This document shows, in pieces, positions 1-43,046 of a DNA stretch of 43,046 nt (positions are counted from its first letter, which is position 1; each line of letters begins with the position of its first letter). The notes beneath the pieces were generated by a model. That model saw only the letters and a list, made by a program, of their open reading frames with translations. It searched no databases and was not told where the DNA came from. The translations under genes and the position numbers were made by a program. The stretch lies in the IMG/VR virus record IMGVR_UViG_3300035150_000080, positions 1 to 43,046 of that record; one strand, written 5' to 3'. This DNA comes from a virus.

Positions 1-90
1 AAAAATGAATAACAATAATAACATGTCGATCGGTATAGCAAATGATTATACTGATCGATTTATTTTAATGAATACACCAAAAGAATTAAT
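1..90. repeat. 90-bp terminal direct repeat, left copy
   Basis: The first 90 bases are identical to the last 90 (42957-43046) and cover the start of the nucleotidyltransferase-like gene. An exact end overlap of this kind is what a circular or circularly permuted genome gives on assembly, so the unit length is about 42,956 bp. A true short physical terminal repeat is possible but less likely, because it cuts a gene. Confidence 0.9.
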
Positions 91-814
91 AACAAGCATA
101 ACAAGCTATTGCGGCGATGTATTGTCGCACATCAAGTTTGATATAATTGTAGCTGGCGGATTTATCAGGAGTTTTTTCTCTGGAAAAGAGATAAATGATA
201 TTGATATCTACCTAACTGATATCAATATGGTCGGCAACCACTTGAATTATTTTGAAAATATATTATTAGCTAATGATTGTGATTTTGCATATGAATCTGA
301 TACAGCCTTTACATATAGGAAAGGCAAAAGAGTATTACAGTTTATGAAGATAGCCAACCATTTAAGTGAGTATGAAAATTTTTATAGAGATTTTTATAGA
401 GACCAAGTGGGTACAACAAAAATAAACAATACATTACTCATGACTTCCCTGTTATCTGAGTTTGATTTTACTATATGCCAATGTGGTGTTGTCGTCAATG
501 GCAACAGTAGTAATGAGCAATACAATTATACAGACAATAGGATAGTATGTTCAGATATATTAATTAATATAGATTTTTTCAGACACCTTGCTGGAAGGAT
601 ACTCGTATATACAAATAATACAGAATATCCACTGTCAAGCCTAAAGAGAATGATAAAATATATAAAAAGAGGATATAATATTTGTGACGAAAACCTAATA
701 TTGATAGCTAATTCCATATCAGAAATGGTTGATTTTAGTAATGAAGATAAATTAAATGAGCATATAATTGGCATGGACCCACTCGGAGAAAGACGTATTA
801 GAGCAATTGACTAA
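5..814 (+). CDS. Nucleotidyltransferase-fold protein
   Basis: This 269-residue protein has the signature of the polymerase-beta-like nucleotidyltransferase fold near its N-terminus: a GG-x-x-R element (AGGFIRSFF, about residues 50-58) followed by DIDIY (about 65-69), the usual metal-binding acidic pair. That resembles the head domain of CCA-adding enzymes and poly(A) polymerases. No RNA-binding tail domain is recognisable, so the substrate is unknown. The basic segment near residue 220 (SLKRMIKYIKRG) is typical of this phage family. Across the circular join the gene follows the ribbon-helix-helix gene, with GAGG just upstream as ribosome binding site. It starts with a run of Asn codons (MNNNNN), and a second Met at residue 7 could also be the start. 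The fold is well supported; the reaction is not. Confidence 0.6.
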   Translation: MNNNNNMSIGIANDYTDRFILMNTPKELITSITSYCGDVLSHIKFDIIVAGGFIRSFFSGKEINDIDIYLTDINMVGNHLNYFENILLANDCDFAYESDTAFTYRKGKRVLQFMKIANHLSEYENFYRDFYRDQVGTTKINNTLLMTSLLSEFDFTICQCGVVVNGNSSNEQYNYTDNRIVCSDILINIDFFRHLAGRILVYTNNTEYPLSSLKRMIKYIKRGYNICDENLILIANSISEMVDFSNEDKLNEHIIGMDPLGERRIRAID

Positions 815-833
815 TAGATTAGTAGGATTATTA

Positions 834-2597
834 ATGAAAATAATAACAAATAAAATAGAAAAAGAAAACAAGCTATATATTTTACTTGATAGGGAAAACG
901 CTAATGTATTAAGACACAACATTAATGTTATAAGATCACTTATAGATGGCAAACGATTTAAAAATGGCATATGGGAAATTAATGTTACCTACGATAACAT
1001 GCATGCATTAATGGCCCTTAGAAATGACAATGCACAGCGTATAATTAAAGATATTATTGATTGTTTATACAAAAAAATAATGACAAGCAATACCATAAAT
1101 AATAAAATAAACTATGTAACAAAGATATACCCATACAAACCGTTATCACATCAGGTTATATTTACCAATGCGCTTATAAGTCTTGACACTGGCTGGTGTC
1201 TGTATTTCGATACTGGAACATGCAAAACTCGAATTATTGTTGATGCGATTTATAACAAATTTCATAAATGCGAATATACCAATAGGCATAACTATAAAAT
1301 ATTGGTTGTCTGCCCAAAAAACGTAAAGCCAGTTTGGCCTATAGAGCTTAAGAAATATTCACTGTATAAAGAACATGATGATATAATAATGATTGAGGGA
1401 ACAAAAAAACAAAGAGAGAAGCAGTTTTGCCTTGACAGAAAGATATATATAATAAATTACGATCTATTAACAACAGATAAAGCAATGTTAATGGATATAA
1501 ATTTCAAGGCCATAGTGTTTGACGAAATACACTATGTAAAAAACATATCAGCAAGTCGAACTAAAAGCGCAATAGAAATATCAAAAAAATGCAATTATGT
1601 ATACGGATTGACTGGAACAAGCTTTTCCAATTCAGAACTCAACCTTTTTTCGCAGGCCAAAATAATTAATAAGCATATTTTCGGAGATAATTATTATAAT
1701 TTTTCCGGTAGGTATTTCAGAAGCGTTAACACTGGGATTTGGATAACTCCAAAAAATAATAAGAAAAAATTAATGTTAAAGAAGTATATACTTAAAAATG
1801 AATTAAGAGAAGACTTATATAAGAAAATAAGCTTATATTCGTCATCGCTAAAAAAATCAGAGTGCCTTGATTTGCCTGAGCGGATATACGAAAAAAGATA
1901 TGTATCAATCGATAATAAGACTCTATCCATATATAGAAATGTAAAGGAAGAACTAAAGGAAGAACTAAGAAGAGAAGGGATAGTAAATATAAATATTAAT
2001 ACAGGAAGCTCAAAAATAACAAAGCTAAGTCAGTTGTGTTCAGGGTTCCTTTATAATAATAATAACAATAAAGATAAAAAGGTTGATATAAAATATAGAG
2101 TAGAATATGTATCCAGATTCAAATTACTTGACTTAATTAATTTGTTAGAAGAAATAGGAGATAATAAGTCTATAATATTTACCGAGTTGATATACGAATC
2201 ATACATGATAGAGAACTTCCTGAACGAAAAAGGTATAGACTTTAGCATAATTAAGTCTAATTATAAGCTTAAAGAAAGAACTGATGTTATAGATGAATTT
2301 AAGGCAAATAAAAATAAGAAATGCTTAATATCTAACTCAAGTCTTATTGCTGAAGGGCTAACTATTATTGAAGCTACATATAGTATTGTATACGGTCATA
2401 CGTTTAGGCCGTTATCAAGACGGCAAATGTTAGCTAGAAATTATAGATACGGACAAAAAAATAATGTTACAGTAATTGATATGATATGTAAAGGGATGAT
2501 TGATGAGTATATGTTGAATTTAGTAAATGCAAATATAGAATCAGAAGGCAATATGAGAAATTACATATCTGTTGCCGATCTGTTAAATAGTATTTAA
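834..2597 (+). CDS. SNF2-type superfamily II helicase/ATPase
   Basis: With ATG 834 as start (AGTAGGA six bases upstream) the protein has 587 residues. An in-frame TTG at 768 would add 22 residues but overlap the previous gene and has no clear binding site. Helicase motifs appear in order: motif I DTGTCKT (126-132), motif II DEIH (230-233), motif III TGT (260-262), and a C-terminal helicase domain ending in motif VI (RRQMLARNYRYGQ, Arg535 and Arg538). This is the SNF2-like arrangement common in phage replication and recombination modules, where such proteins remodel or unwind DNA. The last Gly of the Walker A loop is replaced by Cys (TGC for GGC), which is unusual. Neighbouring genes are replication proteins. 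Confidence 0.85.
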   Translation: MKIITNKIEKENKLYILLDRENANVLRHNINVIRSLIDGKRFKNGIWEINVTYDNMHALMALRNDNAQRIIKDIIDCLYKKIMTSNTINNKINYVTKIYPYKPLSHQVIFTNALISLDTGWCLYFDTGTCKTRIIVDAIYNKFHKCEYTNRHNYKILVVCPKNVKPVWPIELKKYSLYKEHDDIIMIEGTKKQREKQFCLDRKIYIINYDLLTTDKAMLMDINFKAIVFDEIHYVKNISASRTKSAIEISKKCNYVYGLTGTSFSNSELNLFSQAKIINKHIFGDNYYNFSGRYFRSVNTGIWITPKNNKKKLMLKKYILKNELREDLYKKISLYSSSLKKSECLDLPERIYEKRYVSIDNKTLSIYRNVKEELKEELRREGIVNININTGSSKITKLSQLCSGFLYNNNNNKDKKVDIKYRVEYVSRFKLLDLINLLEEIGDNKSIIFTELIYESYMIENFLNEKGIDFSIIKSNYKLKERTDVIDEFKANKNKKCLISNSSLIAEGLTIIEATYSIVYGHTFRPLSRRQMLARNYRYGQKNNVTVIDMICKGMIDEYMLNLVNANIESEGNMRNYISVADLLNSI

Positions 2598-2625
2598 TAA
2601 ACAACTAAAAAAAAAGGAGAACAAT

Positions 2626-3168
2626 ATGAATGACTCAGAAAACACTAATGATTTATTAAATCAATTTAATGATGATAAATCAGGAGTACTTGACTATAGC
2701 TTATTTGATAGTCTGAACAACACAAATGAAGGCATAGCGAAGTTAGAAGATGAAATTAAAAGCTTATATAAAAAAGCAAGAGAACTCGAAAACGCCATCA
2801 TTGAAAGCTTTGGAGCTGAAATGAGTGAAGTAACATATAAAGATATTAAGTATAGTATCAAAAACGATACTAAGTATAGTATCGCCAAGAGTGTTTTAAA
2901 TGATCCAGAAGAAGAAGCAACTAGAAACTTTGTTGTCAATGTATTTGATAGTTTAGGCGAATTAGATAAAATAAAAATTGTTAAAGAGATTAATTCCAGT
3001 ACATTCAATAGAGTAATTACCTCTTTCATTGAGGAAACAAAAAAACTTGATGAAACAAACGATATACCAATATCACTAGAGGAAATATTTAAAGATTACA
3101 AAATAAATGTTAATGAATATACATACCTGAAATATAAAGGCAAAAAGACAAAGAGTAACAAGGGCTAA
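2626..3168 (+). CDS. Unknown protein with short coiled coil, replication module
   Basis: The product has 180 residues and an AAGGAGA binding site before the ATG. I do not recognise a family. Residues 35-60 look like a coiled coil (GIAKLEDEIKSLYKKARELE), the middle is mixed helix and strand, and the C-terminus is basic (KGKKTKSNKG). A short direct repeat in the DNA gives the related peptides KYSIKNDT and KYSIAKSV. The gene sits between the helicase and a Cys-rich replication-module protein in one close-packed run, so a DNA-metabolism role is likely only by position. Confidence 0.7.
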   Translation: MNDSENTNDLLNQFNDDKSGVLDYSLFDSLNNTNEGIAKLEDEIKSLYKKARELENAIIESFGAEMSEVTYKDIKYSIKNDTKYSIAKSVLNDPEEEATRNFVVNVFDSLGELDKIKIVKEINSSTFNRVITSFIEETKKLDETNDIPISLEEIFKDYKINVNEYTYLKYKGKKTKSNKG

Positions 3169-3203
3169 AAATAAAACTAAATAACATAATAAGGAGAAAT
3201 AAT

Positions 3204-4073
3204 ATGTCTAATAAAAAAGATAGTAAAGGTAATAGTAGTAGTAGTGTTACTCGACTAACTCCTGAAGCTCAGGAGTTATTTGAGATAAAAACTGATCTCA
3301 ATAATGAGTCAGATATAATACTTTTCCCTATTAATATGTCAAAGGATCTTAAGCAATTTATTGACACCTCTCTTGATGAACCGTTAGGAAAATCGATATA
3401 TTGGATAACAATGTATCATACGTTATGCAATGGATTATGGGTTCCTGAAGGGTGCGATCTAAGGCATGACGATAAAGATCAAAGGATACCTATTTGTTCC
3501 AGCAACGACGGCATTACAGGAAATAATGAATCTATCTGCACTACACTTAGGTGTAGTGAATGTGATTATAATAGATTCGACACAATGAACCTGATAGGAA
3601 AAGAAGGAACTGGAAAAGCATGCAAAAATATGATGCGTCTATGTGGTTTTTACATTGACGACATAAACAAAATAAAGAGTAGGGAAGGATTGTTGTCTAT
3701 TTTTACTGGTACCGTATATCAAATAACGCTTCCACCGACATCGATCGGAAGCAAAAAAAGAAATGATGATAAATATACATTTAACACTATATTACTTAAT
3801 AGAAACAAATTGCCATACGCATTGGCTGTCAGGGAATTAAACATAACAACCCTGGAAGGCAATGGATTCAACTATTGTGTCATGAAACCAGTGAAAACTA
3901 TAGATACGATAATAGACATACTAAAAGAAAACCCTGATATTGCTAACGACTACGCAAAAACAAGGCAATGCGCAAGGTTTATTCTAGAAAACAAAGAATT
4001 AACATTTGATGAGTATGCGCAAAGTGAAGAAGACATTGATCCTACAGTAACTCACGAAGGAGACGTATTCTAA
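3204..4073 (+). CDS. Cys-rich conserved phage protein, possible ssDNA-binding protein
   Basis: This 289-residue protein carries the pattern of a widespread phage replication-module family: CSSNDGITG, then CTTLRCSECDYN, then GKEGTGKACKNMMRL, then LPPTS (about residues 97-180). The clustered Cys residues probably bind zinc. From memory, relatives are often labelled hypothetical and sometimes ssDNA-binding, and they lie beside recombination or replication genes, as here. The C-terminal quarter is helical and acidic. AAGGAG precedes the ATG, and the stop overlaps the next start (TAATG). The family match is fairly secure; the ssDNA-binding role is inference from annotation habits and context. Confidence 0.65.
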   Translation: MSNKKDSKGNSSSSVTRLTPEAQELFEIKTDLNNESDIILFPINMSKDLKQFIDTSLDEPLGKSIYWITMYHTLCNGLWVPEGCDLRHDDKDQRIPICSSNDGITGNNESICTTLRCSECDYNRFDTMNLIGKEGTGKACKNMMRLCGFYIDDINKIKSREGLLSIFTGTVYQITLPPTSIGSKKRNDDKYTFNTILLNRNKLPYALAVRELNITTLEGNGFNYCVMKPVKTIDTIIDILKENPDIANDYAKTRQCARFILENKELTFDEYAQSEEDIDPTVTHEGDVF

Positions 4074-4771
4074 TGAAAAAAAAAGATAACAACAATGATA
4101 AAAACGATGTTAATCTTAACGGAAAGGTAGAAGAAGAAGGAGGAGGAGGAGGAGCAGCAGTAGAAGGAGGAAATTCACCTTCTACTGATCCAGAATTCTC
4201 TAATTTTGTTGGGGAAGTTACTAATTTCATCTCTGATATTCATGTGGATAACAACAACAATAACAATAACATGAACAATGAAATTGTTAACGTAATGCAC
4301 TTCCCTGAACAGACAAGAGAAATCGACGTTCCATTAGACAAAGAAGATTATATGGATATGATTAGCAAAATTATGGATTATAGAAACAAGATAAATAGTA
4401 AGAGGGAGTTCAAAAAAGAATACGTAAAACAATTAGATGGAGAAATAAGTAGCTTAGAAGGAGATATATTAAAATTAGAATCAATAATGAGTACCTATAA
4501 AAAATTAGTTGAAGTGTTATGTTCTGTAACAATTACGAAAATTAAAGACGGCACACATATTGTTGATTACATTGAACCTGGTGAAAAGGAACCACATGTG
4601 ATATTGCACTCAAAAAGATACAAACCTGGTGAAAGTATGCCTTTTTACGATAGGCAGCTATTTAGCTCTGATGGCGATAGTGAATCTGAATCTGATGAAC
4701 CTATAATAAGTGAAGAGGTAATAAAAACAGGTAAAAAAGAAGATGCTGGAGACATAGAGTTTGATCTATAA
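4073..4771 (+). CDS. Low-complexity acidic protein with coiled coil
   Basis: The 232-residue product starts in a TAATG overlap with the preceding gene, which suggests coupled translation. It is strongly biased: a charged N-terminus, an EEEGGGGGAAVEGG stretch near residues 20-33, an Asn run near residue 60, a charged helical segment at 90-140 that could form a coiled coil, then a small folded part and an acidic Ser/Glu tail. Acidic tails are usual in phage single-strand-binding and recombination partner proteins, but I see no OB-fold signature. Function unknown; coupling suggests it works with the upstream Cys-rich protein. Confidence 0.65.
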   Translation: MKKKDNNNDKNDVNLNGKVEEEGGGGGAAVEGGNSPSTDPEFSNFVGEVTNFISDIHVDNNNNNNNMNNEIVNVMHFPEQTREIDVPLDKEDYMDMISKIMDYRNKINSKREFKKEYVKQLDGEISSLEGDILKLESIMSTYKKLVEVLCSVTITKIKDGTHIVDYIEPGEKEPHVILHSKRYKPGESMPFYDRQLFSSDGDSESESDEPIISEEVIKTGKKEDAGDIEFDL

Positions 4772-4792
4772 TCATTCTAATCATTCTAATTG

Positions 4793-4875
4793 TCCTAACG
4801 GGTGTCATGTGATATGGTAGCATGGTAGCATGGTAGCATGTAATTTTCACATATTTTACATGACACCCGTTAGGA
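4793..4875. repeat. 18-bp perfect inverted repeat enclosing three 8-bp direct repeats
   Basis: The arms at 4793-4810 and 4858-4875 are exact reverse complements (TCCTAACGGGTGTCATGT on the left). The 47-base spacer holds three tandem copies of ATGGTAGC (4814-4837) plus a partial fourth. A 9-base tandem repeat (ATCATTCTA twice) lies just before, at 4771-4788. The right arm ends about 16 bases before the ATG of the resolvase gene, close to its GGAGA site, so RNA folding could affect that gene's translation. There is no T-run after it, so it is not an ordinary terminator. Operator, RNA switch or accessory replication site are all possible. Confidence 0.7.
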
Positions 4876-4891
4876 AACAAAAGGAGAATAC

Positions 4892-5479
4892 ATGAAAACA
4901 TATGAAGACAATCTGTACATAGGCATTGATCCGGGGCCTAAGAAAAGCGGATCAGTAATATATAGCGCTAATATGAATAGGGTAATATATAGCGCTAATA
5001 TGAATAAAGGCGCTGTTAATAACAATGATGTAGTACCGATATTGGAAAGCGAATTAAATAGATATTATTGGGACTTAAGAGAAAAAGAATCATTATCACA
5101 TAGATACAGAATTGATATCAGTGTATACATGTCAATTGAGAAACCTGAATCACGAGGTCAAAAAACACCTCAAACCGTTTTAGATACAGCCATTGTTGCA
5201 GGATACCTGTTTAGGTCTCTTGAATATATGATGGGGAACAATATACTCTCAAATGAAATATCGTTTAAAAATATATTGTTTATATATCCAAGAAACATAA
5301 AGATATGCCTTACAGGTAATGTTAGGGGTAACACAAAAGACGCACTGCTTGATAGGATAGGAAGTAAGGGAACTACAAAAGATCCAGGGCCTACGTTTGG
5401 CGTCTGTTACCATTCATGGGATGCTTTAGCCGTTGCTATAACAATGTTGGATATAACTAACGGTGTGTTTAATATTTAA
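4892..5479 (+). CDS. RuvC-like Holliday junction resolvase
   Basis: This 195-residue protein matches the RuvC/RNase H-fold resolvases. The first catalytic Asp lies in GIDPGPKKSG (Asp13), a central Glu in SIEKP (Glu83), and the C-terminal acidic pair in TKDALL (Asp150) and HSWDALA (His174, Asp177). Such phage enzymes cut four-way junctions and branched DNA before packaging. GGAGA precedes the start codon. A 27-bp tandem duplication makes the peptide VIYSANMN occur twice (residues 22-29 and 31-38) right after the first catalytic strand, where it would lengthen a hairpin. The upstream region carries a large inverted repeat. Confidence 0.8.
   Translation: MKTYEDNLYIGIDPGPKKSGSVIYSANMNRVIYSANMNKGAVNNNDVVPILESELNRYYWDLREKESLSHRYRIDISVYMSIEKPESRGQKTPQTVLDTAIVAGYLFRSLEYMMGNNILSNEISFKNILFIYPRNIKICLTGNVRGNTKDALLDRIGSKGTTKDPGPTFGVCYHSWDALAVAITMLDITNGVFNI
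4955..5006 (+). repeat. 27-bp tandem duplication inside the resolvase gene
   Basis: A 25-base identical segment starts at 4955 and again at 4982, a period of 27 bases or nine codons. It keeps the frame and duplicates VIYSANMN. Exact identity at the DNA level means the duplication is recent. Confidence 0.9.
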
Positions 5480-5507
5480 TAACAATATATTTTGGAGGTA
5501 AATAAAA

Positions 5508-5918
5508 ATGGAAATAAATAATATTAAAGCATGGAAAAATGTAATAATTTATTGCTTCGATGAACTAATAGAGAAATATAAAAAAGAAGACAGAAGCGAA
5601 ATGTTTTGTCAAGACAAATGTTCATTATGTGGATATTTCTATTTTAAAGCTGACACACCATGCTACCAATGCCCTTTAGGAATTGCAAAAAACTCAATAA
5701 TGGGATGCACTCTATTCTGCACATATAAGGATGCTTCTGAAGACAATCTATATAACATAAGAAGGGAATTCTTTGAAATTGCTAAACAAAAGATGGAAGA
5801 AACAGAATTCAAAGAAATACCAAATGCCGACAATCCAGAAAAAATCAGTTTCCTTCTTGATATAGATTTAGAAATACACAAAAAAAGACTATTAGGACTA
5901 TTAGGTGGAGGTAAATAA
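5508..5918 (+). CDS. Cys-rich small protein, probable zinc binder
   Basis: The 136-residue product begins behind GGAGG. Cys residues in its first half (CQDKCSLCGYF, then PCYQCPLG, then GCTLFC, about residues 30-72) suggest a zinc-binding fold. The second half is helical and charged and ends in LLGLLGGGK. I do not recognise the family. The 25 bases covering its binding site and first codons recur exactly at the next gene, so both starts share a duplicated leader. It lies between the resolvase and the exonuclease, which suggests a nucleic-acid role without proving it. Confidence 0.65.
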   Translation: MEINNIKAWKNVIIYCFDELIEKYKKEDRSEMFCQDKCSLCGYFYFKADTPCYQCPLGIAKNSIMGCTLFCTYKDASEDNLYNIRREFFEIAKQKMEETEFKEIPNADNPEKISFLLDIDLEIHKKRLLGLLGGGK

Positions 5919-5920
5919 AA

Positions 5921-6190
5921 ATGGAAATAAAAAAAGAAATACCGATAACAATTAGTATAGATAGATTTAATTTTAGCCTATGCAGTAAGCTATGTAGATT
6001 TTCTCAAAATTTCAACAATTGGTGCTCATTGTATGAGGAAATCAGATCAGAGTGCGCCAATAGAGGTGATGACGGTGCACCAATTCGTATAAGATGTGAA
6101 AGGTGCATCCGTGATTTTGACTCTAAGAAATGCAAAAGTTGCGGTGGAGAATTTATTAATATCAGAAAGAAGAGGAGGAAATTACAATGA
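5921..6190 (+). CDS. Small Cys-rich protein
   Basis: The 89-residue product has eight Cys residues, including CSKLC, CERC and CKSC pairs, and a basic tail (RKKRRK). This looks like a zinc-ribbon or treble-clef protein with possible nucleic-acid contact. It starts five bases after the previous gene ends, using a GGAGG site that lies in that gene's last codons. Its own end overlaps the exonuclease start by four bases. Family not recognised. Confidence 0.65.
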   Translation: MEIKKEIPITISIDRFNFSLCSKLCRFSQNFNNWCSLYEEIRSECANRGDDGAPIRIRCERCIRDFDSKKCKSCGGEFINIRKKRRKLQ

Positions 6191-6840
6191 ACTTACTATA
6201 TATTGATGTAGAGACAACTGGTTTAGATCCAGTTTTAAACGATGTAATTAATTTGGGATGCATAGTTGAAGTAAACAATAAGATTGTTGATAAGTTTGAA
6301 TATTATATGTATCCAACAAATTGGAGCAGAATTGACAAAAAAGCGATGAATATAAATGGAATAGATATTGAAAACTGTTATCATTTTGATAAATGCGTAA
6401 ATTTCATAACGCCTACAGAAGCTGCAACAGAAATATATAAAATAATGTCAAGTTATAAAAAAGATGGAAAGCTTATCGCTGTTGGTAAGAATGTTAAATT
6501 TGATATAAACTTTATCAATAACTTTTTTTCAAAAAACATAAGAAGTGGTGGTGGTAACTTTTATGATATTATAAGACATAGGTATATAGATATAAACTCA
6601 CTGTTATTAACAACGAAATATTGTGGTAGTAACAATATTGATATGAATGACATGGACCTTGAAAATCTACAATACATTTACAATATACAAAAAACACTTA
6701 ATCCTCATAATGCGTTACACGATGCAATATTAACGGCATATGTTTTTCAGAAAATAATATTAAACGATATTGTTTTTATTAGTAATAGTAATATTTACCT
6801 GATAAAACAAATCGAAGAAATAATAAACGAAATATCATAA
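6187..6840 (+). CDS. DnaQ-like DEDDh 3'-5' exonuclease
   Basis: The 217-residue protein has all three exonuclease motifs of the DnaQ superfamily: DVETTG (Asp7, Glu9), GKNVKFDINF (Asp106) and HNALHDA (His174, Asp179), the DEDDh form. Such enzymes remove nucleotides from 3' ends, either proofreading or trimming DNA or RNA. The phage has no recognisable DNA polymerase, so it probably acts on its own or with the host polymerase. The start overlaps the previous gene by four bases (ATGA) with GAGGAGG upstream, so translation is probably coupled. Confidence 0.85.
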   Translation: MNLLYIDVETTGLDPVLNDVINLGCIVEVNNKIVDKFEYYMYPTNWSRIDKKAMNINGIDIENCYHFDKCVNFITPTEAATEIYKIMSSYKKDGKLIAVGKNVKFDINFINNFFSKNIRSGGGNFYDIIRHRYIDINSLLLTTKYCGSNNIDMNDMDLENLQYIYNIQKTLNPHNALHDAILTAYVFQKIILNDIVFISNSNIYLIKQIEEIINEIS

Positions 6841-6846
6841 ATTACA

Positions 6847-7989
6847 ATGCCGAGACCTATAGATAACTCTTTGTCTTACTTTCCTATCGATTGCAAGGAT
6901 GATAGGAAAATGCAACTAATAGCTGCTGAATACGGACTAACCGGATGGGCCGTAATTGTAAAAATATGGTCCGAGATATATAGTACGAATGGATACTGGA
7001 TTCTATGGGACAAAGAACAATCCCTCCTGTTCTCAAAAGCCAATAACCTGGAAAATAAATACGTCAAAAATGTTGTATCATCAGCGATTCAAGGCGACAT
7101 TTTTGATATGAAAATATTTTTACGATTCAAAATTTTGACCTCAAATGGTATCCAAAAACGCTGGATTAATTCCAAGAGGAGATCGAAACTATTGATATGT
7201 AACGATTTGTGGATTTACAATATTTCTTTATCGGAAGATTCGAAAAATATTTCGAAAAGAATGATTTCCATCGAAATTCCCTGGATCGAAAACATAAAAA
7301 TGGAAAAAGCATTAAAGATAGCAAAAATAGACACTAATACTAGTTATTGTAACAATAACCCTGGTTATTGTAACAATAACCCTGGTTATTGTAACAATAA
7401 CGAAAATAAGGATTTTTCCGGGAAAGAAAAAAAGGATGAAAAAGGAGTTAATGTAACAAAAACCCTGGTTAATGTAACAAAAACCCCAGTTAATGTCGAA
7501 AAAGTCGACATTAATGACACAAAGTATAGTATAGGAAAGGAAAGGAAAGTACTCTCTCTAGAGAGACAGAAACCTCTAGTTAATGTAACAAAAACCCCAG
7601 TTAATGTAACACAAACCCCAGTTAATGTAACACAAACAAGTGAAAAAAACGCTGAAATTGATGATATAATCAGCATTTTCATCAGTTCACTAAATAAGAG
7701 AGAAAGAGATAGGATGGAGAAAACCGGTGATCAAATTGAAAAAATGAAAAAAACACTTGAAAATTTGATCAATAAGGGTTATAATATAAGTGATATTAAG
7801 TCTGCGATACAATATGCCATTCTAGATACTTTCTGGAAAAATGCACTAAGTAGTATTTGTATGTTGGAGAAAAAAAATAGCAGTGGAGGCTTAATAATTG
7901 ATACCCTGTTGCATAGGGTTAGTAATAGCAATGTATGTAGTAATAAGGAAGTGAGTGACATTAATGATAATTTTGATGCATTTAAGTGA
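6847..7989 (+). CDS. Replication initiator, DUF4373 N-terminus with DnaD-like C-terminus
   Basis: The N-terminal 110 residues (MPRPIDNSLSYFPIDCKDD, then YGLTGWAVIVKIWSEIY, then WILWDKEQ) match the Lin1244/Lin1753-like DUF4373 winged-helix domain of phage replication proteins. The C-terminal part (about 285-360, with SDIKSAIQYA and FWKNAL) resembles the DnaD-like helical region. Between them is a low-complexity linker made of repeats of YCNNNPG and VNVTKTP. At the DNA level these are 21-bp iterons, so the gene probably contains the origin that its own product binds. The helicase loader follows directly, the usual initiator-loader pair. No good binding site is visible before the ATG. Confidence 0.8.
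   Translation: MPRPIDNSLSYFPIDCKDDRKMQLIAAEYGLTGWAVIVKIWSEIYSTNGYWILWDKEQSLLFSKANNLENKYVKNVVSSAIQGDIFDMKIFLRFKILTSNGIQKRWINSKRRSKLLICNDLWIYNISLSEDSKNISKRMISIEIPWIENIKMEKALKIAKIDTNTSYCNNNPGYCNNNPGYCNNNENKDFSGKEKKDEKGVNVTKTLVNVTKTPVNVEKVDINDTKYSIGKERKVLSLERQKPLVNVTKTPVNVTQTPVNVTQTSEKNAEIDDIISIFISSLNKRERDRMEKTGDQIEKMKKTLENLINKGYNISDIKSAIQYAILDTFWKNALSSICMLEKKNSSGGLIIDTLLHRVSNSNVCSNKEVSDINDNFDAFK
7342..7637. repeat. Two arrays of 21-bp iterons, candidate replication origin
   Basis: Array one (7342-7401) has three copies of a 21-base unit with core GGTTATTGTAACAATAACC, which is an odd palindrome. Array two has units starting at 7446, 7467, 7488 (partial), 7578, 7599 and 7620 with core GTTAATGTAACAAAAACCC. 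Both share TGTAAC and a 21-bp period, about two helical turns. A GTCGAC palindrome and a 14-bp palindrome (TCTCTCTAGAGAGA, 7553-7566) lie between. Iterons inside an initiator gene are the classic layout of phage origins such as the one in lambda O. Confidence 0.65.
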
Positions 7990-8008
7990 AAAAAATAAGG
8001 AGAAATAA

Positions 8009-8617
8009 ATGAACCCGGTTAAACTATACAACGAGAGGGAAGAAAATAGGTTGAAGGATTTTTTAAATTTTGACTTTTCATTAGTTAAAATATATGATAC
8101 AAAAAAATTGCTTGTAGATATTAACAATATAATTAATTTCTACAAGAATGACTATAAAAGTATGATCATACTAGGTGGGACTGGTGTCGGTAAGACACAT
8201 CTTGCCCTGGCTGCAATAAGAAATGCGATTGCTGATTTTAAGAGATGCGGTGGGAAAGTAGATTATTGTGAATGGCTTGGTGATTGGGCTTATCCAATAT
8301 ATGTTATTTTATCTGCACCAATATGGTGTAGGGGAATATGCAATAATAAGATGTTTGATGTTTATTTTAATTTTTTTAGAGGGAAAATTGTCCTGATAGA
8401 TGATATCGGCACCGAAATAGAATCAAGTATTTTCAATAATGTTTTATATGAGTTTTATGAAAAACATAATCATAAAATAATATTAACTTCAAATCTATCT
8501 CTCCCTGCAATTAAGCAGCGTTATGGAGAGAAGGTGTTTTCTCGAATGTGCGAAAAATCATTAATATGCATTGTTGATGGAAAAGATTATAGAACAAAGC
8601 ATTTAAATGATAAATAA
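8009..8617 (+). CDS. DnaC/IstB-type AAA+ helicase loader
   Basis: The 202-residue protein has Walker A GGTGVGKT (56-63), Walker B IVLIDDIG (127-134), sensor 1 TSN (160-162) and an Arg finger region RYGEKVFSRM (171-180), the pattern of the DnaC/IstB family. It would load the host replicative helicase at the phage origin; no phage helicase of the DnaB type is seen. A GGAGA site precedes the ATG, and the gene directly follows the initiator gene. Confidence 0.85.
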   Translation: MNPVKLYNEREENRLKDFLNFDFSLVKIYDTKKLLVDINNIINFYKNDYKSMIILGGTGVGKTHLALAAIRNAIADFKRCGGKVDYCEWLGDWAYPIYVILSAPIWCRGICNNKMFDVYFNFFRGKIVLIDDIGTEIESSIFNNVLYEFYEKHNHKIILTSNLSLPAIKQRYGEKVFSRMCEKSLICIVDGKDYRTKHLNDK

Positions 8618-8627
8618 GGAGAATAAA

Positions 8628-9044
8628 ATGAAATATATTAAAGGTAGTAAGCTGTTTATTTTTGGTCTGGTCTCTCTGATTATTTTTGGAGCGGCTGTTA
8701 TTTTCATTAAAATTAGTGATAGTAGTGATACAGTTAATGATAGTATAAGTATGATCAATTCACCTTCTGTATCAGATTTGAGTGAAGATCTAAAAATGAG
8801 GGATGAATTGATATCTAATCTAAGGAACACAATTATTGAACACGAAAAACAAAAAAGACTTGATGATATGAAATGCGTCCTGTATAGAGTGTATATACAG
8901 AGATGCATTAACATGTTTAATGTGTTGGAGTCGCTATCTTCATGTGTTAACTGTTGTGGTCTTGCTGATGTAGTAATCAAGATGAATTACGAATTCAAGA
9001 AGATAATTGAAGATGGTATGTCGATTTTGGGAGAACTGGAATGA
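8628..9044 (+). CDS. Single-pass membrane protein with coiled coil
   Basis: The start at 8628 follows AAGGAGA; an upstream ATG at 8607 would overlap the loader gene and lacks a site. The 138-residue product has an N-terminal membrane helix (about residues 9-29, LFIFGLVSLIIFGAAVIF) and a long charged helical stretch (50-85) outside. This topology resembles an inner-membrane spanin or an accessory lysis protein, but no partner is proven. It overlaps the next small membrane protein by four bases. Function unknown. Confidence 0.65.
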   Translation: MKYIKGSKLFIFGLVSLIIFGAAVIFIKISDSSDTVNDSISMINSPSVSDLSEDLKMRDELISNLRNTIIEHEKQKRLDDMKCVLYRVYIQRCINMFNVLESLSSCVNCCGLADVVIKMNYEFKKIIEDGMSILGELE

Positions 9045-9274
9045 TTGCTGAACTGGTAATTTTTTTGTTGTTTTTGTGTTTAGCGATGATTGTATTGATT
9101 ATATATAGATTGTGCTTATTGAAAGATGCAGTTCATATTCTGGAAGATCAATATGATCCGATAATTGACAATGAAGATAGTAAATGTTGCTATGAAGATA
9201 GTGGGGATTGTGTTATCAAAGGTGGTGATTGTATATATGAAAACAATGGAAATTGTTGTTATGATTTGATTTGA
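9041..9274 (+). CDS. Small membrane protein with Cys-rich tail
   Basis: The 77-residue product starts in an ATGA overlap with the preceding gene. It begins with a strong hydrophobic helix (residues 4-27) and continues with an acidic tail holding seven Cys residues in a repeat-like pattern (CCYEDSGDC, GGDCIYENNGNCC). The tail could be oxidised outside the cell or bind metal. No family recognised. Coupling with 8628-9044 suggests the two membrane proteins act together. Confidence 0.6.
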   Translation: MIAELVIFLLFLCLAMIVLIIYRLCLLKDAVHILEDQYDPIIDNEDSKCCYEDSGDCVIKGGDCIYENNGNCCYDLI

Positions 9275-9285
9275 GGAGAAAAAAA

Positions 9286-9768
9286 ATGAATAAGAATAAA
9301 TTAAAATTGGTACGTAATGTAGTGTTGATTGCATTATACATTGTATGTATTTTTGTGTTATTGTTATCATGGTCTTGTGCAGTTAATCGAGGAAATATAA
9401 ACACTGATAAACCTGGTGTTTCTGGTTTACATAACAGGTTTATTTTTGTTACTTCCACTCCATTCATTATGGGCCTTACTTTTTCAGACAGTTCAATTAT
9501 GGCAGATAATGGCAATAAGATTGGCTGGTACGATAGCGAAGATGGGTTTTATCTACAAGTTGGGCTATGGTTTTGTGTGTGTCAGATAACGCATATATCG
9601 AAGGATGGTGTTATAGGCGATATTAGCTTTGAGTACGGAAATGGCCTATTCAGCATGGATGACACGTTCTCTCTTATTGTACCAACTGGACTTAATGTAG
9701 AAAATACATTGAAAGCAATTACTGATGTAGTGAAAAAAATATGGCCTAATATAAAAATTGGTGACTAA
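9286..9768 (+). CDS. Exported or membrane-anchored protein
   Basis: The start at 9286 has GAGGAG eight bases upstream; an in-frame ATG at 9271 lies before that site and is unlikely. The 160-residue product has a basic N-terminus, a hydrophobic segment (residues 10-29) and a Cys (LLLSWSC) that is lipobox-like but not canonical. The remainder is a beta-rich domain with several Trp residues. It may be anchored outside the inner membrane. It is the third membrane-associated gene in a row. Function unknown; a lysis or superinfection role is only a guess. Confidence 0.6.
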   Translation: MNKNKLKLVRNVVLIALYIVCIFVLLLSWSCAVNRGNINTDKPGVSGLHNRFIFVTSTPFIMGLTFSDSSIMADNGNKIGWYDSEDGFYLQVGLWFCVCQITHISKDGVIGDISFEYGNGLFSMDDTFSLIVPTGLNVENTLKAITDVVKKIWPNIKIGD

Positions 9769-9771
9769 AAG

Positions 9772-9879
9772 ATGTGTATTCCTGATAAAATGTATCATGT
9801 TAGATCTGAATCATATGTTTTCGTTACCAAAGCTGAAATTGAAGAACTGAAGGGGTTGTGGGGTAATTATTATGCTTAA
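9772..9879 (+). CDS. Possible 35-residue peptide
   Basis: A short open frame (MCIPDKMYHVRSESYVF...) fills the gap between two genes, starting three bases after one stop and overlapping the next start by eight bases. The ribosome binding site is weak. It is kept because it fills the only gap in an otherwise packed operon and its composition is protein-like. Low confidence. Confidence 0.35.
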   Translation: MCIPDKMYHVRSESYVFVTKAEIEELKGLWGNYYA

Positions 9880-10177
9880 AGTGACAGGAGAACAGTATTG
9901 CGTTGTGTTTGATTTGTTTTTATCTTGCGCAATAGGTGGGAAAAAGTATAAACTGTCATATGATATAGAAATACCAACCGGATATAGGGATATTAATGCG
10001 GATCAAATTTATTTTGGTGATAAGATAATGTATGACAAAAATACATATACTGTTATTATGCATGTTGATAGGGGTATTTGTGCTATCAATTTTGTTTTTG
10101 TTGATAGTATTGCTATTAAAGTTAATCGTATTTTACCTAATAGTTTTTTTAGGGATTCGGAAAAAATAAAAAAATGA
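9872..10177 (+). CDS. Small beta-rich protein of unknown function
   Basis: The 101-residue product is rich in alternating hydrophobic residues and looks mostly beta-stranded, with a Lys-rich end. A G-rich stretch (GGGGTTGTGGGG) lies 10-20 bases upstream of the ATG but is not a standard site. The end overlaps the next gene by four bases. No family recognised. Confidence 0.55.
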   Translation: MLKVTGEQYCVVFDLFLSCAIGGKKYKLSYDIEIPTGYRDINADQIYFGDKIMYDKNTYTVIMHVDRGICAINFVFVDSIAIKVNRILPNSFFRDSEKIKK

Positions 10178-10371
10178 AAAATAAATGGTTGGTGTATATA
10201 CGTAATAAATATAATTATAGGGACGTAGATATAAATATTGATATTGCTTTAATAGATAATTGTTGTAGTTATTGCGTGCATAGAGACGAATCTATGTATT
10301 GCGAAATAATGAATGGCGGTGTATGGTATACATGCACATGTAGTTCATTTAAGAAAAAAAAAGGAGAATAA
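10174..10371 (+). CDS. Small Cys-rich protein
   Basis: The 65-residue product has six Cys residues in CCSYC, YCEI and CTCS groups and a basic tail (FKKKKGE), consistent with a small zinc-binding module. It starts in an ATGA overlap with the preceding gene. An AAGGAG site in its last codons serves the glycoside hydrolase-like gene that follows two bases later. Function unknown. Confidence 0.55.
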   Translation: MKNKWLVYIRNKYNYRDVDINIDIALIDNCCSYCVHRDESMYCEIMNGGVWYTCTCSSFKKKKGE

Positions 10372-10373
10372 TT

Positions 10374-11549
10374 ATGGCTAAATTGTATTTTTCAACCTGG
10401 TTTATATCTCATCCGTTATGTTTTCCGGAGATGAGTTGTATTAATGCTGATGGGACTATTAGCGAAGAAAGGTTGCAATATTTTTGCGATATTGCTAAAA
10501 TTAACGGTGCAACCGGTATGAGGGTTCTACCTTTTTTGCAGGTAGACAAAAAAATGAAACCAGATATGGGAGATGGGCTGTATCTATACCAACCCTGGTA
10601 CTACGACATTGAGTCTGGATTGTTTGACCTTGACAAAGTTAATGGATTGTTTTACAGGAACCTTTCTACAGCGGCAAGGTTAATTAACGGCAATGGGCTT
10701 GAGCTCATGTACAGCATGTATGATATGTGCCACATGGGGACAAGTCGCATCAAATCACCTTTTTTACACAACCGCAACGGTGTTACTCTGTTCGGCCGTA
10801 GTAAGTATCACAACTACTACGAGGATAAGGTTATTAGTACGTTCAAGGACGGCAATAATGTTGTTTCCTTTTGCTTGTTCAATGAACCTCGTGGAGATGT
10901 ATCTAAAATACTTAACATAACAAAACCGTTGTGTGATAAATTGTTGAATAATGGGTACAGGCATAATCAGGTAGTTTCAGGTATGGAATGGATGCGGAAT
11001 TATCCCGCTGGGTTTTTTTGTAGTGGTGATTATGTGTTGTGGCGTAAAAAGATGAATTTTTTTGATGAAAATAGTGGCGGTATTAGCGGTATTACTGGCG
11101 GTTATGCTGAAGTGCATGGGTCGTTGTCTGGTGTATTGAAAAACAGCGATATGATGGATGCACAAAGGCATAGAAGGAAGTTTTTCTTATCTTCCGATGG
11201 CGGAGGTAAGAATATATCGTATAATGAAATAGTGAGGATGTTCAGTGATTTCTTATCGCATAGAGGGGTTATGAATAATGACTGGTGTTATGAATATGTG
11301 TATTATGGGTATGGTACTATACTAGTTGGTGCGGCAGCTATTCATGATGCATTAGCAAATGATAGTGTTGCCGTTATGAATGGAAGTATGGACGGTTATA
11401 CATCTATAGGCAACATATACAATTTACCAGAAGACCCTGGAAATGAAAATTTAGACGATACTAATCCAAAACCGGAAATAGATATAGACTATAAGAGTTT
11501 TTTCACTGAAATAGTGAATATTGTTGATAGATACAGGATGAAACTATAA
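10374..11549 (+). CDS. Clan GH-A-like (GH5-type) glycoside hydrolase
   Basis: The 391-residue protein reads as a TIM barrel of clan GH-A. The candidate strands are FSTWF (6-10), GATGMRVLPF (45-54), LELMYSMYD (109-117), VSFCLFNEPRGD (164-175) with the Asn170-Glu171-Pro172 signature of the acid/base residue, QVVSGMEW (199-206), GYAEVHG (243-249), KFFLSSDGGG (269-278) and WCYEYVYYG (304-312). Where GH5 enzymes carry the nucleophile Glu, this one has Asp275. No signal peptide is seen. A Pro/Asn-rich linker leads to a short C-terminal helix. The gene is outside the tail module, so it might act on host polysaccharide or wall from inside at lysis. The stop overlaps the next start (TAATG). Confidence 0.55.
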   Translation: MAKLYFSTWFISHPLCFPEMSCINADGTISEERLQYFCDIAKINGATGMRVLPFLQVDKKMKPDMGDGLYLYQPWYYDIESGLFDLDKVNGLFYRNLSTAARLINGNGLELMYSMYDMCHMGTSRIKSPFLHNRNGVTLFGRSKYHNYYEDKVISTFKDGNNVVSFCLFNEPRGDVSKILNITKPLCDKLLNNGYRHNQVVSGMEWMRNYPAGFFCSGDYVLWRKKMNFFDENSGGISGITGGYAEVHGSLSGVLKNSDMMDAQRHRRKFFLSSDGGGKNISYNEIVRMFSDFLSHRGVMNNDWCYEYVYYGYGTILVGAAAIHDALANDSVAVMNGSMDGYTSIGNIYNLPEDPGNENLDDTNPKPEIDIDYKSFFTEIVNIVDRYRMKL

Positions 11550-11944
11550 TGAAAAATCGTGATAATAATATATTTAATTTTTCAATTTTTGGTTCAGTTA
11601 GATATAAAGTTATAGACTCACTATTGAAGATGACAAAAGAACAAAATAGATTAGACGATGATGGTTATATTGTAACGTCTAATTCAGAATTGTCTGATTT
11701 ATGTGATTGTCCTGAAGGTAGTATCAGGGTATGTTTACTGAAGTTAAGAAAAGAAAAAATGATATCAGCTAAAAATGGATATGGAACTACAACGGTAAAA
11801 TTAGCCGATTGGGTGAAAATTAAGAGGGAGCAAGTTGTTAATCTATATACGATAATTAACTGTATTGTTCTTAAGTCAAGCACTATGCAGATATTAGACC
11901 TCAATAATGCCCTCCGTGAAAAATACGACGTGTGGAAATCGTGA
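11549..11944 (+). CDS. Winged-helix DNA-binding protein
   Basis: The 131-residue product has a helix-turn-helix with wing: SNSELSDLCDCPEGSIRVCL (about 46-65), then LRKLRKEKM-like turn and a beta wing GYGTTTVKL (about 78-86). It is probably a transcriptional regulator, perhaps for the packaging and head genes that start just downstream. Translation is probably coupled to the glycoside hydrolase gene through a one-base overlap. Specific target unknown. Confidence 0.55.
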   Translation: MKNRDNNIFNFSIFGSVRYKVIDSLLKMTKEQNRLDDDGYIVTSNSELSDLCDCPEGSIRVCLLKLRKEKMISAKNGYGTTTVKLADWVKIKREQVVNLYTIINCIVLKSSTMQILDLNNALREKYDVWKS

Positions 11945-12022
11945 TTGAATTGTTATTGCAGAAAATGTGACGGTTGAAAAAGTTGAAGATATATGCTATT
12001 AATATATTTAGAGGAAAAAATT

Positions 12023-12499
12023 ATGAAGCCCAAAAAAATTTTCACTAAAGCGGAAAAAAATGCTCTAATGTGGCTGTATTGCGGCGAAGGCAGGACGCTT
12101 AAGGAAATTGCGAAAGTTTTTCAGGTTCCGTATACGACATTACAAAAACAAATTGACTACAACAATATAAGGGATATGCTGAATGAAAACAGAAAAATCA
12201 GGGACGCAAGATTAAAGGAAAACCTATTCCAGCTTTCATTTCCGAGGGAGGTGGAAGAGAAAAAATATGAAATGGTTGAGTATGTTGATAAGGAAACCGG
12301 TGAAGTGAAAAGGGTCCCCGCATTGAAAGAAATAAAGAAAAAGCAGATTGATCCCAACCCTGAAGCGCTAAAAATAACAACAATAAACATGTTGAGATGG
12401 CCTGTATCATCATCGAAGCTTGTCATAGAGGGCGAAAAAGGAGAGAAGGATAATCCTGTATATATTGTCGTTAAGGAAAAAGGAGTTAAGAAGGAATGA
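12023..12499 (+). CDS. terS: Terminase small subunit
   Basis: From ATG 12023 (AGAGGA upstream) the protein has 158 residues; an ATG at 11993 would add ten but lacks a site. The N-terminus holds a helix-turn-helix (GRTLKEIAKVFQVPYTTLQKQI, about 21-42) typical of TerS DNA recognition, followed by a helical and charged middle and a basic end. It lies shortly before TerL. TerS binds the pac/cos site and passes DNA to TerL. Identification rests on HTH, size and position. Confidence 0.75.
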   Translation: MKPKKIFTKAEKNALMWLYCGEGRTLKEIAKVFQVPYTTLQKQIDYNNIRDMLNENRKIRDARLKENLFQLSFPREVEEKKYEMVEYVDKETGEVKRVPALKEIKKKQIDPNPEALKITTINMLRWPVSSSKLVIEGEKGEKDNPVYIVVKEKGVKKE

Positions 12500-12621
12500 A
12501 AGAAAAAAAAATAAAAATGGAAACCTCCGTGTGGCCGTTTCATTTCCTGGCTTATAAGGCTTGGATTAATATAGATATACATATAGGGATTACCAATGGA
12601 TTGTGGAATATATATACCTGA
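12496..12621 (+). CDS. Possible 41-residue peptide between terS and terL
   Basis: A short frame starts in an ATGA overlap with terS behind AAGGA and runs 41 residues (MKEKKIKMETSVWPFHFL...). The first ATG is well placed for coupled translation. The peptide contains many aromatic residues. It overlaps another short frame by 26 bases. Uncertain. Confidence 0.4.
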   Translation: MKEKKIKMETSVWPFHFLAYKAWINIDIHIGITNGLWNIYT

Positions 12622-12787
12622 TTTCTGGAAAGGCAAAATAACATCATGTATGTCGCCGCAAATAAGTACAATCAGCTTGATAGATAGTATGATTAATAAT
12701 AGCGAAACTGAAAAAGATAAATTGGAAGCGATAGGAATCAGGGAGAGATATTTGGAGATGGCAAAGGTAAAGGGATGGGTGCTGTAA
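12596..12787 (+). CDS. Small protein upstream of terL
   Basis: The 63-residue frame (MDCGIYIPDFWKGKI...) has an AGGG stretch eight bases before its ATG and overlaps the terL start by 13 bases. Its second half is a charged helix. Small genes between the terminase subunits are common in phages. No family recognised. Confidence 0.45.
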   Translation: MDCGIYIPDFWKGKITSCMSPQISTISLIDSMINNSETEKDKLEAIGIRERYLEMAKVKGWVL

Positions 12788-14175
12788 TTACGAATAGAAA
12801 CAAGTTAGAGCTACTTTATTATCAATACGATTTTATATCGTCTGTTTTCAGCGTTCATGATGGCGATTTCAAGTCTGGAACTAATAACCGTTACGTCGGT
12901 CTTTTCACCGGGCTCGGAGCAGGTAAGTCCACGGTTGGGGCATTCGCTGCATTAATCGCCGCTGATAAGTTCCGGGCTCCTGGCTGCATTATAGGATGCG
13001 ACTATACTTCCCTTAACGATTCCACATTGAGCGCGGCGGGAAAAATATGGAATAAGCTTGGAAAGAAGTACAGTATTCATTTTTCGAATAAGCAGAAGTA
13101 CATTAATCTGTGTGGAACGATTGTATACCTAAGATCCCTGAAATATCCCGGTCAAATTGCAGGGTTACCTGACCTGGGCTGGATCTGGATCGATGAAGCG
13201 TCAAAGGCGCAAAATGATCGAGGCTTCAAAGAGGCGATTGGTAGGCTAAGGAGGGCCGAAGAAGAAAATAATAGTAACTGGCCTATGTGTATGTTCCTTA
13301 CTGGAACTCCTAACGGAAAGGATTATATATACAATTTTTTCATAGATGATCCTCAAAATGATCCAAAGATAAGGAATGCTAACAACAGGAAGATTTTCTA
13401 TAATATAGATTCGAGCGAAAACATATATCTCGATAGTGATTACATTTCTGCATTAGATACGGATTATGGTGGTAGATATAGATTGCAACAGAAAGGTGGG
13501 CAATTTGTTATGATGGAGGGTTCAGTATGGGACCCCTATATAGCCGATCCGGTTATGATTACCAATGCTGGAAGAAAGGTGTTTCCTCTTGGTATATCTA
13601 TTGCTATAGACTTCGGTTTTAGGCGTCCTTGTTTTCTTTTCATATCGAAGCTTTTCGATCCGCTGCAAAACAAAATGATTGACTTTGTTTTCGACTATAT
13701 TATGCCTGAAAACGTAACGATTGACACTGCAATAATGATGATTCGAAATAGGTTGGCTTCGGACTGGGATGTAGATAACTTCAGCGTTATCTCTTCTATA
13801 TACTGCGATCCTGCCGGAGATGCGGCCAATTCGCATGAATACAAGACGGAAATAGGGAAACTGAAGGCTGCGTTTCCTGGTGTCAGGTTCTATTATTCAA
13901 AGCAGATACAGTTTTCCAGTATAGAGAAAGGTATAATGGCGGTAGATAATTTTTTTCGAAAAAAAGAGCTTGCAATTTCGAAACGTTGCGAACGGAAAGG
14001 AAAAGGAGATTATAATAACCCGGTTACTGCACTTTCTTCCGTCCGTTACCCGGAATTGAAGCCGGGAACGCCTATAAAAAATTGCTACGTTAAGGACGGG
14101 GAAAATGACCATGCGGCCGATTGTGCAAGATATTGGGCTGTATGGCAGGAACCGTTGTCAAGAAGGAAAAGTTAA
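12775..14175 (+). CDS. terL: Terminase large subunit
   Basis: The 466-residue protein has the packaging ATPase motifs: Walker A GLGAGKST (46-53), Walker B WIWIDE (136-141) and motif III LTGTP (175-179). The C-terminal RNase H-like nuclease follows, with acidic residues in IAIDFGF (Asp279), IYCDPAGD (Asp345) and a late NDHAADCARY (Asp near 453). It cuts concatemers and pumps DNA into the prohead with TerS and the portal. Length and order are normal. Confidence 0.95.
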   Translation: MGAVITNRNKLELLYYQYDFISSVFSVHDGDFKSGTNNRYVGLFTGLGAGKSTVGAFAALIAADKFRAPGCIIGCDYTSLNDSTLSAAGKIWNKLGKKYSIHFSNKQKYINLCGTIVYLRSLKYPGQIAGLPDLGWIWIDEASKAQNDRGFKEAIGRLRRAEEENNSNWPMCMFLTGTPNGKDYIYNFFIDDPQNDPKIRNANNRKIFYNIDSSENIYLDSDYISALDTDYGGRYRLQQKGGQFVMMEGSVWDPYIADPVMITNAGRKVFPLGISIAIDFGFRRPCFLFISKLFDPLQNKMIDFVFDYIMPENVTIDTAIMMIRNRLASDWDVDNFSVISSIYCDPAGDAANSHEYKTEIGKLKAAFPGVRFYYSKQIQFSSIEKGIMAVDNFFRKKELAISKRCERKGKGDYNNPVTALSSVRYPELKPGTPIKNCYVKDGENDHAADCARYWAVWQEPLSRRKS

Positions 14176-14187
14176 CGGAGGTAATGC

Positions 14188-15681
14188 ATGAGTAGATTGT
14201 TTCGACAGAGAACAGCTATATCAGATCGTATTGCAGAGCGGATTATTTTTAATTCTTTTGTGGATTTTCTCGGAGGTGAACAGCAATGGCAGGTAAGAAA
14301 AACTGCATTAAGGCTTGCAATGTACTTCGGAGATTGGTCTGATGCGTTAGATTATTATATCGAAAATGTAATCGTTGATCTTAATTCGAAGGCACAAATA
14401 TTGTGGATGAAGGATACAACGTGCAATATTGTAAGGCAGGTAATTGATCAGGTTAGTCGTGTATACGACGATCCGCCTCAAAGGAAATTCAAGATAAGAA
14501 ATACCAATAATATTGACGATGTTGCGGAAGATGTGTACGCAGGCCTTGATATGCTTCGTATTGGAAGGGAAATTAATAAGACGTACAACCTATGTAACGA
14601 TGTCGTCTTGTTAGTTGATTGGAACGGAGTCAAAAATGAGCCATACCTGCGTGTGCTTAACAGGACTGACTGCGAAGTAACTGTTAACAAGTATTTTCGC
14701 AATATTATAGAGAAAATCAAAATATACATAGATACAGATGTTGATTCTCCAGCTGAAGAAATGAAACCTGGTGAATTGTCCGGGAGGTATAGTATCGTCT
14801 GGACTAACACGGAGCATTACATATTATTGCAAGATAATAAAAGGATTGCTGTACCTGGCCGTTCCAGGAGAGACGATTTCAGGAATTATTACGGTATAAT
14901 TCCTGCTGTAGATATCCACAAGGAACCGATGCTAAGAACATTCTGGAACACAATTACCAATCAAGAATTGATTGATCTCATGCTGCATATCGGGATGGAA
15001 AAGTCTCTTGATAGATTTTCTTACTGGTATAATAGTTTCAAGACAATTTTCCTTATCGGTGAAGAGGATGTGGGGAATCCGTGGCCGGACAAAATTAATC
15101 TTTCGCCTGGAACAGTGCATAAGATAAGAACTGTTGGTGGCAGTGGGAGTGTTAATGTTGCGGATCTCATGAATGATTTCGAGGCACTCAAGACTTACAG
15201 GGAAAATAACAAGAAAGATGTGTTTGACGTTTTCGGAGCTACTATTCCGGCGCAACAAATTAACGAAGCTCAAAGCGGGATATCACTTAAGCTTAAGAAT
15301 TCACAGTCATCGGAGTTGAGGAAAGAACAGATACCTGATTTCATTTCGATGGAACGCAGATTATTTCCAGTTGTGCGCACTGTGTGGAATTATTGGAACG
15401 ATAATAACAAGATTAATGAAGAAACGACTATTCAAACGACGTTCGGAGAGCCTGAAGTATTCATATCGTCTATGGAAAAGCTGAAATTTTACTGGCATCG
15501 TTATAAAACCGGAACTATAGACGGTGCAACGTTCTATATGACATTTAATCCTTCCGTAGATGCAGAAGAGGCAGAAGTGAAATTTGAAGAAAATATACAG
15601 AAGTATCAAAGGTTGTTTGGTGAAGCTACTTTCGGTGATTATACTGGTTTCGGTGACACTGAAAATGTTGAAAGCGAGTGA
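14188..15681 (+). CDS. Portal protein
   Basis: The 497-residue protein directly follows terL behind a GGAGG site. Its size, an N-terminal helical region with a KTTCNIVRQVIDQVSRVYDDPP-like segment (about 75-95), and a C-terminal helix-rich part with the QINEAQSGISLKLKNSQ stretch (about 358-374) fit the SPP1 gp6-type portal family. It forms the dodecameric DNA entry vertex and docks TerL. Identification combines position and these segments. Confidence 0.8.
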   Translation: MSRLFRQRTAISDRIAERIIFNSFVDFLGGEQQWQVRKTALRLAMYFGDWSDALDYYIENVIVDLNSKAQILWMKDTTCNIVRQVIDQVSRVYDDPPQRKFKIRNTNNIDDVAEDVYAGLDMLRIGREINKTYNLCNDVVLLVDWNGVKNEPYLRVLNRTDCEVTVNKYFRNIIEKIKIYIDTDVDSPAEEMKPGELSGRYSIVWTNTEHYILLQDNKRIAVPGRSRRDDFRNYYGIIPAVDIHKEPMLRTFWNTITNQELIDLMLHIGMEKSLDRFSYWYNSFKTIFLIGEEDVGNPWPDKINLSPGTVHKIRTVGGSGSVNVADLMNDFEALKTYRENNKKDVFDVFGATIPAQQINEAQSGISLKLKNSQSSELRKEQIPDFISMERRLFPVVRTVWNYWNDNNKINEETTIQTTFGEPEVFISSMEKLKFYWHRYKTGTIDGATFYMTFNPSVDAEEAEVKFEENIQKYQRLFGEATFGDYTGFGDTENVESE

Positions 15682-15691
15682 ATAACCTGAA

Positions 15692-16240
15692 ATGAAAACT
15701 ACAACTACTGAGTATCTAATTAAGGTTAAGTCTATAGAAAAATCTGTACTGGAAAAATTGACAGCAAAAATACAATATGAATTGAAGTATAGCAGGAAAA
15801 AAAAAGCAAAAAGCATTATATATGTTGTCATTAGAGGCGATATTGAAAGATCGTATGAATTTGGATTCAAGTTTGGCGTGCTTATCGGAAAAAGAACTAA
15901 AGAATTAATTGGTAAAGTTGACAGCAAGGATATTGGTAAGTATATCAAGAAGGATTCAGGGAAGAGCAATCCGCAAAAGTACAGGTTAACCAGGAAGCTT
16001 GTTTTCGATTCAGCAATGAAAGAAATTGACATAGAAAGAGATAGATTTTTCAGGCTGTATAATCTTAAGGTTTCTACATACTTGAGAGATGGTTACTCTC
16101 AGAATAGGGCAAGGACCAATATTGCTGTTATGAAATTGGAGAATGAAATTATTAACAAGGTTAGGCGTGTAGTATCAAACATGATATATCTTAATGCTCA
16201 AATCGGTCAGGTTGATGGCATGAAAAAGGAATTGAAATAG
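15692..16240 (+). CDS. MuF-like minor head protein, N-terminal half
   Basis: The 182-residue product is helical and very basic and lies after the portal gene, where MuF/SPP1 gp7-like minor head proteins are found. The C-terminal helices (about 110-165, with YLRDGYSQNRARTNIAVM) resemble the helical core of that family. The usual Cys-rich end is missing here but appears at the start of the next gene three bases downstream. The family's protein therefore seems split in two. Binding site weak. Confidence 0.5.
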   Translation: MKTTTTEYLIKVKSIEKSVLEKLTAKIQYELKYSRKKKAKSIIYVVIRGDIERSYEFGFKFGVLIGKRTKELIGKVDSKDIGKYIKKDSGKSNPQKYRLTRKLVFDSAMKEIDIERDRFFRLYNLKVSTYLRDGYSQNRARTNIAVMKLENEIINKVRRVVSNMIYLNAQIGQVDGMKKELK

Positions 16241-16242
16241 AA

Positions 16243-16743
16243 ATGGCTAACTGGGACAAGTACCTGTACGACTGGATTGATGTTGGAGATAGTAAGGTGT
16301 GTCCGACTTGCAGGGCCAGGGGCTCAAGTCCGCCGCAACTTTTCTACGCTTGGGGCGTAACTCCTGGGGATGGGAGCACGGAATGCGGCGGGAAATGTCG
16401 GTGCGTATTTCTTCCGCACGCCATTTTTGCGCTGGACACATCGTTCGAAGGAGGAAAGACAATTCTGTTAGAGCTAACGAAACGAAGGGCGCAATTTCCA
16501 ATATCGATTGCTTTCGAGGAGAAAGTTTTCAGGCAGGTAGACGAATTAGTGTTGGAATACGAAACGATAACAAGAAACTGGAACCTCCCTGAAATATTCT
16601 ACGAGCTTCCTTCCGGGGATCAAAAGAGAGATTTTCTTAGAAAGGTTGTGCGCTATGTGAAAGAAAAAAATGTGCCTGATTACATAAGAGACAGTATATT
16701 GCAGAAAAACTCATGGATGAAGGGGGAATTGAAATGGAGGTAA
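16243..16743 (+). CDS. MuF-like minor head protein, Cys-rich C-terminal half
   Basis: The 166-residue product opens with a segment typical of the end of Mu F-like minor head proteins: WIDVGDSKVCPTCRARG, then a spacer, then CGGKCRCVF (about 11-56). These Cys residues probably bind zinc. The remainder is helical and charged. With the preceding gene it makes up a complete MuF-like protein in two parts. The reading frames are different and each has its own stop and start, so a sequencing error is possible but not required. Confidence 0.6.
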   Translation: MANWDKYLYDWIDVGDSKVCPTCRARGSSPPQLFYAWGVTPGDGSTECGGKCRCVFLPHAIFALDTSFEGGKTILLELTKRRAQFPISIAFEEKVFRQVDELVLEYETITRNWNLPEIFYELPSGDQKRDFLRKVVRYVKEKNVPDYIRDSILQKNSWMKGELKWR

Positions 16744-16749
16744 CAGAAA

Positions 16750-17292
16750 ATGGCAAGATTGTTATATAAACAGGATTTCGGTATAAGAATTCGCGGCGTA
16801 AAGGAATGGATAAAATACCTGCAAGATATGGAGAAACACATAGGAGTTAACAGCGCGCTTGCTAACCGCATTGGATCTACAGCGATACAAAAAGTTAAAG
16901 AGCAAGTATCCAGGTACGAAGATATGGACGGGAAAAAGTTCCAGAAATACAAGTCTACAAAATATATACATAAGGCTGGTCATAAGAAAAACGAATTCAA
17001 TGTTGACTTAAAAAAAACAGGCAATATGATTAACAGTATTCGTTTTCATAAGCGTTTCGATCGGAACAAAACAGTCATAATCGTCTCTCCTGAAGGAAGG
17101 AAAAATAAAGTTAAAGCCTGGGTGCATCATGTTGGAGCGATAAGCGGTAGGCGTAGCGCCCGGTTTCGTATGCCGCAACGAAAATGGTTTGGATTGCAGA
17201 AAAAAAATGAAATATTAATTATTGAGATGCAAAAAGAAGAGCTGATGCGGTATTTGAGTAAAGTTAGCGGTCAGGGAAATTTATTTTTATGA
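16750..17292 (+). CDS. Phage virion morphogenesis protein (gpS/Mu gpG-like)
   Basis: The 180-residue protein resembles the virion morphogenesis family (Phage_tail_S): an N-terminal helix (LANRIGSTAIQKVKEQV), DMDGKKFQKYK (about 57-67), and the C-terminal signature VHHVGAISGRRSARFRMPQR followed by KWFG (about 124-147), which is the usual mP-R-x-f-G motif. The family works in head completion or tail attachment. GGAGGT stands before the start. Its usual place is among head-to-tail genes, so its position before the scaffold is slightly unusual. Confidence 0.7.
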   Translation: MARLLYKQDFGIRIRGVKEWIKYLQDMEKHIGVNSALANRIGSTAIQKVKEQVSRYEDMDGKKFQKYKSTKYIHKAGHKKNEFNVDLKKTGNMINSIRFHKRFDRNKTVIIVSPEGRKNKVKAWVHHVGAISGRRSARFRMPQRKWFGLQKKNEILIIEMQKEELMRYLSKVSGQGNLFL

Positions 17293-17349
17293 ATTTTATA
17301 TAAATCGAGTTAAAATCAATAGCGTTTCATAACCGTTGTTTTCAGGATA

Positions 17350-17364
17350 TTTCCGTTGCGGAAA
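17350..17364. other. Short hairpin in 139-bp intergenic gap
   Basis: TTTCCG-TTG-CGGAAA forms a six-bp stem, with ATTGTTTTTG following seven bases later. It could be a weak terminator insulating the cargo gene downstream. The rest of the gap 17293-17396 shows nothing I can name. Confidence 0.4.
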
Positions 17365-17396
17365 CAAAAGATTGTTTTTGCTAAAAATAGCACAAG

Positions 17397-17425
17397 TTGA
17401 CAGATTCGAATGATAACATTATTAT
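17397..17425 (+). promoter_or_regulatory. Strong sigma-70 promoter for a leaderless gene
   Basis: The -35 element TTGACA (17397-17402) is perfect, the spacer is 17 bases, and the -10 is TATTAT (17420-17425). The predicted start of transcription, seven bases past the -10, is the A of ATG 17432. The mRNA would therefore have no leader, which explains the missing ribosome binding site. Confidence 0.75.
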
Positions 17426-17431
17426 ATCGGT

Positions 17432-18097
17432 ATGAACGTAACTTTGAATCATATTTCTAACGCCGCAAATAGTTTCAATGTCGCGACTGGCAGGGAAACA
17501 TTTTTCATAGATGGCTGCTCTAAGAAAAATATTCCTTTCGATACCCGGAAAGATGCGGCTATAATTGGTCGTGGTAGCGAAAGCGGCAACAAATTTACTT
17601 TCGATTTGAAGCGCGTTAATATTTTTTATTTGAACCGGTCCCCCGGAAAGAATTTATTGGATCGATATATCGAGGCATACGGTATCGATACTGTCTATAA
17701 TTCTATCTTTTCTTTCGTCCATGCCTCGCATTATAAGCAGCTTTTGCCGTCTCTGACAACAAATGTGATTTCCTGGAAGGGAAGATCGATAACAGGTATA
17801 ATTTGTCTTGATGTGTTTTCTACGGCAGCGGATTGGATTGGTTTTCAGCTTTACGGGAAAAATATATATCTGATGGGTACAGATTTTGATAAAAACGGAA
17901 GGAAATTCATGTGCGAAAGAGACGGGCTTAAAATCGCTATGCAGCGAAACGGACAGCGTCTTGACGGGTGCGATACGAAAAGAAACAAGTATATTTTCCT
18001 TACTGCTAATCGATATTTTCACAACTATATGGACCCTGAGAAAGTAAGGACTTACGTTAAGGCGTTGTTGAAAAGCAGGATTATTAAGGAGGTATAA
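17432..18097 (+). CDS. Cargo (moron) gene, Rossmann-like protein of unknown function
   Basis: The 221-residue product interrupts the head genes and has its own promoter. Its sequence contains alternating strands and helices: DAAIIGRG (41-48), INIFYLNRSPG-like (62-72), ITGIICLDVFSTAADWIGFQLYG (about 120-142) and NIYLMGTDFD (143-152). The last part resembles the glycan-related Rossmann domains of the DUF115 type (S-x-x-x-A-x-x-x-G...I-x-L-x-G-x-D). This similarity is from memory and tentative. No binding site precedes the ATG; the gene is probably leaderless. An AAGGAGG near its end serves the scaffold gene, so it is integrated into the operon. Confidence 0.65.
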   Translation: MNVTLNHISNAANSFNVATGRETFFIDGCSKKNIPFDTRKDAAIIGRGSESGNKFTFDLKRVNIFYLNRSPGKNLLDRYIEAYGIDTVYNSIFSFVHASHYKQLLPSLTTNVISWKGRSITGIICLDVFSTAADWIGFQLYGKNIYLMGTDFDKNGRKFMCERDGLKIAMQRNGQRLDGCDTKRNKYIFLTANRYFHNYMDPEKVRTYVKALLKSRIIKEV

Positions 18098-18099
18098 AG

Positions 18100-18813
18100 A
18101 TGGCTGGTGAAACAACTAATACCAACACTGCAACTGCAACTACAAGTTCTGATGTAAATGCTAATGTTACAGCAGTTACAGCAGACAAAGTAAAAAAAAT
18201 AGGTGAAACTAAAACAACTAAATCTGAAAGCGTTAATGCGACTGAAACGAATACAGGATTTGATACTGGAACTGATGAAAAATTAAAAAGTGAAAAAAGT
18301 GACGGTGACAGCGAAATTATGAAGAGATTACAGGCAGCAGAAAAGGAATTGAAGAAGTACCAGGATGCAGAAAAGAAACAAAAAGAAGACAAGTTGAAAG
18401 AGCAGGGAGAGTACACGAAGTTGATAGAGGAGAAGGACAAAGAGCTTGCAGAATTGAAGGAACGGGAAACAAAGCGGACGAAGATCGACAACATTAAATC
18501 TTACTTGAAGGAAAACAAGATTGATCAAGGTATCATTGATTCTAAGCTCCCTGAATCTCTGGTATTAGGAGATTATTTTGGAGAAAACCTTGAAGTCAAG
18601 AAGGATTCAATTAAGCAACTCAAAAAGGATTTCCCATTCCTGGAAGCCAAAAGAGAGCCAACCGCTCAGATTGAATTAGCGGACATATTGAACAACAAGG
18701 AATCGTTAGATCAATATTCTAACGCGAAAAGTAAGGAAATAAGAGAAAACCCGGCTTTATTGTCTATGTATACCGGGCAAATGGATATAGCTGGTCTGGG
18801 AAAGGTTAACTAA
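18100..18813 (+). CDS. Capsid scaffolding protein
   Basis: The 237-residue product lies directly before the major capsid gene behind AAGGAGG. It has a Thr/Ala/Asn-rich disordered N-terminus, a long charged coiled coil (about 65-135, with AEKELKKYQDAEKKQKEDK) and a C-terminal part ending in a small hydrophobic tail. This is the usual form of phage scaffold proteins (minor structural GP20-like). It would guide prohead assembly and leave or be degraded. Confidence 0.75.
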   Translation: MAGETTNTNTATATTSSDVNANVTAVTADKVKKIGETKTTKSESVNATETNTGFDTGTDEKLKSEKSDGDSEIMKRLQAAEKELKKYQDAEKKQKEDKLKEQGEYTKLIEEKDKELAELKERETKRTKIDNIKSYLKENKIDQGIIDSKLPESLVLGDYFGENLEVKKDSIKQLKKDFPFLEAKREPTAQIELADILNNKESLDQYSNAKSKEIRENPALLSMYTGQMDIAGLGKVN

Positions 18814-18828
18814 TTAGGAGGGAAAAAA

Positions 18829-19824
18829 ATGGCAGGTGGATTAGACGTAAACTACAATTATTCGTGGCCTACTGGAAGTAATACGCAGTTAGGCATAGTT
18901 CCGACACAGATTATGCCTGGTATAAGGGAGGCATTCCGATTTCAGGCACAAATGATCCGTTATGTGCAGAAGGACTTGTCTTTCCTTGTAGCCAATGCTG
19001 GCGATACGATTGTATACGAAAAACTTACCGGTTCTCCGACTGCTGTAGATTTTACTAGTTCTCCAACAGATAACATTACATATCAGACGCCATTTACGCT
19101 TGGGAAAGATAGCATTGTTATTGATAGATATATTGGTTTTCCGTTTGTTGTAAGGGAGCTTGAGCAGTTATTACCAACCAATAGTCAGGAAAAATGGGAT
19201 TCTTTCATCCGGGCTACTAGTGGAGCTTGCGCTGATTATCTTGAGGCTGATATTGCTGCATTATATACAGAAATGAGCAATAGTTACAATATAGATGGCG
19301 GCATAAATAAGAGTCATTTTCCAATCCTGGAAGATAGAATATCGTACAACAGTTTTGATAATTACGGTCCATGGATTTTATTCATGAGCAGACATGATTT
19401 TCTTAACCTTACTTCAGATACGGACCTCCAAAACCAATCTTACGCAGGTACCACTCAGGTTTTAAGGGATGCCAACATTTTCAAATTAAGTAATATTAAT
19501 GCTCTTAGATGGAGGCATATTATTGACGTTGATGTGTCGAGCAGTCAGTCTTCCAGCTATAATAAGTTGTACCATAATATTCTTATGAGTCCTCGTGCCA
19601 TCCAAATAGTTCCGAGGCGGCTTGGTGTTCCGAAAATGGCAACGTCAACCTTGTTCGTAGAGATAATGGATAGAGAGACCGGCGTTACTTATAGGTTGAG
19701 ATTCTTTTTCAATCCAAATCTAAAGCAGCCGGGATGGCAGATAGTACTGGAGATTCTGTACGGAATTAAGTTGTACTACGACGAATACGCGATGGATGTT
19801 ACTACATTGCATCTCGTTCCATAA
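18829..19824 (+). CDS. Major capsid protein
   Basis: The 331-residue protein follows the scaffold behind an AGGAGG site. Length, position and composition (beta-rich, few Cys, a helix-rich stretch VRELEQLLPTNSQEKWDSFI near 105-124 and a strand-rich MSPRAIQIVPRRLG near 248-261) fit an HK97-fold major capsid protein. No protease is encoded nearby, so the protein is probably not cleaved. The fold is inferred from context rather than from a diagnostic motif. Confidence 0.8.
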   Translation: MAGGLDVNYNYSWPTGSNTQLGIVPTQIMPGIREAFRFQAQMIRYVQKDLSFLVANAGDTIVYEKLTGSPTAVDFTSSPTDNITYQTPFTLGKDSIVIDRYIGFPFVVRELEQLLPTNSQEKWDSFIRATSGACADYLEADIAALYTEMSNSYNIDGGINKSHFPILEDRISYNSFDNYGPWILFMSRHDFLNLTSDTDLQNQSYAGTTQVLRDANIFKLSNINALRWRHIIDVDVSSSQSSSYNKLYHNILMSPRAIQIVPRRLGVPKMATSTLFVEIMDRETGVTYRLRFFFNPNLKQPGWQIVLEILYGIKLYYDEYAMDVTTLHLVP

Positions 19825-19837
19825 TTGGAGAAAAAAA

Positions 19838-20419
19838 ATGTACAAAGCGACTAAAACTGCAGGTACAGGGAAAAATAAAGACAAAAGAGATAGTGACGCT
19901 GACGCTGGCACTGACATTGACACTAAAGACAAAACTTCGAAACCTATGTCTATGTCCGTATCGGAGTTGATTTCGAAAGCAAGCCCGGAAGAAATAGCAG
20001 AAATTATTAACAGTAATAAGGCTATACAGGACGCAATACATAAAAAAGCCATGAAAGAATCAAATGAAATCGGAAAGCACGAAATGATTATATTCCCCCA
20101 AGAGGACTATCAGAAAAAAAGAAAATCTCGACTCGACAAAACTGGTGTTACGGTAGTTAAGCCTGGGACTGGCATTGGTGGTGTAGAACCTGTATATAAG
20201 TATATACCGAAGTGGCAATTGCAAAAATTGCTTGAAAGCGGGTTTATGCTAAAAAAAGATCACGATGCTTTTGTCAGGGGAGCTTCAATGGTGACCATAT
20301 ATGATCCTGAAGGAAAACCTATACCAGTGCCGCCTCAAATAATTCAGGCCTTACTGAAACAAGGATATACGTACGAAAAGCCTGCGGCTGGTGTTACTAA
20401 AAAAGCTACAGAAAAATAA
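19838..20419 (+). CDS. Structural-region protein of unknown function
   Basis: The ATG at 19838 has TTGGAG upstream; an earlier in-frame start would overlap the capsid gene. The 193-residue product has a charged, Asp/Lys/Thr-rich disordered N-terminus (1-40), a helical part with SPEEIAEIINSNKAIQDAI (about 49-67), and a C-terminal half with VYKYIPKWQLQKLLESGF and PIPVPPQIIQALLKQGY, two similar short helical motifs. Just after the capsid gene, a head decoration or connector role is plausible but unproven. Confidence 0.6.
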   Translation: MYKATKTAGTGKNKDKRDSDADAGTDIDTKDKTSKPMSMSVSELISKASPEEIAEIINSNKAIQDAIHKKAMKESNEIGKHEMIIFPQEDYQKKRKSRLDKTGVTVVKPGTGIGGVEPVYKYIPKWQLQKLLESGFMLKKDHDAFVRGASMVTIYDPEGKPIPVPPQIIQALLKQGYTYEKPAAGVTKKATEK

Positions 20420-20428
20420 AAAATAAAA

Positions 20429-21133
20429 ATGGGAATAAAAGCTGAAATTATACAGAACGAAGTTACCTGCAACACAAATTTTGAATTGCAGGTAAAGTTG
20501 TATAGCGATGCCGATGACAGTGCTTATGTTCCCGGTTCTGCTACAGTTACCTACCTACTTCAGGACGGAACTGCATTACTGGAAGACCAATCTATGACAA
20601 TTGTGTCGAATTTAATTAGCCATACACTTAGTTCATCCTATATAGAAAATCCAACACTTTATAATAGTGCTGTTATAACGATAGTGCAATCCGATGTAAC
20701 GCAGACATTAACGTTTATTTTTCATGTTGTTAAACAGATAATCCCCAATCCACTTAAGTTGCAAGACATCTACGATCAATACGAAATAATAGAAAAGCAT
20801 GAACCATCAAAAAGATACGAAAAAATAAACGCTGCTTTCCTGGAAGTCAAAGATGATCTTAGAGATAAGTACAGTATGCAGTATTCGTTAGGCATTATAG
20901 ATGCAACGCAAATCAAAAAGCTCGTGTTGCTGAAAGCGGTAGAGTTAATAAGTCGCGATATGGCGGCGGGAAAAGGGATGTCTGATGATAATTATTGGTA
21001 CGGATTATATAGGGATACGCAAAAAGAGTATGTCGGAAAACTTGACAGTACAAGGTTTGCGTTTGATGCCGACGTAGAAGACAGCACGGTCGATTCCATA
21101 AGGGCAACTTCGCATATTAATTGCTACAGGTAA
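20429..21133 (+). CDS. Head-tail connector/adaptor with Ig-like N-terminus
   Basis: The 234-residue product has two parts: residues 1-105 are beta-rich and read as a bacterial Ig-like domain (VTCNTNFELQVKLYSDADDS, AVITIVQSD, TFIFHVV), and the rest is helical with a pattern of head-completion adaptors (LRDKYSMQYS, then LVLLKAVELISRDMA). It lies between capsid and tail terminator genes, where the adaptor is expected. Ribosome binding site weak. Confidence 0.55.
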   Translation: MGIKAEIIQNEVTCNTNFELQVKLYSDADDSAYVPGSATVTYLLQDGTALLEDQSMTIVSNLISHTLSSSYIENPTLYNSAVITIVQSDVTQTLTFIFHVVKQIIPNPLKLQDIYDQYEIIEKHEPSKRYEKINAAFLEVKDDLRDKYSMQYSLGIIDATQIKKLVLLKAVELISRDMAAGKGMSDDNYWYGLYRDTQKEYVGKLDSTRFAFDADVEDSTVDSIRATSHINCYR

Positions 21134-21149
21134 CAAGAAGGTAACTAAA

Positions 21150-21578
21150 ATGAGTCTAAGCAGCAAGGATATTATAGAAAGATACGAAACAGCATTGACT
21201 GGTGCAGGTTGGACCGTATCTGATTATCTACTTGCATTAGACGACGATCCAGGGATAGTTTTTTCAGATAAGACATATTCCTACCAAATACTATACGGGA
21301 AAGATAGCGAAATGTCAGGTCACAACTGGGAGATACCACTCATCATAGATTTTATTTTCGTTTTTGAATTGCCTTTGGTTGGTACTTCGCAGCGTGCTTC
21401 TGCTTATAAAAAAATTATGACTACAGAAATTGAATCCATTTCGGATGTGATAAGGAATGTAAGTATACAGAACCCGCGAACGATCCAGGCTAAGGCGCAC
21501 CTTCCAGCTGATAATGTCCAGGATTTTCTTTTTGTTACGCTATCAATTACGATACCGTATTGTCATAAGAGTGTATAG
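21150..21578 (+). CDS. Tail terminator/tail completion protein
   Basis: The 142-residue alpha/beta product (IIERYETALTGAGWTVSDYL at the N-terminus, then EIPLIIDFIFVFELPL, then DFLFVTLSITIPY) fits the size and strand order of tail terminator proteins, which cap the growing tail tube. It is placed one small gene before the tail tube. AGAAGG lies before its ATG. No diagnostic motif. Confidence 0.55.
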   Translation: MSLSSKDIIERYETALTGAGWTVSDYLLALDDDPGIVFSDKTYSYQILYGKDSEMSGHNWEIPLIIDFIFVFELPLVGTSQRASAYKKIMTTEIESISDVIRNVSIQNPRTIQAKAHLPADNVQDFLFVTLSITIPYCHKSV

Positions 21579-21587
21579 GATATAGAC

Positions 21588-21773
21588 ATGAAAAAAATAA
21601 CAAATAAAGAAATGGCGCAAAGTCCTGACTGGACCTATAGTGCAGAAAAAGGTTATATTTTTGTTGGAACAATAAATCCACACCGAGATTACATTAATAT
21701 TTTAGAAAATAAAGAAAATAAATTTCCTAAGAAGAAAAGTCGAAGTAAAGGAGGGAAGAAATGGCAGGGCTAA
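21588..21773 (+). CDS. Small basic protein before the tail tube gene
   Basis: The 61-residue product ends with a Lys/Arg-rich tail (KFPKKKSRSKGGKKWQG) and overlaps the tail tube gene by 13 bases. AGGA lies about ten bases before its ATG. The AAAGGAGGG in its tail codons is the binding site of the tail tube gene, so part of the tail may simply accommodate that. Function unknown. Confidence 0.5.
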   Translation: MKKITNKEMAQSPDWTYSAEKGYIFVGTINPHRDYINILENKENKFPKKKSRSKGGKKWQG

Positions 21774-22819
21774 ATGTTGGAGATAAATACATAGGGATGC
21801 AAAAGACTACGTCGTGGGGAACTGCAACAAAACCCACAACGAATGATGAAGTTAAGGTAATTTCGTTCACTCCTCCGACAGGAGAGAGAAATAGCTATAC
21901 TAACGAAATGGAGTCTGCTAACCAGAATATTGCAACATGCCTCGACATGCTTGAATTCCTTCAGCAGACTTTATCGTTTTCAGTTAAGGCCAGGTATGAC
22001 TCTCCAGCACTGATTAAGTCTATCGCTACTGTATACGGGCAATATTCCTACGACGCAGATACTCCAGTTGCTGGAGTCAATAAGCATTCCTTTCTATGGG
22101 ATAGCCTGATTGATAGTGTTGATGATCTTCTGCATACGGTTACATATACGGAAGGAGACGAATATAAGGCGGTTCCATCTGCATTAATTACCGGGTTTTC
22201 GATGGAAAACGATAACGGTTACCAGTTCAATGTGGATGCGATTGGTGATAGAGTATCGATATCCGGCTGGACTTCTGTTTCTCTTACAAGTTTTTCCGCC
22301 TGCCTTGGTGACCTCATGGAGCATTCCGGGGTAACGATTCTCATGAACGATGAAAGCGGTGATGCGCTTGATAGCGGTGATGAAGTTGTTGTTAATTCGA
22401 TTAGTATTTCTCCGTCTCGAAGTTACGTTAATCCACCCCAGCAATCCGGTACTAATTATCCGGGAAAGCCATACGAGGGTGATACCCCGGCGGAATTCCA
22501 GATTACAATGGAGCTTCGAGCGAAAGATACAACTAACGCCGCCTGGTTTTCGAAATACCAGGCAGGAACAAAGCAAAAAATGTCGATAACGATTACGGGT
22601 GATGTTATAACAGGTGTTACTCCATATACATTCTATTTAGAGTTTCCTTCTCTGCGTTTCATGGATCCGATTACTTATAATTTTGAGGCTCCAACACCGG
22701 TAACGGCAACATTGTCAATAATGAAAGCACAAAGTAACCCAACCGGAATGAGTAATACGTTGCCTAACGCATATATATATTGCACTGTTACAGAGCAAAC
22801 TGGTTACCCGTCAATTTAG
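21761..22819 (+). CDS. Major tail tube protein
   Basis: The 352-residue protein starts behind a strong GGAGGG site and is beta-rich throughout. An N-terminal segment (MAGLNVGDKYIGMQKTTSWG, with TPPTGERNSYTNEMES) resembles phage tail tube proteins of the siphovirus type. It lies directly before the tail chaperone and tape measure genes, the standard order. It polymerises around the tape measure to form the tail tube. Confidence 0.75.
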   Translation: MAGLNVGDKYIGMQKTTSWGTATKPTTNDEVKVISFTPPTGERNSYTNEMESANQNIATCLDMLEFLQQTLSFSVKARYDSPALIKSIATVYGQYSYDADTPVAGVNKHSFLWDSLIDSVDDLLHTVTYTEGDEYKAVPSALITGFSMENDNGYQFNVDAIGDRVSISGWTSVSLTSFSACLGDLMEHSGVTILMNDESGDALDSGDEVVVNSISISPSRSYVNPPQQSGTNYPGKPYEGDTPAEFQITMELRAKDTTNAAWFSKYQAGTKQKMSITITGDVITGVTPYTFYLEFPSLRFMDPITYNFEAPTPVTATLSIMKAQSNPTGMSNTLPNAYIYCTVTEQTGYPSI

Positions 22820-22887
22820 TTTTGTTGTTACAGCGGTGCTTCCAATAAAACAAGTATTGAAACAATTTCGACAAAAAAAATAAAAAG

Positions 22888-22908
22888 CTGATCAAAAAAA
22901 AAGATCAG
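22888..22908 (+). other. Hairpin beside the ribosome binding site of the tail chaperone gene
   Basis: CTGATC and GATCAG flank nine A residues, making a six-bp stem directly before TAAGGAG. The rest of the 100-bp gap 22820-22919 shows nothing else. It could tune translation of the chaperone gene. Confidence 0.4.
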
Positions 22909-22919
22909 TAAGGAGAATT

Positions 22920-23450
22920 ATGATAAACAGTAACAATGCTGATGCGGATAGTTTCCTGAAGCTATCCGAAAATGAAACTAAAACCAATGACAATACTGGT
23001 GGTTTTGTTTTGCCAGGAAAAGCAAAGCGAGACGAAATTTCAAAAAGCGGCACATGGTTTGAGGTTCCTGGTGTAGGTACGAAAGGAAAGAACATAATGC
23101 TGAAAATCAAATTTGTTCCTATATCTGAACAAAAAAAACTAAGAAAGGAGTACCACTACAAGACAATCAACAAGAAAACACATCAGACGGAATGGGTAAG
23201 CGATGAAGACAAGTTAGTCGAAGCTAACGAGAAGAAAATGATCGAATCCATAACGGACTGGAAAAACATCTATAATGAGGATGGGACCGAGTTGAAATTC
23301 ACAAAGGAAAACGTCGAAGCTTTTCTTGATTTTGCTGGCAACATAAAAACAACTAAGGAGGACGAAAAGGGAGATAGGATTACTATTTCTGCATTCATTA
23401 TAGAGTGTATGACTGAGTCAAGCTTTCATTTCGGCGAAAAAAAAAACTAG
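22920..23450 (+). CDS. Tail assembly chaperone, zero-frame product (G)
   Basis: The 176-residue protein lies between the tail tube and tape measure genes, the place of gpG-like chaperones. Its first part is polar, and the second helical (ENVEAFLDFAGNIKTTKEDE, ISAFIIECM). The last codons are GAA AAA AAA AAC TAG: the run of ten A residues and AAC form a slippery A AAA AAC, and the -1 frame stays open for 105 codons. As in lambda G and GT, both a short and a frameshifted product are expected. Confidence 0.75.
   Translation: MINSNNADADSFLKLSENETKTNDNTGGFVLPGKAKRDEISKSGTWFEVPGVGTKGKNIMLKIKFVPISEQKKLRKEYHYKTINKKTHQTEWVSDEDKLVEANEKKMIESITDWKNIYNEDGTELKFTKENVEAFLDFAGNIKTTKEDEKGDRITISAFIIECMTESSFHFGEKKN
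23441..23447 (+). promoter_or_regulatory. Programmed -1 frameshift site A AAA AAC
   Basis: The heptamer fits X XXY YYZ in the zero frame and stands directly before the TAG stop. The preceding three A residues extend the run. The -1 frame is open upstream of and beyond the stop and reaches 23764. Confidence 0.75.
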
Positions 23451-23764
23451 AGGAATTTCTTGATTTTCGCCTTAACAACAGACATTCATTACAGGAAAAA
23501 AAAATAAGTGAGGAGATGGATCGCATCTCCTCACAACTTTTTCCAATTCAACTTTTATCATTTCATTTTTTCGGAATTCTGTATAATCAATTTGTTATGG
23601 ATTTTTCTATTGGTAGTACAATACTATCTGTAATTTACCTGGAAAATAATTTCGATCCGGGGGAATTTGATGAGTTAATATTAAATATGGCACTAATAGC
23701 GAAATACGAAAAAATAGCTCAAGAGCTTGATGAAAAATTGAAGCCAAAAAGTAAGAGAAAATAA
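23447..23764 (+). CDS. Tail assembly chaperone, -1 frame extension (T part of G-T)
   Basis: After slipping at A AAA AAC, translation continues LEEFLDFRLNNRHSL... through to a Lys-rich end at 23764, giving a fusion of about 281 residues. The extension is helical, as expected for the part that binds the tape measure protein. An internal ATG at 23516 has GAGGAG directly in front, so a separate 82-residue product is an alternative, although that site is buried in a hairpin stem. Confidence 0.65.
   Translation, partial: LEEFLDFRLNNRHSLQEKKISEEMDRISSQLFPIQLLSFHFFGILYNQFVMDFSIGSTILSVIYLENNFDPGEFDELILNMALIAKYEKIAQELDEKLKPKSKRK
23508..23534 (+). other. 11-bp perfect hairpin inside the frameshift extension
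   Basis: GTGAGGAGATG, loop GATCG, then CATCTCCTCAC: an 11-bp stem followed by AACTTTTTCC. It lies about 60 bases after the slippery site, too far for a usual stimulator. It covers the GGAG and ATG of a possible internal start, and with its T-run it is also terminator-like. Confidence 0.55.
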
Positions 23765-23787
23765 GCAATAATAATAACAATAATAAA

Positions 23788-26700
23788 ATGGAACAAAGAA
23801 TTGAGATTGTAATAAGTAGTGATTCGAAGGGCGTAGTAACAGGAGTAAAAACTGCAACAGGGGAAATAAAAAAATTAAATACATCGGTAAGTAAATCAGA
23901 GAAGAGTTTCAAGAAATTTGGTGGTAGTGCTACAAAAGGCATTGATGGTATAGCAAAAAGTTTCTTGAGGCTTGCCGGAATAACTTCTGTTGCTCTTGTA
24001 TTTCGAAAAGCCTTCGACGAAGCCGATAAATTCAATCAGAAATTGGCTGAAATAACTGTAATGATGAAGGATACGACTCCTTTGGCTGTAGGCAATCTCG
24101 AAAATTCGATTAATTCCCTTTCGGTGGAAACCGGGCAATTCACAGAAGACACGGCGGCCGGGGCCTGGCAGCTTGTTTCTGCTTTCGGGGAGAGTTCACT
24201 TGCCAGCGAAAAGTTAGAAATCGCAATGAAGGGGGCAACTGCTGGAAGCGCGCAGGTTAACGAAACTGTTTCCCTGTTATCTGCTAATATGAAAGCGTTC
24301 GGAAATACCAGCGACGAAATGGCGCAAAAGGTAATCGATCTCGGAATTAAGACTAACGAATTGGGTGAGACCAGTTTTGCGCAATTAGCGCAAAACATGA
24401 CTCGTACCGTTCCGCTTTTTTCTGCCCTCGGTGGAGAGATAGAAGAGTTGTATGCTATGTATGCAACCCTAACCGGGGTGACTGGAAATACGTCCGAAGT
24501 TACTACACAGTTAGCAAGCGCGATGGGAGCGATCATTAAGCCAACCACAAATCTGAAAAAATTGATGGGGGAATTGGGGTATTCCAGCGGTGAGGCGATG
24601 GTCAAGGAGCTTGGCCTGGTTGGAGCGTTTCGGAAAATTGTCGGATCTACGGACGGAACAAGCACGGCCCTTGGAAGACTTATTGTCAGGAAGGAGGCCC
24701 TTAATGCTATATTAACTCTTACCGGAAAACAGTCCGATGTATTCCGGGAAAAATTGGGGAAAATGTATACGGAAGCCGGTGGAACCGGGGCAAAGGCGTT
24801 TGAAAAAATGACTACCGGCGTTAATAAGGCTGGGTTCGAGTTTAAGCAAGCACGGGTTAAGTTACAGGTGTTTATGCAGGATTTCGGAAAGTTGCTTCAG
24901 CAAGGCGTATCGATATTGATCAAATTTTCCGATGTTCTTATCAGGGTTGGTATTATTCTTGCAAGCGTTTTTCTTGCCAATAAGTTGCAGCCGTTTTTTT
25001 CTGCAATGTCTGCTGGTTTTTCCAGCATGCAAACTTATTACAAGGTTTTGAGACTGGAAGGCGTATCAGCCATGGGTGCGTTTACGGGGAGCATCAAAAC
25101 GGCAACCGGTATGACTGCCGGATTGGCTGCGAAAATTAAAGCGCTTCCGACGATGGTTAAGATTACAATTGTCGCTATAGGTGTAGATTTGTTTATTAGG
25201 TCGCTGAATAAAATTCTTTCTGGAATTAGTAAATTGCACGATAAAGGAATGTCTCTTATAATAAAGGATGCAAAAGAAACTACAGCAAAAGCGCACGATA
25301 TGACGAAGGCGTTCATGAAGTTTGCTGATGCTTCTGACGTTAATAGAGAAGCGCTATCAAGAGCAAAAGAGGAACTAAAAAAATATACAGAAGATACAGA
25401 TTCAGCATTAATCAAAAATACATTGCTGAAGCAATTACTGGAAGCTTTCTACCCTGAATGGTCAAGATACCAGAAAAAATTAAAAGAAATAGGTTCGGAT
25501 AATGAAAATCTTTCCGTAAGCCTGGAAGAAAATAATGAGCAATACGAAAAAATACGAAAAAATATTGAAAGCTATACCGGGAAAGAATTAGAGAAGTATC
25601 TTGATAAGTTAGTAGATCAAGAGAAGCTGACCGATGTACAGAAAGACAAGTTAATAGAATTGCACGAAACATTGAAGAAAACAAGGGAAGAGTACGAAAG
25701 CCTGGCAAAATCCATTGACGTATTGACAAAACAAGGAATGTCTGAACAGACAAAAAAGATTGATTACCTTGTTAAAATGTTCGATGATTACAGGGAGCAG
25801 ATATTAAGTAGCGATGAAATATCTAAGAAGTGGAGGGAAACATTAGAGAAATTATACAAAACTGCTCTGCCTGAAGAGAAAGAACAGCTTGCGGAAGTAC
25901 TTAACCAGATTAAGATTTCTGTTCCTGCTATAGATAATTATGCGGAAGCAATTCGATTGACAACGGAGGCAATGAAGACATTCGATTATGCTACGGGGAA
26001 ATTCAAGTATGAAATGCCCGGCGTTACAAAAATGCTTAGCGATATGACGAAAAAAACTATAAAGATGGCGAAAGAAATTGGAAAAGCTGGTAATGAGGTT
26101 GAAGAAACAGAAAAAAAAGTTGATTCCCTGGGAGAAACATTCAATCAACTTTCCAATCTTATTGGCAATGCAATTGCAGCTATCAAGAATTTCGGCATTA
26201 ATCTCGGTGGTTTTGAGGATATAGTAGGTGGGGTTGCTTCCGGGTTAAGCTCGGTTGGAGGCGGTCTTAATGCAATTAAGGGTGCTGGGGGAGGTTTCAC
26301 CGGCTTCCTGCAGAAGGCAACCGGTTACATCGGTGTTTTTTCAGGCGCCCTGTCGGTTGGAATTAGCCTATTCAAGGGTTTTATTAAGCTTATTTCAGGC
26401 CCTTCAGGGGAACTGGAAGCGGCCAGGCGTCGTCTGGAAGGAATACAAATGAATACGTCCGGCTGGGGGGAAAGGGTTGAAAAATTAGCAAAGCAGCTAA
26501 AGGGGGCCGATACGGCTGGCCGGGCTTTCAATGCGCTTCTTGCGGATATGATCCGGGATAGCGATATTACTATCGATACTTTCGATAATTATATCCGTAA
26601 GGTCCGGGAGATCGTTTCTACTTACGAGCAGGGAAGCGCTACCGCTAAAGAGACGGCGAAAAACTTCGGGACGGCATTCGAGGCGATCGCCGAAACCGCC

Positions 26701-29652
26701 GCCTCCCTGGGGATCGAAGCAAGCGATTATATGATGGGTTTAATTAATCTGGCCGATGAATTTGGTCTTGATGTTCAGGGGATTGCCGATTACGTTGCAG
26801 AAAAAATGAAAGCCGGTCTTGAGTCTTACAAGAAGATTAAGGATATACAGGCTATCGATATTACCGATATACAGGAAAAAATTAACGAGTTAACGGAAAG
26901 CCTGAAAGGTCTTGATATAGGGTCAGATGAGTTTCGGGAAACGGCAAACGAAATAGAAAACCTGAAAAAACAGATTTTTGATGTCCAGGCAGCGCAACGG
27001 GTTTTTGGGGATCTCAGCATTGATGTGTTTGAGGACATGATTGCTTACCAGGAAAAGGTTGCAGATAATTCTAACCTTATTGCTGGAATAGAAGCTGCGA
27101 CTAACTCTATTATTAATCTTTCCGCCGCACAACGGTTAACTCAAGACCAGTTTTCGCAATTCGAGCAAGTCGCAATGAAAGCCTACGCAGAATTGCAGAA
27201 TGCTGGATTTTCTAATGTAGAGATATACGATCAACTGGGTGATATGTTAACGCAACTTGACTACCTTGAACGTGAATACGGATACACGATAGACGAAAAT
27301 CTTAAAACAATAATTCAGTCCGGGAAAGAGCAGGAATTGCTAAAGGAGAAAGGGAAGTCGACAACTGAAATATTAGGGCAGGGGTTTGATCGCGTTGTAG
27401 AGGCATTGCACCTCGTAGCGCGCGGTCTCGGTGTAGATATACCGGACGCAATGGAAAATTTTTCTTACAGGACTACAACCGGGATCGATAACGCACGGAG
27501 TAGCTTCAATTCCCTTAATACAACAATTAATGACAGTATTAATGCCGTGGAGTCTCTTGGAGATGAAGTTGAAAAAACAGACGACAGGGTTCATGACGCA
27601 ATTTCAGGTAACAGCATGTACGATGAATTCGCTTATGTTTTCACTCCGGCTATCAGGGAAGCAATAAGAGAAATAATTAACGTAGGTAAGGAAATAGAAA
27701 ATGTTGATAAAGATATATGGGGAAAGTCTATTACTAACATGAAGGATACGATTGACGATCTTACAGGCCAATCCGAAAAATTAACCGAACAAATAGAAAT
27801 ATTAAGTAAGAAAAAAAGAATAAATGATACTGATAAAGAATTGTTAGACTTATACAAAAAACAATTAGAAGAAATTAATTCGCAGATAGATAAATTAACA
27901 GAATTACAGGCATTAAGAGAAGAGGCTCTCGCTGTACCTGGAAATATCGGCGGACAAAATATTACTGCTAATAATATAGGTATATATACATCACAATTAG
28001 GAGTAATTATTGACGCTTTCGTCAAAGGCGCAATAACAGCAAAAGAGTTCCAGGATACGGTAGGCAGCGCATTCAATAATATTATAAGTGCTGCAAAAGA
28101 ATTAGGAATTGAAGGATCAAAATACATATTAGAATTCATAAAAAAATCGCGCAGCATGGGTGAAGAGATACCTGCTGTAACAAAATATATATCGGAGCAG
28201 CTATCATTTGGAATAAAGGATGGATTAGACAAGTATCTTGAGAGCTTTGCTGATCCGTCTGTTTTCAGGGATGCAATTGCAGAAATAGAGGAAAAATTAA
28301 AAACTGCAAAAGGTAAAGAAAGGGAAGATTTACTCGAATCATTAAAATTCCAAAAAGAAGAATTAAATAAAGCAGTAAAAGACATAAAGCAGAATTACGG
28401 AAGCATAGAAGCATATACGATGTCTTTTTTCAGTTCGCTTATTGCCGAAGGCGCTACATTCAACCAGGCAATAATGCAAATGGGCGACCAGCTTGACATG
28501 ATCGTAAAAATGACGCATCAGACAGGAGCGGAACCCGGAACGGAATTGAAAGAGCTGCTTGACTTCAGGGACTTTCTTTCACAAAACAAAGAGGTTATTA
28601 ATCGACTTGACGGCATGACACAAATGATGAAGTCTCTTGGAAACGTAGGGCATATGACTAATAAGATTTTCAAGCAATTTGAATTTGATACACAAAAAAT
28701 ATTTGATCAGCTTACTAGCGGTGCAATTAATGCGGAAGACAATATACAGGCATTACAGGCAATTGCCCCGCAATTAGGACAATTGCTATGGTATTCACAG
28801 CAATACGGATACGAATTAGACGAAAACACGAAGAAATTAATAGCTCAGGCGCAGGCGCATGGGATCAATATGGAACAAATGATCCCGGCGGAAGACAAAA
28901 TGGTTGCTCTATTAGAAAAAATAGTCGAGCTGTTTGGTGGAGAAATTCCTTATGCAGTAGGAAAAATGGTAGATAGTGTTGTCACTGAGGTTGGAGTCAT
29001 TAATGATGCGTTGTTAGGTATAGCTATTCCAGACATAACAGTTACTCCCAATATAGATATAGAAAAATATAAAAGCGATATAGTGAAATTGGGGACTATT
29101 ACAATAGGTGGTTCAGGCTCATTGGACGCATGGCAGGAAAATTACAATAAGGTAAAAAATCAAATTAACGCAAATAGAGAAAAATTAACAACAACAGGAC
29201 TCGGAGGATACAAGGGTACAGGACTTACATATGTAGAAGTTAAGACATTGCAGGCAGAAAACACAGAATTATGGAAAATATTGACAAAAATGAATGAAAA
29301 CAAGCCGAAATATGCGACTGGTGGATTTTTCGAGGTTGGGGGGATGTCAGGCGGTATCGATAGGACACCAGTAAACTTTCTTGCAACCAGGGGGGAAGCG
29401 GTAAGAGTGTATTCCAGGGAAGAGTATGCAGACATGAGGAGAAACAGAAATAATACTGGTACTGGTACTGAAAGTTATGGTTTTGATAGGCAGAATTACA
29501 ACGAAACTAATTACAATGATATTAGTATAAGCGTTAATAGTGCAACCGGCGATAGCGATTATGACTTAGCAATGCGTGTTAAGAGAATAGCAAGAAACAA
29601 TACAGCCGGGGCAATGACAGAAGTAAGGAAACAAGCTCAAAAAAGAGCTTAG
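23788..29652 (+). CDS. Tape measure protein
   Basis: The 1954-residue protein is the longest in the genome. Residues about 75-340 match the TP901-type tape measure core (FNQKLAEITVMMKDT, then ETGQFTEDTAAGAWQLVSAFG, then TTQLASAMGAIIKPTTNLKK). Hydrophobic segments lie near 370-397, 450-470 and 840-875, followed by long helical and coiled-coil regions, and a C-terminal ATGGFFEVGGMSGG segment typical of tape measures. At roughly 0.15 nm per residue it predicts a tail near 290 nm. Residues about 924-1225 and 1394-1725 look like two diverged copies of one domain. GC content varies along the gene. No strong binding site precedes the ATG. Confidence 0.95.
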   Translation: MEQRIEIVISSDSKGVVTGVKTATGEIKKLNTSVSKSEKSFKKFGGSATKGIDGIAKSFLRLAGITSVALVFRKAFDEADKFNQKLAEITVMMKDTTPLAVGNLENSINSLSVETGQFTEDTAAGAWQLVSAFGESSLASEKLEIAMKGATAGSAQVNETVSLLSANMKAFGNTSDEMAQKVIDLGIKTNELGETSFAQLAQNMTRTVPLFSALGGEIEELYAMYATLTGVTGNTSEVTTQLASAMGAIIKPTTNLKKLMGELGYSSGEAMVKELGLVGAFRKIVGSTDGTSTALGRLIVRKEALNAILTLTGKQSDVFREKLGKMYTEAGGTGAKAFEKMTTGVNKAGFEFKQARVKLQVFMQDFGKLLQQGVSILIKFSDVLIRVGIILASVFLANKLQPFFSAMSAGFSSMQTYYKVLRLEGVSAMGAFTGSIKTATGMTAGLAAKIKALPTMVKITIVAIGVDLFIRSLNKILSGISKLHDKGMSLIIKDAKETTAKAHDMTKAFMKFADASDVNREALSRAKEELKKYTEDTDSALIKNTLLKQLLEAFYPEWSRYQKKLKEIGSDNENLSVSLEENNEQYEKIRKNIESYTGKELEKYLDKLVDQEKLTDVQKDKLIELHETLKKTREEYESLAKSIDVLTKQGMSEQTKKIDYLVKMFDDYREQILSSDEISKKWRETLEKLYKTALPEEKEQLAEVLNQIKISVPAIDNYAEAIRLTTEAMKTFDYATGKFKYEMPGVTKMLSDMTKKTIKMAKEIGKAGNEVEETEKKVDSLGETFNQLSNLIGNAIAAIKNFGINLGGFEDIVGGVASGLSSVGGGLNAIKGAGGGFTGFLQKATGYIGVFSGALSVGISLFKGFIKLISGPSGELEAARRRLEGIQMNTSGWGERVEKLAKQLKGADTAGRAFNALLADMIRDSDITIDTFDNYIRKVREIVSTYEQGSATAKETAKNFGTAFEAIAETAASLGIEASDYMMGLINLADEFGLDVQGIADYVAEKMKAGLESYKKIKDIQAIDITDIQEKINELTESLKGLDIGSDEFRETANEIENLKKQIFDVQAAQRVFGDLSIDVFEDMIAYQEKVADNSNLIAGIEAATNSIINLSAAQRLTQDQFSQFEQVAMKAYAELQNAGFSNVEIYDQLGDMLTQLDYLEREYGYTIDENLKTIIQSGKEQELLKEKGKSTTEILGQGFDRVVEALHLVARGLGVDIPDAMENFSYRTTTGIDNARSSFNSLNTTINDSINAVESLGDEVEKTDDRVHDAISGNSMYDEFAYVFTPAIREAIREIINVGKEIENVDKDIWGKSITNMKDTIDDLTGQSEKLTEQIEILSKKKRINDTDKELLDLYKKQLEEINSQIDKLTELQALREEALAVPGNIGGQNITANNIGIYTSQLGVIIDAFVKGAITAKEFQDTVGSAFNNIISAAKELGIEGSKYILEFIKKSRSMGEEIPAVTKYISEQLSFGIKDGLDKYLESFADPSVFRDAIAEIEEKLKTAKGKEREDLLESLKFQKEELNKAVKDIKQNYGSIEAYTMSFFSSLIAEGATFNQAIMQMGDQLDMIVKMTHQTGAEPGTELKELLDFRDFLSQNKEVINRLDGMTQMMKSLGNVGHMTNKIFKQFEFDTQKIFDQLTSGAINAEDNIQALQAIAPQLGQLLWYSQQYGYELDENTKKLIAQAQAHGINMEQMIPAEDKMVALLEKIVELFGGEIPYAVGKMVDSVVTEVGVINDALLGIAIPDITVTPNIDIEKYKSDIVKLGTITIGGSGSLDAWQENYNKVKNQINANREKLTTTGLGGYKGTGLTYVEVKTLQAENTELWKILTKMNENKPKYATGGFFEVGGMSGGIDRTPVNFLATRGEAVRVYSREEYADMRRNRNNTGTGTESYGFDRQNYNETNYNDISISVNSATGDSDYDLAMRVKRIARNNTAGAMTEVRKQAQKRA

Positions 29653-29697
29653 AAAAAAATGAATAATGAATAATGAATAGTTAATAAGGAATAAAAA

Positions 29698-30471
29698 ATG
29701 GCTAACGGTAGAATATGGTACAATAGTATTAATTTCAAATTCACTCCGACCGCTACTACGGAGGAAACGGGAGCGGAAGTTGAAAACGTTCTGCAACCAT
29801 TCCCGTTTAATGTTTGGAGATCAACAACTAACGGTACTCAATATGTCACCTTAATTGCAAGTACATCAAGAAATATAGAAGTAATATACATAGGAAATCA
29901 TAACCTTTCTACTTACACTACTTTCGAGATACAATGTAGCAATAATAACTTTTCAACACATGACGATTTTCCAGTTACATCTATATATGAAGCTCGATCC
30001 AGGTTAGATTCAGACCTTTCTGTAGAAGATTACTTCTATAGATCCGCCTATGCTGTTATAGACGGAAGTTATAGATACGTAAGAATAAAAATGGACAGCA
30101 CCGAAAGCTATTATGAAATTGGATTCATTGGTATATACCGTTATGATTACACGTTCCCGGCGAATTGGATCAAAAATTTTAGGTGGGGTTGGAAAACGCA
30201 GAACAGTATAATTAGTGGTGATTATGGCAGTACTTCTATTAAGAATTATTATTCAAGAAGGGAGGGAAGCTTTGAATTTAAGTATATAACTTCTGCACAA
30301 GCATTAATATTAACAAGGCATGTTGCACTTAACGACCATGTTATTTTTGCCCCTGACGGATTAGGCGAATTGTATTTAGTGCAAATGCAGCCATCGGATG
30401 TGCAGCGAAATTTGAATACAATAAGTGATGATTTTAAGGCGTTAGACATAGATGTTATCGAAAAAATTTAA
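29698..30471 (+). CDS. Distal tail protein-like
   Basis: The 257-residue, beta-rich protein follows the tape measure gene behind AAGGA. The N-terminal half (MANGRIWYNSINFKFTP, then ASTSRNIEVIYIGNHNLS) has the look of a galactose-binding (F5/8-type) jelly roll, and the C-terminal half (SFEFKYITSAQALILTRHV) of the DUF2460-like baseplate proteins. It would form the ring joining tail tube and hub. Confidence 0.6.
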   Translation: MANGRIWYNSINFKFTPTATTEETGAEVENVLQPFPFNVWRSTTNGTQYVTLIASTSRNIEVIYIGNHNLSTYTTFEIQCSNNNFSTHDDFPVTSIYEARSRLDSDLSVEDYFYRSAYAVIDGSYRYVRIKMDSTESYYEIGFIGIYRYDYTFPANWIKNFRWGWKTQNSIISGDYGSTSIKNYYSRREGSFEFKYITSAQALILTRHVALNDHVIFAPDGLGELYLVQMQPSDVQRNLNTISDDFKALDIDVIEKI

Positions 30472-30510
30472 TATTTAAATTTAAAATTAAAAAATAAAAG
30501 GAGATATATT

Positions 30511-32742
30511 ATGACAATTACAGTATTACAATTATTAATTGTTTGCAATTTCGCTTCTGGCATAGAATACTATACGTTAGGTAATACGCTACGGTATGGA
30601 GGCGCGCAGTATGTTGGTTCAGTTGTTACCGGTATAGATGGAATTAATATGTCTTATTCAATTTTTGGAGACTTCAACCCAAATGATTTCAGTGTTAATT
30701 TTCTTGATAGCGTATTTGACTTGCGATCAAGAAATGATGATGATATTATTGATTCTAATATAGAAATATTAAATTATGACGGATCTACTGCAACCACTAT
30801 AACTGACGCCAATGTTTCCAGTTTTGGACTTAAGGACGGTATTAGTTATATTAAGTGTAATACATTGCAATCAACTATATATGGAAATTTCTTATACACG
30901 ATCAACAAAGATGAATTTCCTAATGCACAAGACGAATCTGACGGAAAAGTGATAAATTCTTATGGAGGTAAAGGTAATAGCAACGGTGATTACGGAGTAG
31001 GCACAGCCTGGGAGATTGACAGCACAACAAAAAAATTCATATATGGAAAGCTTCCTACAATTGGATCGGCAGCAGACACATACATTGGATTACCTTACCA
31101 GGTTTACGATGATACGACTGATGTTACTGCTTCATGCTCATTTACGAACGATACAGTAACTATCGAAGGAGTCGAATACAAAAGAGGATACATAACCTAT
31201 GCTTCAGCAACTAATAATCCGTTAACATTTCGATATAATGTAACGGATAACAATATGGCCGAGATGATCAAAAGACTAATTCAGTCTTTCCCAGGATTAA
31301 CTTATGATACAACAAATTTGAATAATTTGAAGACTTTTTTTCAAAAAAGATTATATTGGGTAGACAAACAAACTGATCCACCAGCAAGCCCTCCACCGCA
31401 AGATACTTACCTGTCATGGATATACAACTACCAATTAACAGGAATAAAGATTTTCGAGGATTTCTATAAAACAACAGGAACTTCTTATTACATAAACGAA
31501 AATATATTAAGATTTGTATGGATTGACTACAGTGCAATAGAAGGATCAGGAATAGTTTCTCTTAACGAATCTACTGTAATTAATGCTAATTACGAAACGG
31601 ACACCAATTATGTAGAAAATGACGTTACAACATTATATGCGCCTGACGGAAATGGAGACTTTTTCGAAACGAGGAATTTCAAGTTCTATGAAAATGTTGC
31701 ATCTCGCGAAGTGTATGGATATAAAAATAACACTATAGAAATGCCCTTTCTTAATGATACCGTTCAGGCAAGAGTTGCAACAAAACACTACCTAATAAAC
31801 CATTCGAAACCGCAAACTAAAGTATACATTAACACGACAGTCATGAATGCTGGAATACTGAATCCAGGTAACTATATAACGTTAAAGCATCCAGATTTGA
31901 AAACTCCTGATAGTTACAGATATTACATAGTAGAAAATGTTAATTACTCAAATGGAAATGATATATCTGTTGATCTAATTGATGTTGAAAATTACAAAAA
32001 TCTCGATAATGACTGCAAACTATTAATTCATTCCTGGATTAACGGAAGTAATGAATTCTATAATGACGCAGCAAATAGCGATAGCGTAATTACGAAAGTG
32101 ATTAATGCTACTTATAGCGTAACTGTAGCAGGGTCTCTTGCTGGATGCATGATCCAGGGAAACGGGACATCAAAAATGATATATATTACGGAGTTGGCTT
32201 CACCTCCAATTGCGGATAGCGCTAAGATACAGTCAGCAAAGTGGGATATATTGCAATATACAGATTACACAATTTTCATGGAGGTTAAATTTTCTACAGT
32301 TCCCACTTCAGGGATTAATGTATTCTGCGATATACTTCAGGTTTTAGCTGCTGATGAATTTCTAATTTATTTTAGAGCGTCAGATAAGGCGATAATTTCT
32401 CAATTCTACATGAGTGGTGGTACAAATTTTGCTTGCGTTACTAATGCGAATGCAATAATAAATACTGATATACATCAAGTCGTTTTTGTCAAGGTTGGTA
32501 GCACGCTTGGAACGTATGTTGATGGAGTGCAGATTGGTTATTGTTTTAACGCGCAGACAGAGAGCATATTGGGAAATATATATTTTATGGGGCGCGGAAA
32601 TTCAACCTATTATCTTGATGGTTACCTTGGAGAGACTTATGTTAGTGCAAGTAATATTTTTGGTGCAGCTCCAAACGTCGGAAAAACTGACACAATTACA
32701 GTTAAGACAAAACCATTCGACTGGTACGGTTTGAATGAGTAA
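30511..32742 (+). CDS. Baseplate hub/tail fibre protein with C-terminal lectin-like domain
   Basis: The 743-residue product starts behind AAAGGAGA. The N-terminal two thirds are beta-rich with stretches such as NNMAEMIKRLIQSFPGL (about 248-264) and FLNDTVQARVATKHYLINHSKP in the manner of tail hub proteins. Residues about 585-730 (YTIFMEVKFS, then DIHQVVFVKVGSTLGTYVDG, then GNIYFMGRGN, then DGYLGETYV) have the strand pattern of a concanavalin A/LamG-type lectin, which often binds sugars. This is therefore the best candidate for receptor binding. No separate tail fibre gene is seen. Confidence 0.65.
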   Translation: MTITVLQLLIVCNFASGIEYYTLGNTLRYGGAQYVGSVVTGIDGINMSYSIFGDFNPNDFSVNFLDSVFDLRSRNDDDIIDSNIEILNYDGSTATTITDANVSSFGLKDGISYIKCNTLQSTIYGNFLYTINKDEFPNAQDESDGKVINSYGGKGNSNGDYGVGTAWEIDSTTKKFIYGKLPTIGSAADTYIGLPYQVYDDTTDVTASCSFTNDTVTIEGVEYKRGYITYASATNNPLTFRYNVTDNNMAEMIKRLIQSFPGLTYDTTNLNNLKTFFQKRLYWVDKQTDPPASPPPQDTYLSWIYNYQLTGIKIFEDFYKTTGTSYYINENILRFVWIDYSAIEGSGIVSLNESTVINANYETDTNYVENDVTTLYAPDGNGDFFETRNFKFYENVASREVYGYKNNTIEMPFLNDTVQARVATKHYLINHSKPQTKVYINTTVMNAGILNPGNYITLKHPDLKTPDSYRYYIVENVNYSNGNDISVDLIDVENYKNLDNDCKLLIHSWINGSNEFYNDAANSDSVITKVINATYSVTVAGSLAGCMIQGNGTSKMIYITELASPPIADSAKIQSAKWDILQYTDYTIFMEVKFSTVPTSGINVFCDILQVLAADEFLIYFRASDKAIISQFYMSGGTNFACVTNANAIINTDIHQVVFVKVGSTLGTYVDGVQIGYCFNAQTESILGNIYFMGRGNSTYYLDGYLGETYVSASNIFGAAPNVGKTDTITVKTKPFDWYGLNE

Positions 32743-32760
32743 TTAATTTAGGTTGCTACC

Positions 32761-33087
32761 ATGAATATTAATGTAAGTGAGATAATAGTTGCTATCTCTG
32801 GAATAATCATTACAGCAGGTACTATATTTTTTACGATAAGCAAAATAACTGATTCTATAATAACAGTAAGGGTAAATAAAAAAGACTTAGAAAAAATAAA
32901 ACTTGATATAGAAACATTGAAAAATGATACCGGCGGACATAGAATAATGATAGAAAATATGTCTAAGGAAATAAGTAATATAGAATGTAATTTTGAAAAA
33001 ATTTCTGAAGACTTGCAGTGTATCAGAAAAAATATTTCTGATGGCAATAAAGAAATTATGGAAAAAATTATTGAATTAATTAAATAA
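32761..33087 (+). CDS. Membrane-anchored coiled-coil protein, holin-like candidate
   Basis: The 108-residue product has one hydrophobic helix (about residues 7-27, IIVAISGIIITAGTIFF) and then an almost continuous charged helix to the end. It is the last gene of the tail operon, where many phages carry holins or hemolysin XhlA-like proteins, but XhlA has its membrane segment at the C-terminus. No lysin gene follows. It could also be a tail-tip or spanin-like protein. Ribosome binding site weak. Confidence 0.5.
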   Translation: MNINVSEIIVAISGIIITAGTIFFTISKITDSIITVRVNKKDLEKIKLDIETLKNDTGGHRIMIENMSKEISNIECNFEKISEDLQCIRKNISDGNKEIMEKIIELIK

Positions 33088-33091
33088 AAAA

Positions 33092-33136
33092 AAGCCGCCG
33101 GTTAATTGATTTAATTTAACAATTAACCGGCGGCTT
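33092..33136. terminator. Strong hairpin terminator between convergent operons
   Basis: Two 17-base arms (33092-33108 and 33120-33136, core GCCGCCGGTTAATTG) are exact reverse complements around an 11-base loop. On the minus strand the stem is followed by a T-run of nine, a strong intrinsic terminator for the accessory island. On the plus strand only a weak T-tract follows, but the stem would still halt or protect the tail mRNA. Confidence 0.9.
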
Positions 33137-33172
33137 AAAATCTACCTGGTACATTCGTAATTACGGAATAAA

Positions 33173-33673
33173 TTATAGATCGAAATTATTTCCCATAGCT
33201 GGTTTCGGCTTTTCTAACAACATTCTCTTCTTTTCTTCCAGGATGGATGCGATCGAATTAATCGCAGCCTGCATTTTTTCCGGGTTCCAGGAGTATGTTA
33301 GTGTGTTCGCCATATTTTCAATCTGTTCAAGCTTTTTGATAAGCTTGAATTTTCTATCCGACTGTACGGGTGGATTATTAAAGACTTCCTTGATATCATC
33401 AAATTTTTCTTTGATGGCTTCAAAGAAATCCTCATCGTAGTCGGTAATTTTTCCGATCATAGCTGATACATCCTGTAGATTGCGGTTCATAATTCGTTTG
33501 AAATTTTCTTCTTTTCTTACTTTATTTTCGGATTTTCCTTCCTGGTCTTTTGGTTCAGGTGGAATCGACCTACCACCTCCATTTTCTGCTGGTCTTACCG
33601 TTACCGGCTCATCTTTTCCGGTAACGGTAACAGGTTTTTTTTTGTTTACGTTTACGTTTTTGTTCATATTCAT
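33173..33673 (-). CDS. Charged protein of unknown function with its own strong promoter
   Basis: The 166-residue product has a Lys/Val/Thr/Pro-rich disordered N-terminus (about 1-55), then a helical domain (60-150) with many Lys and Glu. I do not recognise a family. AAAGGAGA precedes the ATG, and a perfect TTGACA-17-TATAAT promoter lies 36-64 bases upstream, so it is probably made in quantity. It ends 36 bases before the strong terminator, making a short, heavily expressed unit at the end of the island. Confidence 0.7.
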   Translation of the reverse strand: MNMNKNVNVNKKKPVTVTGKDEPVTVRPAENGGGRSIPPEPKDQEGKSENKVRKEENFKRIMNRNLQDVSAMIGKITDYDEDFFEAIKEKFDDIKEVFNNPPVQSDRKFKLIKKLEQIENMANTLTYSWNPEKMQAAINSIASILEEKKRMLLEKPKPAMGNNFDL

Positions 33674-33708
33674 AATTTTCTCCTTTTATTTTAATTTTTT
33701 ATATTATT

Positions 33709-33737
33709 ATTATATCACATCAATATCAATATGTCAA
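33709..33737 (-). promoter_or_regulatory. Perfect consensus sigma-70 promoter
   Basis: On the minus strand TTGACA (33732-33737), a 17-base spacer and TATAAT (33709-33714) match the consensus at every position. A second TTGACA lies ten bases upstream. Transcription would start near 33702, before the gene ending at 33173. Confidence 0.85.
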
Positions 33738-33741
33738 GGTG

Positions 33742-33960
33742 TCAAGGATTAATTACAGTTTTTCCTTCCACGATATTAATTTTCCCATCTATAATATCCC
33801 TCAATCGATTCAGGCAAAACAATATTTTCTTACTCCTAGCATTGTGGAAAGGATAAGAATCACCTTTCCCGTATTCAAGAACCCAATCAAGTAGTTCAAT
33901 GTCTTCTTTATTTTGGAACTTCACTTGGACTATTATTAGTTCACTGTCTTCGTCGTACAT
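33742..33960 (-). CDS. Small acidic protein of unknown function
   Basis: The 72-residue product starts inside the end of the upstream Ala-rich gene (20-base overlap), using the GGAGAAGGAGG made by that gene's Glu/Gly codons. It has an N-terminal strand (SELIIVQVKF), a helical centre and NARSKKILFCLNRLRDII near 41-58. No family recognised. Confidence 0.6.
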   Translation of the reverse strand: MYDEDSELIIVQVKFQNKEDIELLDWVLEYGKGDSYPFHNARSKKILFCLNRLRDIIDGKINIVEGKTVINP

Positions 33961-34600
33961 TTTTTCCTCCTTCTCCTTCTCCTTCTAATTCTAACTTTGG
34001 ACAGCTTAAATTGTTTCTTACAATTTCAGCATGAACAGCGGCAGCGGTTGATGCGGCAGCGGCAGATGTGGCAGCGGCAGAGGCATAATTAGCTGCATCA
34101 ATTTCAGCGGCGTAAGTATAAGCGGTTGATGCGGCAGCGGCAGATGTGGCAGCGGCAGAGGCATAATTAGCTGCATCAATTTCAGCGGCGTAAGCTGCTG
34201 CATAGGCCGCATAAGCTGCTGCATTAGCAGCGGCAGAAGCCGCTGCATGAGCAGCATAAGCAGAAGCCGAATAAGCAGCTGCTGCAGCATTTATAACGTT
34301 TTCCTTTTCTTTTTCTTTTCCATCTAGCCACTTTTCCGCCGCTTCAATTGCCTTTCGCGGTCTTTCCTCTTCTGCTGGTATATATTTCAAAACCTGTCTG
34401 GCAATTTCTGTAGCTATTTTTACTATTGTTTTGTGCCGATCTTCATCAAGACCGATCCTTGCTGCCAGCCATAAGAGCCAGTCCCCACGAGGACACTTGC
34501 TCCATGCTTCTTCTATGGAGCATATTCCTTCTTCGTCCAGCCATCGAATTGAAGAACTACAAGCATGCAATTCGATTAATCTAGATCGAAATGTTTTCAT
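33941..34600 (-). CDS. Ala-rich immunity-like protein, copy 1
   Basis: Residues 1-100 of this 219-residue protein (FRSRLIELHACSSSIRWLDEE, then CPRGDWLLWLAARIGLDEDR, then EIARQVLKYIPAEEERPRKA) match what I know as the putative immunity protein family, followed as usual by a long Ala-rich helix-forming part (about 103-195) and a conserved end (AEIVRNNLSCPKLELEGEGEGG). A 26-residue unit (EIDAANYASAAATSAAAAST...) is present twice. It overlaps its paralogue upstream by four bases. The family's activity is unknown; the name rests on annotation history. Confidence 0.65.
   Translation of the reverse strand: MKTFRSRLIELHACSSSIRWLDEEGICSIEEAWSKCPRGDWLLWLAARIGLDEDRHKTIVKIATEIARQVLKYIPAEEERPRKAIEAAEKWLDGKEKEKENVINAAAAAYSASAYAAHAAASAAANAAAYAAYAAAYAAEIDAANYASAAATSAAAASTAYTYAAEIDAANYASAAATSAAAASTAAAVHAEIVRNNLSCPKLELEGEGEGGKNVRRRQ
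34043..34194 (-). repeat. 78-bp tandem repeat in the Ala-rich gene
   Basis: Two units of 78 bases start at 34043 and 34121 and are nearly identical, each encoding 26 residues of the Ala-rich region. Shorter GCAGCGGC repeats lie inside. Such repeats can change copy number during replication. Confidence 0.85.
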
Positions 34601-35289
34601 TTTTTTCCTCCTTCTCCTTCTCCTTCTAATTCTAACTTTGGACAGCTTAAGTTACTTCTTACAATTTCTGCATCAGCAGCATCAGCCGCATCAGCAGCCG
34701 CATGAGCACGAGCGGCAGCGGCATCAGAAGCATAAGCAGCAGCAGCTGCTGCATGATAAGAAGCATAAACGGCATCAGAAGAAGCAGCTGCTGCATGATA
34801 AGAAGCATAAACGGCATCAGAAGCTGCGGCAGCAGCCGCATAAGCAGCTGCATCAGCATAAGCAGCGGCATAAGCAGCATCAGAAGCAGAAGAAGAAGCA
34901 TAGACAGAAGCTGCAGCTGCAGCTGCCGCATCAGCAGCATGAGCATGAGCGGTAGCTGCCGCATAAGCGGCATCGGAAGCAGTTATAACATTTTCTATTT
35001 TTTCTTTTCCATCTAGCCACCTTTCTGTCTTTTCAATTGCTATTCTTGGTCTTTCCTCTTCTGCTGGTATATATTTCAAAACCTGTCTGGCAATTTCTGT
35101 AGCTATTTTTACTATTTTTTTATGTCGGTCTTCATTACAACCGACTCTTGCTGCCAGCCATAAGAGCCAGTCCCCACGAGAACACTTGTCCCACGCCTCT
35201 TCTATTGTGCTTATTCCTTCTTCGTCCAACCATCGAATTGCTGACCGACAGGCCCGCAATTCGATTAATCTAGATCGAAATGTTTTCAT
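34597..35289 (-). CDS. Ala-rich immunity-like protein, copy 2
   Basis: This 230-residue paralogue begins at the ATG at 35289 behind AGGAGG. Its first 100 residues are largely identical to copy 1 (FRSRLIELRACRSAIRWLDEEG, RGDWLLWLAARVGCNEDR) and its tail is the same (SCPKLELEGEGEGGK), but the Ala-rich middle (about 108-215) differs, with its own repeat SDAVYASYHAAAA. Gene duplication followed by repeat divergence explains this. The GAAGGAGAAGGAGG codons at its end serve as binding site of the next gene. Confidence 0.65.
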   Translation of the reverse strand: MKTFRSRLIELRACRSAIRWLDEEGISTIEEAWDKCSRGDWLLWLAARVGCNEDRHKKIVKIATEIARQVLKYIPAEEERPRIAIEKTERWLDGKEKIENVITASDAAYAAATAHAHAADAAAAAAASVYASSSASDAAYAAAYADAAAYAAAAAASDAVYASYHAAAASSDAVYASYHAAAAAAYASDAAAARAHAAADAADAADAEIVRSNLSCPKLELEGEGEGGKK

Positions 35290-35300
35290 TTTTTTTCCTC

Positions 35301-35432
35301 CTAAAGAAATATTCCAAAAAATATAAATATTAATAATGTTGCAAATGTCCATGCTAATATCAACACTGCGATATTAACTACTTGCGATTCGCTCACAAAT
35401 AACATTTTCAGTATGTTTATTATTTTTTTCAT
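35301..35432 (-). CDS. 43-residue single-pass membrane peptide
   Basis: The frame begins behind TAGGTAGG (five bases before the ATG) and ends 12 bases before copy 2 of the Ala-rich gene starts. The peptide has a basic start (MKKIINILKM) and a hydrophobic helix (about 19-43, NIAVLILAWTFATLLIFIFF), reaching the C-terminus. Small membrane peptides beside immunity-like genes can be holins, toxins or exclusion factors; none is proven here. Confidence 0.55.
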   Translation of the reverse strand: MKKIINILKMLFVSESQVVNIAVLILAWTFATLLIFIFFGIFL

Positions 35433-35456
35433 TTTCCTACCTAATCATTTGCACGA

Positions 35457-36962
35457 TCATCTTAATAGTTTTTTGAAGTCGTATTCATTCATCATTTTAA
35501 TCAATTCAGGAATTTTTGACAGCACGTGATACGATATACATGCTATCCTTCCAAGTTCTTCAGTATATTCTTCTGTATATCTCTTTTCTATTTTCTCCGT
35601 GAATCTCAACAGGGAAAATTTATTTATGAATTCCATCGTTCCAAATTTGCAGTTGCCTGCATTAATACTGTCAACTACATATAGCTTTTTTGGATTATTC
35701 ACTAAAATCTTCATAACATCAATTATTTTTTTTTCATTATTTTTGTACCACCTAACGGAATGGGAAAAATCCCTTCTTTCTTTACTATCGCACCCTGACT
35801 TTATTTGCTTAACATAATAGGATTTATTAGTAAAAAAATTAAATGTAGGATACATATCTTCATAACTAACAAAATTAGTTACTTCAAAATACGTCTTGTA
35901 CTCTTCATGGATGGTATATTTTTCCCTCCTTTCTCGTTCGGCAATAACAACCGTCATGTTACTTAACTTTTTCCATGCCATCACGAATCCGTCCACATGA
36001 TTTTCAACATGCCATCCTTTCGTTAAGGCATAATTAATTATATCGACAGAATATAGATTATCAAAAAGATTCGTTACCAATCCATACCTATCTATTCCTA
36101 TATATTTAACCTCATGTCTATTATTATTATAGAAATGCATTTCTTCATTAAGCTTTCCAACTCTTAATTTATCAAAAATTATGCTGCCAGTTTTGCTGGC
36201 AACCATTTCAAATTCATAATCAGAAGGCCTTTTCAACGGCTTAAATGCAACCATACCAGGATACTTGTACTTCATTATATTAATTATTACTCTTGTATAA
36301 TTTATCCCGGTACTATATCCAGTTAAGTTGTTTATTTTTATCGTTATTTCATTCTCTTTGATTATATAATTACTTACACCTTCCTGGTTACTTTCAAGCG
36401 TACATGTATTGAAGCTGTACCTATATGAATATTTGCACGTTTTTTCTTCCTGGTTATGGTCTATTCTGTAATGTTTATAACATTCGTCGGTTAAATCGTA
36501 ATCAATATTTTCGTCATAATTTTCTACCTGATTAATAAAAAAAATATTAATCAGCCACTCTCCGCATTCTGACATTGTTACTGTTCCAGTACACGATACG
36601 GTCATGCACATCAAGTCAGGCAATTCGTCGTCGTCGTATACCTCGGTGTAATCATTTTCCTTCGCTACTTCACAGAAAAGGAAAAATGGTGTTGCGAAGT
36701 CATTGCGTTCGTCGATATATACATCGCCATTCTTGTTAAAGCGTCCGCAAAGCATGATTGTATCAGCTTTGCGCTTTTCAATGTACCCGTCTACCGTCTT
36801 AGCACTTACTGACGTGTGATAGTGTCTACCGCCATAATTCTTGTGTATCTCCTCTCTTTCTTCATCAATCATATAATACAGGAATTTGTTTTTCAAGAAA
36901 TCATAAATAATGCTATTGTTGGGCACGCTATTCTTGCATGCACTTAATTCGATTTTATTCAT
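35457..36962 (-). CDS. Large protein of unknown function in the accessory island
   Basis: The ATG at 36962 follows AAAGGAGG; an upstream start at 36995 is unlikely. The 501-residue product is the largest of the island. I recognise no family. It contains several Cys, many Tyr and Asn, an N-terminal alpha/beta part with GRHYHTSVSAKTVDGYIEKR (about 45-64), a polar middle, and a helical C-terminus with LGRIACISYHVLSKIPELIKM (about 470-490). No signal peptide or membrane segment. It lies between the 35-bp inverted repeat and the small membrane peptide gene. Confidence 0.7.
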   Translation of the reverse strand: MNKIELSACKNSVPNNSIIYDFLKNKFLYYMIDEEREEIHKNYGGRHYHTSVSAKTVDGYIEKRKADTIMLCGRFNKNGDVYIDERNDFATPFFLFCEVAKENDYTEVYDDDELPDLMCMTVSCTGTVTMSECGEWLINIFFINQVENYDENIDYDLTDECYKHYRIDHNQEEKTCKYSYRYSFNTCTLESNQEGVSNYIIKENEITIKINNLTGYSTGINYTRVIINIMKYKYPGMVAFKPLKRPSDYEFEMVASKTGSIIFDKLRVGKLNEEMHFYNNNRHEVKYIGIDRYGLVTNLFDNLYSVDIINYALTKGWHVENHVDGFVMAWKKLSNMTVVIAERERREKYTIHEEYKTYFEVTNFVSYEDMYPTFNFFTNKSYYVKQIKSGCDSKERRDFSHSVRWYKNNEKKIIDVMKILVNNPKKLYVVDSINAGNCKFGTMEFINKFSLLRFTEKIEKRYTEEYTEELGRIACISYHVLSKIPELIKMMNEYDFKKLLR

Positions 36963-37055
36963 AATTTCCTCCTTTTTTATCTTTATCCTTTCCATCTCCC
37001 GCCTAATATAAACATATAGAATATATTAATTACACATAACGTAATGAGAGCTTCG

Positions 37056-37158
37056 GTATTGATTTATGACTGCCATCAGGAACAGGAACAGAAAAAGATA
37101 AATCTAAACGGAGGTAAAAAAAATGTTCCTGTTCCTGATGGCAGTCATAAATCAATAC
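37056..37158. repeat. 35-bp perfect inverted repeat with a 33-base loop
   Basis: Arms 37056-37090 and 37124-37158 are exact reverse complements (GATTTATGACTGCCATCAGG lies within the left arm). The loop contains, on the plus strand, AACGGAGGTAAAAAAAATG: the same ribosome binding sequence found before several minus-strand genes, but reversed. An ATG at 37123 would start a 14-codon frame. The stop codon of the 92-residue gene (37152) lies in the right arm. The remainder of the 189-bp gap to 36963 shows only the binding site of the next gene. Confidence 0.9.
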
Positions 37159-37430
37159 ACTTCGTAATAGTCGATCCTACCTGGTGTTATAGACATTTCA
37201 TTATGTACGGCTATCATCATATCAGTCCCAGGTATCATTGCGTACGCAATATCAGGCAATAATACATTCTTACCATCAACTTTCAGCATAGTAATGTTCC
37301 AGAAACATTTACCTCTATCACAAGTATGGAATAGAAATTCAATGTTATCCATCTTATTTTCAATTTCTATGCATTTTGTGAAAGATAGGACATCCTTTAT
37401 TTTTTTTAATTGCTCGTAGTTCATACCCAT
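37152..37430 (-). CDS. Small protein of unknown function
   Basis: The 92-residue product starts behind TAGGAGA. It has an N-terminal helix (YEQLKKIKDVLSFTKCIEI) and then a beta-rich part (IEFLFHTC, CFWNITMLKVDGKNVLL, MMIAVHNEMSIT). No family recognised. It lies directly downstream of the Cys-rich double-glycine peptide gene, 11 bases apart, so a functional link (immunity, carrier or modification partner) is conceivable but only positional. Its stop lies inside a 35-bp inverted repeat. Confidence 0.6.
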   Translation of the reverse strand: MGMNYEQLKKIKDVLSFTKCIEIENKMDNIEFLFHTCDRGKCFWNITMLKVDGKNVLLPDIAYAMIPGTDMMIAVHNEMSITPGRIDYYEVY

Positions 37431-37441
37431 TTTTTTATCTC

Positions 37442-37636
37442 CTACCTACAAGGTACGACGGTATACGTCGCAGGTATACAAGTCGTATCAATGCTACAGT
37501 AACTGTCTACGCACCTTGTTTCGCACTCAGACAGACCGCGTAGCGTCCTACCTCCGTGGACTTTTTCCTGTTCGTTTCTACCTATAGCATTAGTATTGAA
37601 GTCTACTATAGTGGTTTTTGTAAATTTTAATTTCAT
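37442..37636 (-). CDS. Double-glycine leader peptide, RiPP-like precursor with Cys-rich core
   Basis: The 64-residue product starts behind TTAAGGAGA. The first 29 residues look like a peptide leader: MKLKFTKTTIVDFN, a polar helix, then KVHGG (Gly28-Gly29), the site cut by C39-peptidase transporters. The 35-residue core holds Cys at 38, 42, 47, 53 and 63 and about nine Ser/Thr, ending in VPCR. The leader style (KLK..KTTI..F...GG) is that of the TIGR04149-like natural product precursors known mainly from Bacteroidota. No lanthionine synthetase, radical SAM enzyme or transporter is encoded in the phage, so maturation would need host enzymes. A disulfide-bonded secreted peptide is the alternative. 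Confidence 0.55.
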   Translation of the reverse strand: MKLKFTKTTIVDFNTNAIGRNEQEKVHGGRTLRGLSECETRCVDSYCSIDTTCIPATYTVVPCR

Positions 37637-37666
37637 TTTTTTTTCTCCTTAATTTTCTTTTTCAAT

Positions 37667-38071
37667 TTAGGGTAGATAAAGTCTGCCTTGATTAGGCAAG
37701 TCAGACAACTCATTTAACAATCTCCTCTTCTCATTAATGCACTCATTTTTTGCCCCAATGTACTTTACAACAAAATATCCGTATCCATTTGATTTGTGAT
37801 ACAGCGATGAAAATCTTTTATAGGAAAGTATACTGTACAATACACCACTCCTATTCTGTATTAAAAAATAGGAACTTTCCCACTTGCGAGGTTCAAAAAA
37901 AGCATTTGTCGTTTCGTTCATAATAAATTTTGACGCCACCAGGTAATTGGCGTCAAAAATTTTCCTGTTATAATTAACGTTTATACCGTCAAACTCAACT
38001 TTGACTTCAACGTTGAACGTTGGCGGAATGAATCCATTTGGTATCAATTTTAATTTCTTTAGATTGTTCAC
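37667..38071 (-). CDS. Unknown protein coupled to the ART-like gene
   Basis: The GTG at 38071 overlaps the stop of the upstream gene (GTGA) and has AGGAGG before it, a better start than the TTG at 38095. The product has 134 residues with a beta-rich first half (TFNVEVKVEFDGINVNYNRKIF) and a helical end (NECINEKRRLLNELSDL). No family recognised. Tight coupling to the ADP-ribosyltransferase-like gene suggests a partner, for example a second domain or an inhibitor. Confidence 0.6.
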   Translation of the reverse strand: MNNLKKLKLIPNGFIPPTFNVEVKVEFDGINVNYNRKIFDANYLVASKFIMNETTNAFFEPRKWESSYFLIQNRSGVLYSILSYKRFSSLYHKSNGYGYFVVKYIGAKNECINEKRRLLNELSDLPNQGRLYLP

Positions 38072-38361
38072 TTTACCTCCTCTATGAATCCCCAATCACA
38101 GCAGTATACACTGCTACCATGTAATTCATTAATCACTTCTGTTTTGGACATGGGAATTACCCTGTATATTACAGGTTTCCCTCCAAATCTGCTAACGGAA
38201 CGTCCGGCGTATATTTTCGCCGATCGTATATCTGTTGTAAAGAAAACCTTATTCAGGTTCTTCTTTCTACCAGACTCCTGTATTACCCCAGTTTCGGTTG
38301 GTGGCAGGAGCATATAGCTATATCTAGAAATAACAGCACTTGACGTTCCGTGGTAATACAT
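38068..38361 (-). CDS. Small ADP-ribosyltransferase-like protein
   Basis: From ATG 38361 (CGGAG upstream) the protein has 97 residues. MYYHGTSS at the start, KVFFTTDIRSAKIYAGRS (38-55) and GGKPVIYRVIP (60-70) match the ADP-ribosyltransferase fold in its small Arr-like form: His4 in YHGT, then a strand-helix with Tyr51, then the v-Y-x-V strand. Such proteins move ADP-ribose from NAD to proteins, RNA or antibiotics. Phages use ARTs to modify host RNA polymerase or ribosomes. A third catalytic residue cannot be assigned with confidence. Confidence 0.5.
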   Translation of the reverse strand: MYYHGTSSAVISRYSYMLLPPTETGVIQESGRKKNLNKVFFTTDIRSAKIYAGRSVSRFGGKPVIYRVIPMSKTEVINELHGSSVYCCDWGFIEEVK

Positions 38362-38381
38362 TTTTGTCTCCGTTAAGTATA

Positions 38382-38416
38382 GTAGTTGAAGGCCCCACCA
38401 TGGGGCCAACAACTAC
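38382..38416. other. GC-rich intergenic hairpin
   Basis: GTAGTTG (38382-38388) pairs with CAACTAC (38410-38416) and GGCCCCA (38391-38397) with TGGGGCC (38401-38407) around a CCA loop. It fills the gap between two minus-strand genes. No T-run follows, so it is more likely an RNA-processing or stabilising stem than a strong terminator. Confidence 0.65.
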
Positions 38417-38422
38417 AACTTC

Positions 38423-38800
38423 TCAACTTCCTAACTTCTCTTTCCTGATTGATACTCTCAAGACATTTTCGATTATATCTTGCAGAACATAAACTTCAGC
38501 CCCGCAACAACAGTGAAATCGAACAAATCTAATTCCAGACTCTGTTTCGCCTCTATGTGACTCTTCCGCAATGAACGGGAGAGTCACATCATTCCTGTCA
38601 TTCCAGACAGTGAATCCCTCTGGTGTGTAAATAAAGCAGTCATGATTCACTTCAAAATTAATTTGGAATGAACTGTTTTTTAAATCGGCGCTATAATTGA
38701 CAATCGGAATAATTCCAATCGATTTTAGCGGCTCGTAGATTTTTTCAACAAAATCAAAGCCTGATTTGATTTTGTTTTCCGTTGTTTCTGTTTTACTCAT
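38423..38800 (-). CDS. Unknown protein in a repeated-leader cassette
   Basis: The ATG at 38800 has ACGGAGG in front, matching the leader used by two other cassettes; an in-frame ATG at 38833 belongs to the conserved leader itself. The 125-residue product has a helical N-terminus (SGFDFVEKIYEPLKSIG), a beta-rich middle (FQINFEVNHDCFIYTPEGFTVW) and an HCCCGAE group near residues 97-103 that could bind metal. No family recognised. Confidence 0.6.
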   Translation of the reverse strand: MSKTETTENKIKSGFDFVEKIYEPLKSIGIIPIVNYSADLKNSSFQINFEVNHDCFIYTPEGFTVWNDRNDVTLPFIAEESHRGETESGIRFVRFHCCCGAEVYVLQDIIENVLRVSIRKEKLGS

Positions 38801-38868
38801 ATTTTTTACCTCCGTTTTTTTTAATTTACTCATTGCAGCCTACTGGCTGATAACCAATAGGCTGAATC
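38801..38868 (-). promoter_or_regulatory. Cassette leader 1: hairpin plus conserved binding site
   Basis: Hairpin 38836-38864 (CAGCCTA/TAGGCTG with one mismatch, then TGG/CCA) is followed on the minus strand by AATGAGTAA, an A-run and CGGAGG. The same layout stands before two other genes (40949-41022 and 41404-41477). Here the mini-frame that begins at ATGAGT runs into the gene instead of stopping. Confidence 0.65.
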
Positions 38869-38878
38869 AATAAATTAA

Positions 38879-39448
38879 CTAATGTAAAATGTAATCTACG
38901 ATTACACCTTGTCCAACAAATCCAAGATTTATCATTTTTTTCGTTTCTTCCAGCAAGTTTTCCTTTCTTACTGTCTGACCCCATATCCAATTGCCTCCTC
39001 TTTGTTCCTGACAACCATGAAAATCAAAGGCAAATGATTGCTGTCCGCAGATTTGATCATCATCATCCCATCCTAACACAAATACCGTGTCAGAGGGAAG
39101 ATTATTGAAACTTTCCCTGGTGATTGAATTGTTATCAGGGAAAAACCCATAATTTTTCCCTGACCTACCATATGTATATCCATCAGGGCATACTTCAGAA
39201 AGGATAATGTCTAAGTATGCAATTTTCTGTGTTTCAGCGTACTTTTCCCTTGCCAGCAATTCAATTTCATTATAGATGTCTATAATCGAATTTAATCCGA
39301 TTTTGATATCCAGCATGTCTACGATGAATGAAAGTTGATCAAAGAGGGTATTCAAAACAACCGGCCCTCCTTTTGCCAATTTAATAACTTTTGCCTTTGC
39401 CTTTTCCTGTACTTCACTGCTAACAATAATTTCACCACATCTAATCAT
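38879..39448 (-). CDS. Unknown 189-residue protein
   Basis: CGGAGG precedes the ATG, and a promoter copy lies about 57 bases further upstream. The N-terminal half is helical (VQEKAKAKVIKLAKGGPVV, LNSIIDIYNEIELLAREKY); the second half has Gly/Asp/Trp-rich stretches (VFVLGWDDDDQICGQQSFAF, GGNWIWGQ). That second half recalls small surface-exposed beta domains, but I cannot name the family. It is the first gene of its transcription unit. Confidence 0.65.
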   Translation of the reverse strand: MIRCGEIIVSSEVQEKAKAKVIKLAKGGPVVLNTLFDQLSFIVDMLDIKIGLNSIIDIYNEIELLAREKYAETQKIAYLDIILSEVCPDGYTYGRSGKNYGFFPDNNSITRESFNNLPSDTVFVLGWDDDDQICGQQSFAFDFHGCQEQRGGNWIWGQTVRKENLLEETKKMINLGFVGQGVIVDYILH

Positions 39449-39504
39449 AATTTCCTCCGTTTTTTTTGTTAACCCCTGACTCCCGGCCAGGGTGTTACAC
39501 TATT

Positions 39505-39533
39505 AATATAGTATAATTTTTTCTATTTGTCAA
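39505..39533 (-). promoter_or_regulatory. Strong promoter, copy 1 of a duplicated 56-bp element
   Basis: On the minus strand TTGACA (39528-39533), 17 bases and TATATT (39505-39510). The region 39507-39562 is identical to 41882-41937. It drives the gene starting at 39448. Confidence 0.8.
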
Positions 39534-39562
39534 CTTTTTTTTTATTTTTTGCATAAAAAATA
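39507..39562 (-). repeat. 56-bp direct repeat carrying a promoter, copy 1
   Basis: All 56 bases recur at 41882-41937 without change. Besides the -35 and most of the spacer, the repeat contains the A/T-rich tract upstream (an UP-element-like region). Duplication of a promoter cassette is the simplest explanation. Confidence 0.9.
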
Positions 39563-39575
39563 ATTTTTCTTGTAT

Positions 39576-39605
39576 AAAAAACCGGTACCGGGTTGAAGCA
39601 CCCGG
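39576..39605 (-). terminator. Intrinsic terminator on the minus strand
   Basis: CCGGGT (39588-39593) and ACCCGG (39600-39605) form a stem with a six-base loop; on the minus strand a run of six T residues follows within six bases (39576-39581). It ends the transcript coming from the sigma-like gene and isolates promoter copy 1. Confidence 0.65.
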
Positions 39606-39701
39606 CTTTATGGGGATAGGAACCCACGCGCCCCCGGCCAGGCGCAACGGTGAGGTGACTGAACCCGTCACGGAGGTGAAACGAAAAAGAATGCGTTCTA
39701 A
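39576..39701 (-). ncRNA. GC-rich hairpin-dense element, possible structured RNA
   Basis: In an otherwise AT-rich island these 126 bases are GC-rich. They contain three stems: GTGAC/GTCAC (39655-39659, 39667-39671), GCGCC/GGCGC (39628-39632, 39641-39645) and the terminator stem. Strand is assigned because the terminator faces the minus direction. A 60-residue frame (39523-39705) crosses it, but its composition and its run through the promoter make coding unlikely. No known RNA family is recognised. It could be an independent small RNA or a 3' UTR. Confidence 0.35.
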
Positions 39702-40118
39702 TCATTTTTTAATAAGCAGCAATTCTGCTTTTTTTATAATTTTTGATTGGTATTTATATTTACCAGTCATGGTCATAATTACATATTTTCCTATACCATA
39801 TATATATAGGAATTTCTCGTTTTCAGGAAGATAATCATACTTGCCATGCAGTTCCCATGCCCTCACAAGTATTTCTTGTTTTACATCGCTAAAATCATAC
39901 TCTAATGGAAGAGAAATTTTCATCTCTCTAAAATATCTATATATTAAAATATTTGTGACTCTATTTATTATATTTATAGGCAATGCGTTTTCAGAAAAAC
40001 ACATCTCTTTATCTTTTACGCAAATATATCCTCTTTTCTTTGCCCTCCATCTTGTTGTGCGTGAAGATTTTTTTAATGCTTCATTCCAGCCTTCGCCTCC
40101 GGCTTTTATTTTTATCAT
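39702..40118 (-). CDS. Sigma-region-2-like small protein
   Basis: The 138-residue product starts behind AGAGGT. Residues about 80-130 (DFSDVKQEILVRAWELHGKYDYLPE, then FLYIYGIGKYVIMTM) resemble the sigma-70 region 2 pattern D-x-x-Q-E-x-x-x-x-x-W, which contacts core RNA polymerase. No region 4 is present. It could be a truncated sigma, an anti-host factor or a phage transcription modulator. The N-terminus is basic (WNEALKKSSRTTRWRAKKRG). Similarity is short, so confidence is limited. Confidence 0.45.
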   Translation of the reverse strand: MIKIKAGGEGWNEALKKSSRTTRWRAKKRGYICVKDKEMCFSENALPINIINRVTNILIYRYFREMKISLPLEYDFSDVKQEILVRAWELHGKYDYLPENEKFLYIYGIGKYVIMTMTGKYKYQSKIIKKAELLLIKK

Positions 40119-40149
40119 ATTAACCTCTATTATTTCAAAACATCCTGAT

Positions 40150-40194
40150 GTCTTGACGTGTAGTCCTAACTATCAATATATTACACGTCAAGAC
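40150..40194. promoter_or_regulatory. 13-bp inverted repeat, possible operator
   Basis: GTCTTGACGTGTA (40150-40162) and its exact reverse complement (40182-40194) enclose 19 bases. Each arm contains a TTGACG, and CCTGA/TCAGG extend the symmetry outside. It lies in the 108-bp gap upstream of the sigma-like gene. No clear -10 is present, so an operator or an mRNA stem are the options. Confidence 0.55.
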
Positions 40195-40226
40195 TTAATG
40201 CCTTCAGGTAGGCAATAGTTCAATTG

Positions 40227-40730
40227 CTATATTTCCTCTTCTAATTCTTTTATTATGTCGAGGCAGTGCATCGATCCATCTATTACACCTTGATAATATA
40301 TAACCTTCTTCCTATCTCCTTTTTTGCTTGCCTTGTCCATATTGTCAGCTTTGGACGAGGCAAACTCTTTTATTTTTTCCTTAAGGATTTCTATTTCTAT
40401 CTGTTTGTTTTCCCAACTTTCCAACAGGCAGTGGAAACATTCGTGTTTTAATAGTAGATCAATACCAGATCTGAAATCCAGTATTGATTCTTCCATACCG
40501 TCGGCACTATAAGGTGCTATCGATATCCATATTTTCTTAATCAGCCAGGCCCTTCTTCCGTCGTAGAATGCTGGATAAACTTCATTTCGATAATAACCAT
40601 ACTTGTCATTATCAGTGTGAAAAATATATATGCGATCACATCCAACAAGCAACGTGTTACCACATTCAACTTCGTAACTACCGTTAGGATAGTCGTTTTT
40701 TGTTATTGTTTTTCTTTCTTTAAAATACAT
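40227..40730 (-). CDS. Unknown protein with C-terminal coiled coil
   Basis: AAGGAGA stands before the ATG. The 167-residue product has a beta-rich first part (YEVECGNTLLVGCDRIYIFHT, AFYDGRRAWLIKKIWISIAPY), then a helical, Lys/Glu-rich C-terminal half (about 105-165) with HECFHCLLESWENKQ near 94-108. The His/Cys group could bind metal. No family recognised. Confidence 0.65.
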   Translation of the reverse strand: MYFKERKTITKNDYPNGSYEVECGNTLLVGCDRIYIFHTDNDKYGYYRNEVYPAFYDGRRAWLIKKIWISIAPYSADGMEESILDFRSGIDLLLKHECFHCLLESWENKQIEIEILKEKIKEFASSKADNMDKASKKGDRKKVIYYQGVIDGSMHCLDIIKELEEEI

Positions 40731-40740
40731 ATTATTCTCC

Positions 40741-40953
40741 TTATTCTCCTCTCAATCGGTCTTGCTCAGCTTTATATTTTTCGTCGTCCAGGCGGTTATA
40801 ATACCGCCTTTCTTTTTCTATATATTCATTCGCAGATTCGACGGAATCAAATTCTATGAGCCTTCCGTGAGGTACGCTTTCCCATTCACAACCATACAAA
40901 TATACTACTCCATTAATACCATCTTCATACACATAACACGTGTTACTTATCAT
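40741..40953 (-). CDS. Small protein in a repeated-leader cassette
   Basis: The 70-residue product begins behind CGGAGGTTAAC, the conserved cassette leader, whose 54 bases including the start codon are identical to those of the gene at 41178-41408. It has a beta-rich first part (YVYEDGINGVVYLYGCEW) and a charged helix to the end. Function unknown. It ends 10 bases before the next gene starts. Confidence 0.6.
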   Translation of the reverse strand: MISNTCYVYEDGINGVVYLYGCEWESVPHGRLIEFDSVESANEYIEKERRYYNRLDDEKYKAEQDRLRGE

Positions 40954-41022
40954 GTTAACCTCCGTTTTTTTTAATTTAAATTACTCATTCCAGCCTATCG
41001 GCCGTCAATCCGGTAGGTTGGA
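40949..41022 (-). promoter_or_regulatory. Cassette leader 2: 54-bp repeat with hairpin
   Basis: Bases 40949-41002 are identical to 41404-41457. The hairpin 40989-41022 (TCCAGCCTATCGG against CCGGTAGGTTGGA) pairs along 13 bp with two G-T wobbles. On the minus strand it is followed by a five-codon mini-frame (ATGAGTAATTTAAATTAA), an A-run and CGGAGG. The stop codon of the upstream double-glycine peptide lies in the stem. Confidence 0.75.
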
Positions 41023-41153
41023 ACTGTAGTCGTAACGATCGGTCCTGTTCCTCCAAAAAGTTTGTCTAAATCCTTGTCTTCATAATCTTCTAAGTTAGAA
41101 ATTGTCATCTTGTTCAAAGGTTTCAATTTCAATTTCAATTTTTTATTTTTCAT
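40995..41153 (-). CDS. Double-glycine leader peptide, RiPP-like precursor without Cys
   Basis: This 52-residue peptide starts behind AAAGGAGG. The leader (KLKLKLKPLNKMTISNLED followed by a polar helix and DKLFGG, Gly34-Gly35) is a textbook double-glycine leader. The KMTISNLED block is like that of the TIGR04149-type precursors. The 17-residue core has five Thr (GTGPIVTTT run), no Cys and a basic end. Thr-rich cores can be dehydrated or cross-linked by RiPP enzymes, none of which is seen here. Together with 37442-37636 this makes two leader peptides of the same design with unrelated cores, in one phage island. Confidence 0.6.
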   Translation of the reverse strand: MKNKKLKLKLKPLNKMTISNLEDYEDKDLDKLFGGTGPIVTTTVPTYRIDGR

Positions 41154-41177
41154 GTTTCCTCCTTTTTCCTTTTATTG

Positions 41178-41408
41178 TCACATTTCATCTTCATCTTCAT
41201 TCTGTTTCGCGACTTCATATTCGTACCAGTTTGTCCAATTAGGCATATTGGACAAACTAATGTATGCGTTGCAGTCGAATCCACTACCGGTATAATAAAC
41301 GTCTCCGGTAATTTGGCCGACGATTCCATAACCATTTTCCAACCTTTCTACCTTCAACCTTTCTACCTTCAACCATTTTTGCCTTTCGTATTTGGTATTA
41401 ATAATCAT
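41178..41408 (-). CDS. Small acidic protein in a repeated-leader cassette
   Basis: The 76-residue product starts behind the conserved CGGAGGTTAAC leader. A 15-bp tandem repeat in the DNA gives WLKVERLKVERLENG near residues 12-26. The remainder is beta-rich with aromatic residues (GQITGDVYYTGSGF, NWTNWYEYEV) and ends acidic (NEDEDEM). Function unknown. It lies directly upstream of the Thr-rich double-glycine peptide gene. Confidence 0.6.
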   Translation of the reverse strand: MIINTKYERQKWLKVERLKVERLENGYGIVGQITGDVYYTGSGFDCNAYISLSNMPNWTNWYEYEVAKQNEDEDEM

Positions 41409-41477
41409 GTTAACCTCCGTTTTTTTTAATTTAAATTACTCATTCCAGCCTATCGGCTGTTAAGCCGATAGGCTGGA
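41404..41477 (-). promoter_or_regulatory. Cassette leader 3: 54-bp repeat with 15-bp perfect hairpin
   Basis: Arms 41444-41458 and 41463-41477 (TCCAGCCTATCGGCT) are exact reverse complements around four bases. Then come the five-codon mini-frame, the A-run and CGGAGG, as in leader 2. There is no T-run, so it is not an intrinsic terminator. Confidence 0.75.
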
Positions 41478-41490
41478 TCAATAACTTAAC

Positions 41491-41832
41491 TTAACTTAAC
41501 GGCATTTGTGATTTAGCTACATCGATCAACCTAAAGAAATCCTTTTTAATGCCATTGCTATCACAGATAGCAATTATGAAATTCACATAATCAAATCCAA
41601 TTTCGTTACCTTTAAATACAATATCTCTAAATTCAATAACAGTTTCAGCGTCATTTATGGATGACGCCATTTTCTTTAAGTTTTCCCTTGCTGATTCAAA
41701 TTTAGCGATGTTTTTGATACCGCTATCTTTGAATTTAACTTCAAGTGCGCGCTCTAACAATTCATCAAATCCAACCTTCAGCTTTGACGCCCAATTGATT
41801 TGTTTTTGACTACCCTTTGTTATTGTTATCAT
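41491..41832 (-). CDS. Unknown helical protein, first gene of the accessory island
   Basis: The 113-residue product starts behind TCGGAGG and a perfect promoter. It is mainly helical, with SQKQINWASKLKVGFDELLERAL (about 8-30), close in style to a segment found in phage proteins that begin with QKQINWA and a region near the C-terminus (IAICDSNGIKKDFFRLID). As the first gene behind the strongest promoter, it is probably expressed immediately after entry. Function unknown. Confidence 0.65.
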   Translation of the reverse strand: MITITKGSQKQINWASKLKVGFDELLERALEVKFKDSGIKNIAKFESARENLKKMASSINDAETVIEFRDIVFKGNEIGFDYVNFIIAICDSNGIKKDFFRLIDVAKSQMPLS

Positions 41833-41879
41833 TTACGACCTCCGATTTTTTATTTTATCAACAACCTGTTGATGTATAT

Positions 41880-41908
41880 ATTATAGTATAATTTTTTCTA
41901 TTTGTCAA
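41880..41908 (-). promoter_or_regulatory. Perfect consensus promoter, copy 2 of the 56-bp element
   Basis: TTGACA (41903-41908), 17 bases, TATAAT (41880-41885) on the minus strand. It starts the accessory island. The -10 is perfect here, whereas copy 1 has TATATT. Confidence 0.85.
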
Positions 41909-41937
41909 CTTTTTTTTTATTTTTTGCATAAAAAATA
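41882..41937 (-). repeat. 56-bp direct repeat carrying a promoter, copy 2
   Basis: Identical to 39507-39562 over 56 bases. It lies in the divergent intergenic region 41833-41986, beside the plus-strand -10 at 41975. Confidence 0.9.
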
Positions 41938-41974
41938 TTATTTTATTTTCCTGGTTTTTTTGGCGAAAAGCAAT

Positions 41975-41980
41975 TATAAT
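41975..41980 (+). promoter_or_regulatory. -10 element of a probable leaderless promoter
   Basis: TATAAT ends six bases before ATG 41987, the same spacing as at 17420-17432. The expected -35 position has only poor matches (TGGTTT at 17 bases), so an activator may be needed. No ribosome binding site precedes the ATG. Confidence 0.5.
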
Positions 41981-41986
41981 GTAAAC

Positions 41987-42250
41987 ATGAAGCAAACACA
42001 AAGAAAGAAAAATGGAAACTGTTTTATATCGCATGTTTCCGTAAATCTGAAAAGATTGAAGTCAATTCTTATCGATAGGGAACCAAAAACATCTAATGCA
42101 AAACATGCATCATTAAATGGTTTTAAGACATTATTTTTTATGTCATATATATTAAAGTTAACTCTATTTACTTGTGCTGTACGTACATTTATTCAGGATT
42201 GGGAAATATATCCAATTCTGAAAGAGTTAGTTTTATTACAGGAGGGCTAA
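41987..42250 (+). CDS. Small basic protein, first gene of the plus-strand early operon
   Basis: From ATG 41987 the product has 87 residues: a basic N-terminus (MKQTQRKKNG), a polar part (FISHVSVNLKRLKSILIDRE) and a helical end containing FKTLFFMSYILKLTLFTCAVRTFI (about 46-69), which is hydrophobic but holds charges. No family recognised. It is the first gene transcribed rightwards from the divergent region, opposite the accessory island promoter, so a regulatory or early host-directed role is plausible. Confidence 0.55.
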   Translation: MKQTQRKKNGNCFISHVSVNLKRLKSILIDREPKTSNAKHASLNGFKTLFFMSYILKLTLFTCAVRTFIQDWEIYPILKELVLLQEG

Positions 42251-42254
42251 AAAA

Positions 42255-42596
42255 ATGAAGGCAAAAGAAACAGATAAATACAATTATTGCAATCATTACC
42301 ACGAATTAACTGAAGACCAAAAAATTGTTGATTTTGGTACTGGTAATTTTGTTGCAGACCGTGAAATGATACCTTTACTTAGAGAATTGAATAGATGCGG
42401 ATTAATTACACGGAGTCACTGTTCAGGGCATGACGGAAATCATTCATTCATTGCTATCAGTAAAGATAATATTACAGACATACAAATAAGAAACAGAGAC
42501 AAACTAACTAATCTGAAAACCCTGAAAACAAAAAACACTGAAGATAAAGAATTAAATGAAATATTAATTGAGTGGGTTAAGCCAAAAACAAAGTAA
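42255..42596 (+). CDS. Conserved phage protein with RSHCSGHDG motif
   Basis: The 113-residue product begins behind GGAGGG. The central LLRELNRCGLITRSHCSGHDG (about 41-61), with a following strand HSFIAI, recalls a small phage family in which the His-Cys-x-Gly-His group is conserved, possibly for metal binding. I cannot name a function. The C-terminus is a charged helix. It lies between the leaderless gene and the ribbon-helix-helix gene. Confidence 0.55.
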   Translation: MKAKETDKYNYCNHYHELTEDQKIVDFGTGNFVADREMIPLLRELNRCGLITRSHCSGHDGNHSFIAISKDNITDIQIRNRDKLTNLKTLKTKNTEDKELNEILIEWVKPKTK

Positions 42597-42608
42597 GGAG
42601 AAAGGCAA

Positions 42609-42950
42609 ATGAATTACATGTTTCGTGTATCCGAAAAAACAAAAAACGAAATACAAGAAGAGGTAACAAGGATAGGTACTATATCCAGATCAAAATTGAT
42701 CAGATACTTTATAGAAGATTACATAAAAGAAACAAATATAAAGAGCATGACACCAGCATTGAACGGTGGAAACGTTATAAAAATACAGATATATATTGGA
42801 TTCGAGGCTAAAAGCAGGATAATGTCAGTTTTGAGAAGAGGAAAAAATAAGAACTTATCATCATTTGATCTAATTGAAAACGCCTGGGGATTATACAAAG
42901 AAAAAAGAAAAATTACAAGAATCGTATATAATTTGTTAGGCAAAGAATAA
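42609..42950 (+). CDS. Tandem ribbon-helix-helix DNA-binding protein
   Basis: AAGGAGA stands before the ATG. The 113-residue protein has two similar halves, each a short strand followed by two helices: YMFRVSEKTKNEIQEEV then ISRSKLIRYFIEDYI (about 3-39), and IKIQIYIGFEAKSRIMSVL then LSSFDLIENAWGLY (about 57-95). This is the pattern of CopG/Arc-type ribbon-helix-helix repressors. As the only regulator beside the divergent promoters, it is the best candidate for their control. The nucleotidyltransferase-like gene follows across the genome join. Confidence 0.6.
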   Translation: MNYMFRVSEKTKNEIQEEVTRIGTISRSKLIRYFIEDYIKETNIKSMTPALNGGNVIKIQIYIGFEAKSRIMSVLRRGKNKNLSSFDLIENAWGLYKEKRKITRIVYNLLGKE

Positions 42951-42956
42951 CGAGGC

Positions 42957-43046
42957 AAAAATGAATAACAATAATAACATGTCGATCGGTATAGCAAATG
43001 ATTATACTGATCGATTTATTTTAATGAATACACCAAAAGAATTAAT
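42957..43046. repeat. 90-bp terminal direct repeat, right copy
   Basis: Exact copy of 1-90, containing the first 86 bases of the nucleotidyltransferase-like gene (start codon at 42961). The gene is cut by the window end only because the circle was opened here; its full copy is at 5-814. Confidence 0.9.

Follow-up and report, generated by a model that had tools for sequence, protein, structure and literature searches.

Double-glycine leaders of the C39 type have, as a rule, hydrophobic residues at positions -4, -7, -12 and -15. The prochlorosins of marine cyanobacteria derive from dispersed precursors that are modified in trans; they belong to class II and involve LanM and Nif11-type leaders. 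Phages bearing whole peptide-toxin clusters are known, and sublancin is accompanied by dedicated genes for modification, export and immunity. Sublancin 168 is a secreted, modified peptide encoded by the SPbeta prophage (PMC6391423). Leaders of the LxLxKx5L...GG design have been described for class I lanthipeptide precursors of Bacteroidetes, and KxTIx[DN][LF] is a segment of class I leaders (PMC7268733). In Streptomyces, lanthipeptides can have anti-phage activity (PMC12360287).

The phage record IMGVR_UViG_3300035150_000080 (IMG/VR, 43,046 nt) was analysed over its positions 1 to 43,046, hereafter the window. Two small ORFs, P1 (37442..37636, 64 aa) and P2 (40995..41153, 52 aa), were found on the minus strand where the original prediction had placed them. 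Each encodes a leader ending in GG and a core, which is Cys-rich in P1 and Thr-rich and Cys-free in P2. SD sites lie 5' of the start codons (AAGGAGAAAAAAAA-ATG in P1 and AAAAAGGAGGAAAC-ATG in P2). Codon log-odds were +0.14 (P1) and +0.22 (P2) in the gene frame, all other frames being negative (-0.18 to -0.84). Both genes occupy gaps between co-directional neighbours at distances of 11-41 bp, P1 in a group of ORFs of 189, 136, about 101 (phrog_2110), about 135, P1 and 92 aa (37152..39448) and P2 in a group of 113, 76, P2, 70, 167 and 138 aa (39702..41832), all on the minus strand. The SD sites, the phage-like codon use and the tightly packed gene groups demonstrated that P1 and P2 are real genes.

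The P1 leader MKLKFTKTTIVDFNTNAIGRNEQEKVHGG (residues 1-29; 37550..37636, minus strand) is followed by the core RTLRGLSECETRCVDSYCSIDTTCIPATYTVVPCR (residues 30-64; 37445..37549, minus strand), and the P2 leader MKNKKLKLKLKPLNKMTISNLEDYEDKDLDKLFGG (residues 1-35; 41049..41153, minus strand), which contains LNKMTISNL...DLDKLFGG, by the core TGPIVTTTVPTYRIDGR (residues 36-52; 40998..41048, minus strand). The distance of about 16-18 residues from TI to GG that had been proposed for both leaders holds for P1 (17), whereas that of P2 (15) is close but below. In P1 the motif reads LKFTKTTIVDF (LxFxKx5F), Phe replacing Leu twice relative to LxLxKx5L; in P2, LNKMTISNL (LxKx5L) has its first Leu one residue off, and the canonical L1a DNA pattern is present. 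The five Cys predicted for the 35-residue P1 core were correctly counted (5/35 residues versus 1.2% in 20 main phage proteins), and this core holds Ser and Thr as well. The description of a Thr-rich, 17-residue P2 core was equally accurate; as it has no Cys, P2 was not classed as a lanthipeptide. Its last codons double as one arm of a hairpin that folds (repeat D5). Counted from the cut site, positions -4, -7, -12 and -15 are hydrophobic in P2; in P1, position -7 is Gln and position -15 is Thr. The P2 positions and the missing Cys would suit plain double-glycine peptides of the bacteriocin or pheromone type, cut by a C39 peptidase and exported unmodified, and a C39 exporter is present in one genome of the likely host group (G002). 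Such peptides are very unlikely here, given that KxTIx[DN][LF] is typical of class I lanthipeptide leaders (PMC7268733) and that P1 combines these Gln and Thr residues with a Cys-rich core.

Neither P1 nor P2 exceeded the cut-off of any curated library model; with the class I lanthipeptide leader models NF038153/NF038158, P1 gave no match and P2 7 bits (cut-off 22). Two bacterial leader profiles ranked P1 and P2 as the top two among the 408 ORFs of the window, and the leaders do resemble RiPP precursor leaders, as first proposed. With a profile of five Aminicenantia peptides the E-values were 1.8e-7 (P1), 4e-7 (P2) and 0.68 (next of the 408 ORFs), values that are flattered because the training peptides of the profiles were chosen with a P1/P2-derived pattern or with P2 itself. 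When the pattern residues were kept fixed, 0 of 1000 shuffles equalled the P1 leader match, which extends beyond these residues; the same control gave 4-44 of 1000 for P2, whose leader match is weaker than that of P1 and moderately supported. The P1 leader aligns to the Aminicenantia leaders TIQDLxxxLDRDEQxKVxGG and fits the consensus TI..L...LDRDEQ.KV.GG of their GG peptides, to which P2 conforms only moderately. The nearest kind for both appears to be the LxLxKx5L...GG design of class I lanthipeptides (NF038153) in its Aminicenantia form.

This family was missed by single-sequence search because, in Aminicenantia, the best protein matches of P1 were unrelated long frames and its true relatives surfaced only at E 0.3-0.4; the best true relative of P2 was found at E 0.0135. 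A search of IMG/VR with P1, P2, the terminase, the phrog_2110 protein and the tape measure protein returned one unrelated contig only. Phage records searched with the terminase, P1, P2, helicase, portal and major capsid proteins gave distant or no matches, and the major capsid protein had no match in 84,980 genomes. Two pattern scans of IMG/VR for other phages with such leaders yielded 28 and 5 stretches and no leader peptide. P1 and P2 might be small basic proteins of the phage that are leader-like in their N-terminal halves by accident, with the GG in an ordinary fold: no curated model was reached, the pattern was defined after seeing P1 and P2, and no relatives were found that could show conservation of the GG. 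We consider such a coincidence unlikely. The leader DNA pattern, albeit set after the fact, occurs twice in the 43 kb window and not once in 100 shuffles, none of the IMG/VR pattern matches was a real leader peptide, and the P1 match reaches residues beyond the pattern. Moreover, viral ORFs scored far below, the best of 2,783 ORFs from 34 viral contigs, which had mostly been chosen beforehand for the leader DNA pattern, reaching 12.4 and 11.9 bits versus 17.6-18.0 and 24.4-25.5 for P1/P2.

Scanning 257 Gb of genomes with the leader pattern revealed 29 stretches, 13 of which were real precursors, six of these in Candidatus Aminicenantes. The Aminicenantia relatives match NF038153, several of them above the cut-off, with those of known type reaching 24-40 bits, and the genomes G001, G002 and G003 contained 28, 11 and 12 leader-pattern matches, respectively, versus 0 in the reversed control. 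The most likely host of the phage is a poorly known Aminicenantia bacterium. The SD sites of P1 and P2 resemble those of Aminicenantia precursors. The P1 group is preceded by the promoter TTGACA-17-TATATT (39505..39533, minus strand; 11/12 consensus positions) and the P2 group by TTGACA-17-TATAAT (41880..41908, minus strand; 12/12). The phage promoters resemble Aminicenantia promoters: the former matches a site in G001 at 94% over 47 bp, and sites similar to the latter occur in many Aminicenantia genomes. The promoter pattern was found 40 times in eight Aminicenantia genomes versus 0 in the reversed control, 9 versus 1 times in three Clostridium genomes and 2 versus 2 times in four Bacteroidota genomes; a scan of IMG/VR gave no matches. 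Although the leader type hints at a host among the Bacteroidota, this option was set aside because of the strong SD sites, the TTGACA-17-TATAAT promoters and the control-level occurrence of the pattern in the four Bacteroidota genomes. No prophage, shared gene or spacer linking Aminicenantia and the phage was found; matches were limited to a single distant terminase (25% identity) and short pieces of DNA, promoter-like or of other kinds.

The Aminicenantia precursors sit on contigs other than those bearing LanB, and in G002 a single, complete locus combines LanB-N, LanB-C, LanC, C39-ABC and HlyD. There, the LanB-N, LanB-C and LanC genes occupy L161:7108-11616, and the C39 domain is encoded within L161:3555-5744. 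The dispersed precursors together with one LanB/LanC/C39 genome make the use of host machinery in trans plausible. As originally predicted, neither a modification enzyme nor an exporter was visible among the window ORFs examined, several of which match no family, and none of them near P1 or P2 encodes LanB or LanC. We estimate that there is about an even chance that P1 and P2 are enzyme-less precursors with leaders of the class I lanthipeptide, GG-ended type, matured and exported in trans by the host. The strong, host-type promoters would drive both genes, probably early in infection. Host LanB/LanC (dehydratase/cyclase) could recognise the leaders in trans, as with the scattered host precursors, and a C39-peptidase ABC exporter may then cleave after GG and secrete the cores. 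In this way, lanthionine rings might form in the Ser/Thr/Cys core of P1; the Cys-free P2 could at most be dehydrated, or just cut and exported.

Since the phage has leader-like tags and no enzymes, its peptides are probably fed to, or jam, the peptide factory of the host, and towards the host or neighbouring cells they may act as a product, a decoy or a signal mimic. Rather tentatively, we propose that the host's in-trans lanthipeptide pathway is fed bare phage precursors and that the infected cell makes and exports phage-designed peptides, P1 in ringed form and P2 perhaps as a mimic of a host peptide that a Reg_prop-AraC membrane sensor detects, and that these peptides act on neighbours or on host signalling. 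Infected cells would then gain a new secreted compound from the phage. Equally doubtful is that the leaders occupy host LanB/LanC or the C39 exporter and block host peptides, in which case the cores may be functionless. Two unrelated cores following similar leaders are consistent with such decoys, as is a Cys-free P2 core whose last codons fall in a hairpin repeat, as though the core were not under selection. As lanthipeptides with anti-phage action exist (PMC12360287), decoys would amount to counter-defence, but no such action is known for Aminicenantia lanthipeptides. Moreover, a decoy could dispense with its core, and the abundance of Cys, Ser and Thr in that of P1 befits a genuine product.

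Short GG peptides of one Aminicenantia subfamily were in 5 of 5 cases encoded directly upstream of a Reg_prop protein (Reg_prop-Y_Y_Y-AraC membrane regulators), a gene neighbourhood that suggests a role as signals. The closest match of the P1 leader is the subfamily paired with these regulators, and P1 and/or P2 might imitate such peptides, triggering or blocking the sensor. By eye, TTTVPTY of the P2 core resembles GTTxVPIY, but its likeness to GTTxVP[IV][FY]C cores was rejected, 75-524 of 1000 and 24 of 300 shuffles being as good, and the final Cys is missing in TTTVPTYR. P1 shares the leader only; its core is longer than, and different from, the short Aminicenantia cores ending GTT..P.[FY]C, and it has no significant kinship (106 of 300 shuffles equally good). 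Neither the P1 nor the P2 core is significantly similar to a known core. No Reg_prop-Y_Y_Y-AraC gene lies beside P1 or P2, whose neighbours lack such domains. The signal role of the host peptides is itself deduced from neighbourhood, and mimicry is quite unlikely.

In our analysis, Aminicenantia emerge as lanthipeptide-rich: their scattered precursors number in the dozens, and they have a candidate pairing of peptide and sensor; the literature searched contained no paper naming both Aminicenantes and lanthipeptides. For a phage, encoding only leader-tagged precursors and borrowing host enzymes would be a cheaper strategy, one overlooked by searches based on enzyme genes.

P1 and P2 share with class I lanthipeptide precursors a basic, K/L-rich start, the segment K-x-T-I-x-x-[LF], a hydrophobic residue at -4 and the GG end, and P1 also a core with Ser, Thr and Cys. 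They differ in scoring below the curated cut-off and in being encoded by an enzyme-less phage, P1 also in its Phe instead of Leu at two motif positions and P2 in its lack of Cys. The K-rich start and GG end are likewise found in the rSAM-modified RiPP of TIGR04149, but a relation to this model was not borne out: P1 was unmatched, P2 reached 10.1 bits versus a cut-off of 25, and the phage has no radical SAM gene. Like arbitrium (AimP) and other phage signal peptides (PMC12360287), P1 and P2 are short and phage-encoded, with predicted processing and possibly an extracellular location; the precursor design differs and no receptor gene was recognised in the phage. As in sublancin 168 and other phage-borne bacteriocins, the peptide genes, whose products are predicted to be modified and secreted, lie in a phage genome, which in contrast to the sublancin case carries bare precursors only. 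Finally, as in prochlorosins and the Aminicenantia precursors, the precursor genes are distant from the enzyme genes and one machinery would serve many cores; unlike the class II prochlorosins with their LanM and Nif11-type leaders, the precursors P1 and P2 are phage-encoded.

The 43,046-base window (35.8% G+C) carried tailed-phage genes encoding terminase, portal, major capsid, tape measure, helicase and replication initiator. P1 (64 aa, 37442-37636, minus strand; 35-residue core with five Cys) and P2 (52 aa, 40995-41153, minus strand; 17-residue Thr-rich core) were located in separate minus-strand groups of small ORFs with mostly unassigned functions. A near-perfect sigma-70 promoter, part of a repeated 65-bp element, was found ahead of each group. 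Both ORFs had SD sites, and their codon use was that of the phage's genes. A hairpin spanned the last codons of P2, and a stronger form was found after the 113-aa gene at 41491-41832. The arrangement of hairpin, AT-rich spacer and SD was repeated ahead of several small genes (38838-38872, 40989-41023 and 41443-41477); one of these copies encodes the end of P2, and another has a folding energy of -29.5 kcal/mol. Immediately beyond the P1 gene group lies a perfect inverted repeat (37056-37158; arms of 35 nt, 33 nt between) that forms a very stable hairpin. Elsewhere, two tandem paralogous proteins of 219 and 251 aa (33941-35352; 297 bp with 89% identity) had conserved N-terminal and Ala-rich, repeated C-terminal halves, with a weak Imm5-like match. 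The small YHGTS protein at 38068-38373 belonged to phrog_2110 (E 2e-33), and a protein of 850 aa from an unrelated phage contig contained a segment 53% identical to it (L002:10001-10261).

None of the curated models reached its cut-off for P1 or P2. The only hints came from P2, with 10.1 bits for TIGR04149, the model proposed in the original prediction (cut-off 25 bits), and 7 bits for the class I lanthipeptide leader model NF038153 (cut-off 22 bits). Because no curated model was reached, a DNA pattern was written from the features shared by P1 and P2 (M-K ... K-x-T-I-x-[DN]-[LF] ... K-[hydrophobic]-x-G-G). This pattern matched twice in the window, never in 100 shuffles, and in only 29 stretches across bacterial and archaeal genomes totalling 257 Gb. 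By translation, 13 of the 29 encode short GG-leader peptides, from Candidatus Aminicenantes (6), Bacteroidota (5), Delongbacteria (1) and Krumholzibacteriota (1). Several of the peptides found exceeded the NF038153 cut-off, indicating that the pattern finds class I lanthipeptide precursors.

With a general profile of 42 leaders, trained without P1 and P2, these two were the best-scoring of 408 window ORFs: P1 had E 4.6e-5, P2 6.3e-5 and the ORF after them 0.55. A profile of five Aminicenantia peptides gave E 1.8e-7 for P1 and 4e-7 for P2 (next window ORF 0.68). Viral ORFs scored far below both, though their contigs were mostly picked for the DNA pattern. Since the training peptides had been found by the P1/P2-derived pattern, by a looser form of it or by P2 itself (L185), those residues of P1 and P2 that belong to the pattern were left in place and the remaining leader was shuffled 1000 times. 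The P1 score was matched by none of the 1000 shuffles with each of three Aminicenantia-peptide profiles and by 14 with the general profile; its match was carried by a segment outside the pattern (FNTNAIGRNEQEKVHGG vs LNSALDRDEQQKVMGG). The P2 score was matched by 30, 36 and 44 shuffles, respectively, and by 4 with the general profile, and a profile from the Aminicenantia peptides L084 and L089 alone gave P2 only E 0.021. On these shuffles, the originally predicted RiPP-like GG leader is well supported for P1 and moderately so for P2; the originally proposed check against precursor models gave no match above a cut-off.

The leaders closest to that of P1 were those of five Aminicenantia peptides (L051, L052, L084, L089 and L185), whose short cores have GTT near the end and Cys as the last residue or close to it. 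A Reg_prop-type protein was encoded directly downstream of the GG peptide in all five loci inspected (L156, which is the same place as L052, L157, L158, L159 and L185); an example core is SATTNPGTTDVPIYC. Of four neighbours scanned for domains, three combined Reg_prop and Y_Y_Y with an AraC-type HTH domain, and the fourth, which is broken in the assembly, showed Reg_prop only; the neighbour of L185 was assigned through similarity. Among the remaining loci with such precursors, a similar regulator was nearby at L169 only. From gene neighbourhood, the GG peptide and the Reg_prop-Y_Y_Y-AraC membrane regulator are a candidate peptide-sensor pair, in which the regulator would read the peptide. The phage cores had no significant similarity to known cores (P1 equalled by 106 of 300 shuffles, P2 by 75 to 524 of 1000 and by 24 of 300). 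Kinship of TTTVPTY in P2 with the GTT-containing cores, which look alike by eye, was unsupported by statistics.

Bacteroidota, the usual group for such a leader, are an unlikely host given the strong SD sites and TTGACA-17-TATAAT promoters of the phage. A comparison of the right 20 kb of the phage with 142 Aminicenantia genomes gave its top matches at the two promoter repeats, reaching 94% over 47 bp (E 3.8e-10). Most of the best matches in 14 control genomes lay elsewhere, and one Clostridium genome matched a promoter repeat (E 3e-5). TTGACA-N14-TACTATANT occurred 40 times, versus 0 for the reversed pattern, in eight Aminicenantia genomes picked partly for matches to these repeats; three Clostridium genomes gave 9 versus 1, and four Bacteroidota gave 2 versus 2. 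No gene, prophage or spacer shared with the phage was found in Aminicenantia. The promoter data fit an Aminicenantia host, which we consider somewhat probable, and fall short of proof. In the Aminicenantia genome G118, a close copy of the phage promoter repeat lies upstream of a gene for a radical SAM protein (L162:3331-4410).

Three Aminicenantia genomes of 5.7-10.4 Mb (G001, G002 and G003) contained many scattered class I lanthipeptide-type precursors: the looser leader pattern gave 28, 11 and 12 matches, respectively, and its reversed control gave none. Most of the matches read as precursors, apart from a few that are duplicates or do not represent peptides. LanB genes were present in these genomes, on contigs different from those of the precursors. 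A single G002 locus (L161) encoded LanB-N, LanB-C, LanC, a C39-peptidase ABC exporter and an HlyD protein, with no recognised precursor adjoining. Modification and export genes of the kind that the original prediction placed in the host thus occur together in G002, a genome of the putative host group. With precursors apart from LanB and one full enzyme and exporter locus, precursors in Aminicenantia appear to be matured in trans, so that an enzyme-less phage-borne precursor would fit.

Most likely, host-type promoters would drive expression of P1 and P2, host LanB/LanC and/or a C39 exporter would recognise the leader, and cleavage at GG would release the core. The Cys-rich core suggests a ringed P1 product. 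For P2, the lack of Cys in the core suggests a signal mimic, a decoy, or a peptide that is left unmodified or at most dehydrated. Lanthipeptides of Streptomyces that act against phages (reviewed in PMC12360287) make the decoy reading more interesting.

The open-access literature held no paper on a phage with only such precursors, in line with the original statement that no described system of this kind was known, and none naming Aminicenantes together with lanthipeptides. Class I lanthipeptide leaders with a GG end and C39 proteases in the same clusters have been described (PMC7268733), and sublancin is a phage-borne bacteriocin (PMC6391423). Precursor peptides carried by phages are in general already known, as is the maturation of peptides in trans; what is new is their predicted combination in one phage.
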